From positions 1 through 45,204 of IMG/VR virus record IMGVR_UViG_3300046777_001421: 45,204 nucleotides of DNA, one strand, 5' to 3'. The notes beneath the pieces are model-generated. The model saw only the letters and a list, made by a program, of their open reading frames with translations, was not told the DNA's origin and ran no database searches. Within the stretch, counting starts at the first letter, position 1. Each line of letters opens with the position of its first letter. Source of the stretch: a virus. The translations under genes were made by a program, and so were the position numbers. Shown piece after piece: positions 1 through 45,204 of this stretch.

Positions 1-41
1 ACGCCATCGTGGGCGACCTCCACGCACTCAACGCAGGTTAA
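1..41 (+). CDS. C-terminal end of an upstream gene (partial)
   Basis: The frame ending in TAA at 39-41 is open back to the window edge and reads AIVGDLHALNAG. The portal ATG follows two bases later, which is the tight spacing seen throughout this module. Phage gene order would make the large terminase subunit a natural upstream neighbour, but twelve residues are too few to identify it. Confidence 0.5.
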   Translation, partial: AIVGDLHALNAG

Positions 42-43
42 GC

Positions 44-2587
44 ATGGCAGACGATCTTCTGAACAACGGTACCGACGTCAACGACTCCGAGGACGAGCAG
101 CGCGGCGAAACCGTCACCTTGCCGACCGAGGACGAGATGGAGGTCGAGGATACAGACGACGGCGGCGCTGTCATTCGCATGAAGAACGAGCAGGATGTGG
201 CCGACAAGAAGGCCCATTTTGCCAACATCGTCGACGAGGTCGATCGCAGCATGCTGGCCGACGCGACCAGCGATTTGATCGACAAAATCGAGCGCGACAA
301 GGACGCCCGATCCAAGCGCGACAAGCTCTACGAGGAAGGCCTGCGCCGAACCGGACTAGGCGACGATGCGCCTGGCGGCGCTCAGTTCACCGGTGCCAAC
401 AAGGTTGTGCACCCGATGCTGGTCGAGGCTTGCGTGGACTTCTCGGCTCGTTTCATGAAGGAGATTTTTCCTCCAAGCGGCCCCGTCAAATCCAAAATAA
501 ACGGCATTGCGGACAAGGAAAAGCTCGAAAAATCTCGCCGCAAGGCTGAGTTTATGAACTGGCAGACCACGCAGCAGATGCCCGAGTTGCGCGGCGAGTT
601 GGAACAGCTCTCCACCCAACTTCCACTGGGCGGTGGGCAGTATCTGAAGCTCATGTGGTCGCCGCAGTGGAAGCGCCCGATCGCTGAGTTCATTCCGATC
701 GACGACATTTACTTGCCGTTTGCGGCCACCAACTTCTACTCAGCCGAGCGCAAGACGCACGTTCAGTACGTGACCCGCGCCGAGTTCAACCGCCGCATGA
801 AGGCCGGCATGTACGCCGAGGTGGACATTGGCTCGCCCGATCAGATCGAGTTCAGCCGCGCCACCGTAGCCAACGACAAGATCGAAGGACGCGAGGACAC
901 CAGCTACAACGAGGACGGCCTGCGCACCATCTTCGAGATTTACACCCACTTGGACTTCGGTGACGGCATGGAGCCGTACATCATCAGCATCGACAAGTCC
1001 ACGCGCAAGGCCCTGGCCCTGTACCGCAACTGGGAGCCAGAGGACGACCGCCGCAAAGAGCTCGACTGGATTGTCGAGTTCCCGTTCGTGCCCTGGCGCG
1101 GCGCCTACCCGATTGGCCTCACGCACATGATCGGCGGTCTGTCCGGCGCTGCCACTGGCGCCCTGCGTGCGCTGCTGGACTCGGCTCACATCCAGAACAT
1201 CCCGACCATGATCAAGCTCAAAGGCGGGCCTGGCGGGCAGACCATCAACGTGCAACCAACCGAAGTGGTCGAGATCGAGGGCGGTGCCCTAGTCGACGAC
1301 ATTCGCAAGCTGGCCATGCCGCTTCCGTTCAACGGACCAAGTCCGACGCTGTTCCAGTTGCTTGGCTTCCTGGTGGACGCTGGCAAGGGTGTGGTGCAGA
1401 CATCGTTTGAGAAGCTCTCCGACCAAAACCCAAACGCACCGGTGGGAACGACCCTGGCCTTGATCGAGCAGGGTATGGTGGTTTTCAGCTCGATTCACTC
1501 GCGCCTGCACAACTCCATGGGGCGCGTGTTCAAGATTCTTCACCGAATCAACAGCGCCTACCTGACGGACGAGGAAATCGAGGCATCGGAGTCCGGGTTG
1601 GATGTGAAGCCAGAGGATTTCGACGGTCCGATGGACGTCGTTCCGGTGAGTGACCCGGCCATCTTTAGCGAAGCTCAGCGCTTTGCCCAGGTTCAGGCCG
1701 TACAGCAGCGCGCAGCCGTTATGCCGCAGATGTACGACCTGCGCAAGGTCGAGGAAATGTTCCTGCGCAACCTGAAGCTCAACACGGAAGATGTGCTACT
1801 GCCTCAGCCTGGCCACGATGACGTGGATCCGGTGAGCGAGAACGTTGCTGCATCGATGGGCCGTCCCGTGTACGTTCTGCCGCGCCAGGACCATGTGGCG
1901 CACATTCAGACGCATTTGGCGTTTTTGAAGTCGCCCGTGTTTGGAATGAACCCGGCGATTGTCAAGTCCTACATCTGGCCGATGGCTCAGCACCTGCGCG
2001 ATCACTTGCTGAACTTTTACCTGACGCAGGCCCACGAGGCTGTGCACATGGCTGAGCAGGAAAAGCTGATCACAGACGATGCTCAGCAGCAGGTGAAGGT
2101 GATCATTCGCGTTCAGCAAATCATCGAGCAGCAGCTCGCGCAGTTTTCGCAGGAGTTGGCGCAGATCGACCAGATGGCCCAGCAGTTCAAGCCTCAACCG
2201 CCGATGCCGCCTGACAACAGCCTGCAGATTGCGCAGCTCAACGCGCAAATTCAGCAAGCAGCACTGCAGCAGCGTGGTCAAACGGATGCCGGGCGCTTGC
2301 AGATCGAGCAAGCCAAGCTGGCCCAACAGCAGCAGAACGCCGCGCAAAAAGCGCAACTCGACGCTGCAGCCCTGGCCGACAAGCAGCAAGCGCGTGCTGA
2401 TGACTTCCAATCCGAGCAGATGCGCCAAGCCATGGAAAACCAGCGCACGGCAGCGGAGCTCGATGCGCGTGTTGGCATGAACACGGACGACAACATGACG
2501 GCCATGCGTTTGGCTGCAGCAGAAATTGCCTCCGGCGAGAAAATCGCTGTGAGCACCGGTACCGGGATCAACCCGGGCGCACGTTAA
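44..2587 (+). CDS. Portal protein (head-tail connector)
   Basis: 847 residues. The portal forms the ring at the capsid vertex through which DNA is packaged and ejected. The N-terminus (about 1-45) is very acidic. The central part carries features typical of large podoviral portals (an FTGANKVVHPMLVEA segment near residue 115, then an EFIPIDDIYLP stretch near 215). From about residue 680 the chain becomes Gln/Ala-rich and helical, as expected of a portal barrel or crown. Scaffold and capsid genes follow within 4 kb. The ATG at 44 has only a weak upstream AGG, but it sits directly behind the preceding stop. The assignment rests on length, composition and gene order plus recalled family features. 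Confidence 0.85.
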   Translation: MADDLLNNGTDVNDSEDEQRGETVTLPTEDEMEVEDTDDGGAVIRMKNEQDVADKKAHFANIVDEVDRSMLADATSDLIDKIERDKDARSKRDKLYEEGLRRTGLGDDAPGGAQFTGANKVVHPMLVEACVDFSARFMKEIFPPSGPVKSKINGIADKEKLEKSRRKAEFMNWQTTQQMPELRGELEQLSTQLPLGGGQYLKLMWSPQWKRPIAEFIPIDDIYLPFAATNFYSAERKTHVQYVTRAEFNRRMKAGMYAEVDIGSPDQIEFSRATVANDKIEGREDTSYNEDGLRTIFEIYTHLDFGDGMEPYIISIDKSTRKALALYRNWEPEDDRRKELDWIVEFPFVPWRGAYPIGLTHMIGGLSGAATGALRALLDSAHIQNIPTMIKLKGGPGGQTINVQPTEVVEIEGGALVDDIRKLAMPLPFNGPSPTLFQLLGFLVDAGKGVVQTSFEKLSDQNPNAPVGTTLALIEQGMVVFSSIHSRLHNSMGRVFKILHRINSAYLTDEEIEASESGLDVKPEDFDGPMDVVPVSDPAIFSEAQRFAQVQAVQQRAAVMPQMYDLRKVEEMFLRNLKLNTEDVLLPQPGHDDVDPVSENVAASMGRPVYVLPRQDHVAHIQTHLAFLKSPVFGMNPAIVKSYIWPMAQHLRDHLLNFYLTQAHEAVHMAEQEKLITDDAQQQVKVIIRVQQIIEQQLAQFSQELAQIDQMAQQFKPQPPMPPDNSLQIAQLNAQIQQAALQQRGQTDAGRLQIEQAKLAQQQQNAAQKAQLDAAALADKQQARADDFQSEQMRQAMENQRTAAELDARVGMNTDDNMTAMRLAAAEIASGEKIAVSTGTGINPGAR

Positions 2588-2605
2588 TTTTCAAAGGAGC
2601 ATCTC

Positions 2606-2743
2606 ATGAGCGACAAACCCACCCCTGGCACCGTGCCGATGACCGGCGCGTTTGTGAAACAACACCACCGCTTGGCCGCTGGCCAGCCCGTGACCGGTCA
2701 GACGCAACCGGCCGCCCCGTCGACGCCTAAGACGCCGGCCTGA
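2606..2743 (+). CDS. Small Pro/Thr-rich protein, unknown function
   Basis: 45 residues, beginning MSDKPTPGTVPMTGAFVK. AGGAG at 2595-2599 lies at good distance from the ATG, and the TGA at 2741-2743 shares a base with the next start (TGATG), so translation of the pair is probably coupled. The protein is rich in Pro, Thr, Gly and Gln and probably unfolded on its own. Its place right after the portal suggests a minor head protein or assembly factor, but no family is recognised. Confidence 0.6.
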   Translation: MSDKPTPGTVPMTGAFVKQHHRLAAGQPVTGQTQPAAPSTPKTPA

Positions 2744-2940
2744 TGGCCATCGAGGACCGCTTGCTCGGGAAGCTCAAGACTGACCAGCAGGTTTTTGCGC
2801 TTGAAGCCCTCAAGCGCCCGGTCGAGCGTGACGCTTTCGAGTACGGATACCGCGTGGGCATGGTTGCTGGATACGAAGCTGCCATTTCCGCCCTGCTTGA
2901 TCTTCTGAACGACGAGCGACACGGCGACCGAGATCTTTGA
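2743..2940 (+). CDS. Small helical protein, unknown function
   Basis: 65 residues. The ATG overlaps the TGA of the previous small gene by one base. The sequence reads as two or three amphipathic helices with alternating charge and no Cys. The phrase GYRVGMVAGYEAAISALLDLL resembles the short helical proteins often found between portal and scaffold genes in podoviruses. No catalytic motif or membrane segment is visible. Confidence 0.7.
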   Translation: MAIEDRLLGKLKTDQQVFALEALKRPVERDAFEYGYRVGMVAGYEAAISALLDLLNDERHGDRDL

Positions 2941-2967
2941 TCTGCACGGGTCTGTGATGATTTTTTG

Positions 2968-2990
2968 ATGGCGGCCGCTGTGGCCGCCGT
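2968..2990 (+). other. Stem-loop upstream of the co-chaperonin gene
   Basis: Perfect arms GGCGGCC (2970-2976) and GGCCGCC (2982-2988) surround the loop gctgt, and an A-T and a T-G pair extend the stem. No T-tract follows, so it is not a classical terminator. It lies in a 73-base gap and could stabilise or process the mRNA. Confidence 0.45.
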
Positions 2991-3013
2991 ACACCTGCTG
3001 AAAGGAGCAGAAG

Positions 3014-3424
3014 ATGACGGCTGAATTGCTGATCAACGCGATGCGGGAGGCATTCCCCGAAGCGAACCCCGGGATTATCCCGTTTGGAAGTCGCGTTTTA
3101 GTGCAGATTCGCACACCCAAGACCAAGACGGCGTCTGGGATCATCATCGACAACGGTTCCCGAGACACCGAGAAATGGAACACCCAGGTTGCCCGGGTCG
3201 TCTCCATCGGCGCTCTTGCGTTCAAGAACCGAAACACCATGGACTCCTGGCCCGAGGGCAGTTGGTGCGCGCCTGGTGACTACGTTCGCGTGCCTAAATA
3301 CGGCGGCGATCGGTGGGAAGTTCCTCTGGCCAACGGCGAATCCGCGCTGTTTGTGATCTTCAACGATCTGGACATCATTGGACAGGTGATCGGCGATCCG
3401 CTGGCCATTCGGGCGTTTATCTGA
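3014..3424 (+). CDS. GroES-like co-chaperonin
   Basis: 136 residues. Residues about 22-125 follow the GroES/Cpn10 pattern: PFGSRVLVQI (the PLxDRVxV strand), a mobile-loop-like segment with SGIII at 41-45 where GroES has GGIVL, VARVVSIG at 60-66 (GxVxAVG), GDYVRVPKYGG at 88-98 (GDxVxFxxYxG) and FVIFNDLDIIGQV at 113-125 (the C-terminal strand ending in DI). The chain is about 40 residues longer than GroES, with an N-terminal extension and an insertion near 70-85. T4 gp31 is the known precedent for a phage co-chaperonin that helps GroEL fold the capsid protein. Its place between portal and scaffold fits that role. AAAGGAG precedes the ATG. Confidence 0.8.
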   Translation: MTAELLINAMREAFPEANPGIIPFGSRVLVQIRTPKTKTASGIIIDNGSRDTEKWNTQVARVVSIGALAFKNRNTMDSWPEGSWCAPGDYVRVPKYGGDRWEVPLANGESALFVIFNDLDIIGQVIGDPLAIRAFI

Positions 3425-3436
3425 CGGGAGACTGAC

Positions 3437-3718
3437 ATGAGCACCGCACCTCGCATCACACCCGCCGATCTCGAAGCCAACATTGTTGACACCGAAATCG
3501 TCAAGCACATCACACACAGCGGCCAAATCCTGCGCTGGGCCATCTTGACAACGCGTAACGGCTTTGCTGTCACCGGTCGCCCGTCGGCGTCCGTGTCGCC
3601 ACTGAACGACAACGCTGAAATCGGCGAGGCCGTGGCCATCGAAAACGCCAAGAACGAGCTCTGGCCGCTCATGGGCTACGAGCTGCGCAGCAAACTGCAT
3701 GAAGCTGAATTGCAATAA
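3437..3718 (+). CDS. N4 gp49 / Sf6 gene 66 family protein
   Basis: 93 residues. The LTTRNGFAVTGRPSASVSP strand pair and the later AKNELWPLMGYELRSKL helix are the hallmark of the phage gp49/gp66 family (NGFxVxG, then KxWPLxGYxLxxxL). The molecular function of that family is not known to me. It lies between the co-chaperonin and scaffold genes and has GGGAGA upstream of the ATG. Confidence 0.75.
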   Translation: MSTAPRITPADLEANIVDTEIVKHITHSGQILRWAILTTRNGFAVTGRPSASVSPLNDNAEIGEAVAIENAKNELWPLMGYELRSKLHEAELQ

Positions 3719-3734
3719 AACCAAGGAGTAAACC

Positions 3735-4721
3735 ATGGCAACGATGATTGAAGATGACGGCAAGCCAAACGACGATCAAAACAGCAATGAAGAGCTGGTG
3801 ATCGTTGAGGATCAGCCGCAGAATCAGATCCAGGATGACGATGACGACGGCGACGCGCGCCTGTCCGGCAACGACGACGACGGCCACCAGGACGACGGCA
3901 ACGACGCCGAGCGTGAGGCGATCCGCGAGCGCCGCCGCAAAGAGAAGGCCGAGCGCAAGCAACGCCGCGAAGAAGCGATCAGCCGCGACAAGCTGGAGCT
4001 GAACTTCCTGCGCAAGCGCAACGACGACCTTGAGCGCCGCCTCGGAAGCGTTGAGCAGCGCACGCACCAGGCTGATCTCTCGAACTTCGATGCTCAGATT
4101 TCGCAAGCGAAAAACGAAATCGAAATGGCCGAGCGCGTGATTGCCAAGGCCGTTGCCGCGGGCAATGGCGAAGATGTCACGCAGGCCATGCGCTATCGTG
4201 ATCAGGCCATGCAGAAGGCGCAGCAGCTTGAGTTTTCAAAGCAGCAGGCAACAACCCAGCGTCCGACGCAACAGGACAAGGGCATAAACGACATGGCGGT
4301 GCATTACGCCAAAGAGTTCATCAGTGAAAACCCCTGGTATGACCTCAAAGGCCAAAACGAGGACAGCGCAATCGTGCTGGCCATCGATGCCACGTTGCAC
4401 CGCGAAGGATTCCGTCCTGACACGGAGGAATACTGGGACGAACTGCGTGAGCGAGCTGCGCGTCGTTTGCCGGAGCGATTCAAGCCCACTGGAAACGAAC
4501 GAGACACCCCGTCACGTCAACAACAACAATCTCGCACCCCTCGTGGCGGCCCCGCCGTTGGCTCTGGACGCGAGCATGCTCCGACCAGCACCCGCACCGA
4601 GGTGTACATCAGCCCCGAGCGCAAGCAGGCGCTGATCGACGCAGGCGTCTGGGACGATCCCGTGCTTCGCATGAAGTACGTGAAACGCTATGCCGAATAC
4701 GACAAAAACAACCGCGCTTAA
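3735..4721 (+). CDS. Putative scaffolding protein
   Basis: 328 residues. The first 60 are extremely acidic (DDDDDGDARLSGNDDDG), followed by a dense Arg/Lys/Glu coiled coil (about 55-150), a helical middle region, and a C-terminal SPERKQALIDAGVWDDP segment with a basic tail (KYVKRYAEYDKNNRA). Highly charged, helical, acidic-then-basic proteins placed directly before the major capsid gene are typically scaffolds whose basic C-terminus binds capsid protein. CAAGGAG precedes the ATG. No enzyme motif is visible. The call is from composition and context. Confidence 0.7.
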   Translation: MATMIEDDGKPNDDQNSNEELVIVEDQPQNQIQDDDDDGDARLSGNDDDGHQDDGNDAEREAIRERRRKEKAERKQRREEAISRDKLELNFLRKRNDDLERRLGSVEQRTHQADLSNFDAQISQAKNEIEMAERVIAKAVAAGNGEDVTQAMRYRDQAMQKAQQLEFSKQQATTQRPTQQDKGINDMAVHYAKEFISENPWYDLKGQNEDSAIVLAIDATLHREGFRPDTEEYWDELRERAARRLPERFKPTGNERDTPSRQQQQSRTPRGGPAVGSGREHAPTSTRTEVYISPERKQALIDAGVWDDPVLRMKYVKRYAEYDKNNRA

Positions 4722-4729
4722 AAATGCCG

Positions 4730-4757
4730 TTGTGTTTTCCCAAATCCCACATATAAT
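4730..4757 (+). promoter_or_regulatory. Sigma70-type promoter inside the head module
   Basis: TTGTGT (4730-4735), a 16-base spacer and a perfect TATAAT (4752-4757) lie in the 64-base gap after the scaffold gene. The next ATG is 29 bases downstream of the -10 box. It would boost expression of the capsid genes over the portal and scaffold genes. Confidence 0.65.
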
Positions 4758-4785
4758 TTTTCCCAATCGCTGAAAGGAGCGAGAA

Positions 4786-5316
4786 ATGTCCGACGAACGC
4801 CTAAAGAAATCTGCTGGTGACAACCGTGAAAGCCGCGCGATGGTAGATCGTGCCGCAACTGAATCACGCGCCCTGTCCGATGATGAGCGGGTTGAAATGT
4901 TCCGACAGCAGTTCCACCAGTCCTCTCTTCCGGACTTGCCCAAACTTGACGGCTGGCATTGCTGCTGGCTGACCACTTCGAATCCGCGCGACTCCATCCA
5001 CAACCGCATGCGGTTGGGTTACGAGCCCCTGAAGCCAAGCGACGTGCCTGGCTGGGACTATGTCACCGTTAAAACCGGTGAATGGCAGGGCTTTATTGGC
5101 GTCAATGAAATGCTCGCTTTCAAACTCCCGATCAGCCTGTATGAGCGATTCATGCAGGAAGCTCACCACGACGCGCCGCTGCGCGAAGAAGAAAAGCTGA
5201 CCGATACAGCCGAGTTTATGGAGCAGCAGGCCAGGGCGTCGGGTTCACGCATGGATGCGGGTGATGGCATGACGGAAATTGGACAAAAACGGAAAGCTCA
5301 GTTCGAGCTGACGTAA
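4786..5316 (+). CDS. Conserved phage head-module protein, unknown function
   Basis: 176 residues. The N-terminal third is charged and probably disordered. A compact core follows with HCCWLTTSNPRDSIHNRMRLGYEPLK, SDVPGWDYVTVKTGEW and GVNEMLAFKLP segments, then a charged C-terminus (EEKLTDTAEFMEQQ). I recall similar proteins between scaffold and capsid genes in podoviruses, but no biochemical role. GAAAGGAG lies upstream of the ATG, and a near-consensus promoter sits just before it. No membrane segment. Confidence 0.75.
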   Translation: MSDERLKKSAGDNRESRAMVDRAATESRALSDDERVEMFRQQFHQSSLPDLPKLDGWHCCWLTTSNPRDSIHNRMRLGYEPLKPSDVPGWDYVTVKTGEWQGFIGVNEMLAFKLPISLYERFMQEAHHDAPLREEEKLTDTAEFMEQQARASGSRMDAGDGMTEIGQKRKAQFELT

Positions 5317-5374
5317 GTCAGTGCGAGCCGACTTCCTGATCTGAAGTCCATTCAACTCATCAAAGGAAAAGCAA

Positions 5375-5968
5375 ATGTCTTCGACTAGCGCACCCTTTGG
5401 CTTCCGTGCCTCGTACCACAACAGTGGTCAAATGCGCCCGAAAGCCTACACCATTGCGAGCACCTACGCCGCCAACATCTTCTCGGGAGACCCCGTGAAG
5501 CTGACGGATGCTGGTGTTATTCAACTGGGTACCTCTGACGGCACCCGTTCTGGCACCACCGATGGCATTACCCTTCTGGGTATTTTCGCCGGCTGCCAAT
5601 ACAACGACGCCACTGGCAAGCCCACAATCAGCCCCTTCTGGCCCACCGGCACCACCGCGACCAACATCGTGGCCTGGGTGTACGATGATCCGGAAACGCT
5701 GTTTGACGTTCAGTACAACAACCCCTCCGCTGGCACCACGGTTCAGACCGCTGTTGGCGAAGAGTGCGATTGGACTGTCGCCTCCCCCGGTGGCTCGACC
5801 CAGACGGGCTTGAGCAACACCTACCTCACCGCCATCCAAGCCACCTCTGGCCAGTTCCAGATCACCGGCTTTGCTGGCAACATCAACGACTCACTGACCG
5901 ACGCTTACGTTGTGGCCACTGTTCGTATCAACGAGCACGCCTACAAGGCTGCCGTCAACAGCATCTAA
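5375..5968 (+). CDS. Putative capsid decoration/cement protein
   Basis: 197 residues, rich in Gly, Ala, Ser and Thr and predicted mostly beta. It begins SSTSAPFGFRASYHNSGQM and contains repeated short strands (AANIFSGDPVKLTD, DGITLLGIFAGCQY, FDVQYNNPSAG). It ends 13 bases before the major capsid gene and has AAAGGAAA before its ATG. A beta-rich protein cotranscribed with the capsid protein is most simply a decoration or head-stabilising protein. The alternative is an unrelated virion protein. Confidence 0.6.
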   Translation: MSSTSAPFGFRASYHNSGQMRPKAYTIASTYAANIFSGDPVKLTDAGVIQLGTSDGTRSGTTDGITLLGIFAGCQYNDATGKPTISPFWPTGTTATNIVAWVYDDPETLFDVQYNNPSAGTTVQTAVGEECDWTVASPGGSTQTGLSNTYLTAIQATSGQFQITGFAGNINDSLTDAYVVATVRINEHAYKAAVNSI

Positions 5969-5981
5969 GGAGGGCTGAAAC

Positions 5982-6896
5982 ATGGCAACCCCAATGCGTA
6001 GTACGGACTTCCGGTCCGTTGTTGAGCCGATCCTGAACGAAGTGTTCGACGGCGTTTATGAGCAGCGTGCTGACGAGTGGAAACAGGTGTTCCGCGAGCA
6101 GAAAGGCATCCCGCGCAACTACCACGAAGAACCCGTCCTGTACGGCTTCGGTGCTGCGCCCGAGCTGCCTGACGGCATGGCCGTGACCTACCAGTCCGGC
6201 GGTGTTCTGTTCCTGCAGCGCTACCTGTACAAGGTGTACGGCCTGGCCTTCGCCCTGACCAAAGTTCTGGTCGAGGACGGTGACCACATCCGTATCGGTC
6301 AGACCTACGCCAAGCACCTGGCGCAGTCCCTGATCGAGACCAAAGAAACCCTGGCTGCCAACATCCTGAACCGCGCCTTCAACAGCGCGTACACGGGTGG
6401 TGACGGCGTTGCCCTGGTTTCCACGGCTCACCCGATCGTGAACGGCACGTTCAGCAACCAGCTGTCCACCGCCGCCGCCCTGTCGCAGACGTCCCTCGAG
6501 CAGATGCTGATCCAGATCCGCAATGCCGTGGACAACAATGGCAAGCGCATCCGCTTGACGCCAAAGAAGATCGTCGCCGGTCCTTCTAACGTGTTCCAGG
6601 CTGAAGTGCTGCTGAAGTCTGTGTTGCGCACCGGCACCGCCGACAACGACATCAACCCGGTGAAGTCGATGGGTCTGCTGGCCGATGGTCAAGCCAACCT
6701 GTCTCGTATCACCAGCACCACCGCCTGGTGGGTTCAGACCGACGCCCCCGAAGGTCTGAAGCTGTTGATGCGTCGCGGCCTGGAGAAATCCATGGAAGGC
6801 GACTTCGAAACCGACAGCATGCGCTACAAGGCTACCGAGCGTTATGTGCTTGGATGGACTGACCCGCGTGGAGTCTACGGCACGGCTGGCGCCTGA
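5982..6896 (+). CDS. Major capsid protein
   Basis: 304 residues. It follows the scaffold and putative decoration genes and has AAGGAGG before the ATG. The chain has an N-terminal helix region (MRSTDFRSVVEPILNEVFDG), an extended strand-loop stretch (VTYQSGGVLFLQRYLYKVYG), a long helix (GQTYAKHLAQSLIETKETLA), the DGVALVSTAHPI motif, common in HK97-fold capsid proteins, and a C-terminal region with TTAWWVQTDAPEGLKLL and RYVLGWTDPRGVYG. These fit HK97-fold major capsid proteins of podoviruses and Mu-like phages. Two hairpins follow the stop. Host GroEL and the phage GroES-like protein are plausible folding partners. Confidence 0.85.
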   Translation: MATPMRSTDFRSVVEPILNEVFDGVYEQRADEWKQVFREQKGIPRNYHEEPVLYGFGAAPELPDGMAVTYQSGGVLFLQRYLYKVYGLAFALTKVLVEDGDHIRIGQTYAKHLAQSLIETKETLAANILNRAFNSAYTGGDGVALVSTAHPIVNGTFSNQLSTAAALSQTSLEQMLIQIRNAVDNNGKRIRLTPKKIVAGPSNVFQAEVLLKSVLRTGTADNDINPVKSMGLLADGQANLSRITSTTAWWVQTDAPEGLKLLMRRGLEKSMEGDFETDSMRYKATERYVLGWTDPRGVYGTAGA

Positions 6897-6904
6897 CGTT
6901 TTAC

Positions 6905-6969
6905 GCGGGGCGGTCCAACCGCCTCGCATAAGATGCCAACTGAAGCCCCTGCCCAAAAAGCGGGGGCTT
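6905..6969 (+). terminator. Tandem hairpins after the capsid gene, possible partial terminator
   Basis: Hairpin one pairs 6905-6914 with 6918-6927 (10 bp with one G-T pair). Hairpin two pairs 6943-6952 with 6960-6969 (AAGCCCCTGC with GCGGGGGCTT, one wobble) around a ccaaaaa loop. Only a weak T-run follows, so partial termination or 3'-end protection of capsid mRNA is more likely than a full stop. Confidence 0.5.
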
Positions 6970-7059
6970 TGCTGGGCACCTTTAACCAGCGCAGCAGACG
7001 GCCCGCCCTGGCCGACGACATGCAGACGGCTGCGTAACACTCGCATGTGAGGAAAAATC

Positions 7060-7269
7060 ATGAGTCAAACCACGTTCTCTGGTCCGGTCAAATCCAACGC
7101 CGGATTCTTGTTTCCCGTCACCACGACCGCCAGCCTTCCGGCCGCCAACGGCGTTGCTGCGGGCACCGCTTACGTCATCTCGGACAACGGCGCTGGCAAC
7201 GACGAGTACTGCATCGTAATCAGCACCGGCGCCGCTTGGGTGACCGCTGTTGGCGCGGCTTTGAGCTGA
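7060..7269 (+). CDS. Small beta-rich virion protein, unknown
   Basis: 69 residues with alternating hydrophobic and Gly/Ser/Thr residues (GFLFPVTTTASLPAANG, GTAYVISDNGAGNDEYCIVIS). This is the pattern of a small beta-barrel or a fibre-like fragment. GAGG precedes the ATG. It lies directly downstream of the capsid hairpins and upstream of another small beta-rich gene, so a minor head or decoration protein is likely. No family is named. Confidence 0.65.
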   Translation: MSQTTFSGPVKSNAGFLFPVTTTASLPAANGVAAGTAYVISDNGAGNDEYCIVISTGAAWVTAVGAALS

Positions 7270-7288
7270 TCCCCTGCGTTGTGACGCA

Positions 7289-7306
7289 CCCCGTCAATTG
7301 GCGGGG
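7289..7306 (+). other. Short GC hairpin between two small head genes
   Basis: CCCCG (7289-7293) pairs with CGGGG (7302-7306) around an 8-base loop. The T-run is too short for a confident terminator call. Confidence 0.3.
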
Positions 7307-7332
7307 CTTCAACCAAACCAGGAGATCACCTT

Positions 7333-7596
7333 ATGATGACCGACAAATTAGGCTATAAGCCGGTTGCAGCCGAGACCGCTGTGATCAAGGCCACGCCTGC
7401 CGGACTGTTTTCTGTGACCTGCATCATTGCTGGCGCCGTGACGGTCTACGACAACGCATCTGCAGCAAGCGGCAACATCCTCTACACCAAGACCATGGCC
7501 GTGGGCGAAATTGCCACTTGGGCCAGTCACGGTCTGGCCGCAAACAACGGCTTGGTAGTGGTTGCTGCGGGGACGGTGAACATCGCCTACACCTGA
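7333..7596 (+). CDS. Small beta-rich virion protein, unknown
   Basis: 87 residues, with an ATGATG start (the second ATG at 7336 is equally possible) behind AGGAG. The sequence is a series of short strands (AGLFSVTCIIAGAVTVYDNAS, LYTKTMAVGEIATW, NGLVVVAAGTVNIAYT), resembling one beta-sandwich domain of the kind used in phage head or tail decoration. There is no membrane segment, catalytic motif or recognised family. Confidence 0.65.
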   Translation: MMTDKLGYKPVAAETAVIKATPAGLFSVTCIIAGAVTVYDNASAASGNILYTKTMAVGEIATWASHGLAANNGLVVVAAGTVNIAYT

Positions 7597-7617
7597 TTAT
7601 TTCCGGAGTGAAAAACA

Positions 7618-7860
7618 ATGGAAATGATGGTCTGGAACATTGTTCTTAGCGCAATCGTGGCTGTGATGGGGTTTTTGCTGAAAGGAAAGTTCGACGAACT
7701 CGATCGCCTCAGCATTCTCTTAAACAAGACCCGCGAGGAAGTTGCTCGGGACCATATCACACGCGCTGAATTCCGCGCCGATATGCAGCAGTTGATCGAC
7801 AGATTTGATCGACTGGAGCGCAAGATTGACAACCTCAAAAACCCGAATGTTCGGGACTGA
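7618..7860 (+). CDS. Small membrane-anchored coiled-coil protein
   Basis: 80 residues. An N-terminal membrane segment (about 5-22, VWNIVLSAIVAVMGFLL) is followed by a charged coiled coil that ends LIDRFDRLERKIDNLK. The layout, one N-terminal helix in the membrane and a coil outside it, resembles inner-membrane spanins or phage proteins that act at the membrane during DNA entry. The lysis genes are 8 kb away, so a spanin role is only one possibility. GGAG lies upstream of the ATG. Confidence 0.7.
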   Translation: MEMMVWNIVLSAIVAVMGFLLKGKFDELDRLSILLNKTREEVARDHITRAEFRADMQQLIDRFDRLERKIDNLKNPNVRD

Positions 7861-7872
7861 TTGGAGAGCGTG

Positions 7873-8451
7873 ATGGGATGCACATACGTCAAAGATTTTG
7901 ATTTTGGCACCAAGGGCAAGGACGGATCCGTGAAGTACGCCAAGGGCGGCGCGGTGAAGGCGCCTGGCTTCAAGGGGCCCACCATGATTGCGGACAAAAG
8001 CTCGCTTGGCATCAAGGACAACAAGAACCCTGGCGTCAAAGGCTCCAAGCCTGTGGCACCTAATTTGCCCACGCTGAAGCTGGCCAAAGGTGGCGCCGTG
8101 ACCGAGAAGGCCACGGGGGAACGCTATCCCAGCCGCGAGACCATGCAGATGCACGAGAAGATGGAAACGCCTCGCATGCAGCGCGAGGAGCTCACCCAAC
8201 GTGCTCAGGTGAAGATGCCCGCCGTTCGTCGCAAGATGGTGCCCGTCGCGCCCGCGCAGCCGATGATCGGAGGCATGAAAACAGGCGGCAAAGTGATGTC
8301 CAAGGCTGGCCAAGCCAAGGTCGGCAAGGTCATGGGCGAGTTCAAGGCCGGCGAGCTGCACTCCGGCAGCAAAAAAGGCCCCGAAGTCACCAGCCGTAAG
8401 CAAGCCCTGGCCATTGCCATGTCAGAAGGCCGTAAGGCTGCCAAGCGTTGA
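7873..8451 (+). CDS. Basic protein with KGG repeats, unknown
   Basis: 192 residues from ATG 7873, chosen because GGAG at 7863-7866 is well spaced. A TTG at 7861 is in frame but less likely. The chain is Lys/Gly/Ala/Pro-rich and carries repeated AKGGAV or TGGKV phrases (near residues 19, 76 and 138). It ends with a basic segment (SRKQALAIAMSEGRKAAKR). KGG repeats recur in phage virion proteins, including the 726-residue protein at 20619 here. A DNA-contacting head protein is possible. No named family. Confidence 0.7.
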   Translation: MGCTYVKDFDFGTKGKDGSVKYAKGGAVKAPGFKGPTMIADKSSLGIKDNKNPGVKGSKPVAPNLPTLKLAKGGAVTEKATGERYPSRETMQMHEKMETPRMQREELTQRAQVKMPAVRRKMVPVAPAQPMIGGMKTGGKVMSKAGQAKVGKVMGEFKAGELHSGSKKGPEVTSRKQALAIAMSEGRKAAKR

Positions 8452-8467
8452 GCGGGTCGGGGGTGCG

Positions 8468-8496
8468 TTGCCGCCCCCGGTTGCTTGCTCTACAAT
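8468..8496 (+). promoter_or_regulatory. Sigma70-type promoter before the adaptor-like gene
   Basis: TTGCCG (8468-8473), a 17-base spacer and TACAAT (8491-8496) lie in the 106-base gap between the KGG protein and the next gene. The ATG is about 60 bases downstream. Confidence 0.5.
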
Positions 8497-8557
8497 TCCA
8501 ACACCCATCCGGGCGCGCTGAATCGGCGGCCATCTGACGACCACACACGGAGTTAGC

Positions 8558-9550
8558 ATGGCCTTTTCCGGCAGCATCAGCAGCACAACATTTAACGCCC
8601 TGAAGGTCGTCGATCACGCCTTCCGGCGATGCCGCCTGCCTGCCCAGGCCATCACCGCCGAGATGCACAGCTACGCGCTCGAATCGCTGTATCTGCTGCT
8701 CTCTGAGCTTGCAAACACCAAGACTCCAAGCTGGTGTATTGAGCGCCAGATTTACCCGTTTTACGAAGGCCAGCCGGTCATCACACTGGCCAACGGTACC
8801 GTTGAGGTTTTGAACGCAAACCTGCGCACGATGCAGGAGTTGACGGGCGTCACTGTGTCTTTGCCGACAAGCTACACGGTGGCGTTCTCGAACTTGTATG
8901 GCGGCGTCGGCACCGTAAACTCGGTTGGCGTGAAGTGGCTCGGCGCGTCTGTTGACCTGACGTTTGAAACCTCTGAAGACGGGATTATTTGGACGCAGGT
9001 CGGGACTCAGACCACGGTGGCATCGACGGGTGAGTGGACCTGGACCGATATTGTTCCAGCTCTGGCCAAGGAGTTCTTCCGCATCACCAGCGCATCACCG
9101 ATGCTCATGGAGCAGGTCTATTTGGGAACGATGCCACAGGAAATTCCCATGGGCGTACTGAACAGAGACACTTACGTGGCTCAGAGCAACAAGGTGTTCC
9201 TTGGCCGCCCGCTGACCTATTGGTTCCAGCGTGACCTGCCTCGACCGGTGATGAATCTCTGGCCAAGCCCGAACGCTGCAGCCGAGCACCAACAGCTCAT
9301 CGTTTGGCGCCATCGCCACATCATGGACACGCAGAACCTGCAGCAGGACGTTGAGGTGCCTCAGCGCTGGCTGGAGGCGATCACAGCCGGTCTGTCTGCG
9401 CGTGTTGGCGCCGAGACACCGATGGTGGACCCGAACTTGATTACCGTGCTGGATCAGAAGTGGATCGTTGCTCGACAAGCGGCGTGGGATGGGGACAACG
9501 ATGGGTCGCCCACGTTCATCAATCCTGGCATCGGTGCATACACGAAGTAA
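8558..9550 (+). CDS. Putative head-tail adaptor / tail protein
   Basis: 330 residues. The N-terminal part is helical (FNALKVVDHAFRRCRLPAQ, YALESLYLLLSEL), as in connector adaptors that sit under the portal. A beta insertion (about 105-190, including FETSEDGIIWTQVG) looks like a discoidin or carbohydrate-binding type sandwich. The C-terminal half resumes an adaptor-like pattern with RPVMNLWPSPN and VEVPQRWLEAITAGLSARVG. It has its own promoter and CGGAG before the ATG. It may be an adaptor with an added binding domain, or a tail tube-like protein. The exact family is uncertain. Confidence 0.6.
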   Translation: MAFSGSISSTTFNALKVVDHAFRRCRLPAQAITAEMHSYALESLYLLLSELANTKTPSWCIERQIYPFYEGQPVITLANGTVEVLNANLRTMQELTGVTVSLPTSYTVAFSNLYGGVGTVNSVGVKWLGASVDLTFETSEDGIIWTQVGTQTTVASTGEWTWTDIVPALAKEFFRITSASPMLMEQVYLGTMPQEIPMGVLNRDTYVAQSNKVFLGRPLTYWFQRDLPRPVMNLWPSPNAAAEHQQLIVWRHRHIMDTQNLQQDVEVPQRWLEAITAGLSARVGAETPMVDPNLITVLDQKWIVARQAAWDGDNDGSPTFINPGIGAYTK

Positions 9551-9553
9551 ACC

Positions 9554-9862
9554 ATGCCACGCTTCATTGACCCCGCTGGAGAGCCTACATACGGGATTGG
9601 AATCTGCGGCCGCTGCTCGCGCAAGTTTCGGCTGGCCGAGTTGCACCCGGATCCGAACTACCCGGCGCTTATGGTCTGCGACGAGGATACGGACGACTAC
9701 GATCCGTATCGTTTGGCGGCCAAGCCAGAGGACCAGGTTGTGCTGCCGTTTGTGCGTCCTGATACACCGTTGAATACGAATCCTTCCGGGCTTATCACTC
9801 CGGACGGAACGCAGTTCATCATCTCCGAAGATGGACAATCATTTTTGTTCGTGATTGATTGA
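9554..9862 (+). CDS. Small protein with CxxC motif, unknown
   Basis: 102 residues. CGRC near residues 18-21 and a later MVC provide three cysteines, short of a complete four-Cys zinc ribbon. An acidic run follows (DEDTDDYDPY), then LPFVRPD and a beta-hairpin-like end (GTQFIISEDGQSFLFVI). It starts four bases after the adaptor-like gene and ends two bases before the fibre start, so it is probably translated with them. It may be a small tail protein or a fibre accessory factor. Confidence 0.7.
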   Translation: MPRFIDPAGEPTYGIGICGRCSRKFRLAELHPDPNYPALMVCDEDTDDYDPYRLAAKPEDQVVLPFVRPDTPLNTNPSGLITPDGTQFIISEDGQSFLFVID

Positions 9863-9864
9863 TT

Positions 9865-12800
9865 ATGGCTAACGTACAAGTCCCATCCAATCTGATCCCG
9901 ATCAGCATCACGCAGCTTCCCGATTCGCTGACCACATCGGCCGATGTTTTGTTGGTTGGCGTTTACCAGGGCAACACCTACAAATTCCGCGCTGGTGATT
10001 TGTTGCAGGTGGCCGGTGTTCCCACGTCGCGCCAAGTGATTGCCGGCACGGGGCTTACAGGCGGCGGGGCGTTGAGCTCGAACGTGACGTTGTCTGTGGC
10101 CGTTGGCGGAATTGGAACCGCGCAATTGGCCGCCTCTGGCGTGACGCCTGGTGTGTACGGAGATGGCACCAGCGTGCCGCAGTTCACCGTTGATGCCACA
10201 GGCCGCGTGATGGCCGCCACGACCGTTCCGCTGTCGATTTCAGGTTATGTGCCCACCAGCCGCGAAGTGATCGCAGGAAACGGCCTGACTGGCGGAGGGG
10301 CGCTGTCGTCGAACGTGACGCTGTCTGTGTCATACGGCAGCACGCCCCTGACCGGGTCCGGATCCGGGTCGGCAGGAACCGCGCTAACCGTTTCTCGCTC
10401 AGACCACCGACACCCTGCGGTCGACTTGGCAGATCAGACCCAGATTGACGGTATTTTGCCGATCGATCAAGGGGGCACCGGTCGGTCGCTGGTGATGCAA
10501 CCCGGCGCCGTGATCTGGTCCGGCGCTGATGGCCTGTATGTTGGTCCGGCCGGCGTTACGGGCCAGGTTTTGCTGTCCGGAGGAACATCGGCTCCAACCT
10601 GGGGCACCGCCGTTGTATTGAGTCCGCAGCCCAAAAACTCGGTGTTTGCGGGCCCTGTTACTGGATCTGATGCAAACCCGACGTTCCGTTTGCTTGTGAA
10701 TGCCGATCTTCCTGTGGTCGACGCATCGCACGGTGGAACTGGGCAGACGTCCCTGCAGAATTCAATGGATGCGTTGGCCGGCGCTTTGACGTCCGGATAT
10801 TACCTTCGTGGTAATGGAACGCACGTGGTGATGTCCGCCATCCAGGCGGCCGACGTTCCGACGCTGAACCAGAACACGACGGGGCAAGCTGGGTCTGTGG
10901 CCAATACGGCCACGTTCAACACGTCTGGTGGCGCGAGCCCTGGGGCCACGTTCAACGGGAGCTCGCCAGTAACGGTGTCGTACAACACGGTCGGGGCCCC
11001 GAAGTCAGATGGTACAGACGCGACCGGCACGTGGGGGATTTCAATTTCTGGCACAGCGGCCACCGCATCGAATATTGCCGGCGGCGTGGCCAACAAGATC
11101 GTCTATCAAACCGGCGTTGGCGCCACGGGGTTCATCGTTGCCCCTACGGTGTCTGACACGTATCTGCGCTGGAACGGAACGGCGTTTGAGTGGTCCGCGA
11201 ACCCCCTGGGGACGGTGACGTCTGTGTCCGTGGTGAGTGCCAACGGCCTTGCAGGCACAGTGGCCAACGCTACGACGACGCCCGCGATCACGCTGTCCAC
11301 CACGGTGACCGGGATTCTGAAAGGCAACGGCACGGCCATCAGCGCGGCTGTAAGTGGAACGGACTATGCGCCGGCCACATCCGGCACGTCGCTGCTGTAC
11401 GGAAACGGCGCAGGCGGTTTCAGCAACGCCACGATCGGAACTGGGCTGTCGTTCTCTGGCGGGGCGTTGTCAAATACGGCTCCGGACCAAGTGGTGGCTT
11501 TGACCGCTGGCACCGGCATCTCTGTCAGCGGAGCATACCCGTCGTTTACGATCACCAACACGGCGCCGGATCAGATCGTTGCGCTAACTGGTGCTGGCAC
11601 CACGGTTGTGACGGGAACGTACCCGAATTTCACGATCACATCGAACGATGCCTACACGGGAACAGTGACCTCGGTTGGAACCGGTACCGGACTGACCGGC
11701 GGACCGATCACCACGACTGGCACGATTAATTTCGCCGTTGCCGCGGTTGGAACCTGGGCGGCCACGCCATCGTCTGCCAACTTGGCTGCAGCCATGACGG
11801 ACGAGACTGGTAGCGGGTCGCTGGTGTTTGCCAACGGGCCTGTGTTGTCCGGTCCAACGATCGATGGTACCGCCCCGTATATTCAGTTCAACAACGGCGT
11901 TGCTGTGGCGGTTGCCGCAGGACGCATGTGGTACAACGAAACGACGGGTTCTCTGAATTTTGGCATGGGTGGTGGCAACATCACTCAGCAGATCGGCGAA
12001 GAGCTGTTCCTGTACGGCAAAGCATCTTCTGCGATCACTGACTCGCCTTTGCAGATCGTCTACCAGACGGGAACCGTTGGCGCCTCTGGCGTTGTGACGT
12101 TTGCGCCGACTGTGACAGGCATCACAGACGGAAACAAGATTGTTGGCGTGGCCACAGAAAGTTTGGCGACGAATGCTTTTGGCCGTGTGACGACATTTGG
12201 TGTGGTGCACGGAATCACGACCGATGGCTCGGCCTACGGCGAAACGTGGGCTGACGGCGACACGATTTGGTACAACCCGGTCACGGGAAATCCCACAAAA
12301 ATAAAACCGTCTGCGCCGAACATCAAAGTATCTGTCGGGACGGTGATTAACGCTGGCAGCGGTGGCTCCGGCTCGTTCCAGGTGGAGATTAACCACGGCT
12401 CCGTCCTGGGGGGCACCGACTCAAACGTCGAGCTGACCTCGGTGGCTGACTTGCAACTGCTGCAGTATTACAACGCGGGCGGCTACTGGCGCAACGTGAA
12501 TCCCAGCGCGGTCACGGGTGTTGGTTCGCTTGCCAACGCGCTGACACTTGGGTCGTATCTGACCGGTACGTCGTACAACGGGTCAACAGCTGTGACGGCC
12601 GCTGTGGATGCGACGTCCGCGAATACGGCGTCCAAGGTTGTCGCTCGCGATGCGTCTGGGAATTTCTCTGCCGGAACAATCACCGCTTCACTGTCTGGAA
12701 ATGCGACAACGGCCACAACGGCAACCAACCTGGCAGGCGGCACCGCCTCGCAGATCCCATATCAAACCGGCGCGGGTGCGACCGGGTTTATCGCCAACGG

Positions 12801-12876
12801 CACGGCAGGCCAAGTGCTCACATCTGCTGGAGCAAGTACCCCCGTGTGGGGCGGAGTTCAAGGAGGCTCATTCTGA
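9865..12876 (+). CDS. Tail fibre protein (1003 residues)
   Basis: The ATG at 9865 is preferred over the in-frame TTG at 9859. The protein is almost entirely Gly, Thr, Ser, Ala and Val in repeating beta-strand units typical of trimeric fibres. Two near-identical units (VIAGTGLTGGGALSSNVTLS and VIAGNGLTGGGALSSNVTLS) stand near residues 56 and 136, and TNTAPDQ(V/I)VALT is also doubled. GGTGxT elements such as DQGGTGRS and HGGTGQTS match those of other phage fibres. It ends GGVQGGSF. The final Gly-Gly codons also form the ribosome-binding site of the next gene. The likely role is receptor binding or side-fibre structure. Confidence 0.85.
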   Translation: MANVQVPSNLIPISITQLPDSLTTSADVLLVGVYQGNTYKFRAGDLLQVAGVPTSRQVIAGTGLTGGGALSSNVTLSVAVGGIGTAQLAASGVTPGVYGDGTSVPQFTVDATGRVMAATTVPLSISGYVPTSREVIAGNGLTGGGALSSNVTLSVSYGSTPLTGSGSGSAGTALTVSRSDHRHPAVDLADQTQIDGILPIDQGGTGRSLVMQPGAVIWSGADGLYVGPAGVTGQVLLSGGTSAPTWGTAVVLSPQPKNSVFAGPVTGSDANPTFRLLVNADLPVVDASHGGTGQTSLQNSMDALAGALTSGYYLRGNGTHVVMSAIQAADVPTLNQNTTGQAGSVANTATFNTSGGASPGATFNGSSPVTVSYNTVGAPKSDGTDATGTWGISISGTAATASNIAGGVANKIVYQTGVGATGFIVAPTVSDTYLRWNGTAFEWSANPLGTVTSVSVVSANGLAGTVANATTTPAITLSTTVTGILKGNGTAISAAVSGTDYAPATSGTSLLYGNGAGGFSNATIGTGLSFSGGALSNTAPDQVVALTAGTGISVSGAYPSFTITNTAPDQIVALTGAGTTVVTGTYPNFTITSNDAYTGTVTSVGTGTGLTGGPITTTGTINFAVAAVGTWAATPSSANLAAAMTDETGSGSLVFANGPVLSGPTIDGTAPYIQFNNGVAVAVAAGRMWYNETTGSLNFGMGGGNITQQIGEELFLYGKASSAITDSPLQIVYQTGTVGASGVVTFAPTVTGITDGNKIVGVATESLATNAFGRVTTFGVVHGITTDGSAYGETWADGDTIWYNPVTGNPTKIKPSAPNIKVSVGTVINAGSGGSGSFQVEINHGSVLGGTDSNVELTSVADLQLLQYYNAGGYWRNVNPSAVTGVGSLANALTLGSYLTGTSYNGSTAVTAAVDATSANTASKVVARDASGNFSAGTITASLSGNATTATTATNLAGGTASQIPYQTGAGATGFIANGTAGQVLTSAGASTPVWGGVQGGSF

Positions 12877-13226
12877 TGGCCAAAGAAAATTTACTCGAAG
12901 AATTTGTGTCTCGGCAGTTCGCCATCCGAGACGCTGCTCACCGCGCGCATTGGACGACCGATTCTGGTTATCAGCACACTGTGTTGGGTGAGTTCTACGA
13001 TGGCGTGATCGAGCAGGCGGACGCACTGGTCGAGGCATCTGTGGCTGCCTTCGGTGACAAGCCGAAATCGGATAGTGATGTGGTGCAGAAAATCCGTGCC
13101 GAGATGATTTGGCTGATTGAAAACCGTGAGAAACTCGCTCGCGAAGTGCCCGCCATCGAAAACATCGTCGACGAGGTCTGCAAGTTCTACCTCGCCGAAC
13201 TATTCAAACTTGAAAACCTGAAGTAA
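12876..13226 (+). CDS. DUF5856-like helical protein
   Basis: 116 residues. The start ATG shares a base with the fibre stop (TGATG), and AGGAGG lies nine bases upstream inside the fibre coding sequence. The all-helical chain has the pattern of the phage DUF5856 family: HWTTDSGYQHTVLGEFYDGVIE, then ADALVEA, then a C-terminal helix VPAIENIVDEVCKFYLAELFKL. The conserved His and Glu spacing recalls ferritin-like four-helix bundles, but no metal site is proven. It lies between two fibre genes, although members in T4-like phages are not fibre proteins. The function is unknown. Confidence 0.7.
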   Translation: MAKENLLEEFVSRQFAIRDAAHRAHWTTDSGYQHTVLGEFYDGVIEQADALVEASVAAFGDKPKSDSDVVQKIRAEMIWLIENREKLAREVPAIENIVDEVCKFYLAELFKLENLK

Positions 13227-13243
13227 CCGAACGAGGTAAGACC

Positions 13244-15019
13244 ATGGCCCAAACCGGCAAAACTCCAATTCAAATCTACGGCTCCACCACCGCGAGCAAC
13301 GTTCCGTCTGCCTCCAACCTGGTCACCGACTCAAACGGCGTCGAGTTAGCCGTGAACGCAGCGGACGGAAAGCTGTTCTACAAGGACACCGGCGGTACGG
13401 TGCAAGTCCTGGCCGGCAAAGGCGGCACTGGCGTTGTCGCCGGCTCAAACACCCAAGTTCAGTTCAACAACAGCGGCGTGTTTGGCGCATCCTCTGGATT
13501 GACCTGGAACGGCTCCGTTCTGGCTGCCACTGGGTTTTCTGGACCGCTCAACGGCAGCGTTGGCGCCAGCACTCCCAGCACGGGCGTGTTTACGTCCGTG
13601 ACGGATAGCGGACTAACCTCGGGCCGTGTGACTTATGCGAGCACAGGCGGGTTGCTGGCAGATTCGGCGAGCCTGACGTTCGACGGAACGACACTCACCG
13701 CTGGCGGGCTGGCTACGGCAGGCACTGTCACCCTCTCCGGCGGCACTGCCAACGGTGTTGGCTACCTGAACGGTAGCAAGCAGTTCACGACTGGCTCTGC
13801 GCTGACGTTTGATGGGGCAACATTTACAAATACCAGAAACACTACGGACGGCACTGCTGCGGCTTTAACACTAAACAACAGCGGAACAACTGGTTCGTAT
13901 GCAACTCTTAATCAAAATGCTGGCACGGTAACTTATCAGCAATTTGTTGATGCTGCGGGGAATGCCGGTGTTCAAGGCATGACTTTCAGAACTACCAGCA
14001 ATCATCCGCTGGTGTGGGGCGTCAACGGCTCCGAACAAATGCGCCTGACCAGCACAGGGCTGGGGATTGGGACGAGTTCGCCGGGGGCGAAGTTGGATGT
14101 CAATGGCAACGTGACATTCAACGGGAAGCTGTTTAGCGACCCCGCCGCATCTATCTCTGGCGACGTCGCGGCAAACCTAGTTAACACCTCGGCGGCTGGT
14201 TACGGCCTGCGTGTTGCAGGTGGCGCATCGGGTGGCGGCTACGCACTTTCCGTGAATAACTACGCTGGCTCCGAGCTTTTGCAAGTCAGCGGCTCCGGCA
14301 ACCTCGGCCTGGGGGTTACGCCGAGTGGTTGGTATTCTGGGTTCAAAGGGATTGACGTAAGTACCGCTGGCGCAATATCGGGAAGCGGTAACGGCACAAT
14401 TGTTTGGGGAAACAGCTACCTTGATAGCGGCGTAACTGCGCGCTACAAAAACAATGGCTATGCAGTTAGGTATGCTGTTGCTTCTGATATAGGAGCGCAT
14501 CTTTGGTACACCGCCCCCTCCGGCACAGCAGGCAACGCCATCACTTTCACCCAGGCGATGACGCTGGATGCGAGTGGGAATTTGCTGGTGGGTTATACAT
14601 CATCTAATGGTTCGTATTGTTTGCAAGTCAACAGTCAGATTTACGCAACCAACGCCACGATTGCTACGTCTGATGGCAGGTACAAGGAAGATGTTGCAGA
14701 AGTTTTTGACGCCCTGTCTTTGGTTTCTTCACTGCGCCCTGTTACGTTCAAATGGAAAAAACATCAAGTACACAATTTTCCGATTGGGCAGACGGACATC
14801 GGCTTTATTGCACAAGACGTGCAGTCCGCGTTGAGAGGCACAGCGTTCGCCGACCAAGTGGTAAAGGAAAGTAAATGTATTTTGCCCGACGAAACGGAAG
14901 AACAATTCTTGGGTATTGCTGATGCCAAGTTGATTCCTGTTCTTGTCAAAGCCATCCAAGAGCAGCAAGCTTTGATCGAATCTCTGACCGCCCGCGTGGC
15001 ACAACTTGAAGCCCAATGA
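13244..15019 (+). CDS. Tail fibre/spike with C-terminal S74 chaperone
   Basis: 591 residues. The N-terminal 180 resemble fibre shafts (GGTGVVAGSNTQVQFNNSG, PSTGVFTSVTDSG). The middle is beta-rich with PLVWGVNGSEQMRLTSTGLG and repeated MTLDASGNLLVG-type elements. The last 115 residues form an intramolecular chaperone of the S74 peptidase family: S476-D477 and K481 in TSDGRYKED, then VSSLRPVTFKWKK, IGFIAQDVQ and a terminal coiled coil. In endosialidase, Ser911 and Lys916 perform the self-cleavage, and the five-residue spacing is the same here. The chaperone should trimerise the fibre and then cut itself off before Asp477. The DNA beyond about 13810 is noticeably more AT-rich. Confidence 0.88.
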   Translation: MAQTGKTPIQIYGSTTASNVPSASNLVTDSNGVELAVNAADGKLFYKDTGGTVQVLAGKGGTGVVAGSNTQVQFNNSGVFGASSGLTWNGSVLAATGFSGPLNGSVGASTPSTGVFTSVTDSGLTSGRVTYASTGGLLADSASLTFDGTTLTAGGLATAGTVTLSGGTANGVGYLNGSKQFTTGSALTFDGATFTNTRNTTDGTAAALTLNNSGTTGSYATLNQNAGTVTYQQFVDAAGNAGVQGMTFRTTSNHPLVWGVNGSEQMRLTSTGLGIGTSSPGAKLDVNGNVTFNGKLFSDPAASISGDVAANLVNTSAAGYGLRVAGGASGGGYALSVNNYAGSELLQVSGSGNLGLGVTPSGWYSGFKGIDVSTAGAISGSGNGTIVWGNSYLDSGVTARYKNNGYAVRYAVASDIGAHLWYTAPSGTAGNAITFTQAMTLDASGNLLVGYTSSNGSYCLQVNSQIYATNATIATSDGRYKEDVAEVFDALSLVSSLRPVTFKWKKHQVHNFPIGQTDIGFIAQDVQSALRGTAFADQVVKESKCILPDETEEQFLGIADAKLIPVLVKAIQEQQALIESLTARVAQLEAQ

Positions 15020-15276
15020 AGCCAGCCAAAGGGTTGCTGCTGTGGATACTCAAGCGTGGTGGTTTTGATGCGATCACGCTCCCTCCTTTTGGGATCTATG
15101 TGAAAGCAGAGCGCATGAACGATGAAATACTGATTCGGCATGAGATGTGCCACTGGGCTCAGTATCAGCGCATGGGCGCGGTGAAGTTCTATGCGCTGTA
15201 TCTGTGGTACAGCATGAGATACGGGTACTGGAACAATCCAATGGAACAAGAAGCTAGAAGCGTCTCAGTGAGGTAA
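15016..15276 (+). CDS. Small HExxH metallopeptidase-like protein
   Basis: 86 residues, overlapping the fibre stop by ATGA. RHEMCHWAQYQRMG holds an HExxH zinc motif (H42, E43, H46), and NNPMEQEA further on supplies E77 or E79 as a possible third ligand, the arrangement of gluzincin peptidases. Small proteins of this pattern are common next to phage lysis genes, but no substrate is known to me. The N-terminus (GLLLWILKRGG) is hydrophobic and basic but not a clear signal peptide. Position just before the membrane and holin genes suggests a lysis accessory role. Confidence 0.65.
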   Translation: MKPAKGLLLWILKRGGFDAITLPPFGIYVKAERMNDEILIRHEMCHWAQYQRMGAVKFYALYLWYSMRYGYWNNPMEQEARSVSVR

Positions 15277-15278
15277 AA

Positions 15279-15833
15279 ATTGATCCAGTAACTGCTTTTG
15301 CCATGGTCTCCGGCGCCATTCAAGGCGTCAAGAAAGTCTGCGCATTGGTGCGCGAGGCCAAGGAGGCTGGGCAGGAGGTGCTGGATCTCACCAGCCAGGT
15401 TACCGGGCATGTTGGCAAGGTGTTGGAGCACACGCAGGAGCTGAAAAAAGCAGAGATTGAGGTGCGCAAGAACCCGCCAAAAGGAAAATCCCGGCAGGTG
15501 TTGGCGTTTGAAGAGGCGGCCAGGAAACTGGAGCTTAAGCGACAATACGAGCAGCTTCGCACCATGATCATTTATGAGCTAGGGTTGCCGGGCGGTTTTT
15601 GGGCAGACTTTGAGGCCACACTGCAGCGTTTGGATGAAGAGTATGAGCTTGAGTTGGCCCAGGCGGAACAACAAAGGAAGCAAGCCGAATGGCAACGGGA
15701 CCAAATTCGCCGGGACGTGGAACAAAAGCTGGTGGCGATAGCTGGAACGCTGCTGGCCGTGGGGTATCTCGCGGCACTCCTGTGGGCTATTCATCTTCAC
15801 CAGGCGAATCAGTTGTCATTGCCGTGGGGCTGA
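15279..15833 (+). CDS. Coiled-coil protein with C-terminal membrane helix; probable ATT start
   Basis: 184 residues if translation begins at ATT 15279, giving MDPVTAFAMVSGAIQG, a start phrase I recall from homologous phage proteins. TGAGG at 15269-15273 is ideally spaced for that ATT, whereas ATG 15303 has no ribosome-binding site. No ATG, GTG or TTG occurs upstream in this frame before the TAG at 15255. The body is a Lys/Glu/Gln/Arg coiled coil, and VAIAGTLLAVGYLAALLWAI near the C-terminus is a membrane helix. Adjacent to holin and endolysin genes, it may belong to the lysis block. Function unknown. Confidence 0.75.
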   Translation: MDPVTAFAMVSGAIQGVKKVCALVREAKEAGQEVLDLTSQVTGHVGKVLEHTQELKKAEIEVRKNPPKGKSRQVLAFEEAARKLELKRQYEQLRTMIIYELGLPGGFWADFEATLQRLDEEYELELAQAEQQRKQAEWQRDQIRRDVEQKLVAIAGTLLAVGYLAALLWAIHLHQANQLSLPWG

Positions 15834-15991
15834 TCGTCACCATGCTGCTGGTCATCGGGTTCATGACGGTGTCTATTTTTCTGTTTGCTGACTTGCGCAC
15901 CGCTCAGGGGGCAAACAAAAAAATGGACCGACGTGTTCAAGAGCTCAAGCGGCAGTATGAAGTTGATTGCAGACGAGAGGACTACAAATGA
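15824..15991 (+). CDS. Small membrane protein of the lysis block
   Basis: 55 residues from GTG 15824, overlapping the previous stop by ten bases. The frame is open to an ATG at 15689, but that would overlap the preceding gene by 145 bases and adds only a low-complexity stretch. LIVTMLLVIGFMTVSIFLFADL is a membrane helix, followed by a basic, coil-like tail (MDRRVQELKRQYEVDCRRED). This inner-membrane-helix-plus-coil shape resembles inner-membrane spanins but lacks a lipoprotein partner. The start is uncertain. Confidence 0.55.
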   Translation: MGLIVTMLLVIGFMTVSIFLFADLRTAQGANKKMDRRVQELKRQYEVDCRREDYK

Positions 15992-16491
15992 ATGAGTGGT
16001 TAAAACAAATTGCTCCAACTGCAGCAACGCTGCTTGGAGGTCCTTTGGCCGGCATGGCGGTGGATGCGATTGGAAAGGCTATTGGCCTGGATAACGCCAC
16101 CAAAGAGCAGGTCAAGGACGCGCTCGGCTCGGGCACTCTAAACGCAGAACAGATGTCCGCAATCAAGCAGGCGGAGGCCGATCTAGCCCTGAAAGTTCAG
16201 CAACTGGACATCGATTTGGAAAAAGTCCACGCCGGTGACCGCGCCTCTGCACGCGAAATGGCAGCCAAAACTGGGGATACTTGGACGCCAAGAATCATTG
16301 CTTTGACAGTATTTATTGTCTGGGGCGCAGTGAATTGGAAGCTCTTCAACGGCACAATCAGCGGTGACATGCGTGAGTTGGTTGCCCGTGCCCTGGGCAC
16401 CCTGGATGCTGTGCTGATGGCGGTCGTTTATTACTACTACGGCTCGTCGTCTGGCAGCAAAGAAAAGACCCAAGCTATTAAGGAAAAATGA
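15988..16491 (+). CDS. Holin (three-helix, gene-transfer-agent type)
   Basis: 167 residues from ATG 15988, overlapping the previous stop as ATGA. The N-terminal IAPTAATLLGGPLAGMAVDA segment, a charged helical middle (EADLALKVQQLDIDLEKVH, DRASAREMAAKTGD) and two C-terminal membrane helices (IIALTVFIVWGAVNWKLF and LGTLDAVLMAVVYYYYGSS) are the layout of the 3TM holin family first named in gene transfer agents. It would open the inner membrane so the adjacent M15 enzyme reaches the cell wall. A Lys-rich tail ends the protein. Confidence 0.85.
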   Translation: MNEWLKQIAPTAATLLGGPLAGMAVDAIGKAIGLDNATKEQVKDALGSGTLNAEQMSAIKQAEADLALKVQQLDIDLEKVHAGDRASAREMAAKTGDTWTPRIIALTVFIVWGAVNWKLFNGTISGDMRELVARALGTLDAVLMAVVYYYYGSSSGSKEKTQAIKEK

Positions 16492-16919
16492 TGCAGCTTT
16501 CACCGCACTTCACCCTAGACGAGCTTACTCACACAGATCACCGTGATCTGGATAACACGCCGAATGATTCTGAAAAAAACAATCTCAAACGCTTGGCCGA
16601 GTTCCTGGAACAAGTCAAAGAAGTCCTGGGCGGCAAGCCCATCATGGTCAACTCTGCTTTCCGGTCCAAGGCTGTCAATGACGCTGTGGGCTCTAAAGAT
16701 ACTTCTCAGCATCGTATCGGCTGCGCTGCTGACATTCGGGTACCCGGCATGACGCCGGACGAGGTGGTCAAGGCCGTCATTGCGTCTGGTATCGAATATG
16801 ACCAGATCATCCGCGAGTTTGACCGATGGACTCACATTTCGGTGCCAAATTCGCCCGTTGGAACGCCACGGAGACAAGCGTTGATCATCGACAAGGCGGG
16901 AACGCGCCCCTACGCTTGA
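16488..16919 (+). CDS. Endolysin, M15-type peptidase
   Basis: 143 residues. Its ATG overlaps the holin stop, and a second ATG at 16491 is also possible. SQHRIGCAADIR contains the M15 zinc motif SxHxxGxAxD (H75, D82), and FDRWTHISV supplies the third ligand (H116), with E110 a likely catalytic residue. This is the VanY/peptidase M15_3 fold, which cuts peptide bonds in peptidoglycan stems or cross-links. There is no signal peptide, so it should depend on the adjacent holin. The N-terminal FTLDELTHTDHRDLDN segment is typical of the family. Confidence 0.87.
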   Translation: MMQLSPHFTLDELTHTDHRDLDNTPNDSEKNNLKRLAEFLEQVKEVLGGKPIMVNSAFRSKAVNDAVGSKDTSQHRIGCAADIRVPGMTPDEVVKAVIASGIEYDQIIREFDRWTHISVPNSPVGTPRRQALIIDKAGTRPYA

Positions 16920-16920
16920 T

Positions 16921-16949
16921 TTCCCAAAATGTCTCCCGGAGCCTATAAT
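16921..16949 (+). promoter_or_regulatory. Sigma70-type promoter after the lysis block
   Basis: TTCCCA (16921-16926), a 17-base spacer and a perfect TATAAT (16944-16949) begin two bases after the endolysin stop. The next ATG is 53 bases downstream. It would drive the adaptor, tail hub and ejection genes. Confidence 0.55.
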
Positions 16950-17002
16950 TTCGCAACAACGCGCCTGCTGGACCAGCGGCTTCATAACCACCTGGAGTCC
17001 TC

Positions 17003-17632
17003 ATGTACACGATGACGTACAGCAGCCTGCTGGAAGATGTGCGCCGCTACCTTGAGCGGGGCTTTACCGCTGAGAGCGACCAGATCGTCTACGAGCAGCT
17101 TCCGCGCCTAGTCACGCTTGGCGAGCGCCGCATTTCGCGCGAACTGAAAATCACCGGTTTCATTCGTGCGGTCACCACTCCGCTGCAGATCGGGGTGGCC
17201 ACATACCGCAAGCCCGACCGCTGGCGCGACACGGTGAGCATGACGCTCAATGGTGTTCCTATTTTTGCTCGCGCCTACGAGTACTGCCGCAGTTACTGGC
17301 CAGACGAGGCTGAAACTGCAACGCCTCAGTTCTACGCTGATTACGACTACAACCACTGGCTGATTACGCCAACACCGAACGCCGCCAGCACGCTGGAGGT
17401 GATGTACTACGAGCAGCCGCGCTTTCTGGGTGATGACTTCCAGACCAACTGGCTCACCGAGTACGCCCCCGATTTGCTGCTGTACGCCACGCTGCTGGAG
17501 GCGACGCCGTTCCTGAAAAATGACGAGCGCATCGGAACGTGGCAGCAGATGTATGACCGATCGGCCCAGGCCTTGAATGGCGAAGATCTGAAGCGCATCA
17601 TGGACCGAAGCGCTCAACGGAGTGAAGCATGA
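17003..17632 (+). CDS. Head-tail adaptor protein, phiSU10-type
   Basis: 209 residues. It starts with MTYSSLLEDVRRYLERGF and a helical bundle (VYEQLPRLVTLGERRISREL), followed by FIRAVTTPLQIGVATYRKPDRW, a beta part with YDYNHWLITPTPNAASTLEVMYYE and a C-terminal helical part with YAPDLLLYATLLEATPFL. This matches adaptor proteins of phiSU10-like and similar phages that dock below the portal ring. GGAG lies upstream of the ATG, and the TGA overlaps the next gene's ATG. It is separated from the head genes by the fibre and lysis block. Confidence 0.75.
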   Translation: MYTMTYSSLLEDVRRYLERGFTAESDQIVYEQLPRLVTLGERRISRELKITGFIRAVTTPLQIGVATYRKPDRWRDTVSMTLNGVPIFARAYEYCRSYWPDEAETATPQFYADYDYNHWLITPTPNAASTLEVMYYEQPRFLGDDFQTNWLTEYAPDLLLYATLLEATPFLKNDERIGTWQQMYDRSAQALNGEDLKRIMDRSAQRSEA

Positions 17633-18828
17633 CCATTTATGTCGATGTGTTTGGCGGCGCCAACATCTATCCAAGCGAAATCAGCTACAGCGCGCTGGCG
17701 CTGACCACCGATACCACGCTGAGCTGGCCTGACGAGACCTCCACTAACCAGAACTTGGCCACCAGGATCATGGACGTGACGCCGGACTCAGCGGGCCACA
17801 GCGTTATCCTGCCGCCTGCCAACGGTACCGGCACGGGACAAACGATCCTTTTCAACAACCAGGGCGCTTACCCGTTCATTGTCAATGACGCCGATGGTGT
17901 TCAGGTTGTTCAGATTGGCGCCAGCGAGCTCTGGCAGGTCTACCTAACGGATAACAGCGACGCCGCTGGCGTTTGGGTTGCGCTGCAATACGGGGCCACG
18001 ACCTCAATCGCCAACGCATCGGCTTTGGCTGGTACGGGATTGGTGGCGGTTGGTGCACAGCTTCGTTCGGCCATGCCGGTCACGGATTTCAACTCGAACT
18101 ATACGTTTGGAGTCAACGACCGCGCGCTAACCTACAACTGGACGGGCGCCGCTGGCACGATGGTGCTTCCAGATCCCGCAACGGTTGGAAACAACTGGTT
18201 CATCGGATTCCGCAACTCCGGGTCAGGATCTGTCTCGCTTGATCCAGCCGGCAGCGTCATGATTGACGGCGCGAGCACCAAGACATTCAACCCTGGCGAG
18301 TCTGCCCTGGTGATCAGCGATGGCACCAATTATTTCACGCTTGGATACGGGAAATCCGCTGTTTTTGCCTTCGACTACACCTCGATTGCCGTTGCCGGCA
18401 CGGGCGTTTACACGCTGACAGGAACTGAGCTCAACAGGATTGCTTACGACTTCACCGGAGTTCTTACGGGAAATCGAGAGATCGTTGTTCCGACAACGGT
18501 CCAGCAATATTGGGTGACCAACAGCACGACTGGGCCGTACACATTGACTGTGAAAACGGCAGCTGGCACTGGCATTGCAATCACGCAAGGACAAAGCGCA
18601 ATTTTGTATTGCAACGGAACAAACGTGGTTGCTGCAGATACGGCTGGACTGGCCACCCCTGTCAGCATTGCAGACGGTGGTACCGGTGCAACAACTGCTG
18701 GTGGCGCGCGTGTTAACCTCGGAGCCACATCGATTGGTAACGCTCTGTTCACCGCTGTGGATGCTGACGCCGCTTATTCATCGCTTGGTCCGCCTCCTTC
18801 CGGCATCATCATTGGAGGCTCGTTCTAA
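17629..18828 (+). CDS. Tail fibre-like / receptor-binding protein
   Basis: 399 residues, overlapping the adaptor stop as ATGA. It is beta-rich and low in charge, made of repeated Gly/Thr/Ser strands (PDSAGHSVILPPANGTGTGQ, GTMVLPDPATVGNNWFIGF). Near the C-terminus ADGGTGATTAGGARVNLGA is a classical fibre motif, followed by a short tail ending IIIGGSF. That ending matches the end of the 1003-residue fibre, and again the GGAGGC codons serve as the ribosome-binding site for the next gene. Probably a tail needle, short fibre or receptor-binding subunit. Confidence 0.7.
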   Translation: MTIYVDVFGGANIYPSEISYSALALTTDTTLSWPDETSTNQNLATRIMDVTPDSAGHSVILPPANGTGTGQTILFNNQGAYPFIVNDADGVQVVQIGASELWQVYLTDNSDAAGVWVALQYGATTSIANASALAGTGLVAVGAQLRSAMPVTDFNSNYTFGVNDRALTYNWTGAAGTMVLPDPATVGNNWFIGFRNSGSGSVSLDPAGSVMIDGASTKTFNPGESALVISDGTNYFTLGYGKSAVFAFDYTSIAVAGTGVYTLTGTELNRIAYDFTGVLTGNREIVVPTTVQQYWVTNSTTGPYTLTVKTAAGTGIAITQGQSAILYCNGTNVVAADTAGLATPVSIADGGTGATTAGGARVNLGATSIGNALFTAVDADAAYSSLGPPPSGIIIGGSF

Positions 18829-20369
18829 TGCCCGCGCAGACCTCTCCGGCCGTCCTTCGTTCTCAGCCTGGCATCAAGCGGGATGGGACGAAGTTCGACG
18901 GCGAGTTCTACACAGACGGCCAGTGGGTTCGGTTTCAGCGAGGACTGCCTCGAAAAATCGGCGGCTATCGGTCCGTCAGCAAGTACCTAACGGAGCAGTC
19001 GCGCGGCATCACCGATTTTGCCCAGGCTGGGCTGGTGTATTTCCATTCTGGAAGCGCATCAAAGCTTGAACGCTTCACGACGGATGAGAACAAAAACAGC
19101 TCGATTGTGAGCGATCGAACCCCGGTTGGATTGGTTGGCTCTGAGCTCAACAAGTGGATGTTCGACTATATGTACGACCCATCCACCACGGCGAACTCGA
19201 TCATTGCGCACGTGGCGCCAAACGACACGTTCACGCCGAATGATGTTGGTGGTCAGATTTTCCTGGGCGATGTATCGGACACCGCTGCGCTTGCAAGCGT
19301 TTCATTGCCGGCTGGTGCAAACGCTACCGGCGGCATCGTTTCGCTGCATCCGTACCTGTTTTATTACGGCTCAGCGGGCATCGTTGGATGGTCCGTGGCT
19401 GGCTCGCCTGGCGATCTGACTGGTGCGGGCTCTGGAATTGCCCGCGTGTGGGGGCAAAAAATCATCAAAGGTCTGCCGTTGCGAGCAGGCTCTGGCTCTG
19501 CCCCTGCGGGTATTTTTTGGGCTTACGATGCGGTGATTCGAGTCACATTCACGGGCGGATCAACGGTGTTTGCATTCGACACCGTGGCCAGCGACAGCTC
19601 CATCATCTCTCCTGACAGCGTCATCGATTACGACGGCGTTTTCTACTGGGTTGGCGTGGACCGATTCTTGATGTTCAACGGCGTGGTGCGAGACATCCCA
19701 AACACGCTCAACATCAACTATTTTTTTGATGGACTGAATCGCGCACAGCAAAGCAAGATTTTTGCGTTCAAAGTGCCTCGCTACGGCGAAATCTGGTGGT
19801 GCTACCCTCGCGGAAGCGCCACGGAGTGCACGCATGCTGTGATCTACAACGTGCGAGAAAACACTTGGTACGACACGCAGCTCCCCAATGACGGACGCTC
19901 TGCCGCCACGTATGCAAATGCCTATGCATGTCCCGTGACAACCGGTGTGACTGACTCCGGATCTGGCTTCAAGGTCTGGTTTCAAGAGCAAGGTGTTGAT
20001 GAAATCAGCGGCCAAGTGATCGAGCCCGTGCCGTCCTGGTTTGAAACTGCCGACCTGTCGGCTGTGGCCACCAAGGGCACAAACACCGCACTTCGAATCA
20101 CTCAGGTCGAACCTGATTTTGTGCAGTCAGGAGACATGACGGTGCAGATCACTGGTCGCGCCAACGCTCGCGCCCCAGAGGTTTACAGCACGGAATTCGT
20201 CATCGTGGATCCGGCAAACATCACGCAACCTTACGAACAGATTACGATGCTCAAAGAGCAGCGCCGCGAGTTGCGTTTGAAGTTTATGTCGAACACGGTC
20301 GGAGGCGACTATCAGATGGGCCAGGTACTTGGACACCTCGGAACTGGTGACGGAACGGTGCTCGGATGA
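18828..20369 (+). CDS. Tail hub / DNA stabilisation protein, P22 gp10-like
   Basis: 513 residues, ATG sharing a base with the preceding TAA. The features of gp10-type tail proteins are clear: an N-terminal SQPGIKRDGTKFDGEFYTDG, repeated blade-like strands (YLFYYGSAGIVGWSVAG), the central VIDYDGVFYWVGVDRFLMFNG followed by VPRYGEIWWCYP and VIYNVRENTWYDTQLP, and a C-terminal strand region (EQRRELRLKFMSNTVGGDYQMG). In P22, gp10 forms the tube below gp4 and closes the head after packaging. Its stop overlaps the next gene as ATGA. Confidence 0.78.
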   Translation: MPAQTSPAVLRSQPGIKRDGTKFDGEFYTDGQWVRFQRGLPRKIGGYRSVSKYLTEQSRGITDFAQAGLVYFHSGSASKLERFTTDENKNSSIVSDRTPVGLVGSELNKWMFDYMYDPSTTANSIIAHVAPNDTFTPNDVGGQIFLGDVSDTAALASVSLPAGANATGGIVSLHPYLFYYGSAGIVGWSVAGSPGDLTGAGSGIARVWGQKIIKGLPLRAGSGSAPAGIFWAYDAVIRVTFTGGSTVFAFDTVASDSSIISPDSVIDYDGVFYWVGVDRFLMFNGVVRDIPNTLNINYFFDGLNRAQQSKIFAFKVPRYGEIWWCYPRGSATECTHAVIYNVRENTWYDTQLPNDGRSAATYANAYACPVTTGVTDSGSGFKVWFQEQGVDEISGQVIEPVPSWFETADLSAVATKGTNTALRITQVEPDFVQSGDMTVQITGRANARAPEVYSTEFVIVDPANITQPYEQITMLKEQRRELRLKFMSNTVGGDYQMGQVLGHLGTGDGTVLG

Positions 20370-20599
20370 TCGTTCGTCTTACGCTCCCCGCAGGACTCAC
20401 TCTTACCGAGTGGGCGGATCGTGTTGCGCTGGACATGGACCCTTATCTCTCCGCCAGCAAGCTGCTCGACGAAACGCGTTGGCAGGACTGGGCAGTGCAG
20501 TTTTTAAACTCGACATCGATTGGGAGAAACTTGCCGAATCCTTACGGATTCTCCGATTGGCGCGAGTGGGCCGATCGCTTCATTGGATCGTTGTCGTGA
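20366..20599 (+). CDS. Small acidic Trp-rich protein, unknown
   Basis: 77 residues with six tryptophans. Helical pieces such as LTEWADRVALDMDPYL and ETRWQDWAVQFLNS are visible, and WADR occurs twice. The ATG overlaps the gp10-like stop, so it is probably made together with the tail hub. It may be a tail-completion factor. No family is recognised. Confidence 0.7.
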   Translation: MIVRLTLPAGLTLTEWADRVALDMDPYLSASKLLDETRWQDWAVQFLNSTSIGRNLPNPYGFSDWREWADRFIGSLS

Positions 20600-20618
20600 A
20601 GAATGTTGAGGTATAAAA

Positions 20619-22799
20619 ATGGCAGATGATTTTGTTGGACCGGTTTATACGCCTCCAGCGTTGTACAGCATCGGCAACTACAGAGGCCCAGGCGAAGGCG
20701 GGTGGGATCCCGGCCCGGAAAATATTATTAACGCTATGAAATCGGGCAATGCTCGAATGGTAGACGTTTACCGTGTCGATGTGGTGCGTGATGGATACTG
20801 GGACAGCGACTATTACGACAAGCCTGTAAATGACCGGTATGGAAGTCCCGCCGAAAAGTCGACTCAGTTGTTGATGAACGGTAAGTTGTATCTTCCTTCA
20901 AATGACTGGGGGATGATTCCTTCGTGGCAGCCGACCGGCCAATACGATGAAGAAGGAAACCCCGTCATGTCAAATACGACTGGGGCATATCAAATTCGCT
21001 CGCGTTCTGGTGGCGGGTCTAACGTATTCAACAATGCGACGGTCGCATTTAATCCGACTACTGGGTATGCCGTTGGATATAACCCCACGGTTTACCAAAC
21101 AGGCAGTGACAGAGGCGGTTTTTTCGGCAGTAGCGCACTTGGCGGAATGTTTAATGACCTCGTTTCGATGGTCAAAGAAAACCCTGTGCTGCCTATCGCT
21201 CTTAACGCCGCTTTGCCTGGTGCAGGCACCGCTATTGGCTCCGCACTTGGTTTAGGCGAAGGCGCTCTGGCCAGCGCGGCAGGCAGTTCATTGCTCGGTG
21301 GCGCGACGTCAGCAGCATCTGGCGGTGATTTCTTGCAAGGCGCACTTAGCGGGGGGCTGGGAAGTTTGGCGGGTTCTGCGTTGAACGCAGGCGCCACAGT
21401 CCCTGGCGCTGAAGAGGTTTCCGCTGCGCAGGCCGCCGCCCAAGGCATGGGTGGTTACAGCGGATTGGAAGAGGCTCTTGCGGCCCAGGCTGCAGCGCAG
21501 AGCATGGCAGGGGGCGCAGAACAATCAGGGCTTGGTGCGCTTACCGAGGCAACGGCAACGCCGGTTCCTGATCAGACGGCGTTGGCTGCAACACCGCTTG
21601 AGCAGCTTGCGCAGGCTCCCTCAGACATCTCAACGGCCCTCAATCAACTTGCCCAACAAACTCCGTATAGTCCGCCGCAAGCCCCTGGCGACTATATGTT
21701 TGGGGCGCCAGCCCACCCCGTAGACCCAACTTTGGGAATGACGCCGGACGAGCGCGCCTACTACTATTACAAGGACTACGCCTCCGGATGGGGCGAGCCA
21801 ACAATCCCAACGCTTGAGGACTGGAAAAAATACGACGGAAACTACGCGGCTTATGCGGCAGATGTCGCGTCTCAACAGTCGCCGCTGAGTCAGCTTGCGC
21901 AAGAATCTGTGGCAACACAGGCTCCGGTAACTCAGGCACCTGTTACGGCAGCGCCAGAGGTTGTATCGCCTACCGTTGAACAGTCGCCGCTGAGCCAGCT
22001 TGCTCAGGAGTCGATTAACAGTCAGGAAATCCCGACTGTTTCTGCTCCGGAAGCGCCTGTCGAACTCCCGCAAACTCAGGCAGCACCAGAGCTGACGGCT
22101 CAGCAAGCGCTGGATCAGATCCAGGCCGAGCAGTCTCAGGCCATGACGGCCCAGGAAACTCTTGATCAGATTCGAGCCGAACAAGCCGCAGCAGCCGCTG
22201 CTCCTGCTGCCGTTTCTGCAACCAAACCGGCCACGGGGCTGTTGAATCAACTGGCAAACACGGACATCGGGATGAACCTCGACACGCTAAAACTCGCCGC
22301 AACAGCACTCCCCCTGGCAACCGGTGCGCTTGGCGCGATCGAAACGCTGCTTCAGCCGTCCTCCACAACACCCACCTCCACGGCGGCGGGAACCGGTGCG
22401 GCCGACAAGCGCCAATTGCAGCAGTGGGACTGGAACAAAATCAACGCAGCCGCATCCGCTCAAGGCCTTCAGCCAGGTCAGTTTGTCGCAAGGAATCTTG
22501 GTCGTCTGATGGGCGGCGAGTACAACGTTGCCAAGATGGCCAAAGGCGGCGCCCTAAACGCTCTTGCGCAAGGCGGTGGTTCTGGCCGCGACGACACAAT
22601 TCCCGCTCGCTTGTCAGACGGCGAGTACGTCCTGGACGCAGAAACCGTCTCGCTTTTGGGAGATGGATCGACCAATGAAGGCGCTCGCCGCTTGGATCAA
22701 ATGCGGGCTAAAATTCGCAAACATAAGGGTAAGTCAATGGCGACTGGCCGGTTTAGCGCGGACGCGAAATCTCCGTTAACCTACCTGAAGGAGGCCTGA
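20619..22799 (+). CDS. Large virion protein with SDGEYVLDAE C-terminal domain
   Basis: 726 residues. Residues 1-190 are mixed. A hydrophobic Gly/Ala-rich stretch (LPIALNAALPGAGTAIGSAL) resembles membrane-active parts of ejection proteins. A long Ala/Gln/Pro-rich low-complexity region carries duplicated units (QSPLSQLAQES near 421 and 455, and two LDQI(Q/R)AEQ units). The C-terminal 90 residues hold AKGGALNAL, GRDDTIPARLSDGEYVLDAE (near 656-675) and LLGDGSTNEG, a domain seen in virion proteins of many podoviruses. The following genes are also ejection-like. Function is inferred. Confidence 0.75.
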   Translation: MADDFVGPVYTPPALYSIGNYRGPGEGGWDPGPENIINAMKSGNARMVDVYRVDVVRDGYWDSDYYDKPVNDRYGSPAEKSTQLLMNGKLYLPSNDWGMIPSWQPTGQYDEEGNPVMSNTTGAYQIRSRSGGGSNVFNNATVAFNPTTGYAVGYNPTVYQTGSDRGGFFGSSALGGMFNDLVSMVKENPVLPIALNAALPGAGTAIGSALGLGEGALASAAGSSLLGGATSAASGGDFLQGALSGGLGSLAGSALNAGATVPGAEEVSAAQAAAQGMGGYSGLEEALAAQAAAQSMAGGAEQSGLGALTEATATPVPDQTALAATPLEQLAQAPSDISTALNQLAQQTPYSPPQAPGDYMFGAPAHPVDPTLGMTPDERAYYYYKDYASGWGEPTIPTLEDWKKYDGNYAAYAADVASQQSPLSQLAQESVATQAPVTQAPVTAAPEVVSPTVEQSPLSQLAQESINSQEIPTVSAPEAPVELPQTQAAPELTAQQALDQIQAEQSQAMTAQETLDQIRAEQAAAAAAPAAVSATKPATGLLNQLANTDIGMNLDTLKLAATALPLATGALGAIETLLQPSSTTPTSTAAGTGAADKRQLQQWDWNKINAAASAQGLQPGQFVARNLGRLMGGEYNVAKMAKGGALNALAQGGGSGRDDTIPARLSDGEYVLDAETVSLLGDGSTNEGARRLDQMRAKIRKHKGKSMATGRFSADAKSPLTYLKEA

Positions 22800-22803
22800 C
22801 AAA

Positions 22804-23793
22804 ATGGCCAGCTTATTCTCCGGCGTGCCTCAGACGGCAACCTCATACTCCACCAGTCAGACCGAAACGCCTCAGTGGCTGCAGGACGCCATTTATCGGC
22901 AGATCACAGCAGCCACCAACGTTGCCGAAACACCTTACACGCCATACGCCGGACAGTTGGTTGCCGGCGTCACCGCTCCTCAGCAGCAAGCTTGGCAACA
23001 AGTCCAAAATCTTCAAGGTCAATTTCAGCCGGCACTTAGTGCCGCAACGGCTGGAACTACAGCGCTGACATCCGCACCAGGCGCCACGGCAGCGGCAGCG
23101 CCATATCTGCAAAAAGCAGGCGAGTCGATCACCGGAAACATTCAGCAGTTTTTGAATCCGTACACCGAATCGGTAACGAATCAGATTGCGAAACTTGGGG
23201 CTCGAAATCTTCAAGAAAACTTGCTTCCCGCCGTGTCCGATGCATTTGTGAAGGCCGGCCAGTTTGGCGGCACACGCATGGGCGAGTTTGGATCCCGTGC
23301 ACTTCGAGACACCCAGGAATCGATCCTTAACCAGCAGGCTCAGGCACTCCAGTCTGGCTACGGTCAGGCCCTTACCGCGGCGCAGCAGGAAGCGGCTCGT
23401 CAGGCTGGATTGGCGACAACGGCCGGCGGACTTGCATCAACGGACCTCACGCGTCAACAGTCTGCGCTTCAGCAACTGGCCGCTCTTGCCCAGCAAGGTC
23501 AATCCATGGGGTTGCAAGGTGCCGGCGCGTTGGAAGCCGCAGGAGCCGCAGAGCGAGGAATCACGCAAGAGCAGCTCAACGCGGCATATCAGCAGTACCA
23601 GCAGGAACTGCAATATCCCAAGACTCAGCTCGACTGGCTCAAAGGTCAAACGACCGGCGCCGCCACGAATGTTCCGACGACTCAGACGCAAACGGGCACA
23701 ACAACTGGAAGCACGTACTCTGCATCTCCGTTGGCTCAGCTTGCATCAGGGTTGTCTGCGTCTGCTGCTTTGAACAAGCTGCTTGGCGGTTAA
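22804..23793 (+). CDS. Gln/Ala-rich virion (putative ejection) protein
   Basis: 329 residues. The N-terminal TETPQWLQDAIYRQITAATN and YTPYAGQLVAGVTAPQQQAWQ phrases and the central GTRMGEFGSRALRDTQESIL segment are familiar from internal virion proteins of environmental podoviruses. The rest is long Ala/Gln helices, suited to an elongated or membrane-crossing assembly. GGAGG precedes the start, and the next gene follows with its own GGAGG. The assignment rests on composition and place. Confidence 0.7.
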   Translation: MASLFSGVPQTATSYSTSQTETPQWLQDAIYRQITAATNVAETPYTPYAGQLVAGVTAPQQQAWQQVQNLQGQFQPALSAATAGTTALTSAPGATAAAAPYLQKAGESITGNIQQFLNPYTESVTNQIAKLGARNLQENLLPAVSDAFVKAGQFGGTRMGEFGSRALRDTQESILNQQAQALQSGYGQALTAAQQEAARQAGLATTAGGLASTDLTRQQSALQQLAALAQQGQSMGLQGAGALEAAGAAERGITQEQLNAAYQQYQQELQYPKTQLDWLKGQTTGAATNVPTTQTQTGTTTGSTYSASPLAQLASGLSASAALNKLLGG

Positions 23794-23808
23794 TTTTTGG
23801 AGGCGCAC

Positions 23809-25080
23809 ATGCCATCGATTTACGACTTGGCTTCGAACTACGACATGGGCAGCGAGCAGCCTGTGGCGCTGCCCGTGCCTGCCGCGCCGATTCAACAGCC
23901 GGAGGCCCCGGCTTCTATGGCACCAACTCCGGCGATTGCGCCGACCGTTGGCTCTATGCAGCCCGGTGGAAACCAGCAACTGCTGTCGCTACTTGGTCGG
24001 TATTTCCCCCAGGGCGAGGACTACGGCCGGCAGATTAAAACGGCCCAGGCTGCGCACACCAAAGAATCTCAGGCTTTCACGGACATGATTCAAAAAGCCA
24101 TGTCCGCAAAAGGCGAGGCTGGCCCCGACAAGGCCGAGATGTATTTCCGCTTGGCTGCAGCGTTTGGTGCCCCCACACGCACCGGGAAAATGTCCGAGAC
24201 GATCGGTAACGTTGGAGCCACATCTGCAGATATTTTGAAAGAGCGCCGCGCTGCCGAACAGGCCGCACGCACGCAAAACCTGCAGCTTGGCCTGGAGGCG
24301 CAAAAAATGCGCATGCAGGGCACCAAGGAGGACTTGGCTACGTTGCGCCAGCTTCAAGCCGAGGGTATGAAGGACAAACGCACGATCGCCACCGAGCTGA
24401 TCAAGGACTATGTAAAGTCCGGGCAGCCCGAGTCAACCGCAGGAAAACAGGCCAAGGACGAGGGCCTAACGCCTGGCACGCCAGAGTACCAAAAGCGCGT
24501 GTCCCAGATTGCCGACATGAACGTCGACAAGCAGATGGCGCAGATCAACGCAACGCTGGCCAACATGGGTACGGCGCAGGCGAATCTGGCCCTGGCTCAG
24601 CAGAAGTTCGAATTCCAGCAAGGGCAAGCCTCCAAGCTGACCCCGGGCGAGATGAAGCTCAAAACGGAGACCGAGGACACGCTGGCGCAGACACAACAAG
24701 CGTATGAAAACCTGAAAAAAGCCATGGCGCTCAACCCGAACACGTTTGACACCTCACTGCCCGACACCGCCCAGCGCAAGCTGCTGGAGGCCGCCGGCAG
24801 CAAGGACAAAAAGTTGCAGGACACGCGCGAAATGGAAAACCTGCTCGAAAAAGCAGCGCTGTCTCAGCTCAAATCTACGTTCCCAGGTGCAATCTCCAAC
24901 GACGAGCGCAAGGCCCTCATGGCCACGCAAGGTCTGGGTGCAAAAAGCATAGAAGAGCGTGGCAAGATCATGCAAAACGCGGCTACGGCCATGCAAGCGA
25001 TCTATCAGCGCTCCAAGAAGCGCCTCAACGAGATCAATCAGGGTTTGTACCGCGAAACCAACATCGGTGGGGGTGAGTGA
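23809..25080 (+). CDS. Helical virion (putative ejection) protein
   Basis: 423 residues from ATG 23809, which has GGAGG at 23798-23802. An in-frame TTG at 23797 is less likely. A Pro/Ala-rich N-terminus (PVALPVPAAPIQQPEAPAS) is followed by helices dense in Gln, Lys, Glu and Ala (LGLEAQKMRMQGTKEDLATL, EDTLAQTQQAYENLKKAM). This matches DNA-ejection or internal core proteins by composition. The stop overlaps the next start. Confidence 0.7.
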   Translation: MPSIYDLASNYDMGSEQPVALPVPAAPIQQPEAPASMAPTPAIAPTVGSMQPGGNQQLLSLLGRYFPQGEDYGRQIKTAQAAHTKESQAFTDMIQKAMSAKGEAGPDKAEMYFRLAAAFGAPTRTGKMSETIGNVGATSADILKERRAAEQAARTQNLQLGLEAQKMRMQGTKEDLATLRQLQAEGMKDKRTIATELIKDYVKSGQPESTAGKQAKDEGLTPGTPEYQKRVSQIADMNVDKQMAQINATLANMGTAQANLALAQQKFEFQQGQASKLTPGEMKLKTETEDTLAQTQQAYENLKKAMALNPNTFDTSLPDTAQRKLLEAAGSKDKKLQDTREMENLLEKAALSQLKSTFPGAISNDERKALMATQGLGAKSIEERGKIMQNAATAMQAIYQRSKKRLNEINQGLYRETNIGGGE

Positions 25081-27068
25081 TGGCTGATCCGTATGTTGGC
25101 GCCGCACGCGCCGCCTTGGGCCAAGGCCTGGGCATGGGCTGGGGCGATGAGGCTGAAGCCTGGATGCGATCCAAGCTCTATGGCGAGCCATACGAACAAG
25201 CTCTGAATCAGATTCGCAAGGAATACGCTCAGTATTCCAAAGAATATCCGATCAGCTCGACCGCCCTTGAGTTTGGCGGCGGCGCGGCTCCGGCTGTTGC
25301 CGCTATGTTGGTGCCTGGCGGTCAAGCTGCCGGCGCCAGTCAGTTGGGCACCTCGACCATGGGAGCGCTGGCCAGATTGGCCGCTCTTGGCGGGACAACC
25401 GGCGCTGTGTCAGGCGCTGGCTCGGCTGAAGAGGGGCAGCGGATTCCTGGCGCCGTATCAGGCGCGACTTTGGGCACAATCCTTGGTGTTGGTACCCCCG
25501 TGGCCATGCGAGGCGCCACAGGGGCCGCCCGGTGGCTGCGTGAACGGCTGGCGCCAACGGAAGGCGTTATTGCGCAACGTGCTGGCGAGAAAATGACCCA
25601 AGCCATGCGCGAGTCAAACCTCACGCCTCAGCAGATCGAGCAGATGGCTGCGCGCGATCGCGCCATGGGCGTGCCAAGCGTGGTGGCCAACGTGGACAAC
25701 GCCATGGCAGATTTGGCCGAGGCCGTTGCTCAGCGCACTGGAAAAGGCACCCGCCAAGTTGAGAAAACGCTCACTCAGCAAAAAACCGGCGCACGTGAGC
25801 GCACCTATCAGCAGGTTCAGAAGGGCCTGCAGCCTGGCGACTACTATGCAGACGAAGCCAAAATGGTCAAAGATCTGCGTGAAAAGGCTCGAAACGTCTA
25901 CGACGAGGCTTATGCCTGGGGCGATGTAGACGATCCGCGCATCGTCGAGGCTTTGAAGAACCCCAGGTTCCAGGAATTCTTCGCCAAAGCTCGCGGAATC
26001 GCCGACACAGAGGCACAGGCGGCCAAACTGCGTGGAGAGGATCCGAGCAAGTTTGCGTTGCCCGAGATTTACAAGCCCACTGGCAAGTTCACCGAATCCG
26101 GAGCCGAAGTCATGGAGCTCACCAAGCTCCCCGATGTGCGCACTTTGGACTACATCAAGCGCGGCATCGATGCCACAATCGAATCGGGCTTTGCCGGCAA
26201 AGGCATGTCCACCGCCGAGGCCAGTGCGCTGCGTGATCTGCGCAAGCAATTTGTGAACGCCATCGACGAAAACGTGCCGGCCTACAAGGACGCCCGTAAG
26301 GCCTACGCTGGCGACATGGAAGTTCTGGACGCCATGCGCACCGGCATGGAGGATTTCCGCAAGCTCGACCACGAGCAGGTGATTAAGATGGTGGCTGGCA
26401 TGGGCGACGCTGAAAAAACGGCATTCCGAACCGGCGTGGCTCGAAATTTGTACGGCCAGATCATGGATCCGTCGACGAATTTCAACGCGGCAAGCCGGCT
26501 CATCAACTCGCCTGAAACGGCTGCCAAGCTGCAGCCGTTATTTGACGATCCCGCGCACTTCCGATTGTTCAAGGCAGCTCTGGAGCGCGAGGCGCAGTTG
26601 TTTGCTCAGTCGAACAAGATCCTTGCCGGCTCCCAGACGGCCAAGCGCGGTGCCATGAAGGAAGCTCTGGAAGAGCAGCCAGGTGTCGGCCAGGCAATGG
26701 TTCAATCGATCACCGGTGGATTCTGGCCCGCTTTGAGCAGCATGGCCGCTCGTCTGGCCAACAAGTCAACCATGACGCCCCAGGTGGCCGACAAACTCGC
26801 CGAAATGCTGATGGCCAAGGACCCGCACGAGGTGGCCGCTGTGGTGAAGTTCCTGGAGCAGCACGCCGCCGAACAGGCGCCTCGCGCTGTGCGTGGTACC
26901 GCCGCCGAGCGTGGCGCTGTGATGGGCGGTGCGACCACCGTGTGGCCGGCTCCAAGTGGTGAGCAGCAGACGCCGGAGCCCACCAGCATTGAAACGGATA
27001 TTGAAGCTCAACCTACGTCTGGAATTCCGTCCATTGAGGCCGACATCGAGGCCGCAGGACGCAAGTAA
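25080..27068 (+). CDS. Putative DNA ejection / internal virion protein
   Basis: 662 residues from ATG 25080, which shares a base with the preceding TGA. GTG 25077 is an alternative. The N-terminal third has Gly/Ala-rich hydrophobic stretches (FGGGAAPAVAAMLVPGGQAAG, LARLAALGGTTGAVSGAGS) fit for membrane insertion. The middle is a charged helical region (VEKTLTQQKTGARERTYQQV). The C-terminus has a tandem IE(T/A)DIEA unit. Last gene of the late module, followed by a strong terminator. Similar proteins often resemble P22 gp16 or gp20, but no direct homology is claimed. Confidence 0.72.
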   Translation: MADPYVGAARAALGQGLGMGWGDEAEAWMRSKLYGEPYEQALNQIRKEYAQYSKEYPISSTALEFGGGAAPAVAAMLVPGGQAAGASQLGTSTMGALARLAALGGTTGAVSGAGSAEEGQRIPGAVSGATLGTILGVGTPVAMRGATGAARWLRERLAPTEGVIAQRAGEKMTQAMRESNLTPQQIEQMAARDRAMGVPSVVANVDNAMADLAEAVAQRTGKGTRQVEKTLTQQKTGARERTYQQVQKGLQPGDYYADEAKMVKDLREKARNVYDEAYAWGDVDDPRIVEALKNPRFQEFFAKARGIADTEAQAAKLRGEDPSKFALPEIYKPTGKFTESGAEVMELTKLPDVRTLDYIKRGIDATIESGFAGKGMSTAEASALRDLRKQFVNAIDENVPAYKDARKAYAGDMEVLDAMRTGMEDFRKLDHEQVIKMVAGMGDAEKTAFRTGVARNLYGQIMDPSTNFNAASRLINSPETAAKLQPLFDDPAHFRLFKAALEREAQLFAQSNKILAGSQTAKRGAMKEALEEQPGVGQAMVQSITGGFWPALSSMAARLANKSTMTPQVADKLAEMLMAKDPHEVAAVVKFLEQHAAEQAPRAVRGTAAERGAVMGGATTVWPAPSGEQQTPEPTSIETDIEAQPTSGIPSIEADIEAAGRK

Positions 27069-27102
27069 TCGCAGTTGTCTCCTGTTCCCTGGGGGAACTT
27101 TG

Positions 27103-27129
27103 CCCCGCCCTAACCCGGCGGGGTTTTTT
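27103..27129 (+). terminator. Rho-independent terminator of the late operon
   Basis: CCCCGCC (27103-27109) and GGCGGGG (27117-27123) form a perfect 7-bp stem around a 7-base loop, followed by TTTTTT (27124-27129). It ends the + strand module. There is no T-tract in the opposite direction, so it is one-way even though the gene pair converges. Confidence 0.9.
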
Positions 27130-27304
27130 CTGGGGTGACGAATCCAACTTGGTCGTGTAGGTCTAGGATGATGCGCAGATGCTCGGCGGCATGCGACTGG
27201 CCGTCCCGCTCGGCTGTTGTGATCGCAGCCTGTAGCTCCGCCGCCGTTTTGCCCCAGTGCAGGCCTGGGCCCAAGATGCTGGCGATGTAGGGCCAGGGAT
27301 TCAA
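27110..27304 (-). CDS. Small protein, unknown, last gene of the early operon
   Basis: 64 residues starting MNPWPYIASILGPGLHWGK. Its stop lies inside the late terminator hairpin. Two helices (ELQAAITTAERDG and AAEHLRIILDLHD) are likely. The ATG overlaps the stop of the upstream gene as ATGA. No family recognised, but coupling to a continuous string of genes supports it as real. Confidence 0.65.
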   Translation of the reverse strand: MNPWPYIASILGPGLHWGKTAAELQAAITTAERDGQSHAAEHLRIILDLHDQVGFVTPEKTPPG

Positions 27305-27495
27305 GATGCGCTGATCCGGATTGTTTTTGGATCTGATGCCATCGTGACCGAGTCCACCATGGCTTTCAGCGCCGTGATCTGCTCAGCCATGCACTGGTTT
27401 TCCCGCTCCAGCCGCTCATTGCGCGCCCTCAGCAGCCGGTTCTCGTGGTCAAGGTCGGCCACCATCATGTCGAGTTGCATCTCTTCTGGGGTCAC
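27301..27495 (-). CDS. Short coiled-coil protein
   Basis: 64 residues. DLDHENRLLRARNERLEREN is a clear leucine-heptad coil. Coupled by ATGA overlaps at both ends. Probably a small oligomerising or adaptor protein. No family assigned. Confidence 0.68.
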   Translation of the reverse strand: MTPEEMQLDMMVADLDHENRLLRARNERLERENQCMAEQITALKAMVDSVTMASDPKTIRISAS

Positions 27496-27695
27496 TTTGC
27501 GCCTCCAAGCAGCATGGCTGCAACGCTTTTGGCATGTTTGATGTTGGTTATTGGGTCTGGATCAAACCGAATTATGAGATACCGTCCATGATCGTCTTTA
27601 AGACTTGTCACAGCAATCAGTAACGCTTCGGCCAAACCGTCAACGGTTGTTTTGTCGAGTCCGTTGATAAGACTCTGTGAATCAAATTGCTTCAT
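27492..27695 (-). CDS. Small protein, unknown
   Basis: 67 residues with a helix-strand-helix look (LAEALLIAVTSLKDDHGRY, LIIRFDPDPITN, HAKSVAAMLLGG). It overlaps both neighbours at the stop and start. No motif points to a function. Confidence 0.65.
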   Translation of the reverse strand: MKQFDSQSLINGLDKTTVDGLAEALLIAVTSLKDDHGRYLIIRFDPDPITNIKHAKSVAAMLLGGAK

Positions 27696-28216
27696 AGGTC
27701 CATCACCTCCACGTCATGCGGCCGTTTCTTGCCGTCTAAGATTTCACGAATTCTGATTTCTGTTTTTCTGTGCGCTTGCAACATCGTCCTGGCGGGCAGC
27801 GCGTCGAGCAGATCTCCGTAGTCCGCCAAAACGGCTCGCACGGCCTGTATGCCGGCTCCGTCTAGCCGAATGTTACCGCCGGCCTTATAACGCCGTCCAG
27901 CCGTTGCAAGCGCCTGCACAGCGTCTGACAGCAGGCCCGATGCGTCCGTTATTTCAACCGAGTCGCCATCGCAGTCCAGCCATGGACCCTGGGTAATAAA
28001 CGTCTCCATGATGTTTACCGCATCGCTTACAACGCGCCAGTCGTCCCTGGTCGGATGGGGAGATTTTTCCAGCGCATCAAGCCCCTGGTGCATGCGTGTG
28101 AGCTGGTGCACTCGGTGCCTGCTCGGTAGCGGCTCGCTGGGGCTGGCCATCATCACATCAATCAAGCTGTAGTGGTAGATGTGGACGGTTTTACGGTTCT
28201 GTTTTTTGCGTTTCAT
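27692..28216 (-). CDS. Conserved phage protein, unknown function
   Basis: 174 residues from ATG 28216, which overlaps the upstream stop as ATGA. A longer frame reaches 28309 but would run through the upstream gene. A basic N-terminus (MKRKKQNRKTVHIY) precedes a helical body with DDWRVVSDAVNIMETFI, TAGRRYKAGGNIRL and a pattern of short helices near the end (AHRKTEIRIREIL). It recalls a widespread betaproteobacterial phage family of unknown role, usually found near early operons. Confidence 0.7.
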   Translation of the reverse strand: MKRKKQNRKTVHIYHYSLIDVMMASPSEPLPSRHRVHQLTRMHQGLDALEKSPHPTRDDWRVVSDAVNIMETFITQGPWLDCDGDSVEITDASGLLSDAVQALATAGRRYKAGGNIRLDGAGIQAVRAVLADYGDLLDALPARTMLQAHRKTEIRIREILDGKKRPHDVEVMDL

Positions 28217-28452
28217 ATTCCAGCAAGTTTCTGCGCAGCTCTGTGCAGCCGCGCGTTGAACCAGCGCCTGATCGCATAGCTGCGCAGCAGGCTGATGAGG
28301 GTGAACCAAGCGCCGATCGCCAGGTTGTCCGACAACGGGATGTGAATGCCAAACATCGGGAAGATGACCAATTGGCTTGCCAGCGCAACGCCGTAGCCAA
28401 TCACCACGTTGAACACGGACTCGATCAGCGAGGCGGTGCGGGACTGGTTCAT
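28213..28452 (-). CDS. DUF7220-like two-helix membrane protein
   Basis: 79 residues. It begins MNQSRTASLIESVFNVVIGY and has two membrane helices (VVIGYGVALASQLVIFPMFG and NLAIGAWFTLISLLRSYAI), then a basic tail (RRWFNARLHRAAQK). This SRTxSLxEsxxNxxxGYG pattern is that of the DUF7220 family found in many phages. Function unknown. Start and stop both overlap neighbours. Confidence 0.75.
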   Translation of the reverse strand: MNQSRTASLIESVFNVVIGYGVALASQLVIFPMFGIHIPLSDNLAIGAWFTLISLLRSYAIRRWFNARLHRAAQKLAGI

Positions 28453-28607
28453 GGCTCCGACCTTTTAACGATCATTGCCGGAATAGTCAGCGTTTGCACG
28501 ATCAACTTGTTTTGATGAACAATTTGCTCGTTTATGCTAATGATGCGCTCAATCAATTCCAGTATTTCAGGAGTTGCAGATATGGGAATCGGTTCGTATT
28601 CATTCAT
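28449..28607 (-). CDS. Small protein, unknown
   Basis: 52 residues (MNEYEPIPISATPEILELIE and so on). The ATG at 28607 and the TGA at 28451-28449 each overlap a neighbour in the ATGA manner, which is strong evidence that it is translated. A single helix with alternating Ile, Glu and Gln spans residues 14-42. No function known. Confidence 0.6.
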   Translation of the reverse strand: MNEYEPIPISATPEILELIERIISINEQIVHQNKLIVQTLTIPAMIVKRSEP

Positions 28608-28810
28608 TGGTCGTCCCCCTTTGCGTCCTCAAACATCCAGTCCTCAACATCCTGGAGCCGGTAGCGAACGTGGCCGCGAGGGCCGTCTCCAATTTTGAAA
28701 AACTTAGGTCCACGGCCAGCCAAGCGCCAGTTTTCCAGCGTGCCGACAGAAATTTTGATCAGTTGGGAGACCTCTTGCGGCGTCAGCATTTGGTTTTCAA
28801 ATTTCTCCAT
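28604..28810 (-). CDS. AlpA/excisionase-like helix-turn-helix protein
   Basis: 68 residues. LTPQEVSQLIKISVGTLENW followed by RLAGRGPKFFKIGD and VRYRLQDVEDWM is the MerR-like winged HTH of the AlpA/Xis/HTH_17 class. These proteins bind DNA as transcription activators or recombination directionality factors. No integrase is in this window, so a regulatory role is as likely as excision. AAAGGAG precedes the ATG, and a perfect hairpin lies directly upstream. Confidence 0.82.
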   Translation of the reverse strand: MEKFENQMLTPQEVSQLIKISVGTLENWRLAGRGPKFFKIGDGPRGHVRYRLQDVEDWMFEDAKGDDQ

Positions 28811-28824
28811 TCGGTACTCCTTTA

Positions 28825-28844
28825 GGACCGCCCGAAAGCGGTCC
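28825..28844 (-). promoter_or_regulatory. Stem-loop directly upstream of the HTH gene's ribosome-binding site
   Basis: GGACCGC (28825-28831) and GCGGTCC (28838-28844) form a perfect 7-bp stem with a 6-base loop. On the - strand the hairpin is followed at once by TAAAGGAG, so it may control entry to the HTH gene. On the + strand it is followed by TTGTTTT and could act as a weak antisense terminator. Confidence 0.45.
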
Positions 28845-28849
28845 TTGTT

Positions 28850-29056
28850 TTACTCAGCAGCCGGTGCGGGAGTGTTGGGATCCACGACCGGAATGTTTTG
28901 CGCTTCAGCTTGCGCCTTTGCCTGCATCTCAATGTTGTTGCGCAGCACCCAGGCGTTGCTCCTGGTGGGCAAGTCGCTCAGGATGGCGTGCAAAAAGTTG
29001 TACTCGCCGATGGTGAGTTTGATGTTCAGCGTTTGTTCGGGGGTGGGTTGGTTCAT
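28850..29056 (-). CDS. Small protein, unknown
   Basis: 68 residues from ATG 29056. A GTG at 29065 overlapping the upstream stop (GTGA) is the alternative start. LNIKLTIGEYNFLHAILSDLPTRS is a strand-helix core, resembling small phage proteins with an NxxLxxLxxLP-type helix. The C-terminus is Ala/Gln/Pro-rich and probably loose. No function known. Confidence 0.65.
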   Translation of the reverse strand: MNQPTPEQTLNIKLTIGEYNFLHAILSDLPTRSNAWVLRNNIEMQAKAQAEAQNIPVVDPNTPAPAAE

Positions 29057-29061
29057 GGTTT

Positions 29062-29871
29062 TCACTTTGCTGTGTATGTGCCAATTAGCACGGGAATTTC
29101 TTTAATTTCGCTGGCAACGATCTCGGTCAGCTCCTTGGCCATCTCTTCGTTGTGCTGCTCCATGTTCTGGATGCGCAACGTAATGGCCGGTTTTTCGCCA
29201 CCAGTGCGAACGCCAAGGCGCATCACAAACAGGCGGCTTTGCAGTCCGTGGTAAGGCACGGTCTCAAAATAAATCAGCGTCGGCAGCGGCTCAGTGCTGG
29301 TGGCCTGCACACTTTCGAATGCGCTGCGGCTGGCAGATAGCTGCTTTTCCTGGCTTTCCATCTTGCGCATGGACTCGATGCTGACCTTGCGCACAGCGGC
29401 GATTGCTTTAGGGTTTGCAATGTTGCCCTCTTCGTTGTAGCAAGACACCAGGCTTGGCCAGTCCTCCATAAACTCGGCCACCTCTTGCTGGCTTCGTGGC
29501 TGGCCGTTTGCAATTTGATTCATTGCCATAAAAGCGGCCGTGGCCTTTGGTGCAAACTCGGCGGTGTTGTCGGCGTGGCCGGGCGTCTCGGGAGCTCCAA
29601 GATTGAGCACCGCAATTGCGCGCATGGCCTCTGCGTTTACAAATACCGTGGCGCCTGTTTCGGCATGCTGGTCAACGTAGGCAGCGAAGTCATCAACCGC
29701 GCTTGTTTTCATAGATCCAATTGCGCGGCGACGATTTGACATCCATTTTTCAACGTCGTGCAGTTTGTAGTCTGACGGCATCGCGGCAACATAACGTGCA
29801 GGTACCCTGTCATTTGCCGCATCAATTGAATGCCCCTCTTGCAGCGCCTGGAGTGTTTCTTTGTCGATCAT
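29062..29871 (-). CDS. DUF2303 (YfdQ-like) protein
   Basis: 269 residues. The early RYVAAMPSDYKLHDVEKWM segment, the ADNTAEFAPKATAAFMAMN stretch (LGAPETPGHADN before it) and DFAAYVDQHAETGATVFVNA match the DUF2303 family, found beside recombination genes in many prophages. In family terms no activity is established. GGAG lies before the ATG. Its neighbours (118-residue protein, RecT, YqaJ exonuclease) point to DNA recombination or replication. Confidence 0.82.
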   Translation of the reverse strand: MIDKETLQALQEGHSIDAANDRVPARYVAAMPSDYKLHDVEKWMSNRRRAIGSMKTSAVDDFAAYVDQHAETGATVFVNAEAMRAIAVLNLGAPETPGHADNTAEFAPKATAAFMAMNQIANGQPRSQQEVAEFMEDWPSLVSCYNEEGNIANPKAIAAVRKVSIESMRKMESQEKQLSASRSAFESVQATSTEPLPTLIYFETVPYHGLQSRLFVMRLGVRTGGEKPAITLRIQNMEQHNEEMAKELTEIVASEIKEIPVLIGTYTAK

Positions 29872-29880
29872 GGCGGCTCC

Positions 29881-30237
29881 TTAAACCAGCTCGCCTTGCT
29901 TGCCCATCAGCGAGGGCTGAGCGAGCGAGAGGGCGCCATATTTGCCAACGTGCAGGACGGTGGCGCGTTTTTCTTCCTCGCCGGACTTGCCGTCCAGCGT
30001 GGGCTTGACGAATTTCAGCGTGTGCTCGCAGCGCACCTGGCCGGTGCCTGCAATCTGCGAGAACGACAGCTTGATGTTGACCTCGCCGACCTTGTCGTGG
30101 TCGGTGCAGGCGGCCGCAACTTGCGACAGGGCAATCGAGAGCTTGCGCTCAAAAATGCCGCCGTCCAGGTCGGTAAAAAACTCGGAAACATCGGTCGCGG
30201 CTGCGACGCTGATGGGGACTGCTTTTTGGTCACTCAT
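29881..30237 (-). CDS. Conserved early phage protein next to recombination genes
   Basis: 118 residues. VAAATDVSEFFTDLDGGIFERKLSI, then VNIKLSFSQIAGTGQVRCEH and TVLHVGKYGALSLAQPS, give a mainly beta fold. I recall similar proteins adjacent to DUF2303 and RecT in other phages, but without a known function. GGAG precedes the ATG. Size and beta pattern are compatible with a nucleic-acid-binding fold, but no known motif is present. Confidence 0.7.
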   Translation of the reverse strand: MSDQKAVPISVAAATDVSEFFTDLDGGIFERKLSIALSQVAAACTDHDKVGEVNIKLSFSQIAGTGQVRCEHTLKFVKPTLDGKSGEEEKRATVLHVGKYGALSLAQPSLMGKQGELV

Positions 30238-30332
30238 GGTGTGCTCCTGGGTTAAAAAATGGGTGGGGTACTCGCTGCACCGCTACCGCCAGGGGTTAGC
30301 CCAGTTTCCCAGCATCCGCTTTCCCCCGTAAA

Positions 30333-30539
30333 TCAGTTTTCGAGGTCGTTGTTGTCCACGCGCTCGATGGGAATGCCAGCCTCCATGTAGTCGGCCACTT
30401 CAGCGGTGCTGGGCTTTTCGATGATGAACCTGTTTTTCATGAGGTGGCGCATCACCTGAGCCGGACTGCCGGCGCGAACCAAACGAATGTCGCCATCGGG
30501 TTGATCAACGTCTTTGATGAGGTAGATTAGGTATTTCAT
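30333..30539 (-). CDS. Small protein, unknown
   Basis: 68 residues, starting MKYLIYLIKDVDQPDGDIRL. An AGSPAQVMRHLMKNRFII helix and an acidic C-terminus (IERVDNNDLEN) follow. It reads as a compact alpha/beta protein of the kind seen near phage recombination genes. A 95-base gap separates it from the next gene, with no convincing signal seen in it. Confidence 0.62.
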   Translation of the reverse strand: MKYLIYLIKDVDQPDGDIRLVRAGSPAQVMRHLMKNRFIIEKPSTAEVADYMEAGIPIERVDNNDLEN

Positions 30540-30553
30540 TTCTGCGGGTCCTT

Positions 30554-31405
30554 TTAGATCGGGCTGTCAGCCGTGTCGTATTCCTGGCCGTCGTGCGGCA
30601 CCTCGGTGTGCGGCACATCGATCACGCCGTCGTCATCGGCCTGCGCCGCTGCGGGGACGTCCTGGGCCTGATCCACGGCTTTTTGCAGGCGGCTGGGGCG
30701 TCGGGTCGTCTGGGGTTTTTCGTTGGCCTGTGTGGGCGCTTCTGCGGGCTCCGGGGGCATAAACAGCTCGTCGTCTTCTTTGATCACACCGTCAATGTCG
30801 GTGGAGAGCGGCAGGCGCTTGCTGTGGCGGCGCACTACGGTTTTCTTAGCCATTTCGGCGAAGTCGGACACCCATGGGCCGGACTGGCCAGATCGGCTGC
30901 GTGCGCGAATTGCGTTGACGTCCTCTACGCTCATGACCTCGCGGGACTTTTCGCCGTCCTTCATGGTCACGATGGAGTACACCGCGATCAGCTTGCCTCG
31001 GTTGGCCAGAGCAGGCTTGTGCGTGATGTGCTCCTCGTCGCCCAAGCAAAAATCGAAGTTGTCGTTCTCGTAGACCGCCTGGACCGACCAAGTGCTGATC
31101 TCGCCCGAGTTGCGCACCAGCTTCATGATGCCAGCGACCATCGGCATCCATTGCGCCTGGTTCTTGAAGGTAACGATCGCGCCCTCGCGCCCGTCTGGCA
31201 ACAAGCCCATCTGCGCGGCCTTGGTGGCAGCGGCAAACAGCGTGCGCCGATCTGCCTCGAGCAGATTGGGGTTGGTCTGCACAGCGGTCAGCGTGACGCG
31301 CACAAACTTTTCAACACTCACGTGCGCGGGCAGCGCAGCCTTAAATTGCGGGGACATTTTTTCAATGGCACCACGCACCTCATTGATTACAGCGACTTGA
31401 CTCAT
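30554..31405 (-). CDS. recT: RecT-family single-strand annealing protein
   Basis: 283 residues from ATG 31405, with GGAG upstream. A longer in-frame extension to 31486 lacks a ribosome-binding site. The core has the RecT/RedBeta-like block NPNLLEADRRTLFAAATKAA followed by MGLLPDGREGAIVTF, then WMPMVAGIMKLVRNSGEI and FAEMAKKTVVRRHSKRLPLS. It anneals complementary single strands exposed by the partner exonuclease. The C-terminal 70 residues are acidic and Pro/Ala-rich, and probably flexible. The YqaJ exonuclease gene lies upstream. Confidence 0.9.
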   Translation of the reverse strand: MSQVAVINEVRGAIEKMSPQFKAALPAHVSVEKFVRVTLTAVQTNPNLLEADRRTLFAAATKAAQMGLLPDGREGAIVTFKNQAQWMPMVAGIMKLVRNSGEISTWSVQAVYENDNFDFCLGDEEHITHKPALANRGKLIAVYSIVTMKDGEKSREVMSVEDVNAIRARSRSGQSGPWVSDFAEMAKKTVVRRHSKRLPLSTDIDGVIKEDDELFMPPEPAEAPTQANEKPQTTRRPSRLQKAVDQAQDVPAAAQADDDGVIDVPHTEVPHDGQEYDTADSPI

Positions 31406-31424
31406 CTGAGTTGCTCCTGAAAAT

Positions 31425-31441
31425 ACCGGTGGCCGACCGGT
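31425..31441. repeat. Short inverted repeat in the recT leader
   Basis: ACCGGT at 31425-31430 and 31436-31441 are each palindromic and can pair with each other around five bases. They lie between recT's start and a possible -10 (TACACT on the - strand, 31493-31488). This may be an operator or just chance. Confidence 0.25.
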
Positions 31442-31496
31442 GGCGGGGTGGTTCCAAAAGCGGGTTTCGTGTTTGGAATTTCGCACCAGTGTACCA

Positions 31497-32450
31497 TTAT
31501 TTCGTGGGTTTGCGTGGGTTTATACGAAGATTTCTGAATCCTTTTCGACCGCCGTAGGTTTTGCCCACCATGTCGGCCGTAATAAGCGTTGGCGGGGTTT
31601 CGGCCTGCATCCCGGCGCTGATATTCCAGTATTGCGTGAGCACCTTTTCAGAGTCATCAATCCGCTGAAAAATCTTGGCCTTCGCCACTTCCTTGTCTTC
31701 GGCGGCGTTCTTCTCGGCTGCTGCGGCGCCTTTGTAATCCTCAATCAGTGCCTCCAGATCCAGGTCGCCCTCCGCGCTCAGAATCTTGCCCGGCTTGGCG
31801 TACTGGTTCATGCGAATGATCACCTCGGCGTCGCCTGGCATCACGGGGTCGGGTTCCAGGCCTGCGTCTACCGTTTTCCAGAATGCGGCTACCTTTGCAC
31901 GTATCGCGGCGATCACATCCTCATCGCGGTGGCGCTCGATCACCACGCCCCGGTTGCCCGCGATGAACGCGCCGATGAAGGCACGTTTGAAGCCGGACAC
32001 GGCCATCTGGTGCTGCACCTGCATTTCGATGTGCTCAGGGGCCTCGATCGTGCCGTCCTCGTGCTCAAGCCATCCGTCGCGGAACATCAGGTAGTCGACG
32101 TTCTTGATCTCCAGGTGCACCGGCTCACCCAAGTTGGTGATCACGAAGTCGAAGCTGGAGCCCATGCGCAGGTCGGGGTCACGGAAGTACTCTTTCATGG
32201 GCCGAATCTCCCAGCCCTGTTCCTCTGCGATGCCGTGCGCAATCGCGGCCTCCAGGCGGTTGCCCCACTTCATGCGCTCGTTGACAACGAACTCTGGCAC
32301 AAGGCCGGTTTTCTTGCGGTGCCAGAGGTCGTAGTGCGTGACGTAGGGCGACATGCCAAAGAGCGCCGCCGATTCGGTCGATGTGACGTCCAGCTTGCGC
32401 ATGGCCAGCCAGTGCTCCTGGTTGCTGGGGACGATGATTTCAGTTGCCAT
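31497..32450 (-). CDS. YqaJ-family exonuclease (recombinase partner)
   Basis: 317 residues from ATG 32450, with CGGAG upstream. The YqaJ/lambda-exonuclease nuclease signature is complete: VTSTESAALFGMSP, GNRLEAAIA (E67), MGSSFDF (D101), HLEIKN (E114, K116) and EMQVQHQMA (Q144, Q148). Together these form the PD-(D/E)xK core that digests 5' ends to give 3' overhangs for RecT. A helical Ala/Lys/Glu region (AAAAEKNAAEDKEVAKAK) and a basic C-terminus follow. It overlaps the upstream gene by 11 bases. Confidence 0.9.
   Translation of the reverse strand: MATEIIVPSNQEHWLAMRKLDVTSTESAALFGMSPYVTHYDLWHRKKTGLVPEFVVNERMKWGNRLEAAIAHGIAEEQGWEIRPMKEYFRDPDLRMGSSFDFVITNLGEPVHLEIKNVDYLMFRDGWLEHEDGTIEAPEHIEMQVQHQMAVSGFKRAFIGAFIAGNRGVVIERHRDEDVIAAIRAKVAAFWKTVDAGLEPDPVMPGDAEVIIRMNQYAKPGKILSAEGDLDLEALIEDYKGAAAAEKNAAEDKEVAKAKIFQRIDDSEKVLTQYWNISAGMQAETPPTLITADMVGKTYGGRKGFRNLRINPRKPTK
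31506..31521. repeat. 16-base repeat copy 1
   Basis: GGGTTTGCGTGGGTTT is identical to 37071-37086 in the divergent control region. This copy encodes the end of the exonuclease (PRKP) just before the recT leader. Confidence 0.5.
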
Positions 32451-32763
32451 GATTCGCTCCGATTTCTGCGGCCGCACGCACGATGGCGCGGCGGGTGGCG
32501 GCGTTTTTATCTGGGGTTGGTGGTTCTTGCAAAACAAGTCCCTCATGCGCCGATGTTGCAATCTCAGCATGCACAAAGTTTGGACGGAAGAAAACAGAGA
32601 TGTTCAGCTTCACCGCCAGTCGCAGCGCGTTGTCGTCGTCCTCGAGCGGATTCCATTCGTCCTCAAGGCCCTCAATCCACAGGCCGCGCTGATGGGCAGC
32701 AGGAATGATCACCTTAAGTCCCGCAGCTTTTGCAGCCGCCATCAACAGTTCGAGGTCATTCAT
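32440..32763 (-). CDS. Small protein, unknown, upstream of the exonuclease
   Basis: 107 residues from ATG 32763, with GGAGG upstream. A longer frame to 32784 exists. MNDLELLMAAAKAAGLKVII is followed by an acidic LEDEWNPLEDDDNALRLAVKL stretch, and ATRRAIVRAAAEIG ends the protein. Proteins of this pattern (the WNPLxDDxDALxLAVKL phrase) occur widely in phages, function unknown. Confidence 0.72.
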   Translation of the reverse strand: MNDLELLMAAAKAAGLKVIIPAAHQRGLWIEGLEDEWNPLEDDDNALRLAVKLNISVFFRPNFVHAEIATSAHEGLVLQEPPTPDKNAATRRAIVRAAAEIGANHGN

Positions 32764-32971
32764 GGTCAACCTCCAGGTGCCCAAAAATCGCCTTGCCCGC
32801 GCGGTCCGGAAACCGGGCCCCGTGCACCGCGACCAAGTTCTGGTCGATCACCTCGTTGAATCCATCGCACGGCGCGATCCAGTATCCCGTCTCGCCGTCG
32901 TCTTGCGTCGCGTGCACGATGCCCACCAGGCCCTTGCCGCTGGTGAACCAGATTACTTTGTGGACTTTCAT
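32756..32971 (-). CDS. Small beta-rich protein, unknown
   Basis: 71 residues. VHKVIWFTSGKGLVGIVHAT, GYWIAPCDGFNEVIDQNLVA and KAIFGHLEV make a small beta barrel plausible. ATGA overlap upstream and an 8-base overlap with the gene downstream. No function known. Confidence 0.65.
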   Translation of the reverse strand: MKVHKVIWFTSGKGLVGIVHATQDDGETGYWIAPCDGFNEVIDQNLVAVHGARFPDRAGKAIFGHLEVDHE

Positions 32972-33282
32972 GACTGGGCTCCTGTGGCTTTGGCGATGGC
33001 GGCGCGGGCTTGTTTGACTGCGTTCTCATAACCGTCTGAGGCGTCGTAGTCGCCAGCCGGGTTATTCAACACTTCCTTCAACGCCTCCAGCAGCTCAGGC
33101 GCGGCAGCGATCAGGCGTGCGTTGGCCCGAGCAATTTCCTGCTGTGCTGCTGCAGCTTCTGGGGTTTTGGGCTGGTTGTTCACGCCCCATGTGCAAGCGA
33201 TGTTTCGACCGCTTGCGGCTTTGACATCTGGGTGCGGATAGCCGCGCGTGTCGTGAATCCACGGCCCCGGTGTGTGTTTCAT
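32968..33282 (-). CDS. Phage MKHTPGPW-type protein, unknown function
   Basis: 104 residues. The MKHTPGPW start and the ARANARLIAAAPELLEALKE helix are hallmarks of a very common family in Gram-negative phages, of unknown biochemical role. CTWGVNNQ lies in the middle. GGAG precedes the ATG. Confidence 0.8.
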   Translation of the reverse strand: MKHTPGPWIHDTRGYPHPDVKAASGRNIACTWGVNNQPKTPEAAAAQQEIARANARLIAAAPELLEALKEVLNNPAGDYDASDGYENAVKQARAAIAKATGAQS

Positions 33283-33331
33283 AGGTCGCTCCTTTCAGCT
33301 TCCGTTACGGTTTAAAAATCGTGCGTTTAAA

Positions 33332-33481
33332 TCACAGGACGATGTTCGCTCGCCAGACAAAAACATCAAGTCCAACGACGATAAGTCCAAGCAAAAATAC
33401 AACACATTCCGCGATAAAAATGCCGCGCTCAGATTGTGTGGGGATGGGTTTGGCGGGGCCGGTGTACGGAATGAATGTCAT
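33332..33481 (-). CDS. Small membrane protein, unknown
   Basis: 49 residues from ATG 33481, overlapping the upstream stop as ATGA. An MTFIPYTGPAKPIP start leads to a single membrane helix (FIAECVVFLLGLIVVGLDVFV). No function known. Confidence 0.6.
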   Translation of the reverse strand: MTFIPYTGPAKPIPTQSERGIFIAECVVFLLGLIVVGLDVFVWRANIVL

Positions 33482-33696
33482 GCACAGCTCCTGATTGTCA
33501 GAAGCAGCAGCATGACAACAACAAATCCACCCAAAATCCACGCCAGGAACTTGCCAGTGTCGTCTGGCTGGCAAGGGCATTTTTGCCCGCTGGCGTCATA
33601 TCCCAGACCATGACACCACGGACACTGAGCCCGTTCTTTGCGTGCTGGGCAGTCGCGTCCTTGGCGGCATTCGCCATATTCGTCGCAGCAGTTCAT
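33478..33696 (-). CDS. Small Cys-rich zinc-finger membrane protein
   Basis: 72 residues from ATG 33696, AAGGAGG upstream. Cys clusters CC, C, C and the DnaJ-like CPWCHGLGYDASGQKCPC suggest two zinc sites. A C-terminal membrane helix follows (FLAWILGGFVVVMLLLLTI). The combination of zinc finger and membrane anchor in a small phage protein is unusual. Both ends overlap neighbours. Confidence 0.62.
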   Translation of the reverse strand: MNCCDEYGECRQGRDCPARKERAQCPWCHGLGYDASGQKCPCQPDDTGKFLAWILGGFVVVMLLLLTIRSCA

Positions 33697-33827
33697 GCGG
33701 CCTCCTTCACGGAGCGGCGCCCCTGGAGGAATTTCAGCCAGCACTCAGCGCACAGCCATCGCGTGGCGGTCAGGAAAATTCCGCCTTCTGGCAGGCGATC
33801 GCGTTTGCATTCGGAGCAGTGTTTCAT
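33693..33827 (-). CDS. Zinc-finger miniprotein
   Basis: 44 residues: MKHCSECKRDRLPEGGIF, then LCAECWLKFLQGRR. CxxC...CxxC with an intervening strand pair is a classical zinc-ribbon. Overlaps both neighbours (ATGA), which supports translation. Such miniproteins often bind nucleic acids or host proteins. No specific family. Confidence 0.62.
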   Translation of the reverse strand: MKHCSECKRDRLPEGGIFLTATRWLCAECWLKFLQGRRSVKEAA

Positions 33828-34018
33828 GGGGCGTTGTCAATTAAGTTGCACTGCCAGTAATGCAGTTTTGTCATTTCCAAAACGCCCATCACTGTCGCAG
33901 TTGTCATGTGGTCGTATTTTGGTGCGTTGATAACGTCTCGTAGTTCGTTCATCAAGTCCATCCCCATCGCTTTTTGATCTGAAGATGGGATCACCGTCAG
34001 TTTTGGTTTTTCATTCAT
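33824..34018 (-). CDS. Small protein, unknown
   Basis: 64 residues. MNEKPKLTVIPSSDQKAMG precedes a helical part (LMNELRDVINAPKYDHMTTA, MGVLEMTKLHYW). ATGA overlaps at both ends. No motif identified. Confidence 0.62.
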   Translation of the reverse strand: MNEKPKLTVIPSSDQKAMGMDLMNELRDVINAPKYDHMTTATVMGVLEMTKLHYWQCNLIDNAP

Positions 34019-34599
34019 TTATCACCTCGGATCAGAGGCTCACCCATAAACGTCGGGCTCACCTGTTCGTGCAGTTTGTTCATCTCGCTTCGGTACTGGC
34101 TGAGCGTGTCCCAGGCCTGGTCGTACCAAGGGCCGTCATACTTGGCCAGGACGCATTCGAGGTCCAGCGCCAACCGGTGGGCAAACCGGTGGGCAACTTC
34201 GTCCATGGCGTCCTCGATGCTTGTTTGCTTCGGCGTTGTTCCGCGCAGTTTTGCCACGCAGTCATCGCAGATTGTTTTCCCGGGGTGTTGGTACGCGACC
34301 CACCCCTGTTTTCGGCATCCACCGCAAAAAACCGCCCAACGTTGTGGCTCTGGCTGATTGCGTGGGTCCATGCCACCATCGCTGACAATGTCGCTGTAAA
34401 CGCCTGTCCTGGCGTCGCCTGTGCGGTCTGCTAATCTGTTGACCGCCCGGTCCACACTGGACTGCGCCTGCTTTTGCATGCCGTCGATGAAGCCGCCTTC
34501 GTAGGCTTTGGCGATCAGCTCGCGCACATCCGGGCTTACAGCGATGCCCTTCATTTCGCGTGACCACCACAGATCAAAAACCGTCGGTTCTCGGTGCAT
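34015..34599 (-). CDS. Zinc-ribbon protein, unknown
   Basis: 194 residues from ATG 34599, which shares a base with the upstream TAA. The longer frame to 34743 runs through the upstream gene. CGGC and CDDC (about residues 91-113) form a zinc ribbon. Helical segments lie on both sides (ELIAKAYEGGFIDGMQKQAQ and HRFAHRLALDLECVLAKYDG). Probably a DNA- or RNA-binding early protein. Confidence 0.65.
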   Translation of the reverse strand: MHREPTVFDLWWSREMKGIAVSPDVRELIAKAYEGGFIDGMQKQAQSSVDRAVNRLADRTGDARTGVYSDIVSDGGMDPRNQPEPQRWAVFCGGCRKQGWVAYQHPGKTICDDCVAKLRGTTPKQTSIEDAMDEVAHRFAHRLALDLECVLAKYDGPWYDQAWDTLSQYRSEMNKLHEQVSPTFMGEPLIRGDK

Positions 34600-34790
34600 T
34601 ATTTGTTCTCCAGGAGGCTGATTGGAAGGTAGTGGCACGCCGGGTCGCGGCTGCTGGACGCGGCCACAAACGACTGGCGGTGCGGGTTGTTGACCTGCTT
34701 GGGGTGGTCCATCCACCGGCGGCAGTTTCGGCATTTGTCGCACACGGTAGCCGGCAAGCAGCGGCTGTAGTCGAAGGGGAGTGGGGTCAT
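34599..34790 (-). CDS. Small Cys-rich protein
   Basis: 63 residues with Cys at CLPATVCDKCRNCRRW and a later DPACHY. Four to five ligands could hold one zinc. MTPLPFDYSRC starts it. Coupled to both neighbours by overlapping codons. No function known. Confidence 0.6.
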   Translation of the reverse strand: MTPLPFDYSRCLPATVCDKCRNCRRWMDHPKQVNNPHRQSFVAASSSRDPACHYLPISLLENK

Positions 34791-35017
34791 GCGTCCCTCG
34801 CTTTCAGCATGGCGTCGGCAAGCGTATAAGCATCGCGGGCAAACATGTGCTCGTCGCTGGCTTGGTAGGGATGTTGATTGGCCAGCATTCCCTCAAGCGC
34901 CTTGCCCGCAAAGTAGTCGCGCAGGGTCATGCCGTCGCACGGTGACATACCTTGCCAGCTTTGGCCGGGATTGAGAGGCACAGGAAACGCTGGCCCGCCT
35001 GTGTTTTTTCCGCTCAT
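34787..35017 (-). CDS. Phage GGPAFP-type protein, unknown function
   Basis: 76 residues. GGPAFPVPLNPGQ and DGMTLRDYFAGKALEGML are the hallmark of a very widespread family in proteobacterial phages and prophages, also often near recombination genes. DAYTLADAMLKARD is a C-terminal helix. Function unknown. Confidence 0.78.
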   Translation of the reverse strand: MSGKNTGGPAFPVPLNPGQSWQGMSPCDGMTLRDYFAGKALEGMLANQHPYQASDEHMFARDAYTLADAMLKARDA

Positions 35018-35487
35018 CAGAAGTCCTCCGAGATTGCTGGCGCTGGTGGCACCTCTGGCGGCGCGGCATCGGGCATGGCCGCGTCGTCACCGCACTTGAT
35101 CTCGTAGACCGGCTTCTGTTCGTAGCCCACGATCACGCGGCGGCATTCGGGGCCTTCGCCTTTGAGCTCTGCGTCCACGCGAATCCAGGGCATGTTGCTG
35201 GATGTGAACTCGCGCCAGCCAAGGTCCGCCTCGTCGTGCGTGCGGTCAAACTCGGCGCCCATCTCTTCGGTCAAAACCTCAAGCACCGGCGTGATTTCCT
35301 TGATGCTCTTGACGTCGACGCGGATGATCACCTTGGTGTCCAGGAACACATAGCCAACCGTGGCGAATTTTTCGATGATGCGGGTGACGCGCCCCAGGCG
35401 CTCAAACTTCGGCCGCATGTCCTCCAGGCTGATAACTTCGTTACGCCGTCTGGTCAGTGAGCTCTCAAACGATTCGATGATTTTCAT
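35017..35487 (-). CDS. Unknown early protein
   Basis: 156 residues. Two repeating alpha/beta blocks (SLEDMRPKFERLGRVTRIIE, FATVGYVFLDTKVIIRVDV, IKEITPVLEVLTEEMG) are followed by a strand-rich region and a Pro/Ala-rich acidic C-terminus. Not recognised. The stop shares a base with the next ATG. Confidence 0.65.
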   Translation of the reverse strand: MKIIESFESSLTRRRNEVISLEDMRPKFERLGRVTRIIEKFATVGYVFLDTKVIIRVDVKSIKEITPVLEVLTEEMGAEFDRTHDEADLGWREFTSSNMPWIRVDAELKGEGPECRRVIVGYEQKPVYEIKCGDDAAMPDAAPPEVPPAPAISEDF

Positions 35488-35672
35488 GTGTTCTCCTTGG
35501 TGGGCGGGTCGATGATGTCTTGCATGACGTGGATTCCTCCGTCTGCTCGAAGAACCGTGGCCACAACGCCGATGCGTCCGTCCTCGGTCCAGAAAGATTT
35601 GAATGCGTGCTTCGGAAACTCAAACGGCGGCGTTCCCACCGTTGGTTCTCTTGTTACCAGCGTGATGTTCAT
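35484..35672 (-). CDS. Small protein, unknown
   Basis: 62 residues with a strand-rich MNITLVTREPTVGTPPF and GRIGVVATVLRADGGIHVMQ. The gene is preceded by AAGGAG and ends overlapping the next ATG. No function known. Confidence 0.62.
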   Translation of the reverse strand: MNITLVTREPTVGTPPFEFPKHAFKSFWTEDGRIGVVATVLRADGGIHVMQDIIDPPTKENT

Positions 35673-36052
35673 GTGTTCTCCTTCGGTTTAAAAGCTTCAT
35701 TCCAGCTCAGCGCGTCAACGCTGGCCATGTCGGTCCACTTCAACGCTCGGGCGTTGCTCATGGTGTAGGTGTCCTTCCAGGCGGTGCTGGCCTGGTCGTA
35801 CATGTTCTGGGCGCGGTTGATCGCGCAGGCTTTGTTCTTGGCCACCACGTTGTAGATGCGCAGCCACTCGCCGGTCTGGCGATGCTGGCCAAACACAGCC
35901 CACTTGGGCGTGGGGGCGGCCGGCCGGGTGTACTGCTTGCCCGTGCCGTTGCAGCCGTAGCACTTGGTGCCGTGCATCAAATTAAACGAGTACCGGCCCG
36001 TGCCGTTGCACCTGGTGCAGGTGTACTGCTGGCGCTCGGCGACGTCGCTCAT
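35669..36052 (-). CDS. DnaJ-type zinc-finger protein
   Basis: 127 residues from ATG 36052, overlapping the upstream stop. A frame extends to 36268 but cuts through that gene. YTCTRCNGTGRY and KCYGCNGTGK carry two CxxCxGTG motifs, the exact DnaJ cysteine-rich unit, enough for one zinc site. The rest (WAVFGQHRQTGEWLRIYNVV, CAINRAQNMYDQAS) has no recognised fold. Not a J-domain protein, since no HPD is seen. Confidence 0.72.
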   Translation of the reverse strand: MSDVAERQQYTCTRCNGTGRYSFNLMHGTKCYGCNGTGKQYTRPAAPTPKWAVFGQHRQTGEWLRIYNVVAKNKACAINRAQNMYDQASTAWKDTYTMSNARALKWTDMASVDALSWNEAFKPKENT

Positions 36053-36303
36053 GCTTGCCTCCGGGCTGCGTAGGCCTCCTCCAGGCTGCGCGGCGTGCGC
36101 ATCGGGAAGGGCAGGACCAGGCTGGAAATCTTGCCCTCCTGGATGGGCGTTGCCAGGCGGCGCTGGCCGTTGGCCATCACCCAGCGGTTGCCGAGCTGGC
36201 GCACCGATCGCACCCACTTGCGCATGTTGGCGCGCTGCGTTGCGCGGTCGGCGTGGCCAACGCACCAAAGGCGGCGGGCGGTTTTCAGGATCGTGGTGTT
36301 CAT
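36049..36303 (-). CDS. Small basic protein, unknown
   Basis: 84 residues, Arg-rich, starting MNTTILKTARRLWCVGHADR, with RANMRKWVRSVRQLGNRWVM in the middle. Charge suggests nucleic-acid contact. AAGGAGAAAGC precedes the ATG. No family recognised. Confidence 0.65.
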   Translation of the reverse strand: MNTTILKTARRLWCVGHADRATQRANMRKWVRSVRQLGNRWVMANGQRRLATPIQEGKISSLVLPFPMRTPRSLEEAYAARRQA

Positions 36304-36482
36304 GCTTTCTCCTTGGGATAAACCAGGCGGCCGCCTCTCATGCTGGGCAGCTCGTAGGCGCGGAATCGTTCGTCTGTGATGCCAGGGTTGCGGCGCAGCT
36401 CCTTGCCGTCGTAGATGGGGCGGCTGAAAACCTCGGGGCGTGCCGCAGGCGTCAGGTCGGGTTTGGCTTTCTTGATCGTCAT
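36300..36482 (-). CDS. Small basic protein, unknown
   Basis: 60 residues, MTIKKAKPDLTPAARPEVFS, with a C-terminal MRGGRLVYPKEKA. Probably unstructured at both ends. No function known. Confidence 0.6.
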   Translation of the reverse strand: MTIKKAKPDLTPAARPEVFSRPIYDGKELRRNPGITDERFRAYELPSMRGGRLVYPKEKA

Positions 36483-36485
36483 GGT

Positions 36486-36731
36486 TCAGTCCTCCAGTTG
36501 TTCGGTGATCTCTTGCTCAATGCGCTGGCGGTCGTCGTCGGTGACCTTGCGCTCCAACCAGGCGGCGGGCCTGCCGCGCCGGTCCAGGATTTCAAACTCG
36601 CATTCGGTGTAGCCGTAGTAGTCCATGTCGCTGTCGCAGGTGTGCGCACTGCCTCGGTGCGGCGCCTGGCGGAAGAAGTGCGTCACCTTGGCAATACAGG
36701 GAATGCCTGAGACGCGGGTTTCGATTTCCAT
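36486..36731 (-). CDS. Small protein, unknown, with two possible starts
   Basis: 81 residues from ATG 36731, preceded by an ideal AAGGAGAAAAC like its neighbours. The frame continues to another ATG at 36806 (MNNLHPIMQQTLAPF), with GGGGG upstream, which would give 106 residues. The body has FRQAPHRGSAHTCDSD, then an acidic YTECEFEILDRRGRPAAWLE strand. No family recognised. Confidence 0.6.
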   Translation of the reverse strand: MEIETRVSGIPCIAKVTHFFRQAPHRGSAHTCDSDMDYYGYTECEFEILDRRGRPAAWLERKVTDDDRQRIEQEITEQLED

Positions 36732-36820
36732 GTTTTCTCCTTGGTGAAAAGCGGCCCCGACGAATGGGGCCAGGGTTTGCTGCATGATCGGGTGCAGGTT
36801 GTTCATCGTGGCCCCCTGGT

Positions 36821-37009
36821 TTATTTGCGGCAGTTGGCTGTGAGGCCGGTGAAGAACTGTGCGCGCTTGTAGGCGTCGCCCTGCTGCGTGCCTGGGCAGC
36901 TGCAGCGAATCATCAGGCCGTAAACCGGGTCCTTGGCCGCCGGGTGCAGCTTGGTGCCGCGACCGATGCGAACCGCGCCGGTGGTCTGGGTGTTTTGTGT
37001 TTCGGTCAT
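36821..37009 (-). CDS. First gene of the early (-) operon, unknown
   Basis: 62 residues from ATG 37009, GGAG upstream. The frame is open to 37069 but without a ribosome-binding site. MTETQNTQTTGAVRIGRGTK is followed by YGLMIRCSCPGTQQGDAYKR. Small basic protein with two Cys. As the promoter-proximal gene it should be expressed first. Confidence 0.6.
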   Translation of the reverse strand: MTETQNTQTTGAVRIGRGTKLHPAAKDPVYGLMIRCSCPGTQQGDAYKRAQFFTGLTANCRK

Positions 37010-37070
37010 CTTGCTCTCCGTTTGGTGTTGCAATAACTCCATCATGCTCGGGTTTTGAGTGGGCTTCAAG

Positions 37071-37086
37071 GGGTTTGCGTGGGTTT
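37071..37086. repeat. 16-base repeat copy 2 in the control region
   Basis: Identical to 31506-31521. On the - strand it reads AAACCCACGCAAACCC and lies 62 bases or more upstream of the first gene of the - operon. Confidence 0.5.
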
Positions 37087-37088
37087 CT

Positions 37089-37101
37089 TCGAGATATTTT
37101 C
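37089..37101. promoter_or_regulatory. Operator-like imperfect palindrome
   Basis: CGAGATATTTTCG is an imperfect inverted repeat (CGAnA...TnTCG) in the 128-base divergent gap. It is next to the Cro/CI-like gene and so a candidate repressor site. Confidence 0.3.
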
Positions 37102-37123
37102 GGGCGGGTGTTGCTTTTTACGC

Positions 37124-37129
37124 TACACT
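37124..37129 (+). promoter_or_regulatory. Possible -10 box for a leaderless regulator transcript
   Basis: TACACT ends 8 bases before the ATG at 37138, so RNA would start at or next to the start codon. No ribosome-binding site and no good -35 are visible, reminiscent of the lambda cI maintenance promoter. Confidence 0.4.
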
Positions 37130-37137
37130 TGCAGCCC

Positions 37138-37404
37138 ATGACCGCAGAAACCCTCAAAATCAGCCCCGAAACCCCTGCCGACAAGGCCATCACAGCCTTC
37201 GGCGGCGTGCGTGCGCTGGCGCGCGCCCTGGAGCGAAACCCAAGCTCCGTGGTGCGCTGGCGCAAGCCCAAGGACGAAGGCGGTAGCGCAGGCGCCGTGC
37301 CATCGTCCCTGCAGGGCCGTATCCTGGCCATCGCCCAAGCGCGTGGACTATCCCTCACCGCAGAGGACTTGATCCTGAAAACCGCGCAGGATTGGAATGC
37401 CTGA
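37138..37404 (+). CDS. Cro/CI-type helix-turn-helix regulator
   Basis: 88 residues. FGGVRALARALERNPSSVVRW is a lambda Cro-like helix-turn-helix (about 21-41), followed by VPSSLQGRILAIAQARG, the third pair of helices and LTAEDLILKT. It is the first gene of the + early operon, facing the - operon across a 128-base gap. That is the layout of a lysogeny or early-gene switch. No ribosome-binding site is seen. Coupled to the next gene by TGATG. Confidence 0.82.
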   Translation: MTAETLKISPETPADKAITAFGGVRALARALERNPSSVVRWRKPKDEGGSAGAVPSSLQGRILAIAQARGLSLTAEDLILKTAQDWNA

Positions 37405-37595
37405 TGGTCACCGACCGGATGCTGCTGGCCGTAATCTCGCACACTCGCTACGAGCTGCCGCGAGACATCGCCGCGCGCGTCGGCGCCAGGCGTGTGAACG
37501 GCTCTCTGGGGCGCCTTATTCGATCTGGTCTCCTGGAGCGCGTGCCGGGGCCGACCTGTTTCATGTACCGATCAAAGCAGGCGAGGATTTCGTGA
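37404..37595 (+). CDS. Small winged-helix-like protein
   Basis: 63 residues from ATG 37404. TRYELPRDIAARVGARRVNG and SLGRLIRSGLLERVPG form a wHTH-like helix pair, with a final strand (CFMYRSKQ). Probably DNA-binding, a second regulator next to the Cro-like gene. An in-frame TTG at 37392 is less likely. Confidence 0.68.
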   Translation: MVTDRMLLAVISHTRYELPRDIAARVGARRVNGSLGRLIRSGLLERVPGPTCFMYRSKQARIS

Positions 37596-37804
37596 GCGAA
37601 AAATATTCTCGAAATTACGCTTGCTTTAACAGACCGAATTACCGCAACATGCTTGTCGTGCAAGACGGTTGGTTTATGGATGGCCACACACGTGTGGCCA
37701 AGATGGTCCCCACCCCGTTTCGCATGTCGCCCGAGTGCAATTACACCCGCACATCACTCGGGCAAGTCGATGAAAGATGTGCTGGGTGTAAACACCGGGC
37801 GTGA
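37592..37804 (+). CDS. Small protein with CxxC end, unknown
   Basis: 70 residues from GTG 37592 (GTGA overlap, GAGGA upstream). A longer frame to 37397 runs through the previous genes. It has VVQDGWFMDGHTRVAKMV, PECNY and CAGCKHRA, giving CxxC plus one further Cys. Unknown. Confidence 0.6.
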   Translation: MSEKYSRNYACFNRPNYRNMLVVQDGWFMDGHTRVAKMVPTPFRMSPECNYTRTSLGQVDERCAGCKHRA

Positions 37805-37828
37805 GCCTGGAAAACTACGGAGGGCTGT

Positions 37829-38260
37829 ATGAGCCTGATTGAAAAGATGGCCTGGTTTAAAAACTGGGATGACAAAATCGTCTACGAGCCAAAAATCGAG
37901 GACATGCTTGGCGTTGTTTTCACCAGTGTGGAAGCAGACGATTTCGAGATGCGCTTCAAATGTGACGAGGGTGTCTTCACCTTCCTGCATCATCAAGACT
38001 GCTGCGAGGGCGTGGAGATCAACGACATCGCTGGCGACCTCCAGGACTTGGTCGGCGAGCCGCTTCTGATCGCCGAAGAGTCTCAAGGCGAAACCCCTGC
38101 CGACTACAAGTTCGAATACGAGCCCGATTCCTACACCTGGACGTTTTACAAATTCGCCACGCGCAAAGGTTACGTTGATGTTCGTTGGCTTGGCGAATCC
38201 AACGGTTACTACAGCGAGAGCGTCGACCTGGAATTCGCTCCTGCCGGGGGGGCCGCATGA
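37829..38260 (+). CDS. DUF7448-like protein
   Basis: 143 residues. FTFLHHQDCCEGVEINDIAG, DLQDLVGEPLLIAEE, YTWTFYKFATRKGYVDVRW and SNGYYSESVDLEF match the DUF7448 family widespread in phages, with the DCCExVxxEDIxGD core clearly present. Function unknown. GGAGG precedes the ATG. Confidence 0.82.
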   Translation: MSLIEKMAWFKNWDDKIVYEPKIEDMLGVVFTSVEADDFEMRFKCDEGVFTFLHHQDCCEGVEINDIAGDLQDLVGEPLLIAEESQGETPADYKFEYEPDSYTWTFYKFATRKGYVDVRWLGESNGYYSESVDLEFAPAGGAA

Positions 38261-38352
38261 ACACTTGGCCATTTCCCACCGCCCCCCTGAAACCGTATCG
38301 AGAGCCCCCAGGGCCTCGTTATCCTTCTGATGCGGAGGAGGCGCCATGGTGA
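38257..38352 (+). CDS. Miniprotein, Pro-rich
   Basis: 31 residues (MNTWPFPTAPLKPYREPPGP and so on), coupled to the previous gene by ATGA. Overlapped at its end by a seven-codon ORF (ATG 38346). Real only if the coupling is functional. Confidence 0.4.
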   Translation: MNTWPFPTAPLKPYREPPGPRYPSDAEEAPW

Positions 38353-38368
38353 GCGAGTTCGAAACCTG

Positions 38369-38575
38369 ATGGCTGCGCTCGAGCAACTGCCGCCAGCCAG
38401 AAAACAACTCATGAAACCACACCCCGTAAAACCGCGCCTCAGTCTCGAGTACTCCATCCTCTACAAGCGCGAGGTTTGGTTCTGTCGCGGTGGCGGCTCG
38501 ATGGGCCTTGGCTGGGACCGGACAGAGGCCTACAGCAACTGGTGGTACCGATACAACGAGAGGAATGAGAAATGA
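38369..38575 (+). CDS. Small protein, unknown
   Basis: 68 residues from ATG 38369, which shares a base with the TGA of a seven-codon leader (38346-38369) that has a strong GGAGGAGG site. ATG 38330 and ATG 38411 are other in-frame starts. C-terminal WFCRGGGSMGLGWDRTEAYS and NWWYRY resemble a common phage miniprotein with WxCxGxG...GxGxTxxxAY. Overlaps rtcB as ATGA. Confidence 0.6.
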   Translation: MAALEQLPPARKQLMKPHPVKPRLSLEYSILYKREVWFCRGGGSMGLGWDRTEAYSNWWYRYNERNEK

Positions 38576-39768
38576 AACAAGTGATTCAAGACGAAGGCGC
38601 ACGGCCTATCAAAATTTGGACCGATGAAGTTGAGGCCAGCGCGCTGACGCAGCTCAAGAACCTGGCGCGCCTGCCGTTCATTAACAGCAACGGCGTGGCC
38701 TGCATGCCCGATGTGCATGCTGGTATTGGCTCCACCGTGGGCACCGTGATCGCCACAGAAAATGCTGTGATACCAGCTGCTGTTGGTGTGGACATTGGCT
38801 GCGGGATGAATGCGGTGCGCCTGTCGCTGAAGGCAAGAGACTTGCCTGATTCATTAACAGAAATTCGAGGCGCAATTGAAAAGGCCATCCCCCTTGGCGC
38901 TGGTGGTCGCGTCCAGTCAGAAGCAGATTTTCAAGAACGTGTTGGACGCATCCCCAAAACTAGTTTTGGTCTTAGCCAGAACCTCAACGAAATTGCAGGC
39001 AGGTATTGGGAAAAGGCGTCATACCAACTTGGCACCCTGGGTTCTGGCAACCACTTCATCGAGCTGTGTCTGGATGAAAACCAGGACGTTTGGATCATGC
39101 TGCACTCAGGCTCACGCGGAATAGGCAACATGATTGGAACGCACTACATCGCCAAGGCAAAGCGCCAGATGGAGAAATTTTTCATCTCTCTACCCGACGA
39201 CAACTTGGCTTATTTCCCAGAAGACACAGAAGATTTTCAAGAGTACATGGAGGCTGTCGGCTGGGCGCAGAACTACGCCCTGGAGAACCGCAAGGTCATG
39301 ATGGAGTGCGTGCTCAACGCACTACGCGAGCATATTGAAAAGCCGTTCACCATCACAACCGAGGCAATCAACTGCCACCACAACTATGTCGAAAAAGAAA
39401 ATCATTTCGGACGAAATATGTGGATCACACGAAAAGGTGCAATTCGGGCGCGCGATGGTGATCTTGGAATCATCCCTGGAAGTATGGGTCAGCGGTCTTA
39501 CATCGTGCGAGGCAAAGGAAATCTGGCTTCCTACTGCTCATGTTCGCATGGCGCTGGACGCGTCATGTCCCGAGCCGAAGCAAAGCGGCGCTTCACTATT
39601 GCTGACCTTGTTGCTCAAACGTCTGGCGTAGAGTGCCGCAAAGACGAGGCGGTGATCGATGAGATTCCGGCCAGTTACAAGGACATTGACCAAGTAATGG
39701 CCAACCAAATCGATCTGGTCGAAGTGGTTCACACCTTGAAACAGGTTCTTTGCGTGAAGGGGGCGTGA
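38572..39768 (+). CDS. rtcB: RNA-splicing ligase RtcB
   Basis: 398 residues, close to the 408 of the E. coli enzyme. RtcB seals RNA ends that carry 2',3'-cyclic or 3'-phosphate with 5'-OH, using GTP and Mn2+. All signature blocks are present: DVHAGIGSTVGTVIA (D47, H49), VGVDIGCGMN (D74, C77), GTLGSGNHFIEL (H161), LHSGSRGIG (H178), INCHHNYVEKE (H269/H270), TRKGAIRA, IPGSMG and the GMP-accepting SCSHGAGR (H326). Nothing is broken. The stop is two bases before the next small gene. Phage tRNA repair after host anticodon nuclease attack is the simplest role. Confidence 0.93.
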   Translation: MKQVIQDEGARPIKIWTDEVEASALTQLKNLARLPFINSNGVACMPDVHAGIGSTVGTVIATENAVIPAAVGVDIGCGMNAVRLSLKARDLPDSLTEIRGAIEKAIPLGAGGRVQSEADFQERVGRIPKTSFGLSQNLNEIAGRYWEKASYQLGTLGSGNHFIELCLDENQDVWIMLHSGSRGIGNMIGTHYIAKAKRQMEKFFISLPDDNLAYFPEDTEDFQEYMEAVGWAQNYALENRKVMMECVLNALREHIEKPFTITTEAINCHHNYVEKENHFGRNMWITRKGAIRARDGDLGIIPGSMGQRSYIVRGKGNLASYCSCSHGAGRVMSRAEAKRRFTIADLVAQTSGVECRKDEAVIDEIPASYKDIDQVMANQIDLVEVVHTLKQVLCVKGA

Positions 39769-39769
39769 A

Positions 39770-39901
39770 ATGAAATTGACCGTGTCACCGTTTCGATACG
39801 ACGTTGTCGAGTTCAGCTTGCTCGACCTGATCAAACTTGCGCTTGGCAAAAGGCTGAGATCCGGCGCGCTGGTCGCGGTTCGCAGGGGGGTGGAGCCATG
39901 A
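39770..39901 (+). CDS. Miniprotein, unknown
   Basis: 43 residues, MKLTVSPFRYDVVEFSLLDL, then basic (KRLRSGALVAVRRG). Starts two bases after rtcB, ends overlapping the next ATG. The context favours translation. Confidence 0.6.
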   Translation: MKLTVSPFRYDVVEFSLLDLIKLALGKRLRSGALVAVRRGVEP

Positions 39902-40164
39902 CTGACGAAAATTTAATCCGCATTGCTCGGGAGGCTGGGTGGACCGGACCAGAAGACAACCTTGTGTATGTGTCAATGCTTAAACGCTTTGCCGCCCTTG
40001 TGATAGCCAACAATCCTCCGCAATCGTCAATGGCATGGCAGGAAGGGTTTGAAGCGGGCAAGAAACTTGAAAGAGAGGCGTGTGCGAAGTTGTGTGACAA
40101 GTTCAACTTTGGTCAAGCGCCGAAAATGATTCAGGACGCCATCCGAGCAAGGGGGCAAGCATGA
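39898..40164 (+). CDS. EREACAK-type phage protein, copy 1
   Basis: 88 residues. ENLIRIAREAGWTGPEDN, FEAGKKLEREACAKLCDKF and AIRARGQA. The family is common in phages of Burkholderiales and of unknown role. The C-terminal part is duplicated in the next gene, with matching DNA (GAGGCGTGTGCGAAG, and GCCATCCGAGCAAGGGG near the 3' end). Confidence 0.75.
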   Translation: MTDENLIRIAREAGWTGPEDNLVYVSMLKRFAALVIANNPPQSSMAWQEGFEAGKKLEREACAKLCDKFNFGQAPKMIQDAIRARGQA

Positions 40165-40343
40165 AAGAGTGGCTCGAAGAGCTATGCCCCGAGCTTGTGG
40201 CATGGCAGGTCGAAATAATCGTCGAGGAAGTGCAAAAAAGGATCGACGATGAACGTGAGGCGTGTGCGAAGGTTTGTGAAACTTTTTACAACCATGAAGC
40301 CAAAGACTGCGCCGCCGCCATCCGAGCAAGGGGAAACGCATGA
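40161..40343 (+). CDS. EREACAK-type phage protein, copy 2
   Basis: 60 residues with DEREACAKVCETF and AAAIRARGNA. N-terminus WLEELCPELVAWQVEIIVEE differs from copy 1. ATGA overlap at both ends. Probably arisen by partial duplication. Confidence 0.7.
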   Translation: MKEWLEELCPELVAWQVEIIVEEVQKRIDDEREACAKVCETFYNHEAKDCAAAIRARGNA

Positions 40344-40525
40344 GCATAGAAGCAATTATTTTGTCTGCCGTTGTGGTTGTTCCTCGGCCTGCCCCGGTTC
40401 GCATTGCACCTCGGCCCGCTCCTGCCCGGGTAACGCCTCATCAAGAACCCGCGCGGCCTGCGCCTGTCATTGTTCCGGGGCACGTTTCTGGTAAGTGCGA
40501 CGACAAGAAGGAGAAATGCAAATGA
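40340..40525 (+). CDS. Pro/Ala-rich protein with MSIEA leader
   Basis: 61 residues. MSIEAIILSAVVVVPRPAP starts it, then RIAPRPAPARVTPHQEPARP and a CDDKKEKCK end with two Cys. A signal-like hydrophobic stretch (IILSAVVVV) without a charged n-region. The first 17 bases (ATGAGCATAGAAGCAAT) are identical to the start of the next gene, so the leader looks transplanted onto a different body. Both ends overlap neighbours. Confidence 0.6.
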   Translation: MSIEAIILSAVVVVPRPAPVRIAPRPAPARVTPHQEPARPAPVIVPGHVSGKCDDKKEKCK

Positions 40526-40983
40526 GCATAGAAGCAATGAAACAGGCGTTGGAGGCCTTGGAGCGTTTGTTTGGCATACCTGAACAATTTACCGGCAAGG
40601 GCGGCGGCGATGTTGCTGTTTGGAGGCTTGGCGGTTCTTATCGCGCACAACAAGCAATACCAGTCTTGCGCCAAGCCATAGCGCAGGCTGAGAAGCAGGA
40701 GCCGGTGGCGTTGCAGATGGATGTGATTGTTGTCAATCTGGTTCGTGAAGGTATCAACAAACATCGAGCCAGAGAACTTGCAGAGCATTTCATCAAACAC
40801 ACCACCCCACAACCACAGCGTGAATGGGTTGGTTTGACGGATGAGGAAATGCGCGAACTTGAAAAGCAGTTCAACGCAGAGCGCGTCCGCACATCTGACG
40901 AGGAATATCTGGTCATTTACCCAGGCGATTACTGGCAGTGGCAACGCGCCATCGAAGCCAAACTAAAGGAGAAGAACACATGA
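40522..40983 (+). CDS. MSIEAMKQALE-family protein, member 1
   Basis: 153 residues. MSIEAMKQALEALERLFG, then PVLRQAIAQAEKQEPVALQ, a body with VIVVNLVREGINKHRARELA, then QREWVGLTDEEMRELEKQF and a C-terminal YWQWQRAIEAKLKEKN. The family occurs widely in phages of freshwater and betaproteobacterial hosts. No biochemical role is known. Starts as ATGA over the previous stop. Confidence 0.75.
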   Translation: MSIEAMKQALEALERLFGIPEQFTGKGGGDVAVWRLGGSYRAQQAIPVLRQAIAQAEKQEPVALQMDVIVVNLVREGINKHRARELAEHFIKHTTPQPQREWVGLTDEEMRELEKQFNAERVRTSDEEYLVIYPGDYWQWQRAIEAKLKEKNT

Positions 40984-41738
40984 GCATTGAAGCAATGAAA
41001 CAGGCGCTGGAGGTGTTGGAAACACATGGACGCCCTTGGCTTCACCATGAAAAGCAATATACAGCCTCCATCACATCCCTACGCCAAGCCATAGAGCAGT
41101 ATGAGAAGATGGATCCTGTGCCATGGCAAGGATGCGATCTTGATGGAATGGTTGAGGCTTTTGACCGAGTGATTGAAGCACATTTCTTTAGAAAAAATCC
41201 GTTTCACAATCCGATTGATGCTGACGCTCAAATGGCTTTGCGTATTCTGCGAGGGTTCATTCCATACATGAAGCAATACACCACCCCACAACCACAGCCA
41301 GCCGCGCCTGAAGGCATGGGTGAATTCCTTAACGACTTGCAACGCAGCCGCACAAAGTACCCAAAGAACGGGCGCATGTTTGATGGGTTGATGGGTGAGG
41401 TCGATGAGTTGCGCCGCGCCTACGCAGGGGATGGCGATGTACGAGCCGAAGCCTTTGATGTAGCGGTCTGCGCTTACCGCATCGCCACAGAAGGAGACGC
41501 TGGCGGCAATACGCTATTGGCCACCCCACTCGCAGCACAGCGGCAATGGGTTGGGCTGACGGATGAGTCCGTGGTTTCAGCCGCCGCCAGGGTGTTGAGC
41601 GACCGCGTGGCCGCATCGTGCAATGTGGATCGTGAGGATCACTGGAAGATGTACGGGAACCTGTGCATTGAAGACGCGCAGGCCGCACTGGAAGCTGCCG
41701 ACGCCAAGCTGCGCGAGAAGAACGGGGGAAACACATGA
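40980..41738 (+). CDS. MSIEAMKQALE-family protein with MazG-like domain
   Basis: 252 residues. MSIEAMKQALEVLETHG and SITSLRQAIEQYEKMDPVPW are the family front, and QRQWVGLTDESVVSAAARVL with LEAADAKLREKNGG the family end. Inserted between them is FLNDLQRSRTKYPKNG, LMGEVDELRRAYAG and VRAEAFDVAVCAYRIATEGD. There ExxE (EVDE) is followed after 13 residues by ExxD (EAFD), the Mg2+-binding signature of MazG/all-alpha NTP pyrophosphatases. Hydrolysis of a nucleotide substrate is inferred. The family module is a recombinant carrier. Confidence 0.68.
   Translation: MSIEAMKQALEVLETHGRPWLHHEKQYTASITSLRQAIEQYEKMDPVPWQGCDLDGMVEAFDRVIEAHFFRKNPFHNPIDADAQMALRILRGFIPYMKQYTTPQPQPAAPEGMGEFLNDLQRSRTKYPKNGRMFDGLMGEVDELRRAYAGDGDVRAEAFDVAVCAYRIATEGDAGGNTLLATPLAAQRQWVGLTDESVVSAAARVLSDRVAASCNVDREDHWKMYGNLCIEDAQAALEAADAKLREKNGGNT
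41068..41099 (+). repeat. 32-base direct repeat, copy 1
   Basis: Identical over 32 bases to 41856-41887, encoding SLRQAIEQ in two different family members. It is part of the modular repeat front. Confidence 0.85.
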
Positions 41739-42133
41739 CCATAGAACTGATGAAACAGTGGCTGGAGGCGTTGGAGTGCATTTTTGCATCGACACATCCG
41801 TATCGTGGAGATGAATCAACCTTCACGGATGAGGCATCAGTACTTGGCGACAACGCCATCACATCCCTACGCCAAGCCATAGAGCAGGCAGAGAAGCAGG
41901 AGCCGGTGGCATATCAAGACATAGCGGAAAAATGTCGTTTGGAAACTGTGCCAGCAAAAGGAACGCTACTTCACACATCCCCACCCGCAGCACAGCGCCA
42001 GCCGCTGACGGAGGAGCAGATAGATGACATCTGGAATCGGTACTGCGATGAAATGGGTGAGGCATCCATCAATGATGCCTACGACATTGCCCGCGCCATC
42101 GAAGCCGCCCATGGGATTGGAGAGAAGAAATGA
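41735..42133 (+). CDS. MSIEAMKQALE-family protein, member 3
   Basis: 132 residues. MTIELMKQWLEALECIFA and ITSLRQAIEQAEKQEPVAYQ front, PPAAQRQPLTEEQIDDIWNR middle and INDAYDIARAIEAAHGIG end. The family pattern is clear, but the end module differs from the others. Overlaps both neighbours as ATGA. Confidence 0.72.
   Translation: MTIELMKQWLEALECIFASTHPYRGDESTFTDEASVLGDNAITSLRQAIEQAEKQEPVAYQDIAEKCRLETVPAKGTLLHTSPPAAQRQPLTEEQIDDIWNRYCDEMGEASINDAYDIARAIEAAHGIGEKK
41856..41887 (+). repeat. 32-base direct repeat, copy 2
   Basis: Second copy of the 32-base repeat. The following bases (GCAGAGAAGCAGGAGCC) also nearly match member 1 at about 40686. Confidence 0.85.
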
Positions 42134-42465
42134 GTATTGGCATAGGTAATGAACACGAGGTTTCGCCGTTCCAAGTAGTGCTTGGGGCCAACGAGGTTTT
42201 GCGCGTCACGGCAAACGGTCAATTTGTTTGGAACCCCGACGCTGACCGCATGATTGAGGAAGGTGACTTCAGCTCTAGCCCTGCCATGCCTTATATCTTG
42301 AGAGCTTTGCGCAAGCGTGAATGGGTCGGTCTGACGGATGATGAGATTGAAAAGGGCCGTGACCAGACATTCAGCATCAATAACCCGTACTGCCCCTGTG
42401 ATAGCAAGACGATGCGGAAGGCAGTGCGCTGGGCAGAAGCCAAACTCAAGGAGAAGAACGGATGA
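42130..42465 (+). CDS. MSIEAMKQALE-family relative, member 4
   Basis: 111 residues. The front is different (MSIGIGNEHEVSPFQVVLGA, NEVLRVTANGQFVWNPDADR), but KREWVGLTDDEIEKGRDQTF and VRWAEAKLKEKNG are the shared middle and end. So it is a hybrid of a family C-terminus with another small domain. Overlaps both neighbours. Confidence 0.7.
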   Translation: MSIGIGNEHEVSPFQVVLGANEVLRVTANGQFVWNPDADRMIEEGDFSSSPAMPYILRALRKREWVGLTDDEIEKGRDQTFSINNPYCPCDSKTMRKAVRWAEAKLKEKNG

Positions 42466-42710
42466 ACTGGCTACCAGAACATAAATGCGGTCTATACCTG
42501 ACACACAATCAGCATAGAGATGTCTACGAAACAGTCCAAGAATTCTACGAACCTGAATACTTTGTTTCAGAAGAAGAGTGGACAAAGGCCGTATTGGAAG
42601 ACAGCGTATGGGAGTTGCAGTGGTATCCAGATACCCCGATTGGCTTTCACCGTATCTCCGCATCATCACTTGAGGCCATTCGAGACCACGTCCAGAAGGG
42701 CAAAGAGTGA
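42462..42710 (+). CDS. Small acidic protein, unknown
   Basis: 82 residues: MNWLPEHKCGLYLTHNQHRD, EEEWTKAVLEDSVWELQWYP and SLEAIRDHVQKGKE. Mixed alpha/beta, no motif recognised. Its frame overlaps both neighbours. Confidence 0.68.
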   Translation: MNWLPEHKCGLYLTHNQHRDVYETVQEFYEPEYFVSEEEWTKAVLEDSVWELQWYPDTPIGFHRISASSLEAIRDHVQKGKE

Positions 42711-43012
42711 ACGCCAGTGACATCGGAAGCAAGGATTGGTGGCTGGTCATCAGGTCCATGCCGTTTGAGGAGGCTTTGATGCACCTGACGGACTACCGCG
42801 CCTCCCTTGTCGAGTTAAACACCCATGAACCACAGTACATTGCCGCATCGCAAAGGCTGGTCAAGATCAATGCCGAAATCAAGCGATGCAACAGGATGAT
42901 TGACCACTCTAGGTGGTACAAGGCCTGCTACAACGTGCTGGATCAAGAAACATTTGATGCAGTGATCATGGAAAAAAGACGCCTTGAAGACGAGGCACAG
43001 GAGATGAAATGA
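42707..43012 (+). CDS. Small protein, unknown, GTG start
   Basis: 101 residues from GTG 42707 (GTGA). WWLVIRSMPFEEALMHLTDY and LVKINAEIKRCNRMIDHSRW form helices, and an acidic basic-mixed coil ends it (VIMEKRRLEDEAQEM). Unknown. Confidence 0.66.
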   Translation: MNASDIGSKDWWLVIRSMPFEEALMHLTDYRASLVELNTHEPQYIAASQRLVKINAEIKRCNRMIDHSRWYKACYNVLDQETFDAVIMEKRRLEDEAQEMK

Positions 43013-43215
43013 CTTACCAAGAAGAAATCTGGCAGAAAGCCGTTCATGAAGCCGATTCCGAGGTGATGCGCGCATGCCCTTCGATTCAGGGCGGCCGAAG
43101 AGAAAACGAATCCGCCGAGTTGTACGCTGAACGCTGTATCCGCAAAATCGAGGACGCGCTCAAGCGCCTCGAAATCGCAAGGCGAGAACTGCAATCTGCG
43201 AGGCGCACCAAATGA
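43009..43215 (+). CDS. Small helical protein, unknown
   Basis: 68 residues. ESAELYAERCIRKIEDALKR and IARRELQSARRTK are amphipathic. ATGA both ends. Unknown. Confidence 0.65.
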   Translation: MTYQEEIWQKAVHEADSEVMRACPSIQGGRRENESAELYAERCIRKIEDALKRLEIARRELQSARRTK

Positions 43216-43373
43216 ACTACCACGGCGCCATAACCCAAGCCCTGGTCGACGAGCTGCTTGCCGTTGTGCACAAATACGACCAGACCATGCTGCTGCCGAC
43301 CGCGCTCGGATGCCTGGACCTGGTCAAGGCCCAACTGATTCAGGACCACCAAGAGGAGGACGAAAATGACTGA
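43212..43373 (+). CDS. Small helical protein, unknown
   Basis: 53 residues. MNYHGAITQALVDELLAVVH, then TALGCLDLVKAQLIQDHQEE. ATG 43212 and TGA 43371-43373 each overlap a neighbour. Helical, acidic C-terminus. Unknown. Confidence 0.62.
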   Translation: MNYHGAITQALVDELLAVVHKYDQTMLLPTALGCLDLVKAQLIQDHQEEDEND

Positions 43374-43587
43374 CGAAGAACTGCACATGAAAGCTGCTCG
43401 TTATGCAACCAACCGCCGCGAGGCTTATGCAAGAGCAATGAATCGCGGGGAAGTTGAGCGACGCAATCCAAAACAACTGAATTGGGATTGGGTGGCTCAT
43501 TACGAGGGATATCAGGAGGGCTTTCGGCGCGCAACCGGCGACAACAGTCACACCACTGATCCGGGGACAATCAAGGAAAACACATGA
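43366..43587 (+). CDS. Small basic protein, unknown
   Basis: 73 residues. HMKAARYATNRREAYARAMN and WDWVAHYEGYQEGFRRATGD. Overlaps the previous gene by 8 bases and the next by ATGA. Unknown. Confidence 0.66.
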   Translation: MTDEELHMKAARYATNRREAYARAMNRGEVERRNPKQLNWDWVAHYEGYQEGFRRATGDNSHTTDPGTIKENT

Positions 43588-43880
43588 TCCACTACACACG
43601 CGAAGGCGAGTACTTGCGCCTTGGTCTGAACTTCCGCTTCACGCCCGGCGGCTTCATGCTGCTGTGGGCCTGGTACGACTTTGCAAGCCACATCGCCACG
43701 ACCTATCGTTTCCGCATGCGACTGCATCGCAAGCCGAAATTTATGTTTGAGAAAAATCGATTCGATGTGATTAAAGCGCACTGTGAAATGTATGGATTGG
43801 AGCTTGTTCAACGCGAGGTACTGCAAGATCTCAAAGCGGTCGAGCAAGCCAAAAAACGTGGGTCATGCCTGGGGACATGA
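43584..43880 (+). CDS. Small basic protein, unknown
   Basis: 98 residues. MIHYTREGEYLRLGLNFRF, GGFMLLWAWYDFASHIATTY and a helical end (YGLELVQREVLQDLKAVEQA). One possible amphipathic helix, no true membrane segment. ATGA at its start. The next ATG is one base after its stop. Unknown. Confidence 0.66.
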   Translation: MIHYTREGEYLRLGLNFRFTPGGFMLLWAWYDFASHIATTYRFRMRLHRKPKFMFEKNRFDVIKAHCEMYGLELVQREVLQDLKAVEQAKKRGSCLGT

Positions 43881-43881
43881 T

Positions 43882-44121
43882 ATGACCAGGGCCGAGTTCG
43901 AGCAGACGCTCAATAAAATCGTCTACGCCAACGTGATCGATTTCCTGAACCGCATCGCATCTACCGGCGAACCCAATGAGATCGGCGGCGAGTGGCTTGC
44001 GCATATCCCGCACAACACCACGCTGCAGGAGCTGCTCAATCAGCGCGGTTTGACGTGGAAATTCAATCACTCCACAGGCCGGTACTTCATCGAGCGGGCT
44101 CCGATTCGGGGGAAGCGATGA
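43882..44121 (+). CDS. Small protein, unknown, upstream of helicase
   Basis: 79 residues from ATG 43882, MTRAEFEQTLNKIVYANVID, GEWLAHIPHNTTLQELLNQR, then TGRYFIERAPIRGKR. Overlaps the helicase ATG. Not recognised. Placement suggests a partner of the helicase. Confidence 0.64.
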   Translation: MTRAEFEQTLNKIVYANVIDFLNRIASTGEPNEIGGEWLAHIPHNTTLQELLNQRGLTWKFNHSTGRYFIERAPIRGKR

Positions 44122-45204
44122 TCACCCCCCGCCCCCGACAACAAAAAGCCATCGACGACCTGCGCGCCGCATACCGTCGCGGCTTCAAGGCACCTATTCT
44201 GAGAGCATCAACCGGCTTCGGCAAGTCCGCAACAGCCATCTGCATGATTGAGAGCGCGCTGGCCAAAGGAAATCGCGTCTGGTTTATCGCGCACCTTAAG
44301 GAAATCCTGAACGACACCAGCAGCCGACTGACCGGTGCAGGAATCGCCCACGGTTGGATCGCCGCTGGCCGCGATGGCAACAGACACCACCCGGTGCAGG
44401 TGGCCATGGTGCAAACGCTGGTGCGCCGCCTAGATCAATACGAGCCTCCAAGTCTCATCATCGTGGACGAGGCGCACCTAGCTGTGGCCAACACCTACCA
44501 GACCATCTTTGAGTGGGCTGGCGCAGGCCCGAAGTTCAAACGGCCTGGTGGTGCGCACCTCCTGCACTTAACGGCATCGCCATGCAGATTAGATGGACGC
44601 GGCATGGGGGAGGTCGCCGACATCATCGTCGAGACATGCGGCACGCAAGAGTTGATCGACGAGGGACTGCTGGCGCCCATCCGCTACTACGCCCCCATCG
44701 AGCCAGACCTGTCCGGTGTGCACACCGTTGCAGGCGACTTCAACCAGGGCGAGCTGGCCGCCGCGATGGACAAGCCCGTCATCACCGGGTCGGCTGTCAC
44801 GCATTACCGCAAGCTGGCGCACGGGCGACCGGCCGTTGCGTTTTGCGTGACCGTCGAGCACGCCACCAACGTGGCCGAGCAGTTTCGCCAAGCCGGGTAC
44901 CGAGCCGTTGCCATCAGTGGCGACTCGGACACCGTCGAGCGCGACGCCGCCCTGCAGGGCCTGCGCGATGGCAGCCTGGACGTTGTGTGCAACTGCGCGT
45001 TGTGGGTGGCCGGTGTGGACGCTCCGTCGATTGGCTGCATCATCCAGCTCGCGCCCACGCAGTCGGTCGTGAAGTACTTGCAGTCCGTCGGCCGTGGCCT
45101 GCGCACGCACCCGGGCAAGACCGACTGCATCGTGCTCGACCACGCGGGCAACGTGAAGCGCCACGGGCTGCCCACCGACCTGCGCGAGTGGACCCTGGCC
45201 GCCG
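44118..45204 (+). CDS. DEAH-box SF2 helicase (cut by window end)
   Basis: 362 codons to the edge, no stop reached. N-terminal RPRQQKAI (Q-motif-like), RASTGFGKS Walker A (29-37), IIVDEAH (motif II, DEAH 117-120), LTASP (motif III, 151-155) and the C-terminal SVGRGLRTHPGKTDCIVLDH (motif VI) show an SF2 ATPase of the Rad25/SSL2-like phage type. It couples ATP use to unwinding or moving along DNA, probably in replication or recombination. It begins as ATGA on the preceding stop. Confidence 0.9.
   Translation, partial: MITPRPRQQKAIDDLRAAYRRGFKAPILRASTGFGKSATAICMIESALAKGNRVWFIAHLKEILNDTSSRLTGAGIAHGWIAAGRDGNRHHPVQVAMVQTLVRRLDQYEPPSLIIVDEAHLAVANTYQTIFEWAGAGPKFKRPGGAHLLHLTASPCRLDGRGMGEVADIIVETCGTQELIDEGLLAPIRYYAPIEPDLSGVHTVAGDFNQGELAAAMDKPVITGSAVTHYRKLAHGRPAVAFCVTVEHATNVAEQFRQAGYRAVAISGDSDTVERDAALQGLRDGSLDVVCNCALWVAGVDAPSIGCIIQLAPTQSVVKYLQSVGRGLRTHPGKTDCIVLDHAGNVKRHGLPTDLREWTLAA

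Follow-up and report, generated by a model that had tools for sequence, protein, structure and literature searches.

The phage genome fragment described here encodes a GroES-type co-chaperonin (Cpn10) within its head module. Taken as a whole, the observations are best explained by a phage lid acting on host GroEL in the folding of head proteins, chiefly of the major capsid protein (MCP), and this explanation is considered probable. The strictness with which the Cpn10 gene accompanies one MCP lineage favors a capsid-folding lid, with the MCP as its presumed client.

The window, meaning the whole stretch of 45,204 bases that was analyzed, is an incomplete linear contig, most complete relatives having genomes of ∼50 to 65 kb, and statements on absent genes apply to the window. 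Outside the head module, it contains an RtcB-type RNA ligase gene at 38572 to 39768 (phrog_1075; E value of 4e-153), whose product may repair RNA cut by host defenses, and a DNA helicase gene (phrog_16) at 43992 to 45204, which is cut short by the contig end.

Organization of the head module

The gene order of the module is portal, 65-residue open reading frame (ORF), Cpn10, gp49-like insert, putative scaffold, 176-residue ORF, 197-residue ORF, and MCP. The features are as follows:

44 to 2587, + strand: portal protein, 847 residues, 94.4 kDa (phrog_1216 portal, E value of 3e-11; tblastn matches to annotated portals and head-to-tail connectors)
2743 to 2940, + strand: 65-residue predicted helical hairpin (HMM over the loci, alignment, and AlphaFold2 model)
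3001 to 3007, + strand: Shine-Dalgarno-like AAAGGAG, 6 nucleotides 5' of the Cpn10 ATG (sequence as read)
3014 to 3424, + strand: Cpn10/GroES-type co-chaperonin, 136 residues (ATG at 3014, stop codon ending at 3424)
3437 to 3718, + strand: Phage_gp49_66 family protein (PF13876, Pfam score of 62 bits; gp49/Sf6 gene 66 family)
3735 to 4721, + strand: putative scaffold protein, 328 residues (conserved position just 3' of the Cpn10 gene)
4786 to 5316, + strand: 176-residue head-module protein (conserved position; weak match to phrog_36003, of unknown function, E value of 0.0017)
5375 to 5968, + strand: 197-residue head-module protein, possibly a decoration protein by its position (phrog_37556, of unknown function, E value of 3e-13; precedes the MCP gene)
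5982 to 6896, + strand: MCP, 304 residues, 33.5 kDa (PF25209 Phage_capsid_4, 45.6 bits; phrog_4523 and phrog_133)

The preliminary description of this DNA placed the co-chaperonin gene between portal and scaffold and regarded this placement as unusual. The position between the portal and capsid genes is correct, with the qualification that the name "scaffold" denotes position only, ORF 3735-4721 showing no confident family match among the Pfam and PHROG profiles. The placement is the rule for this phage group rather than an exception, since the same gene order, with or without the gp49-like insert, is found in 80 IMG/VR loci as well as in named phages. The latter include Caulobacter phage RW, Roseobacter phage CRP-902, and the Pelagibacter phages HTVC023P and HTVC027P, with Planktothrix phage Pag-Yong1, Alcaligenes phage QDWS535, DSL-LC04, and several Manatee Spring genomes as further carriers. 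Many genes separate the portal gene from the Cpn10 gene in CRP-902, where the latter still adjoins the putative scaffold gene on its 5' side. The PF13876 insert between the Cpn10 and putative scaffold genes is absent or displaced in many relatives.

In 206 of the 214 loci, the 65-residue ORF immediately precedes the Cpn10 gene, and it often overlaps the start of that gene. The AlphaFold2 model of its product, built from an alignment of the window and IMG/VR loci only, shows a hairpin of two helices (residues 2 to 24 and 31 to 64) with a pLDDT of 88. Tyr34 is nearly invariant and Gly39 is invariant in this protein, which belongs to no named family, and the lid and the hairpin may act together. 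For the MCP, a sequence search found no related solved structure.

A scan of positions 2400 to 7400 found no sigma-70-like promoter and, on the + strand, no terminator-like site; terminator-like sites in this region are no more numerous than expected by chance. The scan appears compatible with a single transcript and is otherwise uninformative. The head genes lie on one strand without a + strand promoter or terminator-like site from portal to MCP, which is weak evidence that the lid and the head proteins are probably co-produced.

Identity and predicted structure of the co-chaperonin

The AAAGGAG motif preceding ORF 3014-3424 reads as a good ribosome-binding site. The product matches the Pfam Cpn10 profile PF00166 over residues 21 to 124 with 36.2 bits (E value of 6e-9), above the curated cutoff of 21.1 bits, and the PHROG profile phrog_3188, "co-chaperonin GroES," with an E value of 2.4e-8. 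A phmmer search against PDB sequences retrieves the Cpn10 proteins of algae, Mycobacterium, Thermus, and mitochondria. Comparison with five close relatives gives a dN/dS ratio of ∼0.04 to 0.08 (dN, 0.03 to 0.09; dS, 0.8 to 1.1), and the ORF is therefore a gene under strong purifying selection.

The AlphaFold2 model, based on 75 aligned relatives from IMG/VR, reaches a pLDDT of 94.4 and a pTM of 0.88 without any low-confidence stretch. In a Foldseek comparison with the PDB, the 16 top matches are all Cpn10 chains, with E values down to 1e-6, and gp31 of phage T4 (1g31) follows at rank 18 with an E value of 4.6e-3. A second structural aligner yields Z scores of 10.0 to GroES from H. thermoluteolus (8wuc), 8.3 to E. 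coli GroES, and 7.0 to 7.7 to T4 gp31. The co-chaperonin pattern first noticed in the sequence is thus borne out by the Pfam and PHROG profiles, the predicted fold, and the selection on the gene, which together rule out a chance motif match, and the confident model shows the β-barrel of Cpn10, so that the identification withstands the structural check proposed for it at the outset. By every criterion checked in this analysis, from profiles to the predicted fold, the protein classifies as a member of the Cpn10 family.

An excess of about 40 residues over GroES had also been described, and the count agrees: the phage protein has 136 residues and E. coli GroES, with its sequence confirmed against 1aon, has 97, a difference of 39. 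Part of the excess is an N-terminal extension containing a helix. The mobile-loop segment between its flanking strands comprises 29 residues compared to 25 in E. coli GroES (28 to 30 across the phage family), and the roof, or dome, loop is present as an 18-residue segment compared to 14 residues. A longer hairpin near the C terminus and a conserved C-terminal tail of 9 residues add to the difference. It is plausible that the longer roof, the N-terminal helix, and the C-terminal tail alter the cage or make contact with the client.

Co-occurrence with the major capsid protein lineage

Searches for co-occurrence were anchored on the MCP, not on the co-chaperonin. In IMG/VR, 53 MCP-anchored loci extend at least 3.6 kb upstream, and all 53 have a Cpn10 gene there on the same strand; the distance between the two genes is 1.8 to 3.5 kb over all IMG/VR loci holding both. 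Loci encoding an MCP of the MW202675 type, 32% identical to that of the window, likewise have Cpn10 upstream (58/58). Of the 62 MCP loci that could be assessed in genome assemblies of bacteria and archaea, 60 have Cpn10 upstream of the MCP gene. The two exceptions (L442 and L443) are broken or chimeric contigs, one with a run of N's joining the phage to host genes and the other passing from host genes into an incomplete stretch of phage DNA, and were rejected as loci truly lacking Cpn10. All 12 related phage records searched whole carry the gene.

Three genomes, MW202675, MW202601, and vir526, seemed to be free of Cpn10, none being found beside the portal or MCP gene, and all three carry it elsewhere. 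In MW202601, which together with vir526 has the most remotely related MCP, the Cpn10 gene is unlinked to the MCP gene and lies beside a gene for a single-stranded DNA-binding protein; a 47.9-kb contig of the MW202601 type likewise carries Cpn10. The archaeal virus vir526, also with a remotely related MCP and with a portal homologous at the profile level (annotated phrog_1216), has its Cpn10 gene just upstream of the terminase gene (locus L344, positions 2827 to 3183). This virus is assigned to methanogenic archaea, and its Cpn10 is of the bacterial type, grouping in the tree with cellular Cpn10 proteins on a very long branch.

As a control, phages sharing only a relative of the helicase were examined, and 1 of 10, Shewanella phage 1/44, contains Cpn10. 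Fisher's exact test of 15/15 against 1/10 gives a P value of 5e-6, a figure that overstates the association, as related genomes are not independent. The cases of unlinked Cpn10 genes are more telling than this value. Phage 1/44 itself was discarded as support, its Cpn10 gene lying near tail genes and its MCP not being detectably related (BLASTP E value of 0.022). This gene (locus L355, positions 8515 to 8820) is directly 5' of the major tail protein gene and represents a separate line of phage Cpn10, relatives of which occur in Vibrio-collection and Pseudoalteromonas phages.

Since the loci share ancestry, the strict co-occurrence is in part due to a single head module having been inherited vertically, and within the main clade Cpn10 is accompanied by the portal, the putative scaffold, and further head proteins as strictly as by the MCP. 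The MCP is set apart mainly by the unlinked Cpn10 genes, a small number of cases on long branches of the tree, and in vir526 the portal is homologous at the profile level as well. Alternatively, an additional or higher-affinity co-chaperonin could redirect host GroEL to several proteins of the phage, the MCP depending on it no more than, e.g., the 94-kDa portal, the scaffold, or tail proteins do. Such a general-purpose lid agrees with the location of the gene between the portal and head genes and its co-occurrence with the portal, with the occurrence of Cpn10 in different settings in other phages, among them Shewanella phage 1/44, where it is in the tail region, and Pseudoalteromonas phage B8b (PMC4294664), and with the ability of T4 gp31 to serve all GroES clients (PMC6318259). 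It is judged unlikely, though the strongest of the alternatives, because Cpn10 follows the MCP lineage even where it is unlinked to the MCP gene and the unrelated control phages mostly lack it. A lid directed chiefly at the MCP remains the preferred reading.

Predicted GroEL-binding loop and probable chaperonin partner

The tripeptide I43-I44-I45 in the mobile loop of the phage protein corresponds to I25-V26-L27 of GroES. Position 43 is hydrophobic in 75 of 75 family sequences (Ile in 66), position 45 is hydrophobic in 75 of 75 and position 44 in 89%, and the preceding Gly42 is conserved in 71 of the 75. In GroES, I25 and L27 are required for binding to GroEL, and the exchange V26D is tolerated (PMC5575113). 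The conservation of the tripeptide together with these mutant data therefore indicates that the phage family retains the residues for docking to GroEL.

No Cpn60 gene is found in the 45,204-nucleotide window or in the 12 related phage records, each searched whole, and a phage-encoded Cpn60 was consequently set aside as the partner. Because no phage Cpn60 is seen, the partner capped by the phage Cpn10 is most likely host GroEL. The earlier suggestion that the phage uses host GroEL with its own lid for its capsid protein is supported by the Cpn10 itself, the missing Cpn60, and the retained GroEL-binding residues, and the link to the capsid is supported by co-occurrence; no support was obtained for a direct transfer of the T4 gp31 rationale. 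That the protein is a lid on host GroEL serving phage morphogenesis is highly probable.

A protein of Cpn10 fold could also have lost its chaperonin function and act independently of GroEL as a structural or assembly part of the head. The location among structural genes would fit such a component, as would the conserved N-terminal helix and C-terminal tail and the long conserved roof segment. This alternative is very improbable, given that the GroEL-binding tripeptide and the glycine before it are among the best-conserved positions of the family and that residues 43 and 45 obey the constraint measured for I25 and L27 of GroES (PMC5575113).

Origin and relation to cellular GroES

Relatives of the phage infect, among others, Caulobacter, Roseobacter, Pelagibacter, Planktothrix, and Alcaligenes. 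The nearest named relatives infect Caulobacter vibrioides, more distant ones being prophages of Phenylobacterium and Salinisphaera, and from these hosts one may guess that the host of the present phage is close to Caulobacter. The Phenylobacterium and Salinisphaera genomes contain a host groES gene in addition to a prophage Cpn10 gene accompanied by an MCP of this lineage, and the two copies are distinct. In the tree, the head-linked phage Cpn10 proteins stand apart from the cellular ones, with weak support for the deep branches. A recent capture of host groES is not favored, owing to the differing copies within the same genomes and this weakly supported separation. Phenylobacterium sp. J367 contains two prophage Cpn10 regions (L456 and L458) ∼45 kb apart near a contig end; the second copy is frameshifted, and the duplication could be assembly redundancy at the contig end.

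Chaperonin genes derived from hosts are found in phages, and one survey lists GroES among variable genomic island genes (PMC6487183). The gene could accordingly be a chance acquisition from a host, or an auxiliary gene for general stress tolerance, unlinked to morphogenesis. This explanation ranks as the least probable, in view of the strong purifying selection, the constant location within the head module whatever the host, the presence in essentially all relatives, the distinctness from host GroES where both copies are present, and the separate position in the tree, weak as its deep support is.

Comparison with known co-chaperonins

The closest named counterpart is the co-chaperonin GroES of Caulobacter phage RW (RW_GP090c), which is 61% identical to the Cpn10 of the window and is encoded at the same place between the portal and capsid genes; the MCPs of the two phages are 84% identical. 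Phage RW, with the near-identical relatives KcrB, RLK, and GB2A, is a different species and has no annotated gp49-like gene between its Cpn10 and putative scaffold genes. The HTVC023P-type pelagiphages and the Roseobacter phages CRP-901 and CRP-902 possess a homologous head module with Cpn10 just 5' of the putative scaffold gene, their GroES proteins being ∼33% identical to that of the window and CRP-902 having the extra genes between portal and Cpn10. In 82 HTVC023P-type pelagiphages, GroES has been reported to belong to the core genes (PMC9599517), and it is shown in the genome map of CRP-901/902 (PMC10149686). The siphovirus Pseudoalteromonas phage B8b carries Cpn10 in another gene context (PMC4294664).

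Bacterial GroES proteins (E. coli, 1aon; H. thermoluteolus, 8wuc) show the same fold and the same position of the GroEL-binding tripeptide as the phage Cpn10, which differs by its N- and C-terminal extensions and its longer loop and roof, with 15 to 27% identity in structural alignments. T4 gp31 resembles it as a phage-encoded lid of Cpn10 fold for host GroEL with a link to capsid folding, the lid role being predicted in the present case. A profile of the phage Cpn10 family searched against the PDB finds cellular Cpn10 proteins and no gp31 up to an E value of 10; the match observed to gp31 is one of fold. gp31 has no roof loops, a mobile loop of 22 residues compared to 16 in GroES, and a client, gp23, which at ∼56 kDa slightly exceeds the capacity of the GroES cage (PMC6318259). 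Contrary to gp31, the phage Cpn10 has a roof segment, which is even longer than that of GroES, and the MCP, with only 33.5 kDa, fits the normal GroES cage. The mobile loop exceeds that of GroES in both phage proteins, with the smaller gain in the phage Cpn10. The analogy to T4 gp31 drawn at the outset is therefore apt for a phage lid tied to capsid production and for the longer mobile loop, and it fails for the roof loop, which is present, and for the capsid protein, which is not oversized.

Proposed role

In the proposed mechanism, a phage-specific GroES-type lid would be produced together with the head proteins and would most likely form a ring of seven members. This ring would dock via the mobile loop, with I43, I44, and I45, on the apical domains of host GroEL and would seal a cavity suited to the folding of phage head proteins, chiefly of the MCP, which is encoded four to five genes downstream. 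The MCP is, with modest confidence, the main client; the alternatives are the 94-kDa portal and the putative scaffold protein. It counts against the MCP that it is small enough for the normal GroES cage. To our knowledge, other phages, with MCPs from more distant families, also manage without a phage lid for these proteins.

A further-reaching proposal is put forward tentatively, as a real possibility: this tailed-phage MCP lineage may obligately need a co-chaperonin carried by the virus. The lid would have been kept, moved, or reacquired with the capsid gene, although the MCP would fit an ordinary GroES cage, in phages of Alpha-, Beta-, and Gammaproteobacteria and Cyanobacteria and in a methanogen virus.

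Significance

For this phage group, GroES-type lids have already been annotated and published, and the GroES annotations of Caulobacter phage RW and others are present in GenBank. How strictly Cpn10 accompanies the MCP lineage was not found stated elsewhere in the literature searched, which mostly lacked subscription journals. Among phage GroES-like lids, we know of an established client only for T4 gp31 and its relatives. Client size is the usual explanation for the T4 lid. An MCP of 33.5 kDa fits the GroES cage, and size alone therefore cannot explain the lid described here. The presence of Cpn10 wherever this MCP type is found suggests that the capsid cannot fold without the lid. A large and abundant phage group, found in freshwater in the present case and in the sea with the HTVC023P type, keeps a lid fixed in its head module together with one MCP lineage, which raises the question, testable in the culturable Caulobacter phage RW, of why a 33-kDa capsid protein should have a special lid.
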